Source: Nocardioidaceae bacterium
GTDB lineage: Bacteria; Actinomycetota; Actinomycetes; Propionibacteriales; Nocardioidaceae
Length of the DNA: 64,000 nucleotides
Direction: 5' to 3'
NCBI GenBank assembly: GCA_030447585.1
Contig: JAUJOO010000001.1
Location: 154,213-218,212, forward strand
Shown: positions 1 through 64,000 of the stretch, piece by piece
How positions within the stretch are numbered: position 1 is the stretch's first letter
Layout of the letters: every line of letters starts with the position of its first letter
Notes under the pieces: generated by a model
Seen by the model: only the letters and a program-made list of their open reading frames with translations
Told to the model about the DNA's origin: nothing
Databases searched by the model: none
Position numbers and translations under genes: made by a program

Positions 1-361
1 TCAGCCGACTCGTCAGCGCGGCAGCGATCGCGCCGGTGCCGCAACCCAGGTCCAGAGCCCGTCGGGTAGTGACCGGTGCCGGTGGAGCCACGGCGGCGAC
101 GGCGGCGTCGACGAGTGCCTCAGCCCGGTGTCGGGGGATGAACGCCGGCGGGCCGACCGCCACCGAGACGCCGGCGAACCGGGCCGATCCGACGACGTAC
201 TCCAGGGGTTCCCCGGCAGCGCGTCCTTCCACGGCTCGAGCGCGGTCCTGGCTGGCGCCGAAGGCCGCGAAGATGACCCCAGCCTCGCGCTCGGCGAAAA
301 CGCAACCTGCGGCGCGCAGCAACCGCGACGCGGCGACGACTTCTCCTGCAGGACTCGTCAC
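1..361 (-). CDS. PrmC/HemK-like protein N5-glutamine methyltransferase, N-terminal part (runs off left edge)
   Basis: Own reverse-strand translation from GTG at 361: VTSPAGEVVAASRLLRAAG...EPLEYVVGSARFAGVSVAVGPPAFIPRHRAEALVDAAV...RRALDLGCGTGAIAAALTSRL; motif I DLGCGTG. GTGA overlap with the MarR stop. Confidence 0.75.
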   Translation of the reverse strand, partial: MTSPAGEVVAASRLLRAAGCVFAEREAGVIFAAFGASQDRARAVEGRAAGEPLEYVVGSARFAGVSVAVGPPAFIPRHRAEALVDAAVAAVAPPAPVTTRRALDLGCGTGAIAAALTSRL

Positions 362-810
362 TGCTTGACCTGTCGGAGGACATCTCCCAGTCTGACCAGG
401 GCGGGGGCAGCCGTTACGAGACGTTGCTGGTCACGTTGAGAAAGTGACCCAAGCGCTGTGACGATAGCGTCTGCCCTCCTGACGGCGGCGCCTTCCATCA
501 GGGCAGCACCTTCGCTGGTCGACGTGATGAGAACCGATCTCGCGCTGTCGGGATGTGGTGTCCGTACGGCGAGCCCGCGCTGGACGAGACCATCGACAAT
601 GCGCGTCATGGTCGGCCCGGCGACGTCTTCGATTGCTGCAAGTCGTCCCAAGGTGCACGGACCACCGAACACCAGCACGGACAATGCGCTGAGACGTGCC
701 GGAGTGAGGCCGGCGAGCCGGTCGACTCGCCGCATGCCGCGCAGCAAGTGGATCGCACCGGAGTTGAGGAGCCGGGCAGCCGTCTCCAGGCCGCTCTTGT
801 CAGTCGTCAC
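358..810 (-). CDS. MarR family transcriptional regulator
   Basis: ORF with winged-helix MarR-like sequence (LTPARLSALSVLVFGGPCTLGRLAAIEDVAGPTMTRIVDGLVQRGLAVR); divergent from VOC gene. Confidence 0.8.
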   Translation of the reverse strand: MTTDKSGLETAARLLNSGAIHLLRGMRRVDRLAGLTPARLSALSVLVFGGPCTLGRLAAIEDVAGPTMTRIVDGLVQRGLAVRTPHPDSARSVLITSTSEGAALMEGAAVRRADAIVTALGSLSQRDQQRLVTAAPALVRLGDVLRQVKQ

Positions 811-820
811 CAGTTATGTA

Positions 821-850
821 TAGCATCCCTACCAACTGATAGGGATGCTA
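821..850. promoter_or_regulatory. Perfect 11-bp inverted repeat, candidate MarR operator
   Basis: TAGCATCCCTA-ccaactga-TAGGGATGCTA in the MarR/VOC divergent intergenic region. Confidence 0.7.
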
Positions 851-868
851 CGGAAGGTTGTTAGCCAG

Positions 869-1360
869 ATGATTGCTCAAGTCGCACAGCGCGCGGAGGA
901 TCTCGACCGCGCCACCGGGTTCTACACGGCTATCCTCGGCGTCGAGCCGAGCGCCCGGTTCGATCCACCAGGGCTGGTCTTCTTCAGCCTGGGGCAGACG
1001 CGTCTGCTTCTCGACAGGGCAGTACCGAGCGCCCTGGTCTACCTGGCGGTGGAAGACGTCCGCGTCACCGTCGACCGACTACGCGCCGAGGGGGTAGACG
1101 TCGAGACCGAACCACACGTGATCTTCAGCCATGAGGACGACACGCTCGGGCCAGCCGGCACCGACGAGTGGATGGCGTTCATCAAGGACAGCGAAGGAAA
1201 CACGGTCGGGTTGGTCAGCCACGCCCCGACGCCGGAGCCCGCTGATATCGGTCTCCCGCGCGGGCCGGTTGTGCCGTTCGTGATCTCTGGGCTGTGCTAC
1301 TACCGAGACGGCAACGACAGCGGCGACGCCGGACTAGAACGATCGTTCGATCCGGCGTAA
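869..1360 (+). CDS. VOC/glyoxalase family protein with atypical C-terminal tail
   Basis: MIAQVAQRAEDLDRATGFYTAILGVEPSARFDPPGLVFFSLGQTRLLL...; in-frame ATG at 869 preferred over 845, which lies in the inverted repeat. Confidence 0.75.
   Translation: MIAQVAQRAEDLDRATGFYTAILGVEPSARFDPPGLVFFSLGQTRLLLDRAVPSALVYLAVEDVRVTVDRLRAEGVDVETEPHVIFSHEDDTLGPAGTDEWMAFIKDSEGNTVGLVSHAPTPEPADIGLPRGPVVPFVISGLCYYRDGNDSGDAGLERSFDPA
1335..1350. promoter_or_regulatory. Candidate LexA/SOS box upstream of alkB
   Basis: TAGAACGATCGTTCGA; differs at one position from the actinobacterial pattern TCGAAC-N4-GTTCGA; 20 bp before the alkB ATG. Confidence 0.65.
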
Positions 1361-1369
1361 GATTGAGGT

Positions 1370-2007
1370 ATGACGATGACGCACTTCCCGGGGGTCCCTG
1401 CTGGACGCGGCCGAGGGCGAAGCCCGGCTCGGACCGTTGGTTCCAGCGCCCAGGCGCGCGATGCTGAGTCAAGGAGCCTGGGTCGACGTGCTTCCGGGAT
1501 GGGTGAGCGGATCTGACCAGGTCTTCGAGCGGCTCGTCGACGACGTGCCGTGGCGGGCCGAGCGCCGGCAGATGACCGAGCGGCTCGTCGACGTCCCCAG
1601 GCTGGTGTGCTTCTACGGCGAGAGCACCCCGCTGCCGCACCCGCTGCTCGACGAGGCCCGCCGTGTGCTCAGCGACCACTACGCGCACGAGCTCGGCGAG
1701 TCGTTCGTGACCGCTGGGCTGTGCTACTACCGAGACGGCAACGACAGCGTGGCTTGGCACGGGGACACGATCGGTCGCAGCCGGACCGAGGACACCATGG
1801 TTGCGATCGTCTCGTTCGGCAGCCCCCGCAAGCTGCTGCTGCGGCCGCGTCGCGGCGGGGCGTCGCTGAGCTTCGCACTCGGCCACGGCGACCTCATCGT
1901 GATGGGCGGCTCGTGCCAGCGCACCTGGGAGCACGCCATCCCTAAGTCTGCTCGTCGCGGTCGGGCCACGGGTGAGTGTGCAGTTCCGGCCCCAGGGTGT
2001 GCGCTGA
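1370..2007 (+). pseudogene. AlkB-like 2OG-Fe(II) dioxygenase, apparently frameshifted near both ends
   Basis: VLPGWVSGSDQVFERLVDDVPWRAERRQM...CYYRDGNDSVAWHGD...SFGSPRKLLLRPR...LGHGDLIVMGGSCQRTWEHAIPKSA; C-terminus VGPRVSVQFRPQGVR* lies in another frame (stop 2005-2007); N-terminus shifted at the cccggggg run near 1390. Confidence 0.75.
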
Positions 2008-2013
2008 CGGTCG

Positions 2014-2610
2014 TCACCCCTGCCAGATGAGCGGCACGAAGGAGTAGTGCCCCAGTCGCCGTTCGGTGACCTCGCCTGCTGCGTCTCGGTCCACGACAAC
2101 CATCCGTTCGGCCACCGGGACGACCAGCCGACCGGGCGCCCCTGGCTGCTCCACGAGCGGGTCGGGCAGCCGCCGAGCACCCGCCGACACCAAGATCTTG
2201 TCGAACGGTGCCTGATCCGGCAGGCCAAGGACGCCGTTGGTCGCCGTGTCACGCTGACCCAGTCTTGGCCGAGGACCGACAAGTTGCGCCGAGCGGTCTC
2301 GACAAGCTCTTGGACCAGCTCGACGCCGTACACAGTGCCTCTCTCGCCGACTAGATGTCCCAGCAGCCCCGTCGTCCAGCGACGAGCCTGAGCCGACGTC
2401 CAGGACCCGCTGAGCCGGGTGGACGTCCAGCAGGGTCAGCATCTGACCCACGGTCGTCGGCTGGGAGTTCGTCTGGCCGTGGCCGATCGGCGGCGATCTC
2501 GAGGCGGTCTTCGCGCGCGTCGGGCCGCACGCTCCTCAGCGCGGTCGACGCGTCGAACCAGCCTCGCGCCGACCACGAGTCACTGCTCAGCGCGGCGCGA
2601 GCACCACCTC
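2014..2610 (-). pseudogene. Protein-L-isoaspartate O-methyltransferase, multiple frameshifts
   Basis: Reverse-strand fragments in different frames: PIGHGQTNSQPTTVGQMLTLLDVHPAQRVLDVGSGS, YGVELVQELVETARRNL, PFDKILVSAGA, LPDPLVEQPGAPGRLVVPVAERMVVVDRD. Confidence 0.7.
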
Positions 2611-3496
2611 GTCGACCTCGTCGGAGACCTGGCGACGGCGCCTCATGCTGCGACGACCACGACACAGCCCGAAGTCCGACTTTCACGGTATCTGGGTAGA
2701 TGACACCGCCCAGGTGACCAGCCACACTGTGGCTGTCTCGGCACATGACATCGTCGGGGCTCGCGTCCGCCAGAGCTCGGCGTCGTCGACGTCGCCGAGC
2801 ACCAGGAAGTCTCCGAGCGGCTGGGGCACGTTGGCCGAAGGCGATCGTGGAGGAGTCTTCACCGGCCCCGGCGTTCGCCTGTTCGTGGGACGATGGCCAT
2901 CCGCTCGCCTCGAGCCGCGCTGAGACCCAGCGCGCTCGCCTCGCGGCGCCTTGTGGATGCCGATGAGTCCCACGCCGGCGATCACGTCGGGCATTGCGCC
3001 GCGTGCTCGGCGAGCCGGTGGTCTTCTTGCCCTCGATCCGGTACGGCTCCGTCATCCTCGACGCGTCGAACCAGTCATCGGCCGAGCCGCCGCTCCTGAC
3101 GAGCCGACCGCGCTGAGATGAGGCCGTCCACGAGCCGCAGGTCGGGGCCTGACCACCGTCTCGGCGCGCGCTCCACCGGCATGACGATCGGCCGGGGGCC
3201 GAGACCTCAGGCGGCCCCGGCTCGTGGGGTGGCGATCCGCGCCAGTTCCCTGGCGCGGGAGATCGGGCGCGCGCTTGAGGAGCCGGTGGGCAGGAGGCCG
3301 TCATCCGCCGGCCGCAAGGAGCAGAACAAGCAGGTCATGCGTCATGGCCGGGGGCCGAGACGGGCAATGGTGATCGGGCGCCCGCATCGGTCGTACCGAG
3401 CCAGCAATGGTGCTGGAGCTGGAGCACGTCAGCGGCGTAGTCGCTCTTGCAGCGCGCGCACTCCAGGCGGCTGAGCGCGCTGAAGGCCATGACCTA
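2610..3496 (-). pseudogene. Degraded threonine-synthase-like PLP-dependent enzyme
   Basis: Reverse-strand fragments in changing frames: MAFSALSRLECARCKSDYAADVLQ, PLLARYDRCG, ARELARIATPRAG, LVDGLIS, DDWFDAS, EPYRIEGKKTTG, PDVIAGVGLIGIHKA, STIAFGQRAP, PLGDFLVL. Confidence 0.6.
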
Positions 3497-3508
3497 GGTC
3501 AGCTCGGC

Positions 3509-4588
3509 TCAGCGGTCGACGTCGCCGCGGATGAAGGCCTCCACCGACTCGCGTCCCTCGTCGTCAGGCCGCTGGATCGGCGGTGACTTCATCAGGTACG
3601 ACGAGGCGGACAGCAGGGCGCCCCCGATACCGCGGTCCTTGGCGATCTTCGCCGCCCGCACTGCGTCGATGATTATGCCGGCGGAGTTCGGCGAGTCCCA
3701 CACCTCGAGCTTGTACTCCATGTTGAGCGGGACGTTGCCGAAGGCACGGCCCTCGAGCCGGACGTATGCCCACTTGCGGTCGTCCAGCCACTGCACGTAG
3801 TCCGACGGTCCGATGTGCACGTTCTTCGCCCCGAGGTCATGCTCGATGTTCGAGGTCACCGCCTGGGTTTTCGACACCTTCTTCGACTCGAGACGGTCGC
3901 GCTCGAGCATGTTCTTGAAGTCCATGTTCCCGCCCACGTTGAGCTGGTAGGTGCGGTCGAGCACGACCCCGCGGTCCTGGAACAGCTTCGCCAGCACCCG
4001 GTGGGTGATGGTGGCACCCACTTGCGACTTGATGTCGTCGCCGATGATGGGGACACCGGCGTCTTCGAACTTCTTTGCCCACTCGGGGTCGGAGGCGATG
4101 AAGACCGGGAGTGCGTTGACGAAGGCGACGCCGGCATCGATGGCACACTGCGCGTAGAACTTGTCCGCCACCTCAGAGCCCACGGGCAGGTAGGACACCA
4201 AGACGTCGGTCTCGGTGTCCTTGAGGGTCTGTACGACGTCGACCGGCGCGCTGTCGGACTCGTCGATCGTCTCGCGGTAGTACTTACCGAGGCCGTCGAG
4301 CGTCGGTCCGCGCTGCACAGTGATGCCGGTCGGCGCAACGTCGGCGATCTTGATGGTGTTGTTCTCGCTCGCCGCCGTCGCGTCTGCGAGGTCGAAGCCC
4401 ACCTTCTTGGCATCGACGTCGAACGCTGCGACGAACTCGATGTCCCTCACGTGGTAGTCACCGAACTGCACGTGCATCAAACCAGGAACATCACCCGACG
4501 GGTCGGCATCCCGGTAGTAGTGCACGCCTTGCACAAGTGACGTCGCACAGTTTCCGACCCCGATGATGGCTACCCGAACCGTACCCAT
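3509..4588 (-). CDS. ino1: Inositol-3-phosphate synthase
   Basis: [64 protein letters not shown]..., full-length actinobacterial-type myo-inositol-1-phosphate synthase. Confidence 0.93.
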
Positions 4589-5209
4589 TCAGCTTTCCTC
4601 ACTCCCGTTTGTCTGCACACGGCGGGGCTCCGCCGGTGTCGATGGTGCTTGGCCGAACCGCTCGCTGTCGATCAGCTCCGTCAGCCAGCTGACCTCGCGC
4701 TCGGCGGACTCGAGGCCATGGCGCTGGAGCTCCAGCGTGTACGCGTCGACGCGCTCACGGGAGCGCGCCAACGACGCCCGCACGGCCTCAAGCCGCTCCT
4801 CGAGGCGCGTGCGCCGGCCTTCGAGGATCCGGAGCCGGGTCTCGCGGGTCGTCGACCCGAAGAAGGCGAAGCGCACGCCGAAGCTGTCATCCTCCCAAGC
4901 GCTCGGGCCGGCCGCCGACACCAACGAGGCGAAGCGCTCCTTGCCATCAGCGGTCAGCTTGTAGACGATCTTGCCGCGGCGTCCACCACGTGCGCCCGGC
5001 GCGACGGGAGCTTCGAGATGGGCCGTGTCCTCGCTCAGGAGCTGGTCACGAAGCATCTGCTTCAGGCACGGATACAGGGAGCCGTAAGACAGCGCTCGCC
5101 CCCATCCCAACAGTGCGGTCACGCGTTTGCGGAGCTCGTAGCCGTGCATTGGTGCCTCGTGGAGCAGCCCGAGGACCGCCAGCTCGAGGGTGTCGCCGCG
5201 CTTGCCCAC
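4589..5209 (-). CDS. PadR family transcriptional regulator
   Basis: VGKRGDTLELAVLGLLHEAPMHGYELRKRVTALLGWGRALSYGSLYPCLKQMLRDQLL; GTG start chosen. Confidence 0.85.
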   Translation of the reverse strand: MGKRGDTLELAVLGLLHEAPMHGYELRKRVTALLGWGRALSYGSLYPCLKQMLRDQLLSEDTAHLEAPVAPGARGGRRGKIVYKLTADGKERFASLVSAAGPSAWEDDSFGVRFAFFGSTTRETRLRILEGRRTRLEERLEAVRASLARSRERVDAYTLELQRHGLESAEREVSWLTELIDSERFGQAPSTPAEPRRVQTNGSEES

Positions 5210-5292
5210 GTGCTGCTCCTTCCCCGCCTGACCTGGGACGCTGTTGCCGCCGTTGCGCCATGCGCCGTGTCTCGTTTCAATGTATCTCCATA

Positions 5293-5311
5293 ACGTATCG
5301 TATCGATACGT
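5293..5311. promoter_or_regulatory. Inverted repeat, candidate PadR operator
   Basis: ACGTATC-gtatc-GATACGT upstream of the padR-like gene. Confidence 0.5.
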
Positions 5312-5461
5312 CAAAGGCACGGCGGGGAGTCACGGGCGACTTAGGGGCAGTCTTCGTCAGCCACTCTTGAGCATCGGGCTGAACTGCGCGGTGGAGCACT
5401 ACCCCGCTCGACCCGGGCATCGCGGGAATCGGCGCATCCCAGCCCGTACGCTCGTCTCATC

Positions 5462-5875
5462 ATGTGGTCCCAGCGCTCGGTCATCGACTACTCGCTTCAG
5501 CGGCGGGCGCGGCTGGCTGCCCTCTTCCGCGGCGGCACCATGACGATGGACGACGTTTGCGACGCCGACCCCTACACCCTGCGCGCGGCCAGGCACCACG
5601 GTGAGCCGGCTCCGTCGCCCTGCCCGGTATGCCGTAAGGCCGATCTCAGCCACCTGTCATACGTGTTCGGTGACGAGCTCGGTCAGTACTCCGGACGCAT
5701 CAAGTCCCGGCGCGAGATCGAGTCGATGGCGCACGAGTTCGGCGAGATCCGGGCCTATGTCACCGAGGTCTGCCGAAGCTGCGGCTGGAACCATCTGGTC
5801 GAGTCCTATGTTGTCGGCGATGGTGTGCCGCGCAAGCCACCGCGGCGTCAACGCACCGTCGAGGACGACGACTAG
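5462..5875 (+). CDS. DUF5318-like small protein with CxxC motifs
   Basis: MWSQRSVIDYSLQRRARLAALFRGGTMTMDDVCDADPYTLRAARHHGEPAPSPCPVCRKADLSHLSYVFGDELGQYSGR...VCRSCGWNHL. Confidence 0.75.
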   Translation: MWSQRSVIDYSLQRRARLAALFRGGTMTMDDVCDADPYTLRAARHHGEPAPSPCPVCRKADLSHLSYVFGDELGQYSGRIKSRREIESMAHEFGEIRAYVTEVCRSCGWNHLVESYVVGDGVPRKPPRRQRTVEDDD

Positions 5876-6035
5876 TGCGCACGTCCGCAGTTCCTCCTCG
5901 TCCTCTCCGGGTGGCTACGGTGAGTGGAGTGTCCTATTCTGCTCACTTGAGGCTGCGGGGAGCGGCCTCGGTCTTATCACGCCAACGGCTGTCCCTGTCG
6001 CGCGTGCCCTGGTCCTCGCCGTCGGAGGTGAAGCT

Positions 6036-8609
6036 GTGAGCAGCACGCAACCACCACCGTCGTACGACGCGGGTCAAAGGACGGCGAGCGCGGGAGCCCC
6101 CGGCTCCAGCTCGCCGCCAGGGAGGCCGGTGGCTCGGCCGCCTGGACAGCCGGGCAGTGGCCGGCGCGGGAACCTCAGGGCGCGCGACCTCAACGGCTGG
6201 TCGAGGGCGCGCCACATAGGGAAGAAGACCGCCAAGTGGGGCGCGATCGTCGGACTTGTCGGTGCCTTCGTGCTGGCGGTCGCGGTGTACGTGACGTACA
6301 AGATGATCGACATCCCCGATCCCAACGAGGACTTCCAGGCCCAGACCACGACCGTCTTCTTCTCCGACGGCAAGCACGTCATCGGGACCTTTGCACTGCA
6401 GAACCGCGAGAGCATCCCCTTGGAGGAGGTGCCGGAGTCGCTCAAGAGCGCGGTCATCTCTGCTGAGGACCGCTCGTTCGAGACGAATTCCGGCCTCGAC
6501 CCCAAGGGCATCGTTCGTGCGGCCTGGAGCAACCTGCAGTCAGACACCGGCACCCAGGGCGCTTCCACCATCACGCAGCAGTACGTCAAGGTGCTCTACC
6601 TGTCGCAGGAGCGCACCTATCAACGAAAGATCAAGGAGGCGTTCCTCGCCGTCAAGGTGCAGAACAGTCTGAGCAAGGACGAGATCCTTGAGGGCTACCT
6701 CAACACGATCTACTTCGGTCGCGGTGCCTATGGTGTGCAGGCGGCGTCGAAGGCCTACTTCGACAAGCCCGCCAAGGACCTCACGGTCCCGGAGAGCGCC
6801 GTCCTGGCGTCCGTGCTCAACTCTCCCGGCACGTTGGACCCCGCCGTTTCGAAGGCGAATCGCAAGCCCCTGTTCGACCGCTACAAGTACGTCCTGGACG
6901 GGATGGCTGAGGTCGGGGCGATCGACGCCGAAACGGCGCTGAAGTACGAGCGGCGACTGCCCCGGTTCCCCGAGATCGACACGGTCAACAAGTACGGCGG
7001 ACAGCGTGGCTATCTGCTGACCCTCGTCCAGTCCAAGCTGATCGGGCTCGAGTTCAGCCAGGACGAGATCAACGGCGGAGGCCTCAAGGTCGTCACAACC
7101 CTCGACTGGCAGGACCATCTGGCCGCGATCAAGGCAGTGAGAGACGTCCGGCCTCCCAACAAGCCGGAGCTCCACATCGCCCTCGCCTCGATCGAGCCGG
7201 GCACCGGCGCCTTGCGGGCCATGATCGGTGGTCGCAACTTCACCGGGCCGGGCCCACAGGACCAGATCAACTTTGCCACCAGCGGTGGCCAGGCGGGTTC
7301 GACGTTCAAACCGTTCGCGCTGGCTGCTGCCCTCAAGGACGGCTTCAGGCTTAACGACAAATTGGACGGCGACTCGCCGTACTTCTTCCCCGACGGCTCG
7401 AAGGTGGAGAACGAGGGCGAAAGCAGCGGCGCCGCGAATGGGTTCTCCTACGGCACCGTCAGCCTCGTCAAAGCCACCGCCGAGTCCATCAACACCGCGT
7501 ACATGGACCTCACAGCGCAGATGGAGGACGGTCCCGAGAAGATCGTAGACGCTGCCGTTGCGGCAGGGATCCCTCGCAGCTCAGGTGACCTGGAGGCATA
7601 CTCGCGGGTCGCGCTCGGCAGTGCCAAGATCGCGCCGGTCGAGATGGCGGAGGCCTACGCCACGTTCGCGGCCGACGGGAAGCAGGCAGACTGGTACATG
7701 ATCGAGGAGGTCAGTGACTCGGGCGGCCTTCGCTACGAGCACCGTGACGAGCCGAACCAAGCGTTCAGCTTCCCCATCGCAAGCAACGTCTCCTATGCGC
7801 TTCAGCAGGTGGTCAAGACGGGCACCGGGCAGAACGCGTTGGCGCTCGGCCGCCCTGCAGCCGGCAAGACCGGCACCGCCACCAACGACAAGGGAGACGT
7901 CTCCTCGTCTTGGTTCGTCGGGTATACCCCCCAGCTCTCGACATCGGTGATGTTCGTGCGGGGGAAGGGCTACGAGGCGTTGAACGGCTACCTCGACACC
8001 TTCTACGGTGCCAACTACCCCACGCAGACGTGGACGGCGTACATGAAGCTAGCGCTCAGCGGAGAGCCGATCATGCCGTTCCCCGAGCCCGGCCAGCTGC
8101 CGAACGCCACTCCCACGTCCTCGGCGCCGCCGTTGATCACGTTCGCTCCGCCGCCGTCGACCACGGCTGCTCCGCCGCCGTCGACCACGTTCGCTCCGCC
8201 GCCGTCGACCACGGCTGCTCCGCCGCCGTCGACCACGTTCGCTCCGCCGCCGTCGACCACGGCTGCTCCGCCGCCGCCGACCACGGCTGCTCCGCCATCG
8301 ACAAGTAGACCGCCACCCGTCACCAGCCGTCTCCCGGTGGTCTGCCAGACGGGCACGACCCCGCCACCATCTTCGTCACCGCCGCCACCTTCGTCGTCGC
8401 CGCCACCTTCGTCGTCGCCGCCATCTTCGTCGTCGCCGCCACCTTCGTCGTCGCCGCCACCTTCGTCGTCGCCGCCACCTTCGTCGTCGCCGCCACCTTC
8501 GTCGTCGTCGCCGCCACCTTCGTCGTCGCCGCCACCGTCGTCGTCGCCCCCTCCCTCGCCCACGGCGACGACTACGACTTCCCGGGGCAACACCCCCACT
8601 CCCCCGTGA
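6036..8609 (+). CDS. Class A penicillin-binding protein (PBP1A-type) with long Pro/Ser/Thr-rich C-terminal tail
   Basis: Transglycosylase motifs (SAEDRSFETNSGLDPKGIVRAAWSNL, GASTITQQYVK) and transpeptidase motifs (GSTFKPF, KTGTA); GTG start at 6036. Confidence 0.92.
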   Translation: MSSTQPPPSYDAGQRTASAGAPGSSSPPGRPVARPPGQPGSGRRGNLRARDLNGWSRARHIGKKTAKWGAIVGLVGAFVLAVAVYVTYKMIDIPDPNEDFQAQTTTVFFSDGKHVIGTFALQNRESIPLEEVPESLKSAVISAEDRSFETNSGLDPKGIVRAAWSNLQSDTGTQGASTITQQYVKVLYLSQERTYQRKIKEAFLAVKVQNSLSKDEILEGYLNTIYFGRGAYGVQAASKAYFDKPAKDLTVPESAVLASVLNSPGTLDPAVSKANRKPLFDRYKYVLDGMAEVGAIDAETALKYERRLPRFPEIDTVNKYGGQRGYLLTLVQSKLIGLEFSQDEINGGGLKVVTTLDWQDHLAAIKAVRDVRPPNKPELHIALASIEPGTGALRAMIGGRNFTGPGPQDQINFATSGGQAGSTFKPFALAAALKDGFRLNDKLDGDSPYFFPDGSKVENEGESSGAANGFSYGTVSLVKATAESINTAYMDLTAQMEDGPEKIVDAAVAAGIPRSSGDLEAYSRVALGSAKIAPVEMAEAYATFAADGKQADWYMIEEVSDSGGLRYEHRDEPNQAFSFPIASNVSYALQQVVKTGTGQNALALGRPAAGKTGTATNDKGDVSSSWFVGYTPQLSTSVMFVRGKGYEALNGYLDTFYGANYPTQTWTAYMKLALSGEPIMPFPEPGQLPNATPTSSAPPLITFAPPPSTTAAPPPSTTFAPPPSTTAAPPPSTTFAPPPSTTAAPPPPTTAAPPSTSRPPPVTSRLPVVCQTGTTPPPSSSPPPPSSSPPPSSSPPSSSSPPPSSSPPPSSSPPPSSSPPPSSSSPPPSSSPPPSSSPPPSPTATTTTSRGNTPTPP
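8141..8565 (+). repeat. In-frame simple-sequence repeats in the PBP tail (24/48-bp then 18-bp units)
   Basis: Repeated tt/acg..ctccgccgccgtcgaccacg units encoding APPPSTT, then ccaccttcgtcgtcgccg units encoding PPSSSP. Confidence 0.9.
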
Positions 8610-8660
8610 CGTGTGGGCGTGGACCGACACGTCCGTAGCCGCGAGAGCTGAAGAGGACCG

Positions 8661-10235
8661 GTGCGCTCCGACCTGAGCAGGACGCAAGGCAATGTCGTGG
8701 CGCCGTCGCGGTCAGATCCGCTTGTGCGATCAGCATCCTCATGGGCTGGAGGTCCGCTCGGTCGACTGGCGTTGACGGGTCATTCCTGGTGGACACCGCT
8801 CAGGGTGATCATCGTGATGGCGACCGTGACGTTCGGACTGGGCGTCGTGCAGAAGAGCCCCTGCGTGGTGGGCGACTGGTCCAAGGCTGCCCCCACTGCC
8901 GTTCAGCCACATGTGCTACTCAGACATTGCCTACTTGTACACGGGGCGTGGCCTCGCCGAAGGTGTCATCCCGTACCAGCCCGTCAAGTCGCTGCCGGCG
9001 GAGAAGCGACCCCTCACCTCCGACCAGGAGCACCAGTTCTCCATCGAGTATCCCGTGCTCACCGGCGCCTGGATGGGGATGACCGGTCTCATCACCCACG
9101 GCATCGGGAAGTCCCCCGATATGTCCGAGGTCTCGCACGACGCCGTGGGGTCGGACAAGCGGGTGCAGTATGACGGCACGTTGTTCTGGGCCGTGAATGC
9201 GGTCGGTTTCTTCGTCGTTCTCCTGATCGCGCTCTCGTTTCTCGTCTACGCGCAGCGGCGTCGACCCTGGGACGCCGCGCTTGTCGCCGCCTCGCCGGCA
9301 CTGGCTCTTACCGGGATGATCAACTGGGACCTGCTGGTGGTTGGGTGTGTGGCTGGATTTGTCTGGGCCTGGTCGACACGAAGACCGGTCTGGGCAGGGA
9401 TCTTCATCGGGCTCGGCACAGCGACCAAGTTGTTCCCGCTGTTCTTCCTCGGACCGTTGCTGGTGCTGTGCCTGCGGCAGCGCAAGTTCGACATCTGGTT
9501 GGCCACCGCGGCGGCTGCCTTGGGTAGCTGGCTGGTCGTCAACCTTCCGGTGTTCTACTGGTCACCAGACGAGTACCTGTGGTTCTGGCGGTTCAACGCG
9601 CAGCGTGGCCCGGACCTGGGTTCGCTGTGGTTGGTCGCTTCCGACTACGGTCATCCCGTCTCGGCCGAGACATTGAACAAGGCCAGTCTCGTCATCTTCG
9701 CTCTCGCCTGCGTAGCGATTGGGCTGCTCGGACTTTTCGCTCGGCGCCGCCCGAGGCTCGTGCAGCTGTTGTTCCTGGTAGTGGCTTCGTTCCTGCTCGT
9801 CAACAAGGTGTACTCACCGCAGTACGTGTTGTGGCTGCTGCCGCTGGCCGCGCTGGCGCGCCCCGGTGGCGTGACATGTTGATCTGGCAGGCATGCGAGA
9901 TCTTCTACTTCTTCGCTGTCTGGATGCACCTGGCGAACTTCTTCGTCACCGCCGGCGACCCCGACTGGGTGTACGCGCTGGCGATCGTCGTACGTGTGAT
10001 GGGACAGCTGTACCTGATGGCCATGGTCGTCCGCGACATCCTGCGACCTTGGCACGACCCGGTACGCCAAGACGGCCTGTCCGACGATCCGCTCGGGGGA
10101 GTCCTGGACGAGGGTGTCGACGCCGAGTCCGGCGTCGACGACGAAGGCGACTCGGCATCGGGCGTGGATGAGCGCAGAGCCGCGGTGGACGCCGAATCTC
10201 AGGACTTGGAGGGTGACCCGCTGTACGCCTCCTGA
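8661..10235 (+). CDS. GT87/DUF2029-like integral membrane glycosyltransferase, apparently split by two frameshifts
   Basis: Three consecutive in-order ORF segments: ...VVQKSPCVVGDWSKAAPT / FSHMCYSDIAYLYTGRGLAEGVIPYQP...LLPLAALARP / RWRDMLIWQACEIFYFFAVWMHLANFFV; frame changes at C-runs near 8890 and 9861. Confidence 0.7.
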
Positions 10236-10398
10236 GCAGAAACACGAGCGCAACGAGGTATCGGCCCCGATCAGGTCATCAAACCCCCGCGTTGATGACC
10301 TGCCGAAGCCGATCCGAGTTCCCCGCGCCACGAGTGTGGCACATCTTGCATAGAGAGTCCATGCATGAAAGAAGTGGAACGTGCAACTGTCGGCCACT

Positions 10399-10687
10399 GC
10401 CGGCTGGGAGGAAGATCATCGAGGCTTGCAGGTGGCTGACGGTCAGCTGACCGAGACGTGGTCGAAGGTCGTTGTCGTAAAACGCACCTGGACGGCGATC
10501 TCCTCGCCGATGCGGGGGACCGCAGTGCCGGCTGGGAGGAAGATCATCGAGGCTTGCAGGTGGCTGACGGTCAGCTGACCGAGACGTGGTCGAAGGTCGT
10601 TGTCGTAAAACGCACCTGGACGGCGATCTCCTCGCCGATGCGGGGGACCGCAGTGCCGGCTGGGAGGAAGATCATCGAGGCTTGCAT
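10399..10687. repeat. Tandem direct repeat, 128-bp unit, about 2.26 copies
   Basis: gccggctgggaggaagatcatcgaggcttgcaggtggctgac... begins at 10399, 10527 and (partial) 10655; the two full units appear identical by eye. Confidence 0.95.
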
Positions 10688-11590
10688 GTGTGGCGGTTCG
10701 ACGAACCAGCGCTGCCTGCCGGCCACGACGAACGGTGACAGCGCCCTGCCGGCGGCGTCGAGACCGCCCTTCGCGATGGCCACGGCACGCTGCCGTGCGG
10801 TGGCGGCGGAAGTGGGGGCCTCCAGGGCGATGCCGTGCGCAGTCCCCCCGGACACGATCAGGACTGTGCCGGCCCGCAGGACCGTGCGCTGTCGGTAGCC
10901 CAGCCTGTCCCCGCGCCGGACCGAGTGGGCGTCGAGAACAGTGGTGCGTGCCTCCAAGCACGCTCTGTCACCCAGCCAGAGGGCCGTGCCGATGCGAGGG
11001 CGGAGCTCGACGCCGCGGTGCTGCTGCCGAAGGGTCGTGAGCTCTGCGCCAGTCAGGTGCGAGATGAACCAACGGCGAGACGCGGGAGCTGCCCCGAGCC
11101 AACGCTCGACCTCGTGGACATGACCGGTGCCGAGCGGGAGGTGCAGCGCGTGCCCTTCCACGCGCACGCCTGGTGGTGTGGCCGGCAGCCGCCGCATCGC
11201 TTCCGCGGTGAAGCCGTGGCGACGCATCGACGTCAGCCCCTCCAGCACGACCCGCGGTCGGGCGCCGCGCTCAGCCAGCGCCGCGAGATCGTTCTCACGT
11301 CCGACCGTGTGGATGATCCGTGTGTCGTACGAGATGTCGCCGAGGAACGGCCGCCACGGCTCCATCACCAAGATGTCACCGGAGAACCGCTTCCGGACGG
11401 TCTCCGCCTCGCGGTACGTTCCGATAGCGAGGGTGTCCGCTCCCAGCCACTCGGCGCGGCGAGCCAACCGCGGCACCCCGAACCCGTATCCGTTGCCCTT
11501 GGCGACCGGCACGATGCCGGGGTGGGCGGCCGCCGTTGTCGTGAGGTGTAGACGCCAGCGGGGTCCGTCGACATACAAGGTGAGCGGCAT
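10571..11590 (-). CDS. Alanine racemase-like PLP-dependent protein
   Basis: LYVDGPRWRLHLTTTAAAHPGIVPVAKGNGYGFGVPRLARRAEWLGADTLAIGTYREAETVRKRF...; Ala-racemase N-terminal K-GNGYG motif and C-terminal domain. Confidence 0.75.
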   Translation of the reverse strand: MPLTLYVDGPRWRLHLTTTAAAHPGIVPVAKGNGYGFGVPRLARRAEWLGADTLAIGTYREAETVRKRFSGDILVMEPWRPFLGDISYDTRIIHTVGRENDLAALAERGARPRVVLEGLTSMRRHGFTAEAMRRLPATPPGVRVEGHALHLPLGTGHVHEVERWLGAAPASRRWFISHLTGAELTTLRQQHRGVELRPRIGTALWLGDRACLEARTTVLDAHSVRRGDRLGYRQRTVLRAGTVLIVSGGTAHGIALEAPTSAATARQRAVAIAKGGLDAAGRALSPFVVAGRQRWFVEPPHMQASMIFLPAGTAVPRIGEEIAVQVRFTTTTFDHVSVS

Positions 11591-11602
11591 TTGCGTCCTG
11601 CC

Positions 11603-12718
11603 TCAACTCTGGCGGTGGCTCATGTAGAGGTCGAAGGCCTTGTAGATGAGGCGGTTCAGCGGCAGGTCCCACTCACCGACGTACTCGACGGCCTCACCAC
11701 CGGTCCCGACCTTGAACTGGATGAGACCGATGTGGGGGTCTTGGGAGTCGATGGTGTCAGTGATGCCGCGCAGGTCGTAGACGGCCGCTCCGGCACCGAT
11801 GGCGTCACGGATCATCTGCCACTGGATGGCGTTCGAGCCGCGAACGTCGCGCTTCGCGGTGGAGGACGCGCCGTAGGAGTACCACGCGTGACCGCCGACG
11901 CGGATCCAGATCGTCGACGCCACGAGGTCCCCCTGGTGGTGGGCAAGGTAGAGCCGGAGGCGGTCTTGGTCCTCGCTGCGCAGCGCGTCGTACATGGCCT
12001 GGAAGTACGTCAGGGGTCGGGGGGTGAAGTGGTCTCGGAGCGCAGTCTCGGCGTAGAGGGTGTGGAAGGCCGGAAGGTCGCTCGACGCTCCCTGGCTGAC
12101 CTCGACTCCGGCTTTGGCCGCCTTCTTGATGTTTCGGCGCCACTGCTGGTTCATTCCCTTGAGGATGTCGTCCTCGCTGCGCCCCTCGATGGGCACCTGG
12201 AAGACGTACTGCGGTTGCCCGGCCGAGAAGCCGTTCTCAGCCGACACCGGCCGCCAGCCCTGACTGCGAAGTACGTCCTGCACACCCTCACCGAGGTCGT
12301 GTCGGCGGTCGGGTGGGACATCTGAGAGGCGTCGGTGGACGCCTTCCGCGATTGCCTTCTTGACCGTCTCGGCGTCCCAGGACCGGTTCCGCACGGGCGG
12401 ACCCATCCGGACGGCGAACGCCCCCTGTGCTTTCAGATACGAGGCCATGGACGCCAACAGGGACTCCAGGCCTGCCGCGCCCCAGTCGATGACGGGACCT
12501 TCCGGGAGGTAGGCAAGCGACTTCTTCGCCCTGGGCAGCTGCCGGTACAAGACCAGCGCCACACCGCAAAGACTGCCGTCGCAGAACCATCCGATGGACT
12601 CGGGCCGCCAGTCGCTCTTGACCTGCCCCCACGCCGGCGTCTGCAGGAAGCTTGCCCCCGGTTGGCGTCGAAGGAACGACAGATGTTCGGGTGCACCGAT
12701 ACTGCGTACGTCGATCAT
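11603..12718 (-). CDS. FemABX/FemX-like peptidyltransferase (peptidoglycan interpeptide bridge)
   Basis: MIDVRSIGAPEHLSFLRRQPGASFLQTPAWGQVKSDWRPESIGW...MNQQWRRNIKKAAKAGVEV...WYSYGASSTAKRDVRGSNAIQWQMIRDA. Confidence 0.85.
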   Translation of the reverse strand: MIDVRSIGAPEHLSFLRRQPGASFLQTPAWGQVKSDWRPESIGWFCDGSLCGVALVLYRQLPRAKKSLAYLPEGPVIDWGAAGLESLLASMASYLKAQGAFAVRMGPPVRNRSWDAETVKKAIAEGVHRRLSDVPPDRRHDLGEGVQDVLRSQGWRPVSAENGFSAGQPQYVFQVPIEGRSEDDILKGMNQQWRRNIKKAAKAGVEVSQGASSDLPAFHTLYAETALRDHFTPRPLTYFQAMYDALRSEDQDRLRLYLAHHQGDLVASTIWIRVGGHAWYSYGASSTAKRDVRGSNAIQWQMIRDAIGAGAAVYDLRGITDTIDSQDPHIGLIQFKVGTGGEAVEYVGEWDLPLNRLIYKAFDLYMSHRQS

Positions 12719-12812
12719 CGTCACGCCCCGCAACCTACCCGACCAGGCGTACGGCGTTCGGTGGTCTGCCACCGGGCCGGTTCGGGCGCCGCTCGGCCGC
12801 GGGAGGCAGGGG

Positions 12813-13613
12813 TCAGGTGGCCCGGTCGCGTAACCAGGCGATGTCGGCGCGCTGGCCGTCGGCGCCTCCGGGCGTCTCACACACCACCGGGGCGCCTGCC
12901 GCCCGGACGACGTCGACGAGGTCATCCGCAGCGATGCTGCCGTTACCGAGGTTCGCGTGCCGGTCGGCGCCGGAGCCGAAGGTGTCGCGCGAGTCGTTGG
13001 CGTGCACCAGATCGATCCGCCCGGTGACGGCCTTCACCTTGTCGACGATGTCGGCGAGCTCCTCACCGCCGGCGTGGGCATGGCAGGTGTCGAGGCAGAA
13101 CCCGACCGCGTCGCCGCCAGGCGCAGAGCCGACCGCATCCCACATCCGCGCTATCCGCTCGAGCCGCCGGGCCATGGCGTTGTCGCCGCCCGCGGTGTTC
13201 TCGATCAGCAGCGGCACGGCAAGGTCGAGCCGTTCGATGCACTTGCGCCAGTTGTCGAACCCGACGGCCGGATCATCTGTCTTGGCCACGTGGCCGCCGT
13301 GGACGATGACTGCCTTCGCACCGATCTCGGCCGCCGCGGTCACGGTCTGCTGCAGCAGTTTGCGTGACGGGATACGGATCCGGTTGTTGGTCGTCGCGAC
13401 GTTGAGCACGTAGGGGGCGTGGACGTACAGGTCGACACCGGCAGCATCGGCTGCGGCGCGCAACGCCGGTGCCCCGCCGTCGTACGCCACGACCGGACCC
13501 TTCCAGCCTTGCGGATCGCCTAGGAAGAACTGGGACAGTGACGCCTTGCGGGCCAGAGCTTCGGCGATCGGGTCGGCCTGGTCGACGTGGCCTCCGATGT
13601 GCAGCTCGCTCAT
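12813..13613 (-). CDS. Deoxyribonuclease IV / AP endonuclease family 2 (TIM barrel)
   Basis: [40 protein letters not shown]...IVHGGHV...[16 protein letters not shown]...[13 protein letters not shown]...[25 protein letters not shown]. Confidence 0.85.
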
Positions 13614-13930
13614 CAACCCACTGTAGAGCGGGCGTCCGACACTGATGGGCCCCGTGCAAGGTCTCTGCTGCGGGGAGGTCGGCCGCTGCGGCCCGTCTGC
13701 TCGGAGACGCACTGGTGGGCGGCGCCGGTCGCTGAGGCGACATGCCTGATTCGCGCCAACTGAGCCGGTTCATCCGCGGCAGTACTCGTCATACCAGGGG
13801 ATCGAGCTCGCAATCAGGGGACCACGTCAGGGGAAACCCGATCGCGTGAAGGCCTCCATCTTGAGTACCTTGAGGGGTGGTCGATCGGGGCCACCGATCG
13901 CCGTCGTCCACACGTGTTCTCGAGGGGTCC

Positions 13931-14731
13931 ATGTCTCACCCAACCGTTACTACTTCGCCCGGCGCCTACGCGACGAAGGACGTCGCCGCCCGAGTTGTCG
14001 GGCTTCGTAAGGTCTACGGCGAGGGGGACGCCGCGGTCACTGCGCTCGGCGGCGTGTCTATCGACTTTCTGGCCGGCGAGTTCACCGCGGTGATGGGCCC
14101 TTCGGGGTCCGGCAAGTCGACGCTGATGCACTGCATGGCAGCGCTTGACGAGGCGTCAGGCGGCGACGTGTTCCTCGGCGAGCAGCAGCTGGCGGGTCTC
14201 GGCGATACGCAGCTGACGTTACTGCGCCGAGACAAGATCGGCTTCGTCTTCCAGGCGTACAACCTCGTGCCGACGCTCACCGCTCGCGAGAACATCGAGC
14301 TGCCGCTGTCGATCGCCGGCCGCAAGCCCGACCCCGGATGGTTCGACCAGGTCGTCGACACGGTGGGGCTGCGTGACAGGCTGGAGCACCGTCCGAACGA
14401 GCTGTCGGGTGGTCAGCAACAGCGGGTCGCCTGTGCCCGTGCTCTGATGTCACGACCCGAGATCGTGTTCGCGGACGAGCCGACCGGCAACCTCGACTCG
14501 GCGTCAGGCGCAGAGGTGCTCGGCTTCTTGCGCCGCAGTGTCGACGAGCACAAGCAGACCATCGTGATCGTGACGCACGACCCGGTTGCCGCCGCCTACA
14601 CGGACCGCGTGGTGTTCCTCGCCGACGGTTTGGTGGTCGATGAGCTTCGAGAGCCCACCGCTGAGGCGGTGCTCGAGAAGATGAAGGTCCTCAGCCAGCA
14701 GGCGGTCGCCGGTACCGCTGCGGAGGCCTGA
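13931..14731 (+). CDS. ABC transporter ATP-binding protein (MacB/LolD type)
   Basis: Walker A GPSGSGKST, signature LSGGQQQR, Walker B IVFADEPTGNLD. Confidence 0.92.
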   Translation: MSHPTVTTSPGAYATKDVAARVVGLRKVYGEGDAAVTALGGVSIDFLAGEFTAVMGPSGSGKSTLMHCMAALDEASGGDVFLGEQQLAGLGDTQLTLLRRDKIGFVFQAYNLVPTLTARENIELPLSIAGRKPDPGWFDQVVDTVGLRDRLEHRPNELSGGQQQRVACARALMSRPEIVFADEPTGNLDSASGAEVLGFLRRSVDEHKQTIVIVTHDPVAAAYTDRVVFLADGLVVDELREPTAEAVLEKMKVLSQQAVAGTAAEA

Positions 14732-14736
14732 GCCAG

Positions 14737-17280
14737 ATGCTGAGAGTGACCTGGTGCAACCTCGTCGTGCGCAAGCTTCGGCTCGCCCTCAGCGCCTTCG
14801 CCATCGTCTTGGGCGTGGCGTTCGTGGCCGGCTCATTCATCTTCACCGATGCCATGGGAGGCGCGTTCTCTGGCATCCTGAAGGGGACCACTGCGGATGT
14901 CGAGATCGCGCCGAAGGGAGCGAACGACTTCGACTCCCAGCAGGACAGGCGCACCATCGCCGCCGACGTCGTGGACAAGCTGGAAGAGCTGCCGGAGGCC
15001 GCGTCAGTCCACCCGTACAACCAGCAGCAGGGCGTCTATGTGATAGACGGCGACGGCGACCTGGTCGGCGGCAACGGTCCGCCGGGGTTCGCATTCAACT
15101 ACGGCGACACGGTTGCGATCACGGGCGACCCGATCCTCGAGCTGGCCGAAGGCGACTTGCCGAGCGGGACCGGTGAGGTCGCCCTCGAGCTGTCGACCGC
15201 CGAGAAAGCGGGGTACGAGATCGGCGACGAGGTCGAGCTGGTCACCGCCGGGGAGAACCCGAAGTTGCACGCCACCCTGACAGGACTGATGAGGTTCGGC
15301 TCCTCGGGCGGAGCGGCCGGAGCGACCATCGTCGTCTTCTCACCCGAGGCGATGCAAGACCTGTTCTTCCAGGGAAAGGACGTCTACTCGGGTGTTTCGC
15401 TCACTGCCGCCGAGGGGGTCTCCCAGGAGGAGCTCAGAGATGCTGCCCAGCCGCTCCTCCCCAACGGCGTGGCGGCCCGCACCGGCGACGACATGGTGGA
15501 GGAGAACGAGGCCGGCCTCCAGGAGATCCTCGGTTATCTCAACATGTTTCTGCTCGTGTTCGCCGGAGTCGCGTTGGTCGTCGGGACGTTCCTCATCGTC
15601 AACACGTTCTCGATCCTGGTCGCCCAGCGCAGCCGCGAGCTCGCCCTGCTGCGAGCGATGGGCGCCTCGAAACGGCAGGTGAACCGGTCCGTGTTGGTCG
15701 AGGCGTTCGCCGTCGGGATCTTCGGCTCGACGGTTGGTATCGGGGCCGGCTACCTGCTGGCGCTCGGGCTGCGGGCGCTGTTCGGTCTCTTCGGCCTCGA
15801 CCTCACCGATGCCGAGTTCCCGGTGACCCTACGCACGGTGCTCGTGTCGTACGCCGTCGGTCTGGTCGTGACCATGGTCGCCGCCTATCTCCCCGCCCGG
15901 CGGGGCAGCCGAGTCGCCCCGGTGGCAGCCATGCGCGACGAGGTCGCCCTGTCCGAGGCGTCGCTGCGACGTCGGATGATCGTCGGCGCGGTCATGGTGC
16001 TGGGTGGCGTCGGTCTGATGATGCTGGGTTTCGCGCGTGAAGGAGGAAGCGGTCTGGCCTTGATCGGAGCGGGCATGCTCGCCGTCTTGGTAGGGGTGGC
16101 GCTGATGGCACCGGTCCTGGGTCGTCCGGTCATCGTGGCGCTCGGGGCGGCGTACCGCAGGATGTTCGGCACCGTGGGTGCGCTGGCAACGCAGAACTCG
16201 CTGCGCAACCCGCGTCGGACGGCGGCGACGGCGAGTGCGTTGATGATCGGGTTGACGTTGGTGGCCTTGATGTCGATCCTCGGCACTTCTGCGTCGGCCA
16301 GCACGGATAAGTCGATCCGTGAGGCCCTCACGTCCGAGTACATAGTCTCGAACGTCGTCGGGACACCGTTCAGCCCGCAGATCGCCGAGCGGATTCGTGA
16401 CCTTCCCGAGGTCGAGAGGGTGGTTCAGTTCCGAACCGCAATCGCAAGAGTGGACGGCAACACTGGTTTCGTCGGCGCCGTCGCCCCGGAGGGGCTGGCT
16501 GAGGCGTTCAAGCTCCCAACGCTGGGAGACATCACTTCCACCTTCCGCCCCGGGACCGTCCTGGTCCTGGAGCCGGACGCGAAGCGCAGAGGGCTCGAGG
16601 TAGGTGACACCCTCTCGATGGAGTTCCAGGGCGGCAAGGTCGATCTCGAGATCGCCGGCACCTTCCCCGCAGGGCCATTACCTGCGGAGTACCTGGTGAC
16701 TCCGGATACTTTGCTCAAGGGAGGGCTGGAGCCACAGGACTCGATGTTGTTCATCACCAAGGCGCCGGGGGCAGCCGGCGACGACCTTCGGACGGCGGTC
16801 GACGAGATCACCCGCGAGCTCCCGACCGTCACTTTGAAGGATCCCCAGGAGTTCGCCGAGGAGCGGAAGGCACAGATCAACATCTTCTTGTACCTCGTCT
16901 ACGCACTGCTCGGCCTCGCGATCATCATCGCAGTGCTCGGAATCATCAACACGCTGGCACTGTCGGTGATCGAGCGAACTCGGGAGGTGGGCCTGTTGCG
17001 TGCCGTGGGGATGAGCCGCAAGCAGCTACGACGGATGGTGCGGCTGGAGTCCGCTGCGATCGCCGTGCTCGGAGCGGTGCTGGGTGTAGCGATGGGCGTC
17101 GCGTTTGGTGTCGCGTTGCAGCGCGCCATCGCCGACCAGGGCCTCGAGGTCTTGTCGATCCCGTGGCTGCAACTGGCGATCTTTGTGGTGGTCGCTGCGC
17201 TGGTGGGGGTGTTGGCCGCCGTATTCCCGGCCCGGAGAGCAGCAAGGCTCAACGTGCTGAGGGCAATCACCACCGAGTAG
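14737..17280 (+). CDS. FtsX-like permease ABC transporter protein
   Basis: 847 aa, two FtsX-like domains (RSRELALLRAMGASKRQV; RTREVGLLRAVGMSRKQLRRMVRLES). Confidence 0.92.
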   Translation: MLRVTWCNLVVRKLRLALSAFAIVLGVAFVAGSFIFTDAMGGAFSGILKGTTADVEIAPKGANDFDSQQDRRTIAADVVDKLEELPEAASVHPYNQQQGVYVIDGDGDLVGGNGPPGFAFNYGDTVAITGDPILELAEGDLPSGTGEVALELSTAEKAGYEIGDEVELVTAGENPKLHATLTGLMRFGSSGGAAGATIVVFSPEAMQDLFFQGKDVYSGVSLTAAEGVSQEELRDAAQPLLPNGVAARTGDDMVEENEAGLQEILGYLNMFLLVFAGVALVVGTFLIVNTFSILVAQRSRELALLRAMGASKRQVNRSVLVEAFAVGIFGSTVGIGAGYLLALGLRALFGLFGLDLTDAEFPVTLRTVLVSYAVGLVVTMVAAYLPARRGSRVAPVAAMRDEVALSEASLRRRMIVGAVMVLGGVGLMMLGFAREGGSGLALIGAGMLAVLVGVALMAPVLGRPVIVALGAAYRRMFGTVGALATQNSLRNPRRTAATASALMIGLTLVALMSILGTSASASTDKSIREALTSEYIVSNVVGTPFSPQIAERIRDLPEVERVVQFRTAIARVDGNTGFVGAVAPEGLAEAFKLPTLGDITSTFRPGTVLVLEPDAKRRGLEVGDTLSMEFQGGKVDLEIAGTFPAGPLPAEYLVTPDTLLKGGLEPQDSMLFITKAPGAAGDDLRTAVDEITRELPTVTLKDPQEFAEERKAQINIFLYLVYALLGLAIIIAVLGIINTLALSVIERTREVGLLRAVGMSRKQLRRMVRLESAAIAVLGAVLGVAMGVAFGVALQRAIADQGLEVLSIPWLQLAIFVVVAALVGVLAAVFPARRAARLNVLRAITTE

Positions 17281-17296
17281 CGGCGGGACAAGAAAA

Positions 17297-17323
17297 GGTC
17301 CCCCGCGAAAACCGCGGAGGACC
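17297..17323. terminator. Rho-independent-like terminator between convergent genes
   Basis: aaaaggtcccccgcgaaaaccgcggaggacctctctt hairpin between the permease and cspA 3' ends. Confidence 0.65.
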
Positions 17324-17343
17324 TCTCTTGAGTCTGCTACGTG

Positions 17344-17547
17344 TCAGATGACGCGCACGTTCTCAGCCTGCAGGCCCTTGGGACCCTGAGCCGTCTCGAA
17401 CTCGACGCGCTGGTTCTCGTCGAGCGTCTTGTAGCCCTCCGCGGCAATAGCCGAGAAATGGACGAAAACGTCAGGCAGGTCGCCGTCTTGGGAGATGAAG
17501 CCGAAGCCCTTCTCGCCGTTGAACCACTTCACAGTTCCCTGTGCCAT
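17344..17547 (-). CDS. cspA: Cold shock protein
   Basis: [70 protein letters not shown]1 and RNP2 motifs. Confidence 0.95.
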
Positions 17548-17993
17548 GTGATGCTCCTTCGTGTGGGTGTTGCGTTGATGAAAGACCCCGGACATGAGGC
17601 CCCTTTGGCTGCGCTCGTGCTCTTCCCACATTCGGTATGGCTCATGGCGGTACGGCTCATGGATCTCCAAACAACAAGACGCTCACGGCTTTGGGTCCGC
17701 GAGCGTCCAGGAACGTGCGAGTACTCTGTGCAACGTGTGGGCCACGCTACCACTTCCGGCGTCGTTGGCCAACGTCCTGCTGTGGCGAGCAGTGCCGCTG
17801 ACCGATGCCTTGACGCCCTTGAGGCCGACAGCCCCTGTGGACGACGATTTCCGTCGATCCGGTAGCCGCTGATAATCTTGCCTGATTGGCCCGTCTCGAC
17901 GCCGGGCCGCACAACGTCAGCCCCACTGGTCGATGGTGTCGATCTCCCGCCGGATCCGCGAGTGTCGTCGCCGTCGCCCAGGGCGCGGGCGTG

Positions 17994-18038
17994 ACCTCCT
18001 GTCACGGAGAGACCGTGACCGCAGAGTCCACAGGAGGT
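17994..18038 (+). ncRNA. rpsF 5'-leader hairpin sequestering the Shine-Dalgarno; candidate S6:S18-binding leader
   Basis: ACCTCCTGT (17994-18002) pairs with ACAGGAGGT (18030-18038) which contains the SD; inner stem CACGG/CCGTG; 3'-side internal loop accgcagagtcc contains CCG. Confidence 0.65.
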
Positions 18039-18049
18039 GGATGCGCAGC

Positions 18050-18340
18050 ATGCGTAACTACGAACTCATGGTCATCCTCGACCCGGACCTCGAGGAGCGC
18101 ACGGTTCAGCCGTCCCTCGAGACATACCTGAACCTGGTGACACAAGACGGCGGCAGCGTGGAGTCCGTCGACGTGTGGGGCCGCCGTCGCCTGGCGTACG
18201 AAGTCGACAAGAAGACCGAGGGCATCTATGCCGTGGTGACGTTGTCGGCGGAGCCTGCCACGGTGAAGGAGCTTGACCGCCAGCTCGGGCTCAACGAGTC
18301 CGTGATGCGTACCAAGGTCATGCGACCCGAAGTGCACTGA
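18050..18340 (+). CDS. rpsF: 30S ribosomal protein S6
   Basis: [63 protein letters not shown]. Confidence 0.95.
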
Positions 18341-18412
18341 TCCACCAGATCATGCACAGACCGATTCCCCCGGTCGTTCCATCTTCGAACCGACCTACTT
18401 GAGAGGCTGCTC

Positions 18413-18913
18413 ATGGCAGGCGAAACCAATCTCACCGTCATCGGAAACATCACCGACGACCCCGACCTGCGCTTCACCCCGTCGGGTGCGGCGGTGGCCA
18501 ACTTCACCGTGGCGTCCACTCCCCGGATCTTCGACAAGCAGACGAACGAGTGGAAGGACGGCGACGCGCTGTTCCTGCGGTGCTCGATCTGGCGGCAGGC
18601 GGCTGAGAACGTCGCCGAGTCGCTGCAGCGCGGCTCCCGGGTCATCGTTTCGGGGCGGCTCAAGCAGCGCTCCTACGAGACCCGGGAGGGGGAGAAGCGC
18701 ACTGTCGTCGAGCTCGACGTAGAGGAGATCGGCGCGTCGCTCAAGTACGCGACCGCCAAGATCACCAAGACAACTCGCTCAGGCAGCGGCGGTGACGCCG
18801 GCGGCCAGGCAGGCAACGACCCCTGGGCGTCGCCTGCCGGAGCTCAGAGCTCAGGTGGCAACGACCCCTGGGCGTCGCCTGCCGCTGGCAGCACCGATGA
18901 GCCACCGTTCTGA
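18413..18913 (+). CDS. ssb: Single-stranded DNA-binding protein
   Basis: [36 protein letters not shown]...; acidic DEPPF tail. Confidence 0.95.
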
Positions 18914-19011
18914 CCGGATCATGACCGCCCACTGCTGACCACCCCCGGCGTGACGTCGGGCTCACGTTGACCATTCCGGCTTCGGTCGGGCTCGAGAAAG
19001 GGAGCACCACA

Positions 19012-19248
19012 ATGGCCAAACCAGTTGTACGCAAGCCGAAGAAGAAGGTGTGCGCGTTCTGCAAGGACAAGGCGACGTACGTCGACTACAAGGACACCAC
19101 GCTGCTTCGCAAGTTCATCTCCGACCGCGGCAAGATCCGCGCGCGTCGGGTGACGGGCAACTGCACCCAGCATCAGCGCGATGTCGCCATGGCGATCAAG
19201 AACGCTCGCGAGATGGCGCTGCTGCCCTACACGTCCACCGCACGCTGA
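19012..19248 (+). CDS. rpsR: 30S ribosomal protein S18
   Basis: [75 protein letters not shown]. Confidence 0.95.
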
Positions 19249-19259
19249 GAGGCCAGGCT

Positions 19260-19706
19260 ATGAAGCTCATTTTGACTCAGGAGGTCTCCGCTCTCGGCGC
19301 TCCGGGGGACGTGGTCGAGGTCAAGGACGGCTACGGTCGCAACTACTTGATGCCTAGAGGTTTTGCGATCCGCTGGACCAAGGGTGCGGAAAAGCAGATC
19401 GCCTCCATCAAGAAGGCCCGCTCCGTCCGCGACGTGCGTGACCTCGGCCACGCCGACGACGTCAAGAGCCAGCTCGAGGCGCTGACCGTGCGGGTGCCGG
19501 CGCAGGCCGGCTCGACCGGCCGCCTCTTCGGCGCCGTCACAGTGGCCGACATCGTCTCCGCTGTAAAGGCGGCGGGTGGACCTGACATCGACAAACGCCG
19601 GATCCAGGTGGCCCAGCCCATCAAGTCCATCGGTACTCACGAGGTGCAGGTCAAGGTTCACGACGACGTCCTGGCGAGGCTCACGCTCGACGTCGTCGCC
19701 TCCTGA
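19260..19706 (+). CDS. rplI: 50S ribosomal protein L9
   Basis: [42 protein letters not shown]. Confidence 0.95.
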
Positions 19707-19756
19707 GCGCGGCCACCGGTCGCTTCAGCCGAGTAGGTGCCGGGCGGTCTCCGGTA

Positions 19757-20308
19757 TCAGGGCGGCGAATCTTTCCTTGAGGGCGGCTGCGCCCAGACGT
19801 GGTTGGCGCTCATGAGCAGGACGACGGCGTACGCCGCCAACGCGACCGCGGTGAGCACCTGGCTCCAGCCGACCAGGGCGACGGCCAGGGCGTGATCGTT
19901 GGGGTTGACGGCCCAACCGCCCACGAACAGGCAGAGCCCGGCGGCTAGCCCAAGCGCCGCGGCTGCATACGCCCGCGCAACCGGGCGGTCCGAGATCTGG
20001 GCAAGTCCACGCAGACCAGCCGCTCCGAAGACGGCGGCGAGCGCCACGACGACGCCGCGTAGGAAGGCGAGAGCTTCCTCGGTGTCGCCGCTAAGGAGCC
20101 CCGGGGCGAAGTCGGCGAGCGCCAGCACGGCTGCCGCCCCCCCGATCACGGCCGCGGTGCTGAGCAGCCGCGACGACGAATGGAGCCGCCACAGCCCCGC
20201 GGCATACAGCGCAAGCCCGATGGAGTCGGGAACGACATCCACCTCGTTGGAGTGGATTCTCAACAACACGAACACGATGCCGAATGCGCACAGCAGCAGG
20301 GGCGCCAT
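19757..20308 (-). CDS. Hypothetical integral membrane protein
   Basis: Multiple hydrophobic helices; no recognised family. Confidence 0.55.
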   Translation of the reverse strand: MAPLLLCAFGIVFVLLRIHSNEVDVVPDSIGLALYAAGLWRLHSSSRLLSTAAVIGGAAAVLALADFAPGLLSGDTEEALAFLRGVVVALAAVFGAAGLRGLAQISDRPVARAYAAAALGLAAGLCLFVGGWAVNPNDHALAVALVGWSQVLTAVALAAYAVVLLMSANHVWAQPPSRKDSPP

Positions 20309-20348
20309 AGCCGCAGACCCTAGCCCGCCGTCCAGGTAGGGCTGGAGG

Positions 20349-21821
20349 TCAGCCGGCGTCCTGTCGGCTGGAGGGGGCTGCGCCGAGCACGAGCCACCGG
20401 TCGGTTCGGGCCCGCCAGAGCAGCGTGAGCATTCGGATCACCATGAAACCGGAGAATGCCCACCACAGTGCGGTGAGACTGCCGTCGGTGACCATCACCA
20501 CGACGGCCATCGGGACGAACGCGAGCAGGTTCACCAGACCGGCCCAGGCGAGATAGCGACCGTCACCGGCACCGATGAGGACTCCGTCCAGGACGAACAC
20601 GATCCCAGCGACCGGCTGGTGCACTGCGACGATCAGCAAGACGCCCGCGAGCAGGTCCTGCACCTGCGCGTCGGGGCTGAACAAGGGAACGACCAGAGGC
20701 CGGCTCACCGCGATCAGGCCCCCCAACCCGAAACCGCACACGACCCCCCACCAGATCATCCGCCGGGTGGCAGCGCGGGCGCCGGCGGCGTCGCTGGCGC
20801 CCAGCAGCTTGCCGGTGATGGCCTGCCCCGCGATGGCGATCGCGTCGAGGGCGAAGGCCAGGAACGTCCAGATGGTGAAGGCGACCTGATGGGCGGCGAC
20901 GGCCGGGGTTGAAATCGTTGCCGCCACATAGACCGTCAGCAGCAGCGCGGCCCGCAGCGTCAGCGTCCGGACCATCAGAGGTACGCCGACTCGCCACGCC
21001 GCCACAACGCCGCGCCGGTGCGGCCGAAGTGAGGCGCCCGACTTCCGCGCGGCTCCGACAACGACGTAGACGATGACGGCTGCGGCAGCGCCTTGAGCTA
21101 CGAGTGTCCCCGCTGCGGACCCTCTGATACCCCATCCGAAGCCGTACACGAAGAGCAGGTTGAGAGCGATGTTGACCACGTTCGCAGCGATGGCCACCGC
21201 AAGTGGCGTCTTCGTGTCTTGCAGACCTCGCAAGACGCCAGTTGCTGCAAACATGACCAGGAGGGCAAGGATGCCGAATGCCGCGATGCCCAGGTAGGCG
21301 ATGGCGAAGCGGGTCACCTGAGGGCCGGCATCGAAGGCGGCAACGATCGCCGGGGTAGCGACAACGGTGACCGCTACCAGCGCCACCCCGATCAGCAGCG
21401 CCAACCAGAGGCCGTCGACTCCGAGGCTTAGCGCGTCGCGCCGGTCTCCCGCCCCGATGCTGCGTGCGACGCTCGACGTGGTGCCGTAGGCGAGGAAGAC
21501 GAACAGCCCGACAACCGTCTGGATGACGACGCCGGCGATCCCGAGCGCGGCGAGCTGGGGGGTCCCGAGGTGACCAACGATCGCGGCGTCGGCGAGCAAG
21601 AACACTGGTTCGGAGATCAAGGCGGCGAACGCCGGAACGGCGAGCCGGGCGATCTCGCGGTCCTGCCGCCGATTCCGTGCCCGCGACGACGACGGCGGCG
21701 GCTGGTGGCCCGAACCGTCCGTCAGCTCGGGCGTGTCTCCTAGCGTGGCGGCGATCGTGACCCGGAACCGATGGCGCGACGGCTCCGAATGTGCTAGTTC
21801 AGCCGGTGTCGGATCCGCCAT
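20349..21821 (-). CDS. MATE family efflux transporter
   Basis: REIARLAVPAFAALISEPVFLLADAAIVGHLGTPQLAALGIAGVVIQT, typical MATE/DinF N-terminus. Confidence 0.9.
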   Translation of the reverse strand: MADPTPAELAHSEPSRHRFRVTIAATLGDTPELTDGSGHQPPPSSSRARNRRQDREIARLAVPAFAALISEPVFLLADAAIVGHLGTPQLAALGIAGVVIQTVVGLFVFLAYGTTSSVARSIGAGDRRDALSLGVDGLWLALLIGVALVAVTVVATPAIVAAFDAGPQVTRFAIAYLGIAAFGILALLVMFAATGVLRGLQDTKTPLAVAIAANVVNIALNLLFVYGFGWGIRGSAAGTLVAQGAAAAVIVYVVVGAARKSGASLRPHRRGVVAAWRVGVPLMVRTLTLRAALLLTVYVAATISTPAVAAHQVAFTIWTFLAFALDAIAIAGQAITGKLLGASDAAGARAATRRMIWWGVVCGFGLGGLIAVSRPLVVPLFSPDAQVQDLLAGVLLIVAVHQPVAGIVFVLDGVLIGAGDGRYLAWAGLVNLLAFVPMAVVVMVTDGSLTALWWAFSGFMVIRMLTLLWRARTDRWLVLGAAPSSRQDAG

Positions 21822-21917
21822 GACACCTCCTAGATTTCTCGCAGACTTTCTTTTCTCCACACGCCGGGACGACCGTTTTCCCAGGTCAGTGGCGACCCAC
21901 CTGGGCCGGAAAAATAC

Positions 21918-21991
21918 TTGTCCACCAACCTATCCCCACCCTGTGCACACACTGGCGCGGCGATTTCCACAGCCAAGACCACTTATCCACA
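21918..21991. promoter_or_regulatory. Cluster of DnaA-box-like 9-mers upstream of dnaB
   Basis: TTGTCCACC (21918-21926), ATTTCCACA (21963-21971), TTATCCACA (21983-21991, perfect consensus), plus tatccccac between. Confidence 0.5.
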
Positions 21992-22122
21992 AGGGGTGTT
22001 AACCGGCCGCTGTCCAACCGGTGGCGGGCCCCGTAGCGTCCCCGTTGATCCTTCTGCTCCACCTGCGGTGACGTGTCTTGCGCCGCGTTGTCGGTGCGTG
22101 GGCCTAGCGTCTCAGACACGTC

Positions 22123-23535
22123 ATGAGTGACCTGCGTCAGTCGAGGAGTTCCGTGAGCATCGCCGAGTACTACGGCCCACAGTCGGTTCCCGACGACTAT
22201 GGGTCGAGCAGTAGGCAGGCGGGTCGCACCCCTCCACAAGACGAGCACGCCGAACAGTCCGTGTTGGGTGCCATGCTGTTGAGCAAAGACGCGATCGCTG
22301 ATGTGGTCGAGGTGATACGTGGCAGTGACTTCTACCGGCCCGCGCATGAGCTGGTCTTCGACGTCATCCTCGATCTCTACGGCCGTGGTGAGCCAGCTGA
22401 TGCCATCACCGTGTCCGCTGAACTGACCCGAGCCGGGGCGCTCGCCAGGGCCGGCGGAGCGCCGTACCTGCACACGCTGGTCGCTGGTGTGCCCGTCGCC
22501 GCCAACGCCGGGTACTACGCCGGTATCGTCCGGGAGAAGGCTGTCCTTCGCCGGCTCATCGACGCCGGCACGAAGATCGTTCAGATCGGATACGCCGCGG
22601 AAGGCCAGGTCGACGACGTCGTCGACCAGGCGCAGGCGGAGGTGTACGCAGTAACCGACAAGCGAACCTCGGAGGACTACGCGCCGCTGGCAGACATCAT
22701 GGAGCTCACCATCGACGAGCTCGAGGCCATCGGCAACCGGGACGGCGCGATGGCGGGTGTCCCGACTGGTTTCGCAGAACTGGACGAGCTCACCAACGGC
22801 CTGCACGGTGGCCAGATGATCGTGGTCGCGGCAAGGCCGGCCATCGGCAAGTCCACCTTGGCCTTGGATCTGTGTCGGTCTGCCTCGATCAAGCACGGCC
22901 TGTGCAGTGTCATCTTCTCGCTCGAGATGAGCCGCACCGAGATCACCATGCGGCTGTTGTCCGCGGAGGCGAGAGTCCCCCTCTCCACGATGCGCAACGG
23001 CAACATGGGTGACGACGAGTGGGCCAAGCTGGTGCGCAAGATGAGCGACGTGTCAGAGGCCCCGCTTTTCATCGACGACTCCGCAAATCTGACGATGATG
23101 GAGATCCGCGCCAAGGCCCGCAGACTGAAGCAGCGCCATGACCTGCGGCTGATCGTAATCGACTACCTGCAGCTGATGTCGTCGGGCAAGAAGGTCGAAT
23201 CCCGCCAGCTCGAGGTCTCAGAGTTCTCCCGTCAGATCAAGCTGCTGGCCAAGGAGCTCAACGTGCCGGTGATCGCAGTGTCCCAGCTGAACCGTGGTTC
23301 CGAGCAACGCACCTCCAAACGGCCCCTGCTGTCCGACCTGCGAGAGTCCGGCGCCATCGAGCAAGACAGCGACATGGTTATCCTGCTGCACCGCGAAGAC
23401 GCGTACGAGAAGGACTCGGCACGGCGGGGGGAGGCCGACCTCATCGTGGCGAAGCACCGCAACGGACGCACCGACGAGATCGTGCTCGCCTTCCAGGGGC
23501 ACTACTCACGGTTCCAGGACATGGCCCGCGACTGA
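22123..23535 (+). CDS. dnaB: Replicative DNA helicase DnaB (no intein)
   Basis: PPQDEHAEQSVLGAMLLSKDAIADVVEVIRGSDFYRPAHELVFDVI...ARPAIGKSTLALD...IDYLQLM...LSDLRESGAIEQDSD. Confidence 0.95.
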   Translation: MSDLRQSRSSVSIAEYYGPQSVPDDYGSSSRQAGRTPPQDEHAEQSVLGAMLLSKDAIADVVEVIRGSDFYRPAHELVFDVILDLYGRGEPADAITVSAELTRAGALARAGGAPYLHTLVAGVPVAANAGYYAGIVREKAVLRRLIDAGTKIVQIGYAAEGQVDDVVDQAQAEVYAVTDKRTSEDYAPLADIMELTIDELEAIGNRDGAMAGVPTGFAELDELTNGLHGGQMIVVAARPAIGKSTLALDLCRSASIKHGLCSVIFSLEMSRTEITMRLLSAEARVPLSTMRNGNMGDDEWAKLVRKMSDVSEAPLFIDDSANLTMMEIRAKARRLKQRHDLRLIVIDYLQLMSSGKKVESRQLEVSEFSRQIKLLAKELNVPVIAVSQLNRGSEQRTSKRPLLSDLRESGAIEQDSDMVILLHREDAYEKDSARRGEADLIVAKHRNGRTDEIVLAFQGHYSRFQDMARD

Positions 23536-23545
23536 GAGGACGCAG

Positions 23546-24109
23546 ATGACGGCAGGTCGCAAGCTCTTGGCCGGTTCCGCGGCGGCGGCCGCGGCGACGG
23601 GTGTCTACCTCGGTCTGGTCACCAGCGCCGCGCCGTTCGATCTGGGCGTCGGCCGGCGTACTCGGCCGCTGGGGCCGATCGACGTCGACATCGCCGCGCC
23701 CCCCGAGATCGTCTTCGACGTTCTGATGCTCCCGTACGCCGAACGCCCCAGCAGGGCGATGAAGGAGAACGTCCGGGTGCTGGCACGCGGCAGCGACATG
23801 GTGCTGGCCGCTCACTACACGCCGGTTCGAGGCGGGCTCACCGCCACCACTGTGGAAACCGTGCGGTTCGACCGGCCCGAGCGCATTGACTTCCGGCTGG
23901 TTCGCGGTCCTGTCCCCCACGTGGTCGAGACGTTTCTCCTCGAACCGAAAGAAGGTGGCACCCGGCTCCTCTACACCGGTGAGATGGGCACCGACCTGTG
24001 GACGTTGGGGACGTGGTGGGGGGATGTCGTGGCTAGGCCGTGGGAGCAGACGGTCAGTGCGTCACTGGCGGCAGCGAAAGCAGAAGCCGAACGCCGCCAC
24101 AACGGTTAG
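23546..24109 (+). CDS. SRPBCC/polyketide-cyclase-like protein with N-terminal TM
   Basis: GPIDVDIAAPPEIVFDVLMLPYAERPSRAMKENVRVLARGSDMVLAAHYTPV... Confidence 0.65.
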   Translation: MTAGRKLLAGSAAAAAATGVYLGLVTSAAPFDLGVGRRTRPLGPIDVDIAAPPEIVFDVLMLPYAERPSRAMKENVRVLARGSDMVLAAHYTPVRGGLTATTVETVRFDRPERIDFRLVRGPVPHVVETFLLEPKEGGTRLLYTGEMGTDLWTLGTWWGDVVARPWEQTVSASLAAAKAEAERRHNG

Positions 24110-24144
24110 GACCGGTCCGCCAACCGCCGTCGTCGCCTTCGATG

Positions 24145-24173
24145 AGTGAGCGGAGACGAGATGTGCGAACGCT
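24145..24173 (-). repeat. Relic matching the 3' end of the class F sortase gene at 30677
   Basis: agtgagcggagacgagatgtgcgaacgct versus agcgagcggagaccaggtgtgcgaacgct (30679-30707): 26/29 identical; encodes AFAHLVSA on the minus strand. Confidence 0.6.
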
Positions 24174-24424
24174 CGGGTCAACTGTCATGAGAAACAGGGC
24201 GGAGAACGGGGCGGCCCCGGCGCACGCCAAGGCGGTCGACGCCGGAGCCTCGGCCCTCCATGCATCCCTTTTTCCGCATGGCAACCGTAAACGGTATTCG
24301 TGGCCGTCGAGGCTTCGGATTGGCGGCCACGCAAGGAAGTCCCGTGACGACCAAGGCAGTGGTCCGAACCCGCTCGGGTCGACAGGCGGTTGACTGGCTC
24401 AAGAAGAACAAGGATCCTTTGCGG

Positions 24425-24538
24425 GTGCCCGAAGGCGCGGCAGCGACCTCTACATCGTTTCCCTTTTGCGCTGCGGAGAGTCGCGGGAAACGGTGATCCT
24501 CCGACGAGAACGGGATCGCCTATTGAGCCTTCGGGCAC
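24425..24538. other. Nested inverted repeats (structured element of unknown function)
   Basis: Outer GTGCCCGAAGGC (24425-24436)/GCCTTCGGGCAC (24527-24538), 12 bp perfect; inner CGTTTCCC (24456-24463)/GGGAAACG (24485-24492). Confidence 0.6.
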
Positions 24539-24650
24539 ACCGGGCGGCGGCTCAGCGGGTGTCGACCCATTGACGCTGCGGAGCCGTTCGATGCCTACCA
24601 GCGGGCGCGCGCGGGGTGCAACCGGTGCCCGCTTCTCAAGATCCGCCCTG

Positions 24651-26360
24651 TCACACGAGCGGCGCTGCACTGCGGATCGTCAGGCCGACGCCAACGAGCA
24701 AGACCAGCGCTGCAGTGATGATCGGCGCGGCGGTCGCCAAGCGAGAGATCCAACGGTGTCGGGCAAGGACGCGCAAGCGGCTCAAGCGGCCGGGCAGCTT
24801 GGCGATCAAGTAGCCGATCGTCGTGAGGGTGACGGCCATCCCGATGCCATAACCGACCACAAGGGCGACTCCGAACACGGTGCGGCCCAGCGCGATAGCC
24901 CCCAGCAAGACGATCAATGCAGATGGGCTAGGCACCAATCCACCGGCGAGTCCCATGCCCACCAGAGTCAGCCTGCGGAAACCGCGGTCTTCCGACGGTC
25001 GAGCCGGGTTGTCGCCATGCGCATGGTCGGGGACGTTCGCATGGGCGTGACGGGTGGCTTCGTGCGAGCCGCCGTCGGCCCCGACGGACGAGACGGTTGC
25101 TGGTGCCGCACCGAGGAGGAAATCCTCTCCTGGTCGGGGTCGGTCCTCCGTCTGCGGCACGGTCACCAGCAGGGCGTCGTCGCCATGCTCATGGCCATGC
25201 CCGTGACCATGGCCGTGTCCATGACCGTGCCCGTGGCCGTGACCCCACAGCTCGTCGACGGACCCTTGGTGGCGGCGACGCAACGCACCCCGCACCAGGG
25301 CCAGGCCGATACCCGCCACGAGCAGACCACTGATGACTCCGAGCACGGCCAGAACGGTCTCACCCGCGAACGACACCGAGGCGCTGAACAGCAGCCCGAG
25401 CAGGAGCACACCGACGGTATGGGTCAGCGTCACCGTGGCGGCGATGACCACTGCGTCCTTCGGTGAGCCGCGGGTACCGACCATGTACGCCGCCATCAAC
25501 GTCTTCCCGTGCCCAGGCAGCGCCGCATGCGACACGCCCAGTAGGAGCGACAGCAGCACGGCCAGCACCCCCACCCCGATTGTCAGCTCGGAGCTGCCGA
25601 CGAGGGAGTCCAGCCGCGCCGTCATCGCGCTGAGAAAGGAGGCGACTGGTCCGGCCTTCGGGAGCTCAGGGAGGTCACCGAGATCGGCATTCGTGCCGGG
25701 CCGCGTCTGGAGCTGAATCGAGCGCTGGTCGAGCGGCGAGCTCAACAAGTCGTCGGGATACGCCCGTAGCTCGTTGCTGATGCTCTCCGCGACAACGTCG
25801 CGGTCACCGAGGTCGAGCCCTTCACCGGTGGCCGTGATCTCGCGCCACCCGATCCGGTCCTCGAGGTAGCGGTCGACGAACGACACGGAGGAAGGTTGTC
25901 GCAGGTCGACGACGGCGTTCAGCGAACACTCCAGTCGGCTCACCTTGAGTCCCGCTGCCCCCGGTCGGTAGCCGAAGGACGACGACACCACGGTCCACGG
26001 CACCCGGGACCCGTTGACACGAAGCTCGAGCTGATCGGCGAGCGACGTGCACCGTGAGTCGGCAAAGACGCTTCGCTCGGCAGTAGAGGCTTCTCCGTCA
26101 CCGTCGGCATCGACAGTGTCGAACTCCTGGATGGTAGGCAGCTCCGCCGAGTCGATGACAGCGGTATTGCGCACCCCACCGGTGCTGAGCTCCAGGCCGT
26201 TGTAGTGGTTAATCGTGAAGTTGCCGAGCGGATGCGCGCTGGCGGGAGCGATGGGAAGCGCGAGGAGCACCACGACGAGCCCGACGACGTATGCGGCCCT
26301 TCGCCCGAGGCAGCGACGGCGCGTCGTACTCACAAGCTCAGCCGCTCCGACGAAGCTCAA
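24651..26360 (-). CDS. NicO/HupE-like nickel/cobalt transporter with large extracytoplasmic N-terminus and His-rich loop
   Basis: SAHPLGNFTINHYNGLEL...LLLGVSHAALPGHGKTLMAAYMVGTRGSPKDAVVIAATVTLTHTVGVLLLGL...GHGHGHGHGHGHGHGHGHEHGDD. Confidence 0.82.
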   Translation of the reverse strand: MSFVGAAELVSTTRRRCLGRRAAYVVGLVVVLLALPIAPASAHPLGNFTINHYNGLELSTGGVRNTAVIDSAELPTIQEFDTVDADGDGEASTAERSVFADSRCTSLADQLELRVNGSRVPWTVVSSSFGYRPGAAGLKVSRLECSLNAVVDLRQPSSVSFVDRYLEDRIGWREITATGEGLDLGDRDVVAESISNELRAYPDDLLSSPLDQRSIQLQTRPGTNADLGDLPELPKAGPVASFLSAMTARLDSLVGSSELTIGVGVLAVLLSLLLGVSHAALPGHGKTLMAAYMVGTRGSPKDAVVIAATVTLTHTVGVLLLGLLFSASVSFAGETVLAVLGVISGLLVAGIGLALVRGALRRRHQGSVDELWGHGHGHGHGHGHGHGHGHEHGDDALLVTVPQTEDRPRPGEDFLLGAAPATVSSVGADGGSHEATRHAHANVPDHAHGDNPARPSEDRGFRRLTLVGMGLAGGLVPSPSALIVLLGAIALGRTVFGVALVVGYGIGMAVTLTTIGYLIAKLPGRLSRLRVLARHRWISRLATAAPIITAALVLLVGVGLTIRSAAPLV

Positions 26361-27669
26361 TCAGCGCTTGGCGGGCTTGCGGCGCGAGGAGCGGCGAGAA
26401 ATACGGGTTGATCTCAAGCGCTCGCTCCAGAGATCGGGTGGCTTCGGGCACCATACCCAGCGACTTCTCGATCATGCCGCGGTGGAACGCGAAGAGTGCG
26501 TTGCGCATACCGATCCGCTCCGCGGCGATGGCATGGGTCAGTGCCTTTCGGTCTTTGCCGTTGACGTGCAGAGCCCATGCGTAGGCATCCTCGACGAACA
26601 CGCCCTTGCGCTCTTTCCACGCCGCACGTGTCGCGGTGAGGGCCTCGTACTCACGACCGTTCGATGCGTCGTACACCGCGAGCTCCAAGTCCAGGTTGAC
26701 TCCCGCTGCGCGCTGAAGCTGCACCTGCGCATCGATCAGGTCACGCTGCTCGGCCGCTTCCGCCGGCCGGTCGAGGGACGTGAGGAAGTCGGCGTACTCG
26801 ATGAGGTACTGAGGTTGCGGAAGCCGCTCGATCACCCGCTCGTACCGGGCGACTGCCTTCGCGTCATCGCCACGTGCTGCCGCGGTCTTTGCGAGACCGT
26901 AGAGGTTCGGCACCCACGACGGGGCGAGGGTCAGCCCCTGACGGTACCGCCGTGCCGCCTGCGACAGGTCACCCTGGTTCCAAGCCAGCTCGCCGAGCTG
27001 GAAAAGAGCGAAGGCCTTGTCGTCGGTGGAGTAAGCGACCTTCAAGGCCTGGCGCATTGCATAGTGAGCACCCCGCAGGTCCCCCCGCAGCTCGTAGCTG
27101 TAGGAGACGCGCGAGTACGACGGCACGCCCGGCTTCAGGTCGACCATCCGCTGCAGCTCCCTGAACGCCTCGCCATAGCGGCCGAGCTCGACCAGCGCGT
27201 CCACCATCACACCGAGGCTCACCGAGTCGTACTCGTTGATGCGCTGCGCCTGACGAGCCAGCTGAAGCGAGCGTCCGAACCGGTGCCGGGCTGCGGCCAG
27301 TGCGGCCTGGCCAGTGAGGGCGGGCGCGTTGCTCTCCGGCTGCTCGCGAAGGGAACGGCGGAACGCGCCGGCCGCTTTGCCGTAGTAGGTCGGATCTCCG
27401 CTGACCCGGGCCTGCTGCACGTACGCCAGCCCCAAAGCGGCCCACGACCCGGAGTCCGCGGGAACCCGGCGCAGCCGAGCCTGCAACGATGCGATGGCGT
27501 CGGTCGCATCGCCTGGGCCGCTGACGGCTTCTACGCTGACTGCGCCTCGGCCGGCGGGACTCGGCGGGTTCGAACTGCTTGGCGTGATGACGACCGCCCC
27601 AACCAGCAGTGCTGCCAGAGCCAGGCCGACCGCTGCCGCCGCGAACCGCGCCAACCGGCTCCGGCTCAC
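26338..27669 (-). CDS. Tetratricopeptide-repeat protein with N-terminal TM/signal
   Basis: Serial TPR-like helices; stop overlaps the start of the transporter ORF. Confidence 0.8.
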   Translation of the reverse strand: MSRSRLARFAAAAVGLALAALLVGAVVITPSSSNPPSPAGRGAVSVEAVSGPGDATDAIASLQARLRRVPADSGSWAALGLAYVQQARVSGDPTYYGKAAGAFRRSLREQPESNAPALTGQAALAAARHRFGRSLQLARQAQRINEYDSVSLGVMVDALVELGRYGEAFRELQRMVDLKPGVPSYSRVSYSYELRGDLRGAHYAMRQALKVAYSTDDKAFALFQLGELAWNQGDLSQAARRYRQGLTLAPSWVPNLYGLAKTAAARGDDAKAVARYERVIERLPQPQYLIEYADFLTSLDRPAEAAEQRDLIDAQVQLQRAAGVNLDLELAVYDASNGREYEALTATRAAWKERKGVFVEDAYAWALHVNGKDRKALTHAIAAERIGMRNALFAFHRGMIEKSLGMVPEATRSLERALEINPYFSPLLAPQARQALIELRRSG

Positions 27670-28550
27670 TTCTTGGCCTTCGTCACGAGACGTGCTGAGA
27701 CCACCAGGTTCTCGCTGTACTGACCGGTGTCGCGGTCATACGTCCCGCCACAGGTGATGAGGTGCAGCAGCGGGGGACCGTCGTCACGGTAGACGCGGTC
27801 GGAGGGAAAGTCCGTCCGCGAGTAGAGCACGCTGTCGAAGATTTTGAACGTGGCGGCCGTCGAGTCGGCTCGTTCGACCCGGACCAGGTCGCCGACCCGC
27901 AGGGAGGACAACCCGTAGAAGACGGCGGGACCGGTCGGAGAGTCGACATGGCCGACGAACACGGCAGCACCCCGCTCCCCAGGTCGCGGTCCGGTGTGCC
28001 ACCAGCCGACGTCACTCCAGCGCTGCGGCACCTGAAGTGCCCCGCCTACGACATCCAGATTGACCAGCCCCTTCTTCAGACCGATCGCGGGAACCACGAG
28101 ACGGGTTGGAACCGCGACGGCGGCGTCCGACGCCTGCGCGGGTCGAGTCTTGATCGGTTCTGCGAGCGGGGCCCTTCCGCGGTACTTCGGAACGACGAGC
28201 TTCTGTCCCACCTCGATGGAGTTAGGGTCGGCCAGGGAGTTCAGCCGGATGATTCTCGTGACCACGTTTTGGGGGTTCTTGCCCGGGGCGTAGGTAGCCG
28301 CGATCCCCCAGAGGCTCTGACCCGCCTCCACCGTGACCTTTCTGGTCGCCGGCTTTGCTCGCGAGGGCGGCGGCTCCTCTGGCCGATCCTTGAGTCGCTG
28401 CTGCTTGAGTGGCGACGCAGGCAGGCTCGCAGCCGGTTGCGGCTCCGCCTTCGCAGAGGCGCCGCCAGACCCCACGCCCATGAGGTAACCGGACGCGAAC
28501 ACCGACAGGCAGGCGAGGATGCCGGCGACGGCCACTCCGACCTTTTGCAT
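27666..28550 (-). CDS. Class F sortase with N-terminal LysM domain
   Basis: LysM: VTVEAGQSLWGIAATYAPGKNPQNVVTRIIRLNSLADPNSIEVGQKLVVP; sortase: LVVPAIGLKKGLV...AAVFVGHVDSPTGPAVFYGL...HLITCGGTYDRDTGQYSENLVVSARLV. Confidence 0.85.
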   Translation of the reverse strand: MQKVGVAVAGILACLSVFASGYLMGVGSGGASAKAEPQPAASLPASPLKQQRLKDRPEEPPPSRAKPATRKVTVEAGQSLWGIAATYAPGKNPQNVVTRIIRLNSLADPNSIEVGQKLVVPKYRGRAPLAEPIKTRPAQASDAAVAVPTRLVVPAIGLKKGLVNLDVVGGALQVPQRWSDVGWWHTGPRPGERGAAVFVGHVDSPTGPAVFYGLSSLRVGDLVRVERADSTAATFKIFDSVLYSRTDFPSDRVYRDDGPPLLHLITCGGTYDRDTGQYSENLVVSARLVTKAKK

Positions 28551-28615
28551 GATGCCGCCAAAGTGGCGGGCGGAAGCTTGCCCGCCCGCCACCTCTTTGT
28601 GCTCTGACACCTGGC

Positions 28616-30223
28616 TCAGGCCTCGACCTGACCCCGACGGTTGCGCCGAAGCAGCCAGAAGCCGTACGCGGCGAAGCCGAGTCCGAGTGCTGCGGCAGCG
28701 GACGCGAGAGCAGGAGCTCCGGTGTCGTCCGTGGTCACCGAATCAGCCCTCTGGCCGAGGTCACGCCGGTTGGGTGCGACCGCACCTTGGTCAGCGGTTC
28801 CACCGCCACCCGCCGAGACGCCACCGGACGGCGAGGCAGCTCCCGCGTCAGCCGAACCAGAGTGCGGCAAGGCGACGTACGGGAACGTGGACTCGAACGC
28901 AAGGTCGTTTGCATCGACAGCGTCGCCGGCGGCCAGTGCCTCGACGAGCTTGCCGGTGCGCACAGCGCCTTCGAGGGCCTGGATCTCGATGTCAACGACA
29001 TCATCGACCAGGCGGCGACCATTGGGGAAGCCGCCGGTGTCCCCAGCCAGCACACCAAGCCTGTTGGGCTCAGCGGTGGGCGGGATCGATGTGTTCAGTC
29101 GCAACATCTCAGCTGGCTGCACCTTGCCCTTGGGCTTGTTGAGCCCCTCGACCCCGGTGAGGAACACCGCGAACAAGTCCTCGCGGGGTGTCTTCGGAGC
29201 GGGGATGCCGTAGATGGCTTCGATCAGCTTCGGCACCTCTGGGTCGTTGACCCTGTCGACTGCCGCAGCGACACTCGCGTCGTTTTCCGGCGCAAGCGCG
29301 TTGAAGGCGTCTTTCAGTGCGATGGGGATGACGACCTCGTTGACCAAGGGGTTGCCGAGGCGGGACACCTGCACGAAGTCGCCCTTGTAGGTCTGCGTTC
29401 CATCCGCGTGGTGCACCTTCATGGCGGGGCGGTCGGTCGTGCTCCAGACACCGATGACGGGGTCGTTCTTCCCGCCGGTCAAGTTTTCAATCGGCACCTG
29501 AAACGCGATGGTGTTGACGTTGTAGCCAGACAGCGTGTCCATTCCGGTCTCGCTCAGGTCAGCGCCGTACAGCAGGTCGAACACCCGCAGATCCAGGAAG
29601 AACGGGTCGTCGGCCTGGCCGGCGAAGGTGAGCTCCCCTGGTTCAGATGTCGGCCTGATGGCCTGGTCGCGCAGCGAGGCGTAGTCCGGCATCGAGGCTT
29701 GGCCAACGTTGGACGGAGCCACGGGGACGTTCTCAGCCAGAACTTTGGAGCTGCCGCCCTTGATGCGGGTCAGCGTGTACGTCTGCTTGAAGTTCAAGGT
29801 GGGGTCGTCGAGAGACGTCACCGGACCGGTGTTGTAGAGGAACGTGTCCTTCGTCTCGTAGGAGCTGTCGAAGTCCCACATGTAGGTGATGTCCTCTTTG
29901 GCGTCGCCGTTGTTGTCGATCTTGATGTTGTAGTGAGCCTCGTCGGCGAACGGGTAGAAGTTGGGGCCGCCGGCCGGCTCCTCGAAGGGCAGCCAGTTGG
30001 CGATCAGTGTGACGGTGTCTGGCTTGTCCGGACTTACGAACGCGTACACGTCCGTGTTGTCCGCCTGTGGGTCAGCAAGGAGCTGGGGCGCCTCGCGGTG
30101 GCTTGATGCGGAACCGGTCTCTGGCCCGAGCAGCGCCGCTGCTCCAAGAAAGGCCAGGGCTGAGGATGTTAATGCGGCCGTGGTGGCACGTAAGGGCCGC
30201 CTTGGGTGGGACAACGAAGACAT
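28616..30223 (-). CDS. DUF4331 domain protein, exported, C-terminal TM plus basic tail
   Basis: SSHREAPQLLADPQADNTDVYAFVSPDKPDTVTLIANWLPFEEPAGGPNFYPFADEAHYNIKIDNNGDAKEDITYMWDF; tail TTDDTGAPALASAAAALGLGFAAYGFWLLRRNRRGQVEA. Confidence 0.88.
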   Translation of the reverse strand: MSSLSHPRRPLRATTAALTSSALAFLGAAALLGPETGSASSHREAPQLLADPQADNTDVYAFVSPDKPDTVTLIANWLPFEEPAGGPNFYPFADEAHYNIKIDNNGDAKEDITYMWDFDSSYETKDTFLYNTGPVTSLDDPTLNFKQTYTLTRIKGGSSKVLAENVPVAPSNVGQASMPDYASLRDQAIRPTSEPGELTFAGQADDPFFLDLRVFDLLYGADLSETGMDTLSGYNVNTIAFQVPIENLTGGKNDPVIGVWSTTDRPAMKVHHADGTQTYKGDFVQVSRLGNPLVNEVVIPIALKDAFNALAPENDASVAAAVDRVNDPEVPKLIEAIYGIPAPKTPREDLFAVFLTGVEGLNKPKGKVQPAEMLRLNTSIPPTAEPNRLGVLAGDTGGFPNGRRLVDDVVDIEIQALEGAVRTGKLVEALAAGDAVDANDLAFESTFPYVALPHSGSADAGAASPSGGVSAGGGGTADQGAVAPNRRDLGQRADSVTTDDTGAPALASAAAALGLGFAAYGFWLLRRNRRGQVEA

Positions 30224-30676
30224 CGCTTCGTCCTTTCCGTTGACGAAAACGAGACGACTGATGGCCGCCTCCTCAAACCCTAGGGGGATGTCCCAGGGGA
30301 CAGCTGGTGTTGCGTATTGCCTGGTGTTGCGTCTTGCCGCCGTGTTCACCCTGGGGCCAGAGTGAACAACAACACTGTGCACTACTTCGGTCAAATAGGG
30401 AAGAAATTCTTAGCCGGATGAGCGTGCGTATCCAATGAGCCGGATCGCCCCGAGACTCCATGAACGGGAGATCGTTGTGGAAACGTGATGTCTGGACGTG
30501 TACGCATCTGACTACTCCATTCGGGCGGATCAACCCACCCACTACCAAATGACACACAGGGTTCGACGCCGCCTGCGGGTTGGATTGGACCTGCCGGCAA
30601 CTTTTTTCGTCCGGGTCTCCGCGCCCGGCACCGTCATGCCCGCCGCGTGCGAAGGACTCTGCCGGGTTCGCCTCGC

Positions 30677-31432
30677 TCAGCGAGCGGAGACCAGGTGTGC
30701 GAACGCTACAACGTTACCGAGGTAGCCCGCGTCGTCGTCATAGTTCCCGCCGCAGGTGATGAGGCGGAGCTCGGCTCGGTTGGTGGTGTCCCCGTACACC
30801 TCGTGGGTGGGGAACTCTGCCTTGGCGAACGCCTCGACGCGGTCGATGAGGAAGGTACCGACCGTGCCGTCCGCCCGCGTCACGTGCACCCGGTCGCCGG
30901 GGTCGAGCTCTCCGAGGCGATAGAACACGGCCGGGCCGCGGTCGCTGTCGACATGTCCGGCGATGACCGCAGGCCCGAACTGACCTGGTGACGGCCCGGG
31001 GTAGAACCAGCCTGGTGCGGAGGGGTCCTCAGGGACCTCGATGGCGCCGTCGGCTGCCAGACCAAGGTCCACGATGTTGGTGCTGTGGACGCCAATGTCC
31101 GGAATGTCGAGAGCGACCGGTGCGGAGGCGGGAAGGATCGGGCCGAAGTCGATCGCCTTGTCAGGTCGACCGCTGGGGACACCCTCCTGGGGTTGAGAAC
31201 TTTCCTTGCGTTGCTTGTTCTGCTGCTTTGTGACTGTCGTGGATTGCGGCTCGGGGGAGGGCAGGGGAGCGGCTGAGTCGCTGGCAGCCGCATCGCTCAC
31301 AGGCTGCGGGGGACCGCCCGAGGTGCGCATTCCGACGGCGATGAGTGCCACCCCGATCAGGAGCAGCACAACTGTGGCCGCCGCGGCAGTGTGTATGCCG
31401 CGACGGCCTCCGGGTTGGGTGGGGTTGGTCAT
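30677..31432 (-). CDS. Class F sortase
   Basis: MTNPTQPGGRRGIHTAAAATVVLLLIGVALIAVG...ALDIPDIGVHSTNIVDLGLAADGAIEVPEDPSAPGWFYPGPSPGQFGPAVIAGHVDSDRGPAVFYRLGEL...LRLITCGGNYDDDAGYLGN. Confidence 0.9.
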   Translation of the reverse strand: MTNPTQPGGRRGIHTAAAATVVLLLIGVALIAVGMRTSGGPPQPVSDAAASDSAAPLPSPEPQSTTVTKQQNKQRKESSQPQEGVPSGRPDKAIDFGPILPASAPVALDIPDIGVHSTNIVDLGLAADGAIEVPEDPSAPGWFYPGPSPGQFGPAVIAGHVDSDRGPAVFYRLGELDPGDRVHVTRADGTVGTFLIDRVEAFAKAEFPTHEVYGDTTNRAELRLITCGGNYDDDAGYLGNVVAFAHLVSAR

Positions 31433-32224
31433 TACGCCTGGGTGCGGGTGCGGCGGGCGGCGACGGCTCCGGTGCCGACGGCGATCAGCACGAGGCTGCC
31501 GCCGAGGGCGATCAGGGCGGTGTCGCTGTCTGCTGCGGTGCCACCGTTGCCGGTGTCGGCTCCGCCGGCGGGGGCGGCGAACAAGACGCCACACAGGGCC
31601 GGGTCGGTGGCCTCGGTGGGCAGGCTCGGGTCGAGGTCGGACTTGACTGCGCCGTCGTACTTGCCGCTGTTGTTGTGGTCGACGCCGTGGATGACGACAA
31701 CCGACTCGCCGTTGGCGATGGCGGTGGCGATCTCGGGGCGACGGTGATGCTGCCGCGCTGGTAGGAAAGCTGGCCGCCGGGTGCGGTGTCGAAGCGGTCA
31801 ACGGCCAAGACGCTGTCGGGGCTGGTGTCGCCGGTCTTGGTCAGCGATACCACGACCGGGCCGTAGGCCGGTGCGCCGTCGGTGGTGTTGATCCTGCCGT
31901 CGTTTCCTGCGTCGTCGGCGGCGACCGGGCACTCGTGGCGGGCGTCGGCAGCGAAGTGGATGTGGGCCGCGTGGGGCATGTCGGGCAGCAGGCCGGAGGC
32001 GGCCATGGTGACGTTGATCTGGTTACCGTCGACCTGCACCATGGCGGTGCCGCTGCCGCTGACGCCGTTGAGGGGACCGGCTGCAGGTTGGCGGAGGTGT
32101 CTCCGTCGGCTGCCAGTGCGGTGCCCATGCCCAGGAAGGGCGAGGCGGCCAAGGTGGCGACTGCCAGCCCGGCCAGCTTGTGAGATGTACGCATTCGGTG
32201 ACTCCGATTTCGTTGGGCGGACAA
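31430..32224 (-). pseudogene. CHRD domain protein copy A, two single-base frameshifts relative to copy B
   Basis: Versus copy B: gttgaggggaccgg/gttgagggcgaccgg near 32070 and ctcggggcgacgg/ctcgggggcgacgg near 31736. Confidence 0.8.
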
Positions 32225-32483
32225 CTACCGCCATCGTGGATGTCTCGTAGAAGGTTCGTCACCGACCCGGGACCGGATTGGTGCCGGCCGACATTCCGCA
32301 ACCCCTCCACCAGCTCCAAACGCTCCACCAGCAGGTGCCGCCACGCCCGGGTGCGCGACCCGGTACCCCGCCGCCCTCGGCGCCCAACGTTGCGGTGTGG
32401 GACAGCAATCCCTTTGCGGTGCCGCGCCGAATCACCACTACGTGGACGACCCGGTCCGCAGCCACGCCCAGGAAGACCACCCG

Positions 32484-32837
32484 ATGACGACCAAGCCAAC
32501 CATCCTCACCGTCGCAGTACTGGCCCTACTTGCCACCGGATGCAGCTCATCGGACCAACAAACCTCCGCAGAAGGCGATACGCAACAAGGCAGCGGCCCG
32601 GTGATCAGCATCCAGGAGTTCGTTTACGACGAGCCTGAGTCGGTGACACCGGGCGCCGAGGTCACGGTCACTAACGAGGACAGTGCGGCCCACACGGTCA
32701 CGGCAGACGATGGCGCCTTCGACGTCACCGTCGACGGTGACGCAACGGCGACGTTCACCGCCCCGTCGAAACCGGGCGAGTACACCTACGTGTGCGACTT
32801 CCACCCCGACATGACCGGCACGTTGGTCGTACAGTGA
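32484..32837 (+). CDS. Cupredoxin/plastocyanin-like lipoprotein
   Basis: MTTKPTILTVAVLALLATGCSSSDQQTSAEGD (lipobox ATGC) ...VTVTNEDSAAHTVTADDGAFDVT...GEYTYVCDFHPDMTGTLVV (Cu ligands H, C, H, M). Confidence 0.85.
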   Translation: MTTKPTILTVAVLALLATGCSSSDQQTSAEGDTQQGSGPVISIQEFVYDEPESVTPGAEVTVTNEDSAAHTVTADDGAFDVTVDGDATATFTAPSKPGEYTYVCDFHPDMTGTLVVQ

Positions 32838-33295
32838 GCGACCACCCTCGGCCGGCATCGGTGACAATGACGGAGCTGGTCGTCAGGGTGCTCGTGGCGG
32901 CCGGGTTGGGAATCCAGGCCGTCATCCACCTGAAGCTGGCTCCCAACTACCAGCTGGCGTTCCCCGACGGGATCGGCGCAGGCACCCTGTTTCGGATCGA
33001 GGCCGCGGCCGCGATCCTGGCCGGTCTCTACCTGTTGGCCCGCGGGTCCCGACCGGCGTACCTGCTGGCGGCCGCTGTCGCACTCGGTGGCCTCGCCGCC
33101 GTCGTGCTCTATCGCTACGTCGACGTCGGATCCTTCGGGCCGATGCCGGCCATGTACGAACCGATCTGGTTCTTCGAGAAGACTCTGAGCGCCATTGCCG
33201 AGGCGGCTGCGGGCGTGCTGGCGCTGGTGGGAGCCCTCTTGGCCGGGCGGATATCGCGTCACGACACCCCGGCGACTGCTGGCAGTCGCCGCTGA
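32834..33295 (+). CDS. Hypothetical membrane protein, translationally coupled to cupredoxin
   Basis: VSDHPRPASVTMTELVVRVLVAAGLGIQAVIHLKLAPNYQLAFPDGIGAGTLFRIEAAAAILAGLYLL; GTGA overlap. Confidence 0.7.
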   Translation: MSDHPRPASVTMTELVVRVLVAAGLGIQAVIHLKLAPNYQLAFPDGIGAGTLFRIEAAAAILAGLYLLARGSRPAYLLAAAVALGGLAAVVLYRYVDVGSFGPMPAMYEPIWFFEKTLSAIAEAAAGVLALVGALLAGRISRHDTPATAGSRR

Positions 33296-33371
33296 GCCGC
33301 TGCGCCTACGTCGCGGCACCCCGCGGGGGCAGGCAGCAACTGCTGCCTGCTCTGCCGGTCGTCCCAGTGAG

Positions 33372-34505
33372 CTAATGCGACACACCGGCGCGCGGGAGCT
33401 GAACGAGAAAGCGGCAGCCCTCGTCGACGTTGTCGACCCGCACTGTGCCGTGGTGAGCCTCGGCGATGCCGCGTACGATCGCCAACCCCAGGCCGGACCC
33501 AGCCGACCACTGCGCTGACTCCGGAGTACGGGCGTCGCTGCCCCGCCAGGCGACGTCGAACACCCTGTCCAGGTCCTCCGGCGCAATGCCGCCGCAGGCG
33601 TCCTCGACGGCCACCTCTACCCCGTCTCGACCGGCTCGACCCGTCACTTCCACGCGACCCGCACTCGGGGTATGACGGATGGCGTTCGTGACCAGGTTCG
33701 AGATCATTCTCGACAGCTCTCGCGGGTCCGCCTGGACTGCAACACCGGGCTCGGCGTAACCGCCGAGCTCAACCCCGCGCGCCTGTGCTACCGGACCACT
33801 CACCGCCAGCACCTCGCTGATGGCCTCGTCGAGCGAGACAGCCTCGAGCGTAAGGTCCAAGGCCCCGGCGTGGATGCGGGAGAAGACGAAGAGGTCGTCG
33901 ACCATCTGCGCCATCTTGTCGACGGTCAGCCGCATCTGTACGTGGTAGCGAGCAGGATCCTCGGCGATGCCGTCCTCCAACGCCTCGGCCATCGCTCTCA
34001 GGCCGGCGAGCGGCGTTCTCAGGTCGTGGGACGTCCAACTGATGAGCTCGCGCCGCGACGCCTCGAGGGATCGCTCGCGTTCACGCGACTCGGTCAGCCG
34101 CTGGGAGGTCACCGCGAGCTGGTCCGACACCGCGGCGAGCTCCGCCGGTACGTCGTCTGGGCGTACGAAGGTCCCGCTCTCTCCGAGCATGCGGGTTGCC
34201 TCCAGCACCGCCTGCGAGCCCGACACGGCCCAGCGAGCCACCAGCAAGGAGAAGGCGAGAGCGACCAGACCGGACGCGGCGACGACCTGTAAGACGACGC
34301 CGAAGTCGTGCTCCGAGAGGAACATCTCCTTGGCGGTGGCGATCGCGCCGGCCGCGATGCCGAGGACAGCGCACAGTGCGACCATGGCGAACGCCCAGCG
34401 CACCGAGCGACGCCGCACCAGGTAGGCGAGCACCAGACCGACCACCCCGACCGCCGCTGCCGATCCCGCCGCGAGGCAGATGACTACGACGGTGTCACGG
34501 TTCAC
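33372..34505 (-). CDS. Sensor histidine kinase
   Basis: HisKA SWTSHDLRTPLAGLRAMAEAL; HATPase ISNLVTNAIRHTP, GSGLGLAIVRGIAEAHHG. Confidence 0.92.
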   Translation of the reverse strand: MNRDTVVVICLAAGSAAAVGVVGLVLAYLVRRRSVRWAFAMVALCAVLGIAAGAIATAKEMFLSEHDFGVVLQVVAASGLVALAFSLLVARWAVSGSQAVLEATRMLGESGTFVRPDDVPAELAAVSDQLAVTSQRLTESRERERSLEASRRELISWTSHDLRTPLAGLRAMAEALEDGIAEDPARYHVQMRLTVDKMAQMVDDLFVFSRIHAGALDLTLEAVSLDEAISEVLAVSGPVAQARGVELGGYAEPGVAVQADPRELSRMISNLVTNAIRHTPSAGRVEVTGRAGRDGVEVAVEDACGGIAPEDLDRVFDVAWRGSDARTPESAQWSAGSGLGLAIVRGIAEAHHGTVRVDNVDEGCRFLVQLPRAGVSH

Positions 34506-35184
34506 GCCCTACCTCCCAGCGGTAGCCGACGCCCCAGACGGTAGCCAGCCGTGTCGGGTTGGTCGGATCGGCATCGATCTTCTCCCGCAGCCGGCGCACG
34601 TGGACGGTCACCGTTGACTGGTCGCCGTACGACCAGCCCCAGACCTTCTCCAAGAGCTCCACGCGGGTAAAGGCGACACCGGGGTGCGCCATGAAGAACC
34701 GAAGGAGGTCGAACTCCCGGAGAGTCAGGGCGAGCGGCGCCCCGTCGAGGCGGACCTGACGACTTGGACCGTCGACGACCAGGGCCCCATCGCGCCAGAC
34801 CCTGCTGTCAAGGCTGGCCTTCTCCCGCGTCCTTCGCAGCACCGAACTGACGCGGAGCACGAGCTCGCGTGGGGAGAACGGTTTCGTGAGGTAGTCGTCG
34901 GCACCGATCTCCAGACCGGTGACGCGGTCGGCCTCACTGCCGAGTGCCGTAAGCATGATGACCGGCAGGTCGTCTCTGAGTCGGAGCCGGCGGCACACCT
35001 CCAGCCCGTCGAGTCCGGGCAACATCACGTCGAGGACGACGAGGTCTGGGCGCTCGTGGCCAACCATCGACAAGGCGGTCTCGCCGTCCGAGGCCTCCGC
35101 CACGTCGTACCGCTCCGCGCGCAGGTAGGAGATCACCACCTCCCGGACGGTCGGGTCGTCGTCGACCACCAGAACGCGGCTCAC
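34495..35184 (-). CDS. OmpR/PhoB-family response regulator
   Basis: VSRVLVVDDDPTVREVVISYLRAERYDV...LDVMLPGLDGLEVCRRLR...winged helix STVTVHVRRLREKIDADPTNPTRLATVWGVGYRW. Confidence 0.93.
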   Translation of the reverse strand: MSRVLVVDDDPTVREVVISYLRAERYDVAEASDGETALSMVGHERPDLVVLDVMLPGLDGLEVCRRLRLRDDLPVIMLTALGSEADRVTGLEIGADDYLTKPFSPRELVLRVSSVLRRTREKASLDSRVWRDGALVVDGPSRQVRLDGAPLALTLREFDLLRFFMAHPGVAFTRVELLEKVWGWSYGDQSTVTVHVRRLREKIDADPTNPTRLATVWGVGYRWEVGREP

Positions 35185-35218
35185 GTGCAGCCTTGCGCGG
35201 TTGTCGTGTGCTCGAGTC

Positions 35219-35734
35219 TCATGTGCCCGATTGTCCCTCGGCCGCCGCACGAGCAGCCCGGAAGCCGTTCCCGTCGGCAGCAGGTACGTCGTGTGCGCGG
35301 TCTCCGCCAGGGTTGTCCTCGTCACCACGACTGGCTGACTGCCGCCGCTGCCACCAGGAGCCGACCGCGACACCGAGCGTTGTCAGGAGGGCCAGCACGA
35401 GCCAGCCACCGACGTAGTCGCGGTCGAGGAGTGTCGGGTTGTCCTCGCGTGCCCCGAAGCGTCCGAGCACGGGGAGAGCCATCAGCGTGGCCGAGCCGAG
35501 GACCACGAAGCCGGCGACCACGGGCATCCGTGCCCACACGGGAAGTACCCTCATCACGACCGCTCCGACAAGCACCACCACCGGTGCCAACATTGCATCG
35601 TGGACGACGGCACCACCGACCAGCCACAGCAGCGCATCGCGCAGGTCAGCACCGTCTTGGCCGAGCAGCTTCCACAGGCCGACCGCGGCCAGCCCGACAC
35701 CGGCCAGGCCGAGAATGCTGCGGACCGTCCTCAC
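35219..35734 (-). CDS. Hypothetical membrane protein
   Basis: VRTVRSILGLAGVGLAAVGLWKLLGQDGADLRDALLWLVGGAVVHDAMLAPVVVLVGAVV... Confidence 0.65.
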   Translation of the reverse strand: MRTVRSILGLAGVGLAAVGLWKLLGQDGADLRDALLWLVGGAVVHDAMLAPVVVLVGAVVMRVLPVWARMPVVAGFVVLGSATLMALPVLGRFGAREDNPTLLDRDYVGGWLVLALLTTLGVAVGSWWQRRQSASRGDEDNPGGDRAHDVPAADGNGFRAARAAAEGQSGT

Positions 35735-36956
35735 ACCGTCACCTCGAGGCGGCTGACCCACTTGGTCTGCAGAACGCCCGGACGAGCCGGCGCGATGATC
35801 CGACAGGGAAGCCGTGGTCGATGCTCAGCGTCTCGCCGTTGAGCTCGAGCGCGAGCAGTGTCAGCGGATCACGGGCGAACTGGCGCGGCAGCGAGGTCAC
35901 GGTGAACGGCCCGTCACGCTGGAGCGACTCGACGGTGACGTCTGCCTCGGCGGGTGCGCCCAGCTGGTCGAGCAGATGGCTGACACGAACGCCGGTCCAC
36001 TCACCGGACGCGCTCCAGCCCTCGACGCAAGCGATGGGTAGCGTCGCCGTCGTCTGGGGCATCGACCTGAGGTCGGCGAGGGTGAATGTCGCGGATCGGT
36101 CTTTGTGGGTGACCTCGAGGGTGTACGACGGGGAAGTGGCGGCAGGCACCACCTTCGCCGCGACAGCACTCGTGTTGATGGGCACACCCTGGGGTCCGTC
36201 ACCCGAGCGGACCGCGAAGATGGACACTCGTCGCAGCCAGGGAACAGACGCTCCCGCGGTGCTGAGGACGACGACGCCCGTCGCAAGCCAGGTGGCTCGC
36301 AGCAGCCCCCGACGGCTCAGTCCCGCGGTCACCGGACCGGTGCGGGGTACAGACTCACCGGGGTGCGGGCTGGTGGCCCGCTCCGCGTCGGTGTCGTCCG
36401 AGCGAAGCCCGGCGTCCACGCTGCCGGTCAGAGCGTCTCGGATGACCGGAAGCTTGACGGCGATATGCAGCGCGAGTGACCCGATCGCCACCCAGGCCAC
36501 GGCATAGTGGGCCGAGCGGAAGCTGAACGCCCACGGGTACCACTGGGAGGAGTTCGCCAGCCCGGTGACCAGCTGGAAGATGGCGGCCAGGACGAGCAGC
36601 GTGATCGAGGCGCGCTCGGCCAGCTGGACGCCCAGGCGCCGAACGTGGAGCAGGTCAAGTCGCTCGAAGAGCTTGGGGAACACCGACCACAGCTTGACGA
36701 GCAACAGCGGCACCGCGGCGCTTCCTGCGATCAGATGCACGCCCTGAGTGACGCGGTACAGCCATTCGGGACGCGTCGGTAGCGTGAGCCAGGTCGGGTT
36801 GTCCTGCGCGAAGTGGCTGTACAGACCGGTCACGAAGGCGAGGAAGAAGGTGATCCCCAGCCACAACCCGACCCGCGCCGTCACCTCGGGTCCTCGAAGC
36901 CGCGACGTGAAGTCCTGAGGCCGCGGGATCAGCCGGCGCGGGTCTGGTAGGCGCAT
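35731..36956 (-). CDS. Molybdopterin-dependent oxidoreductase (sulfite-oxidase fold) fused to N-terminal membrane domain; single 3' frameshift
   Basis: TM domain then LPIACVEGWSASGEWTGVRVSHLLDQLGAPAEADVTVESLQRDGPF...ELNGETLSIDHGFP; corrected tail RIIAPARPGVLQTKWVSRLEVTV* ends at 35731. Confidence 0.8.
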
Positions 36957-36958
36957 GC

Positions 36959-37655
36959 CTAGTCCTTCTTTTCCAGCGCCGCGAACCAGCGACCACCTGA
37001 GTCGACCAGTTCAAGCACTCTCAAGGACGCCTCGAAGGCCAGCCCCTCCAACCGGTCGGCCGGCACCGTCGCCCAGGGGAACGGTCGGGTACGGCGCCCG
37101 GCCACCTCCAACCGCAGCCGGTGGACGCCGATGTGGCCCCCCGGGGGCAGAGACGTCAGCGACGATGCGGCCGCGCGACGCCAAGATGTTGCCAAGTCGA
37201 CGCAGGAGCCGCAGCGGGTCGCCGCCGATTCCGATGTTGCCGTCTGCCAGCAGCGCCGTACTCCAGCGTCCCTCTCCCGGGAGCGTGGCGAACACGTCGC
37301 GGTGCACAGCCATGGCTCCTCGGGACCGGGTGAGCTCGACAGCCTCGGGGACCACGTCGATGCCGAGAGCCAAGACGCCACGTCCGAGCAGTGCCCTGCT
37401 CATTCGGCCGGGGCCGCAGCCGACGTCGACCGTCGCGTGGAGGCAGCGACTGAGGAGCTCGTGGTCAGCGGCATCCGCGTCGGCACGCCACCGATGCGCG
37501 GGGAGCAGGAAGTCACCGCCGCTGGCCCCGGTCACTAGACAAGGCTCGCCACGCAGGGCGGCCGCGAACGCCTCGCCGGCGCTGAGGTCGTCTCTGTTGC
37601 GGCAGCAGGCGGGATGGTTCGGCAGGGCCTCGAGGCCACGAGGCACGGCACTCAT
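36959..37655 (-). CDS. Class I SAM-dependent methyltransferase, apparent frameshift
   Basis: TVDVGCGPGRMSRALLGRGVLALGIDVVPEAVELTRSRG...GRIVADVSAPGG then frame change at ccccccggggg to HIGVHRLRLEVAGRRTRPFPWATVPADRLEGLAFEASLRVLELVDSGGRWFAALEKKD. Confidence 0.75.
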
Positions 37656-38352
37656 CGAGCAGCTCCATGCACGATCTGCCCGAGCAGCTTCGCGAAGCGG
37701 GTGGAAGGCGCCAGGGCAGCCACCCGAAAGGCGTCGTCCATGGTGTCGACATCTGTCAAGGCGTGCAGCCGACTCACCCGTGCACCGGTGGACTCGAGCG
37801 CGGCCTGGGTGAGGTCGCAGGTGTCACTCTGCGACATCGGAACCTGTGTCAAGGCGTCGACGTATCCCGCAGCTCTGGTGGCCAACCCCACCAGCCGCCA
37901 TCGGTGGCAGGGCCGAGAGCAACGTGACCGCTGCGCGAACTCGCAACGTCCACGGCGGCAGCCAGGTCGGCGAGGTCCCGACCAGTGATCTGAGGGGTGT
38001 CGGTCCCGATCTGGACGAGTGGCGCGTCGTCTCCGGGTGTGTCGGCCACGTCATGGTGGGCGTTCACCAGTCTTTCCGCAAACGTCGTACCCCGCTGGGT
38101 AAGGACGCGCCAGTCAGTGAGACGGGCAGCGATCTCGTCGCCGTCCACCGCGGCGCGGAGATCTCCACTGAGGGCGAGGATGCGGGTGTCCGCCGGGGAG
38201 ACACTCTCGACGGCGTCGAGCGAGTCGAGCAACGCGGCGGCAGCGAGCGCAGCCGCTTGCGCATCGCCGACCGCAGTCGCAAGCCTGGTCTTGGACAGGC
38301 CGGCGACCGGGGATTTGGCGACGACAAGGACCCGGGCGGCGAAGCCACTCAC
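37652..38352 (-). CDS. DUF2064/TIGR04282-like glycosyltransferase, apparent frameshift
   Basis: VSGFAARVLVVAKSPVAGLSKTRLATAVGDAQAAALAAAALLDSLDAV...LVQIGTDTPQITGRDL...LGPATDGGWWG then frame change near 37887 to LATRAAGYVDALTQVPMSQSDTCDLT.... Confidence 0.78.
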
Positions 38353-39008
38353 GGCAACACCCGCGCGAAGTCCCGAGCTGTGCGCAGGGTTCCGCGGACC
38401 GTTCCCGACACCTTTGACTTGGTGCCGGCTGCCCGAGGCCGATACGTGATGTCGTGCTCGCGGAACAGCCAGCCTGCCGCCTGAGCCTTCACGAGCAGCT
38501 CGACCGGATAACCAAAGCGCCTGTCCTGCAGGTCGAGCCCCAGCAGGTCTCGGCGACGGCACACCCGCATCGGTGCTATGTCGTGGACGGGGAGGCCGGT
38601 ACGCCACCGAAGCCAGGCCAACACCGCCGCGTTCCCCAGCCTGGCATGCCATGGCTGTACGCCTGCTGCGCTCGAGCGTCGGCGGCCGACCGCCATGCGG
38701 GCGCGTCCCTCTTCGACGTCGTCGAGCATGGGCAACAGGTCGGCCGGGTCCATTGACCCGTCTGCGTCCATGACTGCGATGAGCTCCGCAGTCGCTGCTC
38801 TGACGCCGGCGTGGACCGCAGCGCCGTACCCCGCAACGCTCTCCAGCACCACGGTCGCCCCGAGAGCCCGGGCGACGTCGGCTGTGTCGTCACAAGAACC
38901 GTTGTCGACGACGATGACGCGAAGGTCAGCGGGCACCTTGGCCAGCAGCGCCGGCAAGGCGGCCGCCTCGTCTCGACACGGAAGCACAAGGTCACAACGG
39001 GCGGGCAC
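38349..39008 (-). CDS. Glycosyltransferase family 2
   Basis: CDLVLPCRDEAAALPALLAKVPADLRVIVVDNGSCDDTADVARALGATVVLESVAGYGAAVHAG...AVMDADGSMDPADLLPML. Confidence 0.9.
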   Translation of the reverse strand: MPARCDLVLPCRDEAAALPALLAKVPADLRVIVVDNGSCDDTADVARALGATVVLESVAGYGAAVHAGVRAATAELIAVMDADGSMDPADLLPMLDDVEEGRARMAVGRRRSSAAGVQPWHARLGNAAVLAWLRWRTGLPVHDIAPMRVCRRRDLLGLDLQDRRFGYPVELLVKAQAAGWLFREHDITYRPRAAGTKSKVSGTVRGTLRTARDFARVLP

Positions 39009-39140
39009 CCCAAAAGACTAGGTAAGACCGCGAACCGCTGACGCTCACAACACTTACGGAACTGTGACACCGCCCGTTGGTGCTTTGAACGCCGTGCGAC
39101 ATCGGGCCGCAGGTGAACACGCCGCATTAGGCTCGCCGGT

Positions 39141-40522
39141 ATGTCTTCACGGGCGGCGCTCTCGTCTACGCACCGGCTCCTTGCCCCGCTCCGTTTCCGT
39201 AGCAGCACACCGCTGACAGGGCTCACCATCTCGGTGGCGCTGATGGTGGTCGCGATGGCAGTTCCCGCGATCTTCGGCTGGGACGTGCATGTGCGCTACT
39301 TCCCGCCACTGCACGCGGAGTGGGAGCCGCGCTATGGGCCGGGGACGCTGCCCGCCATCGTCGTGGCGGGCGTCTCGCTCGTCTACGCGCGGCGCGTGGC
39401 CGCCACCGCAAGCTGGCGCAACCTGCTGGCCGGTGCTTACGGGCTCGGGGTGGCGTGGATGGTCAGCCTTGCCACGGTGGACGGCTGGGGCGGCATCGGC
39501 GACATCCTTGAGACGGACTACGAGTACCTGCGCACCGCTCGGACGATCACCAGCGTGGCTGACGTTTCGACGATGCTGCACGGGTACGTCGACCGGATCC
39601 TCTCCAGTCATCCCGACAACTGGCCGGTTCACGTGGCCGGGCATCCACCGGGGGCTGTGCTGTTCTTCGTGGCACTCGTGGCCATCGGGCTGGGTGGTGG
39701 TCTGGCTGCCGGCTGGGTCGTGCTGCTGATTGCCGCGACCACACCACTGGCAGTCCTGACGACGCTGCGGGTCCTCGGCGCGGAGGCGCAGGCCCAGGAC
39801 GCGGCGCCATTCCTCGTCGTCGGACCGGCCGCGATCTGGATGGCGGTCTCGGCCGACGCGATGTTCGCGGCGGTCGGAGCTTGGGGGCTTGCGTGCCTCG
39901 CGATCGCCGCAACCCGCGACGCAGCTCGTGCCGCGGTGGGATGGAGTCTGTTGGCGGGTCTCCTGCTCGGCTACTGCGTGATGTTGTCGTACGGTCTGCC
40001 CGCGCTGGGCATCTTGGCTCTCGCCGTCCTGCTGGTTGCGCGTAATGCCCGACCCCTGCCGTGGGCGGCAGTCATGGCGTTCGCCGTCGTGCTCACGTTC
40101 GCGGCTGCCGGGTTCTCTTGGTGGGAGGCGTTCCCGGTCCTTCGCGAGCGGTACTACGACGGCGTGGCCAGTAACCGGCCCATGGTCTACTGGAGCTGGG
40201 GCAGCCTTGCCGCGCTGTCATTTTCGGCTGGACCGGTCGTCGGGTCGGCGGTCGGGCAGGTGCTGGCCCGGGCACGGGGGCCTGGCGCGGTACGAGTGAA
40301 CAACGCCCCGTGGTGATCCTCACGCTGGGCGCGGTCGTGACCGTTGTGCTCGTCGACCTCTCGGGTATGAGCAGGGCAGAGGTCGAAAGGATATGGCTGC
40401 CTTTCGTGCCGTGGCTGCTCGTGGGAACGGCGCTGCTGTCCCCGCAGTGGCGAAAGATCGGGCTGGGCATCCAGGTCGGGCTCGCCCTCGCCGTACAGCA
40501 TCTGCTCTTCACCGGCTGGTAG
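39141..40522 (+). CDS. Polytopic membrane protein (possible GT-C glycosyltransferase), apparent frameshift at 40313
   Basis: Many TM helices; ...GPGAVRVNNAP then frame change at gccccgtgg to VVILTLGAVVTVVLVDLSGMSRAEVERIWLPFVPWLLVGTALL. Confidence 0.7.
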
Positions 40523-40548
40523 AGCGCGGGCAGCCGGGTACCTTGACG

Positions 40549-41594
40549 TCAGCGCTCACGCAGCGGCGAATGTGCGAACTCGCGCAACCCGTCTCGGGGC
40601 CGGACTTCGGCCCTGAACCCGAGCTCCGTCTCAGCCCGTTTGGGGTCGGCCACGATGTGGCGGACGTCGCCGGACCGGAACTGGCCGGTGGTCTTGGGCA
40701 TCAGGCCGGTAGATGCAGCACCGGAGATCGTTGTCGCCACGTCGGCGATGGCTACGGGCTCTCCGGAACCGATGTTGTAGGCGGCAAACGTATCCGGGGC
40801 GAGGCGGACTACCTGCTCCACGGCCAGCGCGTTGGCGTGGGCGACGTCACGCACGTGCACGAAGTCGCGCATCTGCCCGCCGTCCTCGAAGACCGTCGGC
40901 GCCTGCCCGCGAGCGAGCGCGGAGCGAAACATCGCCGCCACCCCCGCGTACGGCGTGTCGGCGGGCATGTGGGGGCCGTAGACGTTGTGGTAGCGCAGCG
41001 CGATCGCGGCGCCGGGCAGCTGGCGTGTCCAGGCGGAGGTGAAGTGCTCTTGCGCGACCTTGCTGGCTGCGTAGCTGCTCTGCGGGTTGAGGCGGGCATC
41101 TTCGTCGACAAGCTTCCACTGCATCGGCTCGCCACACACAGGACAACCGACCTCAAACCTGCCCTGCCTCAGCGCCTGGAGACTTCTGGCGGTTGCGTCC
41201 TGGTCGCCATGCTGCGGGCACGCGTAGCGGCCGTCGCCGTACACGACCATCGAGGACGCGAGGACGAGCCGGTCCACACCGGCCGCGGCCATGGCGGCGA
41301 GCACGACGGCGGTGCCGAGGTCGTTGTGGCCGGCGTAGAGCGGCAGGTCACGCGGTGTGAGCCCCGCGCCCACCATTGCGGCTTGGTGGCACACCACGCC
41401 CACCCCATCCAGCAGAGCAACCATGGTGTCGTGGTCGCGAACATCTGCCCGGAACAGGCCAGGGTCGACCAGAGCAGCACCGTCGCCGTGCGCCTCGGGG
41501 ATGAACGCGTCGACGCAAACGACGTCGTGGCCCCGCGCGCGCAGGGATGCCCTGTCGCGCTACCGATGAATCCGGCAGCACCCGTCAACAACAC
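40549..41594 (-). CDS. NAD-dependent epimerase/dehydratase, apparent frameshift near 41555
   Basis: VLLTGAAGFIGS / RDRASLRARGHDVVCVDAFIPEAHGDGAALVDP...VCHQAAMVGAG...ASSMVVYGDGRYACPQHG...SYAASKVAQEHFTSAW...ALRYHNVYGPHMP. Confidence 0.82.
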
Positions 41595-41637
41595 CTTGAT
41601 GGCGTCGCTCCCTCCTCGTGACGTTCGAGACTCGTCG

Positions 41638-42498
41638 TCACGGCAGCGTGAACGGCAGGTCCATCCCGTCCAGCGCATGGGCGCAGTCGCATCCCTGCCG
41701 CTTGACCGGGAGTGACTCGATGACCGTCGAAAGCAAGTTGCGGAGGCGGTCGAGGCCGCGACCGAACTCGGCGAAGACTTCTTCCTGACTGACTGACTCG
41801 CCACTAGTCACACCCGCGTCGCGATCGGTGACGAGAGCGACCGCGGCGTAACAGAGGGCCAGCTCTCGAGCGAGCACGGCTTCAGGGTGGCCGGTCATGT
41901 TGACGAGTGACCATCCCTGCGCGGCGTACCACTGCGACTCGGCACGGGTACTGAACCGTGGACCCTCGATCACAACCATGGTGGCGGGGCTTGCGATCGT
42001 CTCGTCGGCTGCCCGCAGTGACTCCCGCAGAGCTGGGCAGTAAGGGTCGGCGAACGCGACATGGGCTGCTCCCTCGTCCATGTACGTCTGCACCCGTCCG
42101 CTCGTCCGGTCGACGAGCTGGTCCGGCACGGCGAGGTCGCCCGGACCCAGCCCATCCTGGAGGCTGCCCACCGCGCAAGGAGCGAGCACGCGGCGCACCC
42201 CGAGTGAACGAAGCGCCCAGAGATTGGCCCGGTAGTTGACGCGATGGGGTGGGAACTCATGCCGACGACCGTGACGGGGCAGGAAGGCAACCTGGCGCCC
42301 GGCTACTTTTCCGACCGCGATCGGTGCCGAGGGGTGGCCATACGGCGTCGCGATGTCGACATCTTGAGCATCAGCCAGGAACTCGTAGAAACCCGAGCCT
42401 CCGATCACCGCGATCTCGGGCTCGGAGCCGGCGGGCCGTGCCTCCTTGGCGCGCCCTGGCGTCGGCTGGACAGTCATCCCGGTGGCGATCACCCGCAC
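41638..42498 (-). CDS. mtnP: S-methyl-5'-thioadenosine phosphorylase
   Basis: IAVIGGSGFYEFL...VAFLPRHGRRHEFPPHRVNYRANLWALRSLGVRRVLAPCAVGSL...IEGPRFSTRAESQWYAAQGWSLVNMTGHPEAVLARELALCYAAVALVTDRDAG. Confidence 0.92.
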   Translation of the reverse strand: MRVIATGMTVQPTPGRAKEARPAGSEPEIAVIGGSGFYEFLADAQDVDIATPYGHPSAPIAVGKVAGRQVAFLPRHGRRHEFPPHRVNYRANLWALRSLGVRRVLAPCAVGSLQDGLGPGDLAVPDQLVDRTSGRVQTYMDEGAAHVAFADPYCPALRESLRAADETIASPATMVVIEGPRFSTRAESQWYAAQGWSLVNMTGHPEAVLARELALCYAAVALVTDRDAGVTSGESVSQEEVFAEFGRGLDRLRNLLSTVIESLPVKRQGCDCAHALDGMDLPFTLP

Positions 42499-42810
42499 GT
42501 CGCCTCAGCGGGCGGGGTCTGGGAAGTGGTCAGAGACGGCCCCCGTCGATGCCGTGATGCTGTGGGCGGTCGATGTCATGACGGACCCGGTACCCCTGCC
42601 CCGGTTGACTAAACCGTGCTCGTCGCCATGCTGAGACGGCATTGGGAACTGCGGACTCATGCACAACCTGGCCAAGGAGCAAGACGGTCGACACAGAGTG
42701 ACGGGGCGGCTCCGGTCAGGCTCGGCGTCGGGCTTCGCTGACCAAAATGGCGGTGGCCGCCGCGGCAGTGTGTATGCCGCGACGGCCACCGGGTTGGGTG
42801 GGGTTGGTCA

Positions 42811-43605
42811 TTACGCCTGGGTGCGGGTGCGGCGGGCGGCGACGGCTCCGGCGCCGACGGCGATCAGCACGAGGCTGCCGCCGAGGGCGATCAGGGCGGT
42901 GTCGCTGTCTGCTGCGGTGCCACCGTTGCCGGTGTCGGCTCCGCCGGCGGGGGCGGCGAACAAGACGCCACACAGGGCCGGGTCGGTGGCCTCGGTGGGC
43001 AGGCTCGGGTCCAGGTCGGACATGGGCTTGCCGTCGTACTTGCCGCTGTTGTTGTGGTCGACGCCGTGGATGACGACAACCGACTCGCCGTTGGCGATGG
43101 CGGTGGCGATCTCGGGGGCGACGGTGATGCTGCCGCGCTGGTAGGAAAGCTGGCCGCCGGGTGCGGTGTCGAAGCGGTCAACGGCCAAGACGCTGTCGGG
43201 GCTGGTGTCGCCGGTCTTGGTCAGCGATACCACGACCGGGCCGTAGGCCGGTGCGCCGTCGGTGGTGTTGATCCTGCCGTCGTTTCCTGCGTCGTCGGCG
43301 GCGGTGGGGCACTCGTGGCGGGCGTCGGCAGCGAAGTGGATGTGGGCCGCGTGGGGCATGTCGGGCAGCAGGCCGGAGGCGGCCATGGTGACGTTGATCT
43401 GGTTACCGTCGACCTGCACCATGGCGGTGCCGCTGCCGGCGACGCCGTTGAGGGCGACCGGCTGCAGGTTGGCGGAGGTGTCTCCGTCGGCTGCCAGCGC
43501 GGTGCTCATGCCCAGGAAGGGCGAGGCGGCCAAGGTGGCGACTGCCAGCCCGGCCAGCTTGTGAGAGGTACGCATTCGGTGACTCCGATTTCGTTGGGCG
43601 GACAA
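42811..43605 (-). CDS. CHRD domain protein copy B (intact)
   Basis: MRTSHKLAGLAVATLAASPFLGMSTALAADGDTSANLQPVALNGVAGSGTAMVQVDGNQINVTMAASGLLPDMPHAAHIHFAADARHECPTAADD...; C-terminal TM plus RRTRTQA. Confidence 0.88.
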   Translation of the reverse strand: MSAQRNRSHRMRTSHKLAGLAVATLAASPFLGMSTALAADGDTSANLQPVALNGVAGSGTAMVQVDGNQINVTMAASGLLPDMPHAAHIHFAADARHECPTAADDAGNDGRINTTDGAPAYGPVVVSLTKTGDTSPDSVLAVDRFDTAPGGQLSYQRGSITVAPEIATAIANGESVVVIHGVDHNNSGKYDGKPMSDLDPSLPTEATDPALCGVLFAAPAGGADTGNGGTAADSDTALIALGGSLVLIAVGAGAVAARRTRTQA

Positions 43606-43868
43606 CTACCGCCATCGTGGATGTCTCGTCGTACAAGGTTCGTCACCGACCCGGGATCGGATTGGTGCCGGCCGCCATTCCTCGACGCTCCAGCAGCTTC
43701 AAACGCTCCACCAGCAGATGACGCCCGGATGCGCGCCCACCGCGCCCACCGCGCCCACCGCCGCGCCCAACGCCGCGCCGGTGTGGGCAGCAATCCCTTC
43801 GCGGTGCCGCGACGAATCACCACTACGTGGACGACCCGGTCCGCAGCCACGCCCAGGAGGACCACCCG

Positions 43869-44357
43869 ATGTCGACGAAGCCAACCATCCTCACCGTCGC
43901 AGTACTGGCACTACTCGCCACCGGATGCAGCTCCTCCGACCAACAAACCTCCGCAGAAGGCGACACGCCGCGAACCAGTAAGTCCTCCGTCCCGGCGTCC
44001 TCCAAGCCGTCCGCGGAGCCCAAGAAGAGCCCCAAGAAGAGCCCCAAGAAGAGCCCCAAGAAGAGCCCGAAGAATAGCCCGAAGAATAGCCCCTCGAAGC
44101 CTGCCGACGACTCTGTCGAGCTGACCATTCAGGACTTCATGTACGAGGTCCTCGACTCGGTTGCGCCGGGGACCGAGATCACGGTCACGAACGAGGACAG
44201 TGCGGCCCACACGGTCACCGCGGCTGACGGCGCCTTCGACGTCACGGTCGACGGCCGCGGCGGTACGACGACGTTCAAGGCTCCGTCGAAGCCAGGAGAG
44301 TATCCGTTCGTTTGCAACTTCCACGGCGGGATGACCGCGACTCTGGTCGTGAGCTGA
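43869..44357 (+). CDS. Cupredoxin-like lipoprotein copy B with (KKSP)n linker
   Basis: MSTKPTILTVAVLALLATGCSSSDQQTSAEGD...PKKSPKKSPKKSPKKSPKNSPKNSPSKP...TVTNEDSAAHTVTAADGAFDVT...GEYPFVCNFHGGMTATLVV. Confidence 0.87.
   Translation: MSTKPTILTVAVLALLATGCSSSDQQTSAEGDTPRTSKSSVPASSKPSAEPKKSPKKSPKKSPKKSPKNSPKNSPSKPADDSVELTIQDFMYEVLDSVAPGTEITVTNEDSAAHTVTAADGAFDVTVDGRGGTTTFKAPSKPGEYPFVCNFHGGMTATLVVS
44019..44092 (+). repeat. 12-bp tandem repeat (cccaagaagagc) in cupredoxin copy B linker
   Basis: Repeats read directly; absent from copy A. Confidence 0.9.
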
Positions 44358-44465
44358 CCGAACCTCGGCGGGTGCAAGGTGGCGTAGCCGTTCACCTACC
44401 AGTTGCGATCATCGCCAAACGACGCTGAGCTCCCAGCCGGGAGCCGGGAAGCCCTGGCCAGCCGC

Positions 44466-44960
44466 CTACTCGGTCGCCAGCAGCTTGCCCAGGTGCAGCG
44501 AGCCCTCGGCGTCGGCGTAGTGGCCGAAACGTGGGATCTCCACGTAGCCACAGGCGCGGTAGAGACCCACCGCATCGACCTGCACGAAGCCGGTCTCGAG
44601 CATCATGGCGTCCGCGCCGGCGAGATGGGCGGAGTCCTCCAGCGTTCGCAGCAGCTTCCGCGCGAACCCCCGGCCGCGGTATGCAGGATGCACGAACATC
44701 CTGCGGATCTCGGCGGGACTTTGCGGTGCCCAGCCCTCCAACGGCGGGTGTGACCGCCAGCCGCCCATGACGACCGGATCCATGGCGGCATATCCCAGGA
44801 AGAAGGCGCCGCGCGGCGGGGTGAAGTCGGAGGTTTCCAGCGGCGACGTGTCGGGTCCCCCGTAGATCTTGCGGTAATGGTCCTGCGCATGCTTGGTCAG
44901 CACTGCAGCGTGCTCATGCGAGTAGGCCACTTGCCGCAGCTCGAGAGAATCGTCTCCCAT
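44466..44960 (-). CDS. GNAT family N-acetyltransferase
   Basis: IRRMFVHPAYRGRGFARKLLRTLEDSAHLAGADAMMLETGFVQVDAVGLYRACGYVEIP. Confidence 0.88.
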   Translation of the reverse strand: MGDDSLELRQVAYSHEHAAVLTKHAQDHYRKIYGGPDTSPLETSDFTPPRGAFFLGYAAMDPVVMGGWRSHPPLEGWAPQSPAEIRRMFVHPAYRGRGFARKLLRTLEDSAHLAGADAMMLETGFVQVDAVGLYRACGYVEIPRFGHYADAEGSLHLGKLLATE

Positions 44961-44977
44961 AACAACGCCGATGAGTC

Positions 44978-46243
44978 TCAGCTGAGCCAGGTCGGGCGCA
45001 GGGGGAAGCCGGAGGAGCCGTCCGGTCTCACCCTGACTGCCAGCACCTGGTGGAGCTGGACATCGTTTGTCTCGAAGCCGAGCCTTGAACCGGCCATGTA
45101 AAGTCCCCAGACCCGCGCCGTTGCCTCATCGACGTCGGCGACGCAGGCGTCCCAGTTGGCGACAAGGTTCGCGCACCACCTGGCCAGGGTGAGGGCGTAG
45201 TGCTCGCGCAGGTTCTCTTCGTGCCTGACCTCGAGTCTGGCGTCCTGGGCGGTCGAGATGATCTTGCCTGAGCCAGTGAGCTCGCCGTCCGGGAACACGT
45301 AACGGTCGATGAAGGCGCCCGTCGTGGCGCGCGTGTCGTTCCGTGCTCGGGTGATGCAGTGGTTCAGCAGTCGCCCACCCGGTCGAAGCTTGTTGCGCAC
45401 GAACGAGAAGTACGCCGGATAGTTGTGGACCCCGACGTGCTCCAGAAGCCCGATGGAGCTGACGGCGTCATACGCCGTACCGGGGGCGTCTCGGTAGTCA
45501 CCATGGATGACCTCGGCCTGACCGCTCAACCCGTCGCGTTGGATCGCCAGGGTGCCCCACTTCGCCTGCTCGGCGCTCAACGTGATCCCGACCGCGGCGA
45601 CTCCGTAGTTCTTGGCGGCGTGACGCACCATCCCGCCCCAACCGCAGCCGAGGTCGAGCAGGCGCATTCCCGGTTGCAGGTCCAGCTTCCTCGCGACCAG
45701 GTCGAACTTCTCGTACTGGGCCTCCTCGAGGGTCGCGTCCGCACGTGGGAAGACAGCACACGTGTAGGCCATTGAGGGCCCGAGCACCATCTCGTAGAAC
45801 GAGTTCGAGACGTCGTAGTGGTGCTGAATCGACTCGGCGTCGCGTGGCCGTGAATGCCGCAGCCCCTCAGCGGCTCGGCGCCATCGTGGAACGGCCTCCT
45901 GCGGCGGCGGCTCGGGCGGCACCATGCGGCGCGGGCCGAGCTCACGCACCAGCAACGCAAGCTCTGCCGGCGTCGGCCGACGAAACCGCCAGCCACCCAT
46001 GAGCCGAAGGGCGTTGTAAGGGTCGCCGGGATGCGTGCCTTCGAGATCCAGGTCGCCGCACACGTAGGCTCGCGCCATTCCGAGGTCGCCCGGGGCGGTA
46101 GCGAGGTAGCGAAGGCCACGCTCGTTCTTCAACCGCATGGTTATCCCGGTGTCGGTAGGTCCGAAGCCGCTGCCGTCATACGCCTGGAACCGCACCGGCG
46201 GCTCACCGGCAGTGAGCTGGGCCACCATCGAAGCGATCGTCAT
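44978..46243 (-). CDS. Cyclopropane-fatty-acyl-phospholipid synthase-family methyltransferase (TmsB/BfaB-like)
   Basis: ESIQHHYDVSNSFYEMVLGPSMAYTCAVFPRADATLEEAQYEKFDLVARKLDLQPGMRLLDLGCGWGGMVRHAAKNYGV. Confidence 0.9.
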   Translation of the reverse strand: MTIASMVAQLTAGEPPVRFQAYDGSGFGPTDTGITMRLKNERGLRYLATAPGDLGMARAYVCGDLDLEGTHPGDPYNALRLMGGWRFRRPTPAELALLVRELGPRRMVPPEPPPQEAVPRWRRAAEGLRHSRPRDAESIQHHYDVSNSFYEMVLGPSMAYTCAVFPRADATLEEAQYEKFDLVARKLDLQPGMRLLDLGCGWGGMVRHAAKNYGVAAVGITLSAEQAKWGTLAIQRDGLSGQAEVIHGDYRDAPGTAYDAVSSIGLLEHVGVHNYPAYFSFVRNKLRPGGRLLNHCITRARNDTRATTGAFIDRYVFPDGELTGSGKIISTAQDARLEVRHEENLREHYALTLARWCANLVANWDACVADVDEATARVWGLYMAGSRLGFETNDVQLHQVLAVRVRPDGSSGFPLRPTWLS

Positions 46244-47649
46244 CGTCGCCCCACCGCTTTGTCGTACAGCCCAGTCAACCGGTTGTGTGGGTCGTAGCGT
46301 CTTTTCACCTCGTGGTAGGTGTCTCCTCCGTAGATCGCGTAGAAGCGATCCGCGTCGTAGTAGGCGTCTGAGTACAACGACTTGTGGCCGTCGTGCTGGG
46401 CGACGGCTCGCTCGATCATCATGTTCACGTCACCGTCCGCCCTGTCGGGGCCGATGGGGACAGTCCCCCAGAACCCGACGTTCACATACACCTGCCGCGG
46501 CTGCAGCGGATACAGCGGCCAGGTCCTGGCTGACCCCACGCCCGCGGCCTCCCTCAACATGAGCGGACACAGCCAAACGGGGCGCATCCCTACCTGCTCG
46601 TCGAACCAGCGAAGGAAGCCGGCTGCGCGCTCCACCGGGATCTCGACGTCCTGGACAACGCGCTCGCGCGGTGGACGACCGCACCACCGGTCGACGCATG
46701 CCATCACCCGGTACCGGTTCTCCCACCCGACGATGCGGTGGTAGACGTCGCTGCGCCGATACCGTGCCGGCCACAGGAGCCGACCGACCCGGTTTTGGAC
46801 GCCGAAGGCCTGCGAACACCAGAACCAGTCGGTGTCCCAACGCCAGAGGTAGTCGCTGGTCGTCAACACGTCATTCGACCGCTCTCGGATGGAGCGGTAG
46901 TAGATCTGCGTACCGGTGTAGTTGCTGGTCGACAGCAGCCCGGAGCTCGGGAGGTCGTCGACGAACCTGCCGAGCGTCAAGTATGCCTCGTCGGGACCGA
47001 ACACCACCCCGTCCAGGAACTCGACAGGGTCGCCGCCCCACTCGTGCGTTGCGCAGATCGCGATGACCGCTGCGGTGAGTGCGCCGAGGTCGTCGAAGCG
47101 GACATGCCGCACAGCGACGTAGGGAGCCACCGCCTGTAGGGAGATGCGGAGCCGGACGGCGTACCCCAGGCTGCCGTAGGAGTTCGGAAAGGCGAAGAAG
47201 AGGTCGGAGTGGTCGCCTGCCGGCGTTGCGGTGACGACGTCACCGTCACCGGCCAGAATGTCCATCTCGAGCACCGACTCGTGCGGCAGCCCGTGCCGAA
47301 AGGAGGTCGACTCGATTCCCAGGCCGGCCACGGCGCCGCCGAGCGTGATCGTCTTGAGCTGCGGCACGACCAGGGGCATGAGCCCCTCGCCGAGGGTGGC
47401 CGCGACGAGCCGCTCGTAGGTGCACGTCCCTTGTACGTCGGCGGTCCGCGTCTCGGCGTCGATGCTGATGACGCCTGTCAGGCCGGCGACATCGAGGCCG
47501 GTGCTCACCGAGTCGGCGCGCGGACGGAAGAGGTTCGATGTCGGCTTGGCGAGGCGGACCGGTTGATCGGCAGGGAGCTTGCGATACGACGCCTGCAGTG
47601 CCTCGACAGCCGCGTCGTGTCGCGTAGCGTGTCCTCCTTGCACCGGCAC
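46240..47649 (-). CDS. FAD-binding oxidoreductase (TmsA/BfaA-like)
   Basis: VVPQLKTITLGGAVAGLGIESTSFRHGLPHESVLEMDILAGDGDVVTATPAGDHSDLFFAFPNSYGSLGYAVRLRI; ATGA overlap with the methyltransferase. Confidence 0.88.
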   Translation of the reverse strand: MPVQGGHATRHDAAVEALQASYRKLPADQPVRLAKPTSNLFRPRADSVSTGLDVAGLTGVISIDAETRTADVQGTCTYERLVAATLGEGLMPLVVPQLKTITLGGAVAGLGIESTSFRHGLPHESVLEMDILAGDGDVVTATPAGDHSDLFFAFPNSYGSLGYAVRLRISLQAVAPYVAVRHVRFDDLGALTAAVIAICATHEWGGDPVEFLDGVVFGPDEAYLTLGRFVDDLPSSGLLSTSNYTGTQIYYRSIRERSNDVLTTSDYLWRWDTDWFWCSQAFGVQNRVGRLLWPARYRRSDVYHRIVGWENRYRVMACVDRWCGRPPRERVVQDVEIPVERAAGFLRWFDEQVGMRPVWLCPLMLREAAGVGSARTWPLYPLQPRQVYVNVGFWGTVPIGPDRADGDVNMMIERAVAQHDGHKSLYSDAYYDADRFYAIYGGDTYHEVKRRYDPHNRLTGLYDKAVGRR

Positions 47650-47743
47650 CTTCTCACCCTATCGAGGGTCTGACCTCCGCTGCCGTGCGTCCAGGACGAG
47701 CTAATGTGAGGCGAGCCGTTCCCCACGCCGAGGAGCTTCCCCG

Positions 47744-48322
47744 ATGTCGACGTCTTCCGGAGGGCTCCCGGCCGATGCCTCAGTCGCCACCGGTGAGAGG
47801 GGGGGCCTGGCCGCGGAGATATATGCCGTCGCCCACCTGACCGGAGACTTCCGGCTCAGGTCGGGGGCCGCCGCCACGGAGTATTTCGACAAGTACCAGT
47901 TCGAGTCGAGCCCAGCCCTTCTGAAGAAGGTTGCCGCCGCCATGGTCGACCTCATACCCCGTGATACCGAGGTCCTTGCAGGGCTGGAACTGGGCGGGGT
48001 GCCGGTGGCCACAGCACTGTCTCTGCGGACGGGTCTGCCGCTGGCGTTCGTCCGCAAGAAGGCAAAGACCTACGGCACCTGCCGCATCGCCGAGGGCGTC
48101 GACGTCGACGGACGTCGCGTGACGGTGGTGGAAGACGTCGTCACCTCCGGTGGGCAGATCGTCTTGTCGGTCCAGGACCTGCGCCAAGCGGGAGCTCAGG
48201 TGAAGCATGCGCTGTGTGTCATCGACCGAGAGGCCGGCGGTATCGACGCCCTTGCGCAGGTAGGCATCTCGTTGCGGCCGCTGTTCCGTGCCGATGACCT
48301 GCGCTCAGCGGTCGGCGCCTGA
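47744..48322 (+). CDS. pyrE: Orotate phosphoribosyltransferase-like
   Basis: AVAHLTGDFRLRSGAAATEYFDKYQFESSPALLKKVAAAMVDLIP...RKKAKTYGTCRIAEGVDVDGRRVTVVEDVVTSGGQI. Confidence 0.85.
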   Translation: MSTSSGGLPADASVATGERGGLAAEIYAVAHLTGDFRLRSGAAATEYFDKYQFESSPALLKKVAAAMVDLIPRDTEVLAGLELGGVPVATALSLRTGLPLAFVRKKAKTYGTCRIAEGVDVDGRRVTVVEDVVTSGGQIVLSVQDLRQAGAQVKHALCVIDREAGGIDALAQVGISLRPLFRADDLRSAVGA

Positions 48323-48339
48323 GGGCGTTTCGTCACGTG

Positions 48340-49059
48340 GGTCACCTATGTCGACGTACAGGCCGAGCGGTCGACGCTGCCCGACGAGACAACGGTGGTG
48401 TCGGCGTACGGGCCCGAGCCGGGCGTGCCCCACGAGAGGCGAAGCTGCCCAGGATCATCCAGGTACTGTCCGAAAGCTGGGGGCCCTACCCCGCTCCGCA
48501 GGCCGGCGGGATCTTTGTGAACGGCGAGGTGCCATTCTCGCTCGAGACCTTCACCCGGCCCATCTACACCGAGGGCGCTGACGTTCCCACGATCGTGCAC
48601 GAGAACGGCCACCAATGGTGGGGCGAGAACGTCTCAATCAAACGCTGGCGAGACATCTGTCTCACCGAGTGCTTCGCGTCGTACTCGGTGTGGCTGTGGG
48701 ACGAGTCTCGTCGGGCCGACCTAGACGACCGGTATCGGTCCGGCGTCGACCCTGACGGCGAGGACTTCTTCAATGCACCTCTGTACGACATGGGGCCGGG
48801 CAACGAGTTCGAGTTCGAAGGTGTCTATCTCAAGGGCACCTACTTCCTGCACGCGCTTCGCGCCAAGCTCGGCGACGATGCCTTCTTCTCTGCCATGCGC
48901 CAGATCCAGCGCGAGTACGCCGGCGGCAACATGTCAATGTTGGAGCTGCGAGAAGGGCTCGAGGCAAAGACCGGCACGGATCTCACCAGCTTCTGGCAAG
49001 AGTGGGTGCTCGACACGGGTCGCCCGTCGGACGCCAACCTCTTCCCGGGCGACCTCTGA
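48340..49059 (+). pseudogene. Truncated M1-family metallopeptidase (C-terminal part, 5' end missing and frameshifted)
   Basis: ESWGPYPAPQAGGIFVNGEVPFSLETFTRPIYTEGADVPTIVHENGHQWWGENVSIKRWRDICLTECFASYS (HExxH-like HENGH); upstream VTYVDVQAERSTLPDETTVVSAYGPEPG in another frame. Confidence 0.75.
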
Positions 49060-49086
49060 CGGCATGCGTTGGCCTGGGGCCGGTGT

Positions 49087-49118
49087 CGCGCGTCAAGGCG
49101 CGCACTTCTTGACGCGCG
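49087..49118. promoter_or_regulatory. Perfect 11-bp inverted repeat upstream of sigma factor (operator or terminator)
   Basis: CGCGCGTCAAG-gcgcgcactt-CTTGACGCGCG. Confidence 0.55.
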
Positions 49119-49168
49119 CGGTTGGGTACGGTGCTGGGAAGTGGCTCGGACAGGTCAGGAGTGAGCCG

Positions 49169-50170
49169 ATGACAACCACATCCACAGTTCTCGACCCCGA
49201 GTCTGAGCTGCTGGCATACCGTCGTGAGCTGCTGGGCTTTTGCTACCGGATGCTTGGATCGGCATTCGACGCCGACGACGCCGTGCAGGAGTCGATGACT
49301 CGCGCCTGGCGCAGCCTCGAGCACTTCGAGGGGCGTGCTGCCCTGCGATCCTGGCTCTACCGCATCGCGACGAACGTCTGCCTGGACATGCTGAGCAGCC
49401 GTAGTCGGCGCGCGCGTCCCATGGATCTCTCGTCTTCGGCGTGGGAGCCGGTGGAGGCGTCGTTGTCGGCGCGCAGACCGGAGAACACCTGGCTGGAGCC
49501 CATCCTCGACACCCAGGTGCTCGGGTCGCCGAGCGACCCAGCCGACGTGACAGTGGGTCGGGAGTCGGTGCGGCTCGCCTTCGTCGCAGCACTGCAGCAC
49601 TTGCCACCGCGTCAGCGCGCGGTGTTGATCCTTCGCGACGTCCTGCGGTGGAAGGCCGAGGAGGTCGCGGAGCTACTCGAGTCGTCCGTCGCCTCGGTCA
49701 ACAGCGCACTCCAGCGCGCGCGGGCGACGGTCGAGTCGCGAGGGGTGAGCGAGGGGCAGAGATATGACCCACTCGACGCCGAGCAGCAGGAGCTCCTCGC
49801 CCAGTACGTCGAGGCCTTCGAGAGCTACAACATCGACCGGTTCGTTGAGCTGTTACGCGAAGATGCCACCCAGAACATGCCGCCGTACGAGATGTGGCTG
49901 CAAGGACGGCGCGACATCGGCGCCTGGATGCTCGGTCCAGGGCAGCATTGCATCGGTTCGCGGTTGCTGCCGGTCGTCGCGAACGGTGCGCCCGCCTTCG
50001 CCCAGTACCGCGCCAGCGGTCCAGGCGGTGAACACCAACCGTGGGCACTGCATGTGCTCGAGGTGTCGGGCGGCCAGGTCGCCGCCATCACGTCGTTCCT
50101 CGACACTCGGTTGTTCCCCCTGCTCGGGCTTCCGGCGCACGGCGAAGGAGACATTGGTGCGGCTCGCTGA
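49169..50170 (+). CDS. ECF-like sigma-70 factor with C-terminal SnoaL-like domain
   Basis: LLGFCYRMLGSAFDADDAVQESMTRAWRSLEHFEGRAALRSWLYRIATNVCLDMLSSRSRR...LPPRQRAVLILRDVLRWKAEEVAELLESSVASVNSALQRAR. Confidence 0.9.
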   Translation: MTTTSTVLDPESELLAYRRELLGFCYRMLGSAFDADDAVQESMTRAWRSLEHFEGRAALRSWLYRIATNVCLDMLSSRSRRARPMDLSSSAWEPVEASLSARRPENTWLEPILDTQVLGSPSDPADVTVGRESVRLAFVAALQHLPPRQRAVLILRDVLRWKAEEVAELLESSVASVNSALQRARATVESRGVSEGQRYDPLDAEQQELLAQYVEAFESYNIDRFVELLREDATQNMPPYEMWLQGRRDIGAWMLGPGQHCIGSRLLPVVANGAPAFAQYRASGPGGEHQPWALHVLEVSGGQVAAITSFLDTRLFPLLGLPAHGEGDIGAAR

Positions 50171-50654
50171 GTTCAACGCGCTTGGCGGGGACGAGGCGCG
50201 CGCCGCGATAGCCGCGTGCCTCGGCGTACGACGCTGGGCCGACGAGGTAGTGACCGCTCGTCCCTACGACGACCTGGCCGACCTGCTTGAAAAGGCACGT
50301 GCCAGCGCGGAGAACCTCGACGATCAGGAGCTGGCCGCTGCGCTGAGCAGCCATCCCAGAATCGGTGATCCCCAGGCACCAACGGGCGGCGAGTCCGCGA
50401 TGTCTGCAGCGGAGCAGTCCGGCGTAGACAACTTGGACACTGAAGCAGCAGACCGCATCCGCAGCGGAAACCGGGCCTACGAGAACCGGTTCGACCGCGT
50501 CTTCTTGATCCGCGCCTCGGGTCGGTCCGGCGAGGAGATCGCAGCGGAGCTGGAGCGAAGGCTCGACAACGACGACGAGACCGAGCGCCGCGAGACGGTG
50601 TCCGAGCTCCGGCAAATCGCGCTGCTGCGTCTCGAACAGGTGGTGACTGCATGA
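50157..50654 (+). CDS. uraD: 2-oxo-4-hydroxy-4-carboxy-5-ureidoimidazoline decarboxylase
   Basis: FNALGGDEARAAIAACLGVRRWADEVVTARPY...LSSHPRIGDPQ...NRAYENRFDRVFLIRASGRSGEEIAAELERRLDND. Confidence 0.92.
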   Translation: MRLAEFNALGGDEARAAIAACLGVRRWADEVVTARPYDDLADLLEKARASAENLDDQELAAALSSHPRIGDPQAPTGGESAMSAAEQSGVDNLDTEAADRIRSGNRAYENRFDRVFLIRASGRSGEEIAAELERRLDNDDETERRETVSELRQIALLRLEQVVTA

Positions 50655-50980
50655 GCCAGGTCACGACGCACGTCCTCGACACCGCACGCGGTTGCCCCGC
50701 CGCCGGTGTGGTCGTCGTTTTGGAGCAGGCGGTCGGCGACCCACCGATCCTCGCCACGGCGACAACCGACGAGATGGGTCGCGTCTTCGACCTGGGAGCG
50801 GACCGGTTGGAGCCCGGCGTCTACCGGCTGAGGTTCAACACGGGCGGCTACTTCGCAGACCAGGCCATGCCTGGCTTCTTTCCTGAGGTCCTGGTCAGCA
50901 TCGAGGTCGGCAGCGCGGACCACTACCACGTGCCGCTTCTGCTGAGCCCCTTCGGCTACTCGACGTACCGGGGCAGCTGA
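50651..50980 (+). CDS. uraH: 5-hydroxyisourate hydrolase
   Basis: VTTHVLDTARGCPAAGVVVVLEQ...YRLRFNTGGYFADQAMPGFFPEVLVSIEVGSADHYHVPLLLSPFGYSTYRGS. Confidence 0.95.
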   Translation: MSQVTTHVLDTARGCPAAGVVVVLEQAVGDPPILATATTDEMGRVFDLGADRLEPGVYRLRFNTGGYFADQAMPGFFPEVLVSIEVGSADHYHVPLLLSPFGYSTYRGS

Positions 50981-51019
50981 GCGTGGCGACGCTGACCGGC
51001 AGCTCCGGCGGGACCTGAC

Positions 51020-51925
51020 ATGGGGATCGTGCTCGGCCATCACCAGTACGGCAAGGCCGAGAACCGGGTCGTGCGCATCTACCGCGACACGCCGCGCCAC
51101 GAGATTCACGACCTCAACGTTTCAACGGCGCTGCGCGGCGACTTCGCGGGCGCCCACATCGACGGCGACCAGGCGCAGGTGCTTCCGACCGACACCCAGA
51201 AGAACACCGTCTTCGCATTCGCCAAGGCGCACGGCGTCGACCAGATCGAGGACTTCGGCTTGGCGCTGGGCCGCCACTTCGTCGACGACGTCGAACCGGT
51301 CACGGGGTCCCGCATCGAGATCGAGGAGTACTCGTGGGACCGCATCCCGGTCGATGATGTCGGTCATGACCACAGCTTCGTGCGTCGGGGCCACGACGTG
51401 CGCACGACTGCCGTGACGGTCGACGGTGAGGGGTCCGACCAGCAGACATGGGTCGTCTCGGGTCTGCGTGACCTCGTGGTGCTCAAGTCGACCGGCTCCG
51501 AGTTCGCCGGCTTCCTTCGAGACGAGTTCACGACGCTCGCAGAGACGCACGACCGCGTGATGTCCACGTCGCTGGCGGTGCGCTGGCGGTACAGCAGCAG
51601 CGAGGTCGACTGGCGTACGGCGTACGACACCATCCGGGCAACCCTGCTCGAGAAGTACGCCACGGTCCACAGCCTGGCCCTGCAGCAGTCCCTGTACGAG
51701 ATGGGCGAGGCGGTGCTGGAGCGACGCGCCGAGGTCGCCGAGATCAGGCTCTCCGCACCGAACATCCACCACTTCGTGGTCGACCTGGCGCCGTTCGGGA
51801 TGCAGAACGACGGCGAGGTCCTCTACGCCGCCGACCGGCCCTACGGACTCATCCAGGTGGCGGTCCAGCGCGACGACGCGCCCGCCCCCGGCCGGGCCTG
51901 GGACACCGTTCCCGGCTTCTGCTGA
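51020..51925 (+). CDS. Urate oxidase (uricase)
   Basis: LGHHQYGKAENRVVRIYRDTPRHEIHDLNVSTALRGDFAGAHIDGDQAQVLPTDTQKNTVFAFAKAHGVDQIEDFGLALGRHFVD. Confidence 0.95.
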   Translation: MGIVLGHHQYGKAENRVVRIYRDTPRHEIHDLNVSTALRGDFAGAHIDGDQAQVLPTDTQKNTVFAFAKAHGVDQIEDFGLALGRHFVDDVEPVTGSRIEIEEYSWDRIPVDDVGHDHSFVRRGHDVRTTAVTVDGEGSDQQTWVVSGLRDLVVLKSTGSEFAGFLRDEFTTLAETHDRVMSTSLAVRWRYSSSEVDWRTAYDTIRATLLEKYATVHSLALQQSLYEMGEAVLERRAEVAEIRLSAPNIHHFVVDLAPFGMQNDGEVLYAADRPYGLIQVAVQRDDAPAPGRAWDTVPGFC

Positions 51926-51985
51926 CAGGGTGGACGAGTGTCGCGACGAGGACGACCATGAAGCCAAGGCGCGGAAGGGGTGACG

Positions 51986-52858
51986 ATGGAGTTCCTGGCT
52001 GCCACGACGCTGTCTGATGCACTGGCGGCAAAGCGGGAGCAGCCCGAGGCCGTGCCGCTCATGGGGGGCACGGACGTGATGGTCGAGCTGAACTTCGACC
52101 GTCGCCGCCCGCCCGCGCTGCTGGATCTGACCGGCGTCCGCGAGCTGGACGAGTGGTCGATGGACGGCGACGTCGTGCGGCTGGGAGCCGGCGTCACCTA
52201 CACCCGCGTGATCGAAGAGCTGGGTCAAGCTCTGCCAGGGCTCGCCATGGCTTCGCGCACGGTCGGGTCACCGCAGATCCGCAACCGCGGCACGGTCGGA
52301 GGCAACCTCGGCGCGGCCTCCCCTGCCGGTGACTCCCACCCGCCGCTGCTCGCTGCCGGGGCCAAGATCGAGCTAGCGAGCGTCACCGGCACCCGCACCG
52401 TCTCGATCGACGACTTCTACACCGGCGTCAAGTCGCACGCAGGTCGCCCCGACGAGCTGATCACGGCCGTCTTGGTCAGGTCCGCGCGTGGGCCACAACA
52501 GTTCAGCAAGATAGGGACCAGGAACGCCATGGTGATCGCGGTCTCTTCTTTCGGGCTCGCCCTGCACCCCGACGTGAAGCGGGTCCGGACCGGCATCGGC
52601 TCAGCCGCTCCGACGCCACGGCGGGCCGTCGAGGCAGAGTCCTTCCTGTCGTCGGCTCTCGAGGAGCACGACCTGTGGGAGACTCGCGCCGCACTCGCCG
52701 ACAGTCTCGTGCGCGAGTTCGGAGAGCGGGTGAAGGCGGCAGCCAGACCGATCGACGACGTCCGCGGCACGGCGGCGTACCGGCTGCACTCGCTTGCGGT
52801 GATGGCCCGCCGTACCCTCGGGTGGGCCTGGGCCGACTATGCAGGAGGAACTGCCTGA
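51986..52858 (+). CDS. Xanthine dehydrogenase FAD-binding subunit
   Basis: MEFLAATTLSDALAAKREQPEAVPLMGGTDVMVELNFDRRRPPALLDLTGVREL...SRTVGSPQIRNRGTVGGNLGAASPAGD. Confidence 0.92.
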   Translation: MEFLAATTLSDALAAKREQPEAVPLMGGTDVMVELNFDRRRPPALLDLTGVRELDEWSMDGDVVRLGAGVTYTRVIEELGQALPGLAMASRTVGSPQIRNRGTVGGNLGAASPAGDSHPPLLAAGAKIELASVTGTRTVSIDDFYTGVKSHAGRPDELITAVLVRSARGPQQFSKIGTRNAMVIAVSSFGLALHPDVKRVRTGIGSAAPTPRRAVEAESFLSSALEEHDLWETRAALADSLVREFGERVKAAARPIDDVRGTAAYRLHSLAVMARRTLGWAWADYAGGTA

Positions 52859-53358
52859 TGCGTGTCACCACCACGGTCAACGGCGAGCGGTACGACGTCG
52901 ACGACGTGTGGGAGGGCGAGAGCCTTCTCTACATGCTGCGTGAGCGGATGGGTTTACCGGGGTCCAAGAACGCTTGTGAGCAAGGCGAGTGCGGCTCGTG
53001 CACCGTCTATCTCGACGGACTTCCGGTGTGCGCTTGTCTGGTTGCCGCCGGACAGGCCGGTGGGCGCCAGGTCACCACGGTGGAGGGCCTCGGCAGTGCT
53101 GAGGACCTGCACCCTGTCCAGCAGGCGTTCATAGCGGCAGGAGCGGTCCAGTGTGGTTTCTGTACGCCCGGGCTGATCGTCCAGACCCACGACCTCCTGC
53201 GGCGCGACCCGCACCCCGACGACGCCGAGATCAGGGAGGCGCTCGCGGGTAACCTCTGCCGGTGCACGGGCTACGAGAAGATCCTCGACGCGGTACGCCT
53301 CGCCGCCGAGACCATGAGCGCCGCTCCGGTTGACGACCCCTCCGGGGCAGCGTCGTGA
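52858..53358 (+). CDS. Xanthine dehydrogenase 2Fe-2S subunit
   Basis: CEQGECGSCTVYLDGLPVCAC...QCGFCTPGLIVQ...LAGNLCRCTGYEKI. Confidence 0.95.
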   Translation: MRVTTTVNGERYDVDDVWEGESLLYMLRERMGLPGSKNACEQGECGSCTVYLDGLPVCACLVAAGQAGGRQVTTVEGLGSAEDLHPVQQAFIAAGAVQCGFCTPGLIVQTHDLLRRDPHPDDAEIREALAGNLCRCTGYEKILDAVRLAAETMSAAPVDDPSGAAS

Positions 53359-54719
53359 CGCTGGTGCTGGACGGCTGCTCGGTCGTCACGATGGACCCGG
53401 CGCGCAGCGAGCACACACCGGGCCATGTCGTCGTCGAAGGCGCCCGGATCGCCTCGGTCGGCCCTGGGGCGGCGCCGCGGGGGCTTCCCGATGCAGCCTA
53501 CGTTGACGCGCGCGGCTGCCTTGCCACCCCGGGCCTGGTCAACACCCACCATCATCTGTACCAGTGGCTCACGCGAGGGTTCGCTGTCGACTCTCGGCTG
53601 TTCGACTGGCTGACGGCGCTCTACCCCATCTGGGCTTGCCTGGATGACGAAACCGTGCACACCGCCGCGCTGGGAGGACTGAGCTGGATCGCCCGGACCG
53701 GCTGCACCACGTCGATGGACCACCACTACGTCTTCCCAGCCGGAGGTGGCGACCTGCTCGCCGCTGAGATTCAGGCGGCCGAGACCGTGGGCCTAAGGTT
53801 CCTGCCGACCCGCGGCTCCATGGACCTCGGCCGAAGCAGGGGCGGGCTTCCACCCGACGACGTCGTCGAGACCCTCGACCAGATCCTCGAGGCAACGGCG
53901 AGCGCGATCGACGAGCACCACGACGCCGGTCCGGACTCGATGCTGCGCGTCGGCGTCTCACCGTGCTCGCCGTTCTCCGTCACCGGCGAGCTGCTCAAGC
54001 AGGCGGCCGCGCTTGCCCGTGACAAGGGAGTGCGGCTCCACACCCACCTCGCCGAGACCCTGGACGAGGAGGCCTTCTGCCGGGAGCGCTTCGGCTGCTC
54101 GCCGGTGGAGTACGTCGAGTCGCTCGGCTGGCTCGGTGCCGACGTCTGGTTCGCTCACGGCATCCACTTCGACGATGTCGCGCTGGCCACGCTTGGTGAG
54201 ACCTCGACTGGTATCGGTCACTGTCCCTCTTCGAACGCCCGGCTCGGCGCGGGCGTCTGTCGCAGTCGTGACCTGCGAGATGCCGGTGTGCCTGTCGGGC
54301 TGGGGGTGGACGGCGCCGCCTCCAACGAGGCGTCGTCGCTGATCGAGGAGACTCGACATGCGGTGCTGTTCGCCCGCGCCATCGGCGGACCCGACGCCCT
54401 CACGGTCCGCGACGGGCTCGAGATGGCCACCCTGGGCGGCGCGAAGGTGCTCGGCTGGGACGACCACATCGGTTCTCTCGAGCCCGGCAAGCTGGCCGAC
54501 ATCGCGTTGTGGCGGCTCGACACCTTGGCGCACATCGACATCGTCGACCCCGTGGCCGCCCTGGTCCTCGGCACGCCGCCGCCGCTCGACCTGTTGCTGG
54601 TCCAGGGCGCAGCCGTCGTACGGCGCGGGGAGCTGGTCGGGGTGGACCAGATCGACGTCGCACAAGCCGTGCGCTCGGCACGTACGACGCTGTTGAGAAG
54701 AGCAGGGGTGATCTCGTGA
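53355..54719 (+). CDS. Amidohydrolase, probable 8-oxoguanine/guanine deaminase
   Basis: GLVNTHHHLYQWLTRGFAVDSRLFDWLTALYPIWACLDDETVHTAALGGLSWIARTGCTTSMDHHYVFP...THLAETLDEEAFC...FAHGIHFDD...VGLGVDGAASNEAS. Confidence 0.85.
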   Translation: MTLVLDGCSVVTMDPARSEHTPGHVVVEGARIASVGPGAAPRGLPDAAYVDARGCLATPGLVNTHHHLYQWLTRGFAVDSRLFDWLTALYPIWACLDDETVHTAALGGLSWIARTGCTTSMDHHYVFPAGGGDLLAAEIQAAETVGLRFLPTRGSMDLGRSRGGLPPDDVVETLDQILEATASAIDEHHDAGPDSMLRVGVSPCSPFSVTGELLKQAAALARDKGVRLHTHLAETLDEEAFCRERFGCSPVEYVESLGWLGADVWFAHGIHFDDVALATLGETSTGIGHCPSSNARLGAGVCRSRDLRDAGVPVGLGVDGAASNEASSLIEETRHAVLFARAIGGPDALTVRDGLEMATLGGAKVLGWDDHIGSLEPGKLADIALWRLDTLAHIDIVDPVAALVLGTPPPLDLLLVQGAAVVRRGELVGVDQIDVAQAVRSARTTLLRRAGVIS

Positions 54720-57271
54720 CATGCAGCGGCACCGCGTCGCGGGCGTGGTGGAGTTCGAGGTTCGGGGAAGTACGAGTGGCCCAGGACGCGTTGGGAGTTC
54801 CCCGAACCTCGCCCGGCCCGCCAGCAGCCCACTCTGCGACGGAGGCGCCGGTCGTGCCGCCCGCCACGCCGACGGAGGCACCGCCCGAGCCCGCCGCCCC
54901 GGCGGACGCACCTGATGCGACTCGCGGGGACGTGGCCGGCGGTGTCGGGCACAGCGCCGGGCGGCCCGACTCGACCTTGAAGGTGACGGGCGAGTTCGCC
55001 TATGGCAGCGACCTGTGGATGGACAACATGCTGTGGGGCGTCACGGTGCGCAGCCCGCACCCCTACGCGCGGATCCGCAGCATCGACATCGCCGAGGCCC
55101 TGGCCACGGCAGGCGTGTTCGCCGTGCTGACCCACGAGGACGTGCCGGGTGAGAAGACCTACGGCCTCGAGGTCGCCGACCAACCGGTGTTGGCGTTCGA
55201 CGTGGTGCGCTACCAGGGAGAACCGGTGGCCCTGGTCGCGGCCGACCATCCCGAGATCGCCCGCCAGGCGGCGAAGAAGGTGAGGGTCGACTACGAGGTG
55301 CTCGAGCCAGTCACCGACGCGCGTGCGGCGCTCGGGCACGCGACCCCTGACCTGCATGGTGACCAGGCCGGCCAGGTGACCGAGCTCAGCCGAGCGGCGC
55401 CGTACCTGCATCCCGAGGGCAACCTGGTCAGGCACCTGAAGATCCGGGTCGGTGACCCCGACCCGGTGGCAGACGTCGTGGTCGTCGGAGAGTACGACGT
55501 CGGCATGCAGGACCAGGCGTTCCTCGGACCGGAGGCGGGGCTCGCCGTGCCCGACGGTGTCGGCGGGGTCGACCTGTATGTCGCCACCCAGTGGTTGCAT
55601 GTCGACCAGCGCCAGATCTGTGCGGCACTGGGGCTGCGGGCGGAACAGGTACGGCTGTCGCTTGCCGGCGTCGGTGGTGCGTTCGGCGGCCGCGAGGACC
55701 TCTCGATGCACGTGCACGGGTGCCTGCTGGCGCTGCACACGGGCAAGCCGGTGAAGATGGTCTACAACCGCGAGGAGTCCTTCTTCGGCCATGTGCACCG
55801 TCATCCCGCGAAGATGCGCTACGAGCACGGCGCGGACCGAGACGGGCGGCTCGTCTACGTCAAGGCCGAGATCTATCTCGACGGCGGTGCCTATGCGTCG
55901 TCGACACCTGCTGTCGTCGGCAACGCGGGCACCATGGGCCTCGGCCCCTACGTCGTACCGAACATCCACGTCGACTGTTACGGCGCCTACACCAACAACC
56001 CGCCTTGCGGCGCGATGCGCGGCTTCGGGTCGGTGCAGACGGCGTTCGCCTACGAGGCGCAGATGGACAAGCTTGCTGCCCAGCTGGGCATGGACCCGGT
56101 GGAGTTGCGGGTCCGCAACGCGATGGCGGAGGGATCGCCCATTCCCACCGGACAGGTGATCGACAGCGCAGCCCCGGTCGCGGAGCTGTTGCAGCGGTTG
56201 CGGGCGATGCCGTTGCCATCCGATCTGGACGGCGCAGACCTTCGCCACCTGCCGGGCGGTGTCTCGAACACGACGCACGGTGAGGGCGTCCGCCGCGGGG
56301 TGGGGTACGCGGTGGCGTACAAGAACGTGGCCTTCTCCGAGGGGTTCGACGACTACTCGACGGCCAGGGTGCGCCTCGAGGCGGTGGCCGGGGCTCCGCA
56401 GGTCACGGTGCACACCGCCGCCGCGGAGGTCGGGCAGGGCCTGGTGACGGTCGAGCAGCAGATCTGCCGTACCGAGCTGGGTGTCGACACGGTGGTGGTC
56501 CATCCCAAGGACACCCAGGTCGGCTCCGGCGGGTCGACGTCGGCGTCGCGGCAGACGTACGTCACCGGAGGCGCGGTGAGGGCGGCCTGTCACCGCGTGC
56601 GGGACCGCGTCTTCGCGCTGGCCGCGGCCTATCTCGGGGAGACGCTGGACGACCTGCGGCTCGAGGGCGGCAACATCGTCTCGCAGACGCGAGGGGCGGT
56701 GGGCTCGGTCGCCGACGTGCTCGGGACCGAGGTGGTGGAGGAGACCACACAGTGGCGCCACCGCAGGACCGAGCCCATCGATCCCGAGACCGGACAGGGC
56801 TTCGCTCACGTGCAGTTCGCCTTCGCGGCCCACCGTGCCGTCGTCGACGTGGACGTCGAGCTCGGGCTCGTGAAAGTGGTCGAGCTCGCCTGCACCCAAG
56901 ACGTCGGAAAGGCGATCAACCCCGACGCTGTGGTGGGCCAGATCCAAGGTGGCAGTACGCAGGGCATGGGCCTCGCGCTCATGGAGGAGATCCAGATCAG
57001 CGAGGGCAAGATCCGCAACCCGTCGTTCACCGACTACCTGATCCCAACCATCCTCGACACGCCGCCGATGCCGATCGAGGTGCTGGAGTACGCGGACCCG
57101 CACGCGCCGTACGGGCTGCGCGGAGTCGGCGAGGCGCCGACGATCTCGTCAGGCCCCGCGGTGATGGCGGCGATCCGCGATGCCTGCGGCCTCGAGCTGA
57201 CCAAGGTCCCCGTCCGACCCGAGCACATCGTCGATGGTGGAGCTGATCGAGAGGTCAGCGGGACTGACTGA
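54716..57271 (+). CDS. Xanthine dehydrogenase molybdopterin-binding subunit (start uncertain: 54716 or 54776)
   Basis: [43 protein letters not shown]...[16 protein letters not shown]...[23 protein letters not shown]...[17 protein letters not shown] overlap at 54716. Confidence 0.93.
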
Positions 57272-57350
57272 CCTGCCGCCTCCCGCGAGTCGCCCGAGGG
57301 TGAATGAATGGCAGGCTTGTCGAGACAACCGGGCCTTTCGTAGATGCGGT

Positions 57351-58970
57351 ATGGAGGAGCAGACAGTGAACGATCTGAGTGGGGTCGAGGTCCGCGCGCC
57401 CGGGAACGAGCCGCGCCAGGACGAGATCCTGACGCCGGAGGCGCTGGGATTCGTGGCCGAGCTGCAGCGGACCTTCGGTGGCCGACGCGACGAGCTGCTC
57501 GCGGCACGCGCCGAGCGGCGTCGGCGCATCAGCCAGACCGGCACCCTCGACTTCCTCGACGAGACGCGCGACGTCCGTGAGAGCGACTGGCAGGTGGCGC
57601 CGGCACCGGTGCCGCTGCAGGACCGCCGAGTCGAGATCACCGGCCCGACGGATGCAAAGATGGCGATCAACGCCCTCAACTCGGGTGCCCGGGTCTGGCT
57701 CGCCGACCTCGAGGACGCCAACACGCCGCACTGGCGCAACGTCATCGAGGGCCAGGTGTCGCTCTACGACGCCCACCGTCAAGCCCTGACCTTCACGTCT
57801 GATCAGGGGAAGGCGTACACGCTCAACGCGGGAGACCTAGCGGTCCCAGTCGTACGCCCTCGTGGTTGGCACCTTCCTGAGAAGCATGTCCTGGTCGACG
57901 GCTCTGCGATGGTCGGGGCGCTGTTCGACTTCGGTCTGCACTTCTTCCACAACGCGAACGAGCTTCTCGAGCGGGGACTCGGGCCCTACTACTACTTGCC
58001 CAAGCTGGAGAGCCACCTCGAGGCGCGGTTGTGGAACGACGTCTTCACCCATGCCCAGGACGTGCTCGGTGTGCCGTACGGCAGCGTGCGGGCCACGGTG
58101 CTGATCGAGACGATCACCGCAGCCTTCGAGATGGACGAGATCCTCTTCGAGCTGCAGGAGCATGCGTCTGGACTGAACGCGGGGCGCTGGGACTACTTGT
58201 TCAGCGTGATCAAGAACTTCCGTGACGCCGGCGGCTCGTTCGTGCTGCCGGACCGGTCCGCGGTGACCATGACGGCGCCGTTCATGCGCGCCTACAGCGA
58301 CCTGCTGGTCTCGACGTGCCACCGACGGGGCGCCTTCGCGATGGGTGGCATGGCGGCGTTCATCCCGAGCCGCCGCGACCCGGAAGTCAACGCTGCCGCG
58401 CTCGACAAGGTTCGGGCGGACAAAGAGCGTGAGGCGGCCGCCGGATACGACGGGTCGTGGGTGGCGCACCCCGACCTGGTGCCGATCTGCGCAGCGGCGT
58501 TCGATGCTGTGCTCGGCAGCAAGCACAACCAGCTTGACCAGAAGCGCGATGCCTCCATCGGCGCGGCGGAGCTGCTCGACGTCTCATCGACGTCTGGCCT
58601 GGTCACCGATGACGGGGTGAGAGGCAACGTGTCGGTGGCGTTGCGCTACCTCGTGTCGTGGCTCCTCGGGACCGGCGCCGCGGCGATCGACAACCTGATG
58701 GAGGACGCGGCCACCGCCGAGATCTCCCGCAGCCAGCTGTGGCAGTGGACGCACGCCGGTACCGCCACCGACGACGGGCAACCTGTTACGGCCGAGCGCG
58801 TGCGGACGGTTGTCGAGGAGGTGTACGCCGAGCTGAGTATCGCCTGGGCCGACCAACCAGACACGATCGAGGCCCTCGACAATGCACGCGCTCTCTTCGA
58901 ACGCGTCGCCCTCGACGACGACTTCGTGGAGTTCTTGACGTTGCCGGCCTATGAGGAGTACGTCGAGTGA
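57351..58970 (+). CDS. aceB: Malate synthase A
   Basis: [48 protein letters not shown]...[16 protein letters not shown]...[45 protein letters not shown]. Confidence 0.95.
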
Positions 58971-60286
58971 GCTCCTCGCGTCCTGCTCGAGACCCCCAGC
59001 CGCGGCTCAGCGACGAGGACCTCGGAGCACTCGACGCGATCGTCGGACCCGCCGACGACCGGATAGCCGGCCTCTACCCGGGCGATGACGGGTCGAGACA
59101 GCCGGTGCACACCGTGTATGTGCCGGCCGACCGGGTCACGGCTGACCTGACGCAGCGGTGGGGCGCCGAGGCGCGCCGAGCACTCGACGAGCATGCGCCC
59201 ACACCACAGGCATTCGGCGAGGTGCTGGGCCTGAGTCAGGATGAGTTGTCCACGCTTGACTGCGACGGTGTCTGGTCGGCGATCCTGCGCAAGCTGGAGA
59301 CCGAGCCGGTCGAGGACCTGCGCATCGACCTCGAGGACGGCTACGGCACCCGCGACGACGCCACCGAGGACCGCGATGCCGTCGCAGCGGCCCGGGCAAT
59401 GACCGAGGCACGTGCCCTGGGGACGGCGCCGCCGTACTGCGGCATCCGGTTCAAGTCGTTCGAGGCCGCTACCCGCCGACGCGGGCTGCGCACCCTCGAC
59501 CTCGTCCTCGGCACACTCCTCGAGGCGGGCGACCTGCCCGAGGGCTGGGTCGTCACGCTCCCGAAGGTCACGTCGATCGAGCAGGTGCACGCGATGGCAG
59601 AGGCATGTCGGCGGCTCGAAACGGCATACGGGCTGCCGGAGCGGCGACTGCGCTTCGAGGTCCAGATCGAGACGGCGCAGTCGATCCTGGCGTATGACGG
59701 GACGGCGCTGGTGGCCCGGCTGGTCCATGAGAGCGACGGCCGCTGTGCCGGACTGCACTTCGGCACATACGACTACACCGCAGCGCTCGGAATCGGCCCC
59801 AACGACCAGGCGATGGACCACCCGGCCGCCGACCACGCGAAGCACGTGATGGCGCTGGCTGCGGCAGGCACCGGCGTCCGTCTCTGCGACGGGTCGAGCA
59901 ACGTGCTGCCGGTCGGTGAGCAGCGGGGTGTCCACCAGGCGTGGGCTCTGCACGCCCGCTTGGTGCGCCGGTCGCTGGAGCGCGGCATCTACCAGGGCTG
60001 GGACCTGCACCCCGCCCAGCTGCCGACCCGGTTCGCCGCAACCTACTTGTTCTTCCGCGGGGGTCTCCACCGGGCAAGTAGGAGGTTGGCGGCATTTCTG
60101 GCGGCGGGTGCGGCTGATGCCGCTGGTGCTCCTGGTGTGCTCGACGAGCCGGCGACGGCGCAGGCGCTCGCCCAGTTCCTGCGTAGAGGGATCCACTGTG
60201 GTGCGCTGAGCGTCGATGAGACGGGGCAGCTGACCGGCGTGGATATCGCAGTTCTGGACCGGCTCGCCTCGCGGCGGACGGGCTGA
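58967..60286 (+). CDS. DUF6986-like / HpcH-HpaI-type aldolase
   Basis: [36 protein letters not shown]...[25 protein letters not shown]...[14 protein letters not shown]...[19 protein letters not shown]-type overlap with aceB. Confidence 0.82.
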
Positions 60287-60303
60287 GCGCGTCGGATGAC
60301 GGA

Positions 60304-60350
60304 TGCTGCGCGAGCAGCACTGGAGCTCTCTGCGGAGGCTGTGGGCCTCC
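60304..60350. other. Two adjacent hairpins between aldolase and allantoinase genes
   Basis: TGCTGC-gcga-GCAGCA (60304-60319) and GGAGGC-tgtgg-GCCTCC (60334-60350). Confidence 0.55.
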
Positions 60351-60441
60351 TTGCCGAAAGCAGATCTGACAGCTCTTGTCTGCGATAGCCCAAGCGGAGT
60401 CAGCATGGCCACGGTTCCGGTGACGGGCTACCGTGCGCTGT

Positions 60442-61869
60442 ATGACGGCGGACGCGGACGTGCTGTTCCTCGGCCGGGCCGTCATCGAGGGGGAGGTCGT
60501 GCCCGCCGGCGTCGCGGTGCGCGACGGCCTTGTCGCGTGGGTCTTGACCGACCCCGAAGGCGAACGGTTCGAGAGGCAGCCGGCGCAGCCCGATGGGCCG
60601 CCTGGACCGGCCGCCTTCTCCAGGGACGGGCGGCAAACCCACCTCGTCGAGCTGGCCGAGGACGAGGTACTGATGCCCGGCCTGGTCGACACCCATGTCC
60701 ACGTCAACGAGCCGGGACGCACCGACTGGGAGGGGTTCTCGTCGGCGACGAGAGCTGCTGCCGCCGGCGGTGTGACCACGATCGTCGACATGCCGCTCAA
60801 CTCCATCCCGCCGACCGTGACGACCGAGGCCCTCGCCGCGAAGGAGCGCGCGGCCAAGGGGCAGCTCTTCGTCGACGTCGGCTTCTGGGGAGGCGCGGTG
60901 CCGTCAAGCGTCGGTCAGCTGAGACCGCTCCACGACGCAGGGGTCTTCGGCTTCAAGTGCTTCCTGGTGCCGAGCGGGGTAGCGGAGTTCCCTCCACTCG
61001 ACTCTGCCGGCCTCGGTGCGGCGATGAAGGAGATCGCGGCGTTCGACGGCCTGCTCCTGGTCCATGCCGAAGACGCCGCCACCATCTCCGGCGCACCTGC
61101 ACCTCACGGGACTGGTTACCTCGACTTCCTCAGCTCCCGCCCGGCCGAGGCGGAGGACCGCGCCATCGCGGAGGTGCTCGAGCACGCCGCCACTCATGAC
61201 ACCCGAGTCCACGTCCTCCACCTCTCGAACGCCGATTCGCTCCCGCGGCTGGCCGAAGCCCGCGCTGACGGCGTACGTGTCACCGTTGAGACATGCCCCC
61301 ACTACCTGACGTTGGAGGCTGAGGACGTCGGTGTCGGTCAGACCCAGTACAAGTGCTGCCCACCGATCCGGGAGAGCGAGAACCGTGAGCTGCTGTGGGA
61401 GGGGCTCGCTGACGGTGTCATCGACATCGTGGTGTCCGACCACTCCCCTTCGACGCCGGAGCTGAAACGTCTGGACAGCGGTGACTTCGCCGCTGCGTGG
61501 GGCGGGATCTCGTCCCTCCAGCTCGGCCTCCCGCTGGTCTGGAGCGAGGCGAGCCGTCGCGGCTTTGGTCTCCCTGCGGTGGGCGACTGGATGGCAGAGG
61601 GGCCGGCGCGCATCGCTGGGGTTCTGGCCAAGGGGCAGATCTCGGTAGGATCCGCCGCCGACCTGGTCGTCTTCGCTCCCGATGCGAGGTTCACCGTCGA
61701 CGCGGCACGGCTCCACCACAAACATCCGGTCACCCCGTACGCCGGTCGTGAGCTTGCCGGCGTCGTACGGCAGACCTGGCTCCGTGGTCGGCAGGTGGCC
61801 GAGCGTGACACCGTGGTCGGCATGCCGACCGGTCGAATGCTGACCCGAGAAGGACCAATGGATGCCTGA
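60442..61869 (+). CDS. allB: Allantoinase
   Basis: [49 protein letters not shown]...[11 protein letters not shown]...[15 protein letters not shown]...[13 protein letters not shown]. Confidence 0.95.
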
Positions 61870-62881
61870 GTCTGTTTCGCCGGGCTTCGCCGGGCTGCCC
61901 GACCTCGCGTCACGCACCCTTGGAGGCAGCGTCGTCGCCGCCAACGACGAGCTGTTCGCGCAACGGGAGAACCTGATCAAGCCGGAGCCTCCGGTCTTCG
62001 CGGCTGCCGAGTTCGGCCACAAGGGGAAGGTGTACGACGGTTGGGAGACACGGCGGCGTCGCGAGCCGGGACATGACTGGGCCGTCGTCCGGCTGGGCGC
62101 CCCAGGGGTCGTGCGTGGTGTGGTGGTCGACACGTCCTGGTTCACCGGCAACTATCCACCGTTCATCTCGGTGGAGGGAGCCCGTGTCGAGGGGTATCCC
62201 GCCCCGGCCGATCTCGAGCACGCAGGGTGGCACTGCCTGGTGGAAAGGTCGCCGGCCCGCGGGGACAGCGTCAACACCTATGACGTGGGAAACGACCGGG
62301 TTTGGACGCACGTCAGGTTATCGATCTATCCCGACGGCGGGGTGGCGCGTCTGCGCGTGCATGGGACCGTGGTGCCAGATGCTCGGTTCCTGACCGGCAC
62401 CATCGACCTGGCGGCGCTGGAGAACGGCGGCGACCTGGTCGCCTGTTCGGATGCGTTCTACTCCTCTGCAAGGAACGTGATCATGCCCGGCCGGGCTCGG
62501 ATCATGGCCGACGGCTGGGAGAACGCGCGGCGCCGCGATGGCGGCAACGACTTCGCCACGTTCCGGCTCGCCGGTGAGGGCACGGTGGAGCACGTCGAGA
62601 TCGACACGTCGTACTTTGTGGGCAACGCGCCCGGATGGGTCAGGCTCAGCGGCTGCGCGACCGGTGACGACGTGCCCGGTGCGGAGACGGACTGGCGAGA
62701 GCTCGTAGGCAGAACACGGTCACAACCGGACACCCGCCATCGCTTCCTGGTCGATGACCCCGAACCCGTCACCCACATCCGGCTGGACGTCTACCCAGAC
62801 GGTGGGCTGGCGAGGCTTCGGGTCTGGGGACGTCTCACCGACGCGGCAAGGCAAAGGCTGGACCAGCGGTGGGCCGGCTGA
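61862..62881 (+). CDS. alc: Allantoicase
   Basis: [34 protein letters not shown]...[49 protein letters not shown]; second repeat domain [40 protein letters not shown]. Confidence 0.95.
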
Positions 62882-62908
62882 CCGGCAGGTGACAGGTAAT
62901 GTCGGGTC

Positions 62909-63118
62909 ATGGCTGAACCGGCCCCCGCGCGCGGGATGCACACCTTCCCATCTACTGCGCGAACCCTGCTCACGGCAGGCGGCCCCTTACTTGCCGGGGC
63001 GGCGGAGACCGGTGGACGGGTCACCTTGATCCAATCCACCATCCCAGCGGGGGACGAGACGCCTCTACACCGCGACGCCGCGATGGATGAGTCGGGCCGG
63101 ACGGCGGCCAGATGCTGA
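62909..63118 (+). pseudogene. Truncated cupin-domain protein
   Basis: MAEPAPARGMHTFPSTARTLLTAGGPLLAGAAETGGRVTLIQSTIPAGDETPLHRDAAMDES then unrelated sequence and stop. Confidence 0.55.
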
Positions 63119-63128
63119 TCCTCGCCAC

Positions 63129-64000
63129 ATGTCGATCAGCTGCCCCGAACCACCGACTCCGGACCGGCCGGTGCCGGCCGACGCTGTCGGGGCTTGCCTG
63201 GTCGAGCTTCGCCAGGTCCTGACCCGGGCCGCGGACGCCCCGGTATGGTCGCTTGACGACCACCGCCTGCAGACCCGTCTAGGCCAGGCACTGGCGGGCA
63301 AGGCCAGCCTGGACGAGCTCATCGCCCGCCTGGTCGGCCAGGTCGACCAACGCGACCTTGGCCGCCGTCGCCGGGGCGTCGTCGACCAGGGCACACCTGG
63401 TCACCAGCTGGCGGATGTCGCCGGGTGCCGCGGCCGGGCTGGTGGCCCAGGCCCGGGCGATCACCGAGCGGATCCAGCTGACGCACAACGCCTGGGCGGT
63501 CAGGTATCGGCCGAGCAGGCGGTCGTGATCGGCGCCGCCATCGACAAACTGTCGCCCGAGGTGGAACCCGACGTCGACGACGCCCAGGCCGACCTGATCA
63601 GCCACGCCCAGACCCTCACCCACACCCAGCTACAGATCCTCGCCAACCACCTGGTCGAGGTCGTCGACCCCGACACCGCAGACGAGGCCTTGGCCGCCCA
63701 GTTGCAGGCCGACGAGGCCGGGCCCTGCAGCAGGCCACCTTCCGTGGCCGTAAAGGCTTCGACGGCATCGCCAGGTTCTCCGGCCGGCTGCCCAACCTGC
63801 ACTACGACATGCTCAGCACCGCCCTACAAGCCCTCGCCTCACCTAGGCGCAGCACCGGCACCGACACCGCCGGCACCGACCCGGCCGGTCCCGGCCTGCC
63901 GCCAGCCGGCCTGGCGCCGGCCGACGAGCCGGCGGTCGGCGCGACCGCCGAGACCGACCCGACCCAGCTGAGCTACGGCCAACGGATGGGCCGGGCACTG
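63129..64000 (+). pseudogene. DUF222 / 13E12-repeat family (HNH-associated) protein, frameshifted, runs off right edge
   Basis: ACLVELRQVLTRAADAPVWSLDDHRLQTRLGQALAGKASLDELIARLVGQVDQ / TLAAVAGASSTRAHLVTSWRMSPGAAAGLVAQARAITERIQLTHNAW / GQVSAEQAVVIGAAIDKLSPEVEPDVDDAQADLISHAQTL / RALQQATFRGRKGFDGIARFSGRLPNLHYDMLSTALQAL: four segments in different frames. Confidence 0.75.

Follow-up and report, generated by a model that had tools for sequence, protein, structure and literature searches.

Organization of the duplicated module

A repeat search and alignment of the window (the whole 64,000-nucleotide stretch analysed here, from a Nocardioidaceae bacterium) revealed two direct repeats in the same orientation, copy A at 31374-32837 and copy B at 42753-44357, 11.38 kb apart. 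This agrees with the sequence-only reading, which had placed two direct copies of a CHRD and cupredoxin module at these positions with a spacing of ~11.4 kb. The shared sequence runs from within codon ~21 of a sortase gene to the stop codon of a cupredoxin gene, and the start-to-start spacing was 11,379-11,385 bp in the sortase, CHRD and intergenic parts and 11,517 bp in the cupredoxin domain. Only these two copies were found in a search of the source assembly (3.1 Mb, 55 contigs), and a single 558-kb contig holds both.

In copy A, the class F sortase gene (30680-31432, minus strand; Pfam Sortase, 2.9e-21) scored 188.7 bits against the NCBIfam class_F_sortase cut-off of 166. Its 5' end (31374-31434) lies inside the repeat, and its start ATG overlaps the stop codon of the CHRD gene (TAATG). 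The CHRD gene (31435-32195, minus strand) is followed by an intergenic region (32196-32483) and by a divergently oriented, lipoprotein-like cupredoxin gene (32484-32837, plus strand; Pfam Cupredoxin_1, 3.8e-12). Locus comparison placed a small hydrophobic-protein gene (32837-33295, plus strand) beside this cupredoxin only; its homologues adjoin cupredoxin genes in Janibacter, G100 and G146 (two loci; L170, L172, L174), forming an unnamed conserved pair.

Copy B consists of a truncated sortase start of about 20 codons (42753-42811, minus strand), a CHRD gene (42811-43605, minus strand; likely ATG start at 43575) and a cupredoxin gene (43869-44357, plus strand; Pfam Cupredoxin_1, 9.5e-10). As had been noticed from the sequence, the remnant preserves ~21 codons from the sortase start (MTNPTQPGGRRGIHTAAAATA), after which the reading is unrelated and soon meets a stop. 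In the alignment, the copy B cupredoxin carries a lysine/proline/serine-rich linker of the KSPKK type, about 44 residues long, which is absent in copy A. Both CHRD genes had been treated as intact, which is true of copy B; the frame of copy A is broken twice in the assembly, where one base present in B is missing between 31734/31735 and another between 32074/32075, and these may be indel errors.

Predicted surface anchoring of the CHRD protein

The copy B CHRD protein scored 24.2 bits against Pfam PF07452, barely above the gathering cut-off of 24.1, and a plasmid homologue carries a CHRD annotation. Its C-terminus was recognized by NCBIfam GVDTG_CTERM (36.5 bits; cut-off 29) and has the motif, membrane segment and basic tail of a GVDTG sorting domain (GGADTGNGG...ARRTRTQA). 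Among the loci compared, wherever a sortase gene adjoined CHRD the encoded protein had a GGxxTG motif followed by hydrophobic and basic segments, and nearly all CHRD proteins without such a neighbour stop just past the domain and have no tail. One locus (L013) was an exception, with a CHRD tail and no sortase detected. On the basis of this co-occurrence and of what is known of the family, the copy B CHRD protein is most likely wall-anchored, with the enzyme supplied in trans: either the copy A sortase or a second, LysM class F-like sortase of the window (27669-28610).

The module is known in kind, as a CHRD protein with a GVDTG sorting tail (NF058571) encoded next to a class F sortase (NF033748). 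Substrate tail and enzyme are adjacent here as they are in Jiangella, Janibacter, Blastococcus, G014, G095 and others, and pairs of CHRD and class F-like sortase genes recur in many further loci. Unlike these pairs, the substrate gene is duplicated here and the second copy has a sortase stub alone. The physiological roles of class F sortases have been described as unknown (PMC13251363), and our literature search found no paper pairing any two of CHRD domain, sortase and DUF4331. The module would form a cell-surface cassette, in which the GVDTG-tailed CHRD protein is probably anchored covalently by the adjacent class F sortase, beside a divergently encoded, copper-protein-like (cupredoxin) lipoprotein.

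Uneven divergence between the two copies

The copies had been described as sharing very high identity. Ungapped identity between A and B was indeed ~98% at the sortase 5' end (98.4%) and in the CHRD gene (97.9%), but it was only 89.0% in the intergenic region between the divergent genes (5 gap events), 88.3% in cupredoxin codons 1-37 and 76.5% in the cupredoxin domain (91.9% overall, with 118 mismatches plus indels). The longest exact runs were 189, 159 and 132 bp, a match far above chance. By Nei-Gojobori counts, dS and dN were 0.024 and 0.019 for CHRD and 0.77 and 0.17 for the cupredoxin domain. Synonymous differences numbered 5 in about 208 sites of CHRD versus about 26 in 55 of the cupredoxin domain (Fisher p 6e-16). 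Thus, the alignment and dN/dS comparison proposed in the sequence-only reading gave a recent signature for CHRD, but an old one for the cupredoxin domain, whose dN/dS of about 0.22 suggests that both cupredoxins are functional.

Genes of the source genome differ from those of its congeners by a dS of about 0.5 to 1.3. The cupredoxin split is therefore old, since its dS falls within this range, and a single duplication on an even clock is ruled out by the presence of both dS values within one pair of copies. A low-dS tract inside a paralogous pair, the pattern by which interlocus conversion is recognized, was found. The step in divergence points to a duplication of greater age, followed by gene conversion that made the CHRD half alike again, rather than to one recent copying. 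According to such a scheme, the stretch from sortase codons 1-21 to the cupredoxin stop would have been duplicated in this lineage long ago, and recombination between the copies would later have evened out the CHRD and sortase-start part, while the cupredoxin part stayed divergent. A comparable process has been described for the repeated PE/PPE genes of M. tuberculosis, in which homologous recombination is reported to give rise to gene conversion and duplication (PMC12046097). Conversion was seen there directly among sequenced strains, whereas here it is deduced from the mosaic divergence of one genome.

Ancestral neighbourhood and occurrence in relatives

In Janibacter sp. HTCC2649 (L140), the small hypothetical gene and cupredoxin gene lie divergently next to the CHRD and sortase genes in one contiguous single-copy locus. 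This locus matches copy A in its four genes, their order and their orientation; it differs in that the module is single and that genes of the two-component/mtnP block are unmatched within the 20.8-kb locus. Thus, copy A has the ancestral neighbourhood. In G014 and G095, CHRD and sortase genes are together and the nearest cupredoxin is at a separate locus. The cupredoxin linker is present in G014, G095, G359 and Janibacter, which indicates that it was lost from A and not gained by B. It appears that cupredoxin B keeps the older protein form, while copy A keeps the older neighbourhood. The proposal that copy A is the parental arrangement therefore holds for the neighbourhood, but copy B is not a mere recent copy, given its cupredoxin dS and retained linker.

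A CHRD match at E <= 1e-40 was found in 38 of 346 family genomes, a few of which hold two diverged copies. The check in relatives that had been suggested was carried out: Janibacter has one copy, and the near-identical pair occurs in the source genome alone and in none of the other family genomes. Three congeners (93, 77 and 77% complete) gave no CHRD or cupredoxin match. The comparison covers one genome per species, and the source is an 88.6% complete draft.

The bracketed block and its former site beside recA

Between the two copies lies a block of nine genes (33372-42498; Pfam scan and comparison with relatives), in the order histidine kinase, response regulator, molybdopterin oxidoreductase, methyltransferase, DUF2064, GT2, a 391-aa gene, epimerase and mtnP. 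This block separates the DUF4331/LysM-sortase genes from GNAT-CMAS. It is colinear in G001, G004, G011, G013 and G014, as far as their contigs extend; its kinase side runs on to recA in G011 and G014, and its mtnP side to an MMPL transporter gene in G001 and G004. In the source genome, MMPL (C36:60397-62589) and recA (C36:64999) are separated by 2.4 kb and belong to a different contig from the block. Since these conserved flanks adjoin here with the block absent from between them, the block appears to have left the recA locus and now sits between the module copies.

The gap between MMPL and recA (C36:62589-64999; L196) contains an LmeA-like gene, a CPBP protease gene and a small gene. All three have homologues within the block or adjacent to it in G014, G001 and G011, and the gap can be read as the scar of the relocated block. 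The original block was lost piecemeal rather than cut out whole, which suggests copying and then reciprocal loss. Most block genes are closest to the congeneric G001, with a dS of about 1, similar to the neighbouring CMAS gene, which fits vertical inheritance. On these same grounds, horizontal gain was rejected as the main reading of the block.

The NicO/TPR/LysM class F-like sortase/DUF4331 cluster (24651-30394 of the window) is kept in G002, and its DUF4331 part in G003 and G014. Here, the cluster has been split from the RlmN-side genes that accompany it in congeners and that are found on contig C4 instead. On that contig, several genes, among them those for an ISL3-type transposase, GH18 and GT2, lie between Cof hydrolase and LOG-like genes (C4:246501-252672; L197), close to where congeners keep DUF4331.

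Origin of the arrangement

Taken together, the explanation that we somewhat favour is an old module duplication, turned into a mosaic by gene conversion, whose copies now enclose the nine genes from kinase to mtnP, a block that would have moved from its ancestral place between the MMPL transporter gene and recA. Several points weaken it: a small cluster of A/B differences at CHRD codons 193-198 does not fit one simple conversion tract, the recA-side block disappeared piecemeal, the step that placed the block between the module copies was not seen, and the comparison covers a single genome per species, with a draft as its source. The link between duplication and relocation is itself conjectural. 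Both could belong to one event, in which a circular intermediate carrying block and module integrated by recombination at a resident module to give module-block-module and the recA-side block then decayed by reciprocal loss, although we regard this as rather improbable. The main rival to gene conversion is a recent duplication of the module, with one copy afterwards exchanging its cupredoxin end by recombination for the diverged cupredoxin of another strain or species. The very low dS of CHRD would agree with this, and the grouping of cupredoxins A and B as sisters in the tree was weakly supported (57% and 0.85). On the other hand, no sharp edge of divergence was observed, and the intermediate divergence of the intergenic region (89%, with its gap events) and of cupredoxin codons 1-37 (88%) disfavours a single replacement tract; we therefore consider the swap unlikely, if still deserving of some weight.

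Another question is whether the arrangement is an artefact of assembly, the order of the block between the copies or the frameshifts of copy A being unreal because the assembler or binner made a false join at the repeats. False joins typically arise at long, near-identical repeats, and the assembly is a draft. Moreover, recA (C36:64990-68440; L196) apparently has two inteins and several frame changes, one of them inside the extein, so that indel errors in the assembly are likely, unless recA is broken; recA of G014 apparently has one intein. The epimerase start near 41560 also looks frameshifted, with the Rossmann motif in another frame (window 41555-41600). Because of these frame changes in the same assembly, the frameshifts of copy A CHRD may reflect either a real pseudogene or assembly error, and a firm pseudogene call was not made. 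However, the mismatches and indels between A and B show that one sequence was not simply doubled by the assembler, both copies are inside one contig, the block is truly missing from the ancestral recA site, and a misjoin permutes sequence yet cannot create module copies beside the block. An artefact is accordingly a doubtful explanation of the arrangement as a whole. Still less probable, in our opinion, is active excision or amplification of the 11-kb segment through its direct repeats, a possibility raised in the sequence-only reading. Exact runs of the length observed are adequate substrates for RecA-type recombination, and excision or amplification could in principle occur. Against this, no deleted or amplified form was seen, Pfam scanning of the bracketed ORFs found no transposase or integrase, and the conservation of block genes such as mtnP and the two-component system across the family implies that their loss may be costly. 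A mobile element, composite transposon or integrative element was rejected as well: besides the lack of transposase and integrase, the 28-47 kb part of the window lacks inverted repeats of at least 40 bp, and a search of viral contigs gave no relative of the CHRD gene. Plasmid homologues of CHRD were distant only (<60%), on Streptomyces and Cryobacterium plasmids.

Implications

The favoured explanation, with an old duplication, gene conversion and block relocation, is informative yet ordinary, being built from known parts and processes. It illustrates that seemingly recent duplicates may date far back and owe part of their similarity to conversion, in which case identity alone gives the wrong age. 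The locus also shows in detail how a block conserved in the family would have left the recA locus and landed between direct repeats, the genes that remain at the old site complementing those found at the new one; if duplication and relocation were indeed one event, it would represent transposase-free relocation of a conserved block via a host surface-protein gene. Finally, the GVDTG tail of CHRD proteins is tied to a neighbouring sortase of class F.
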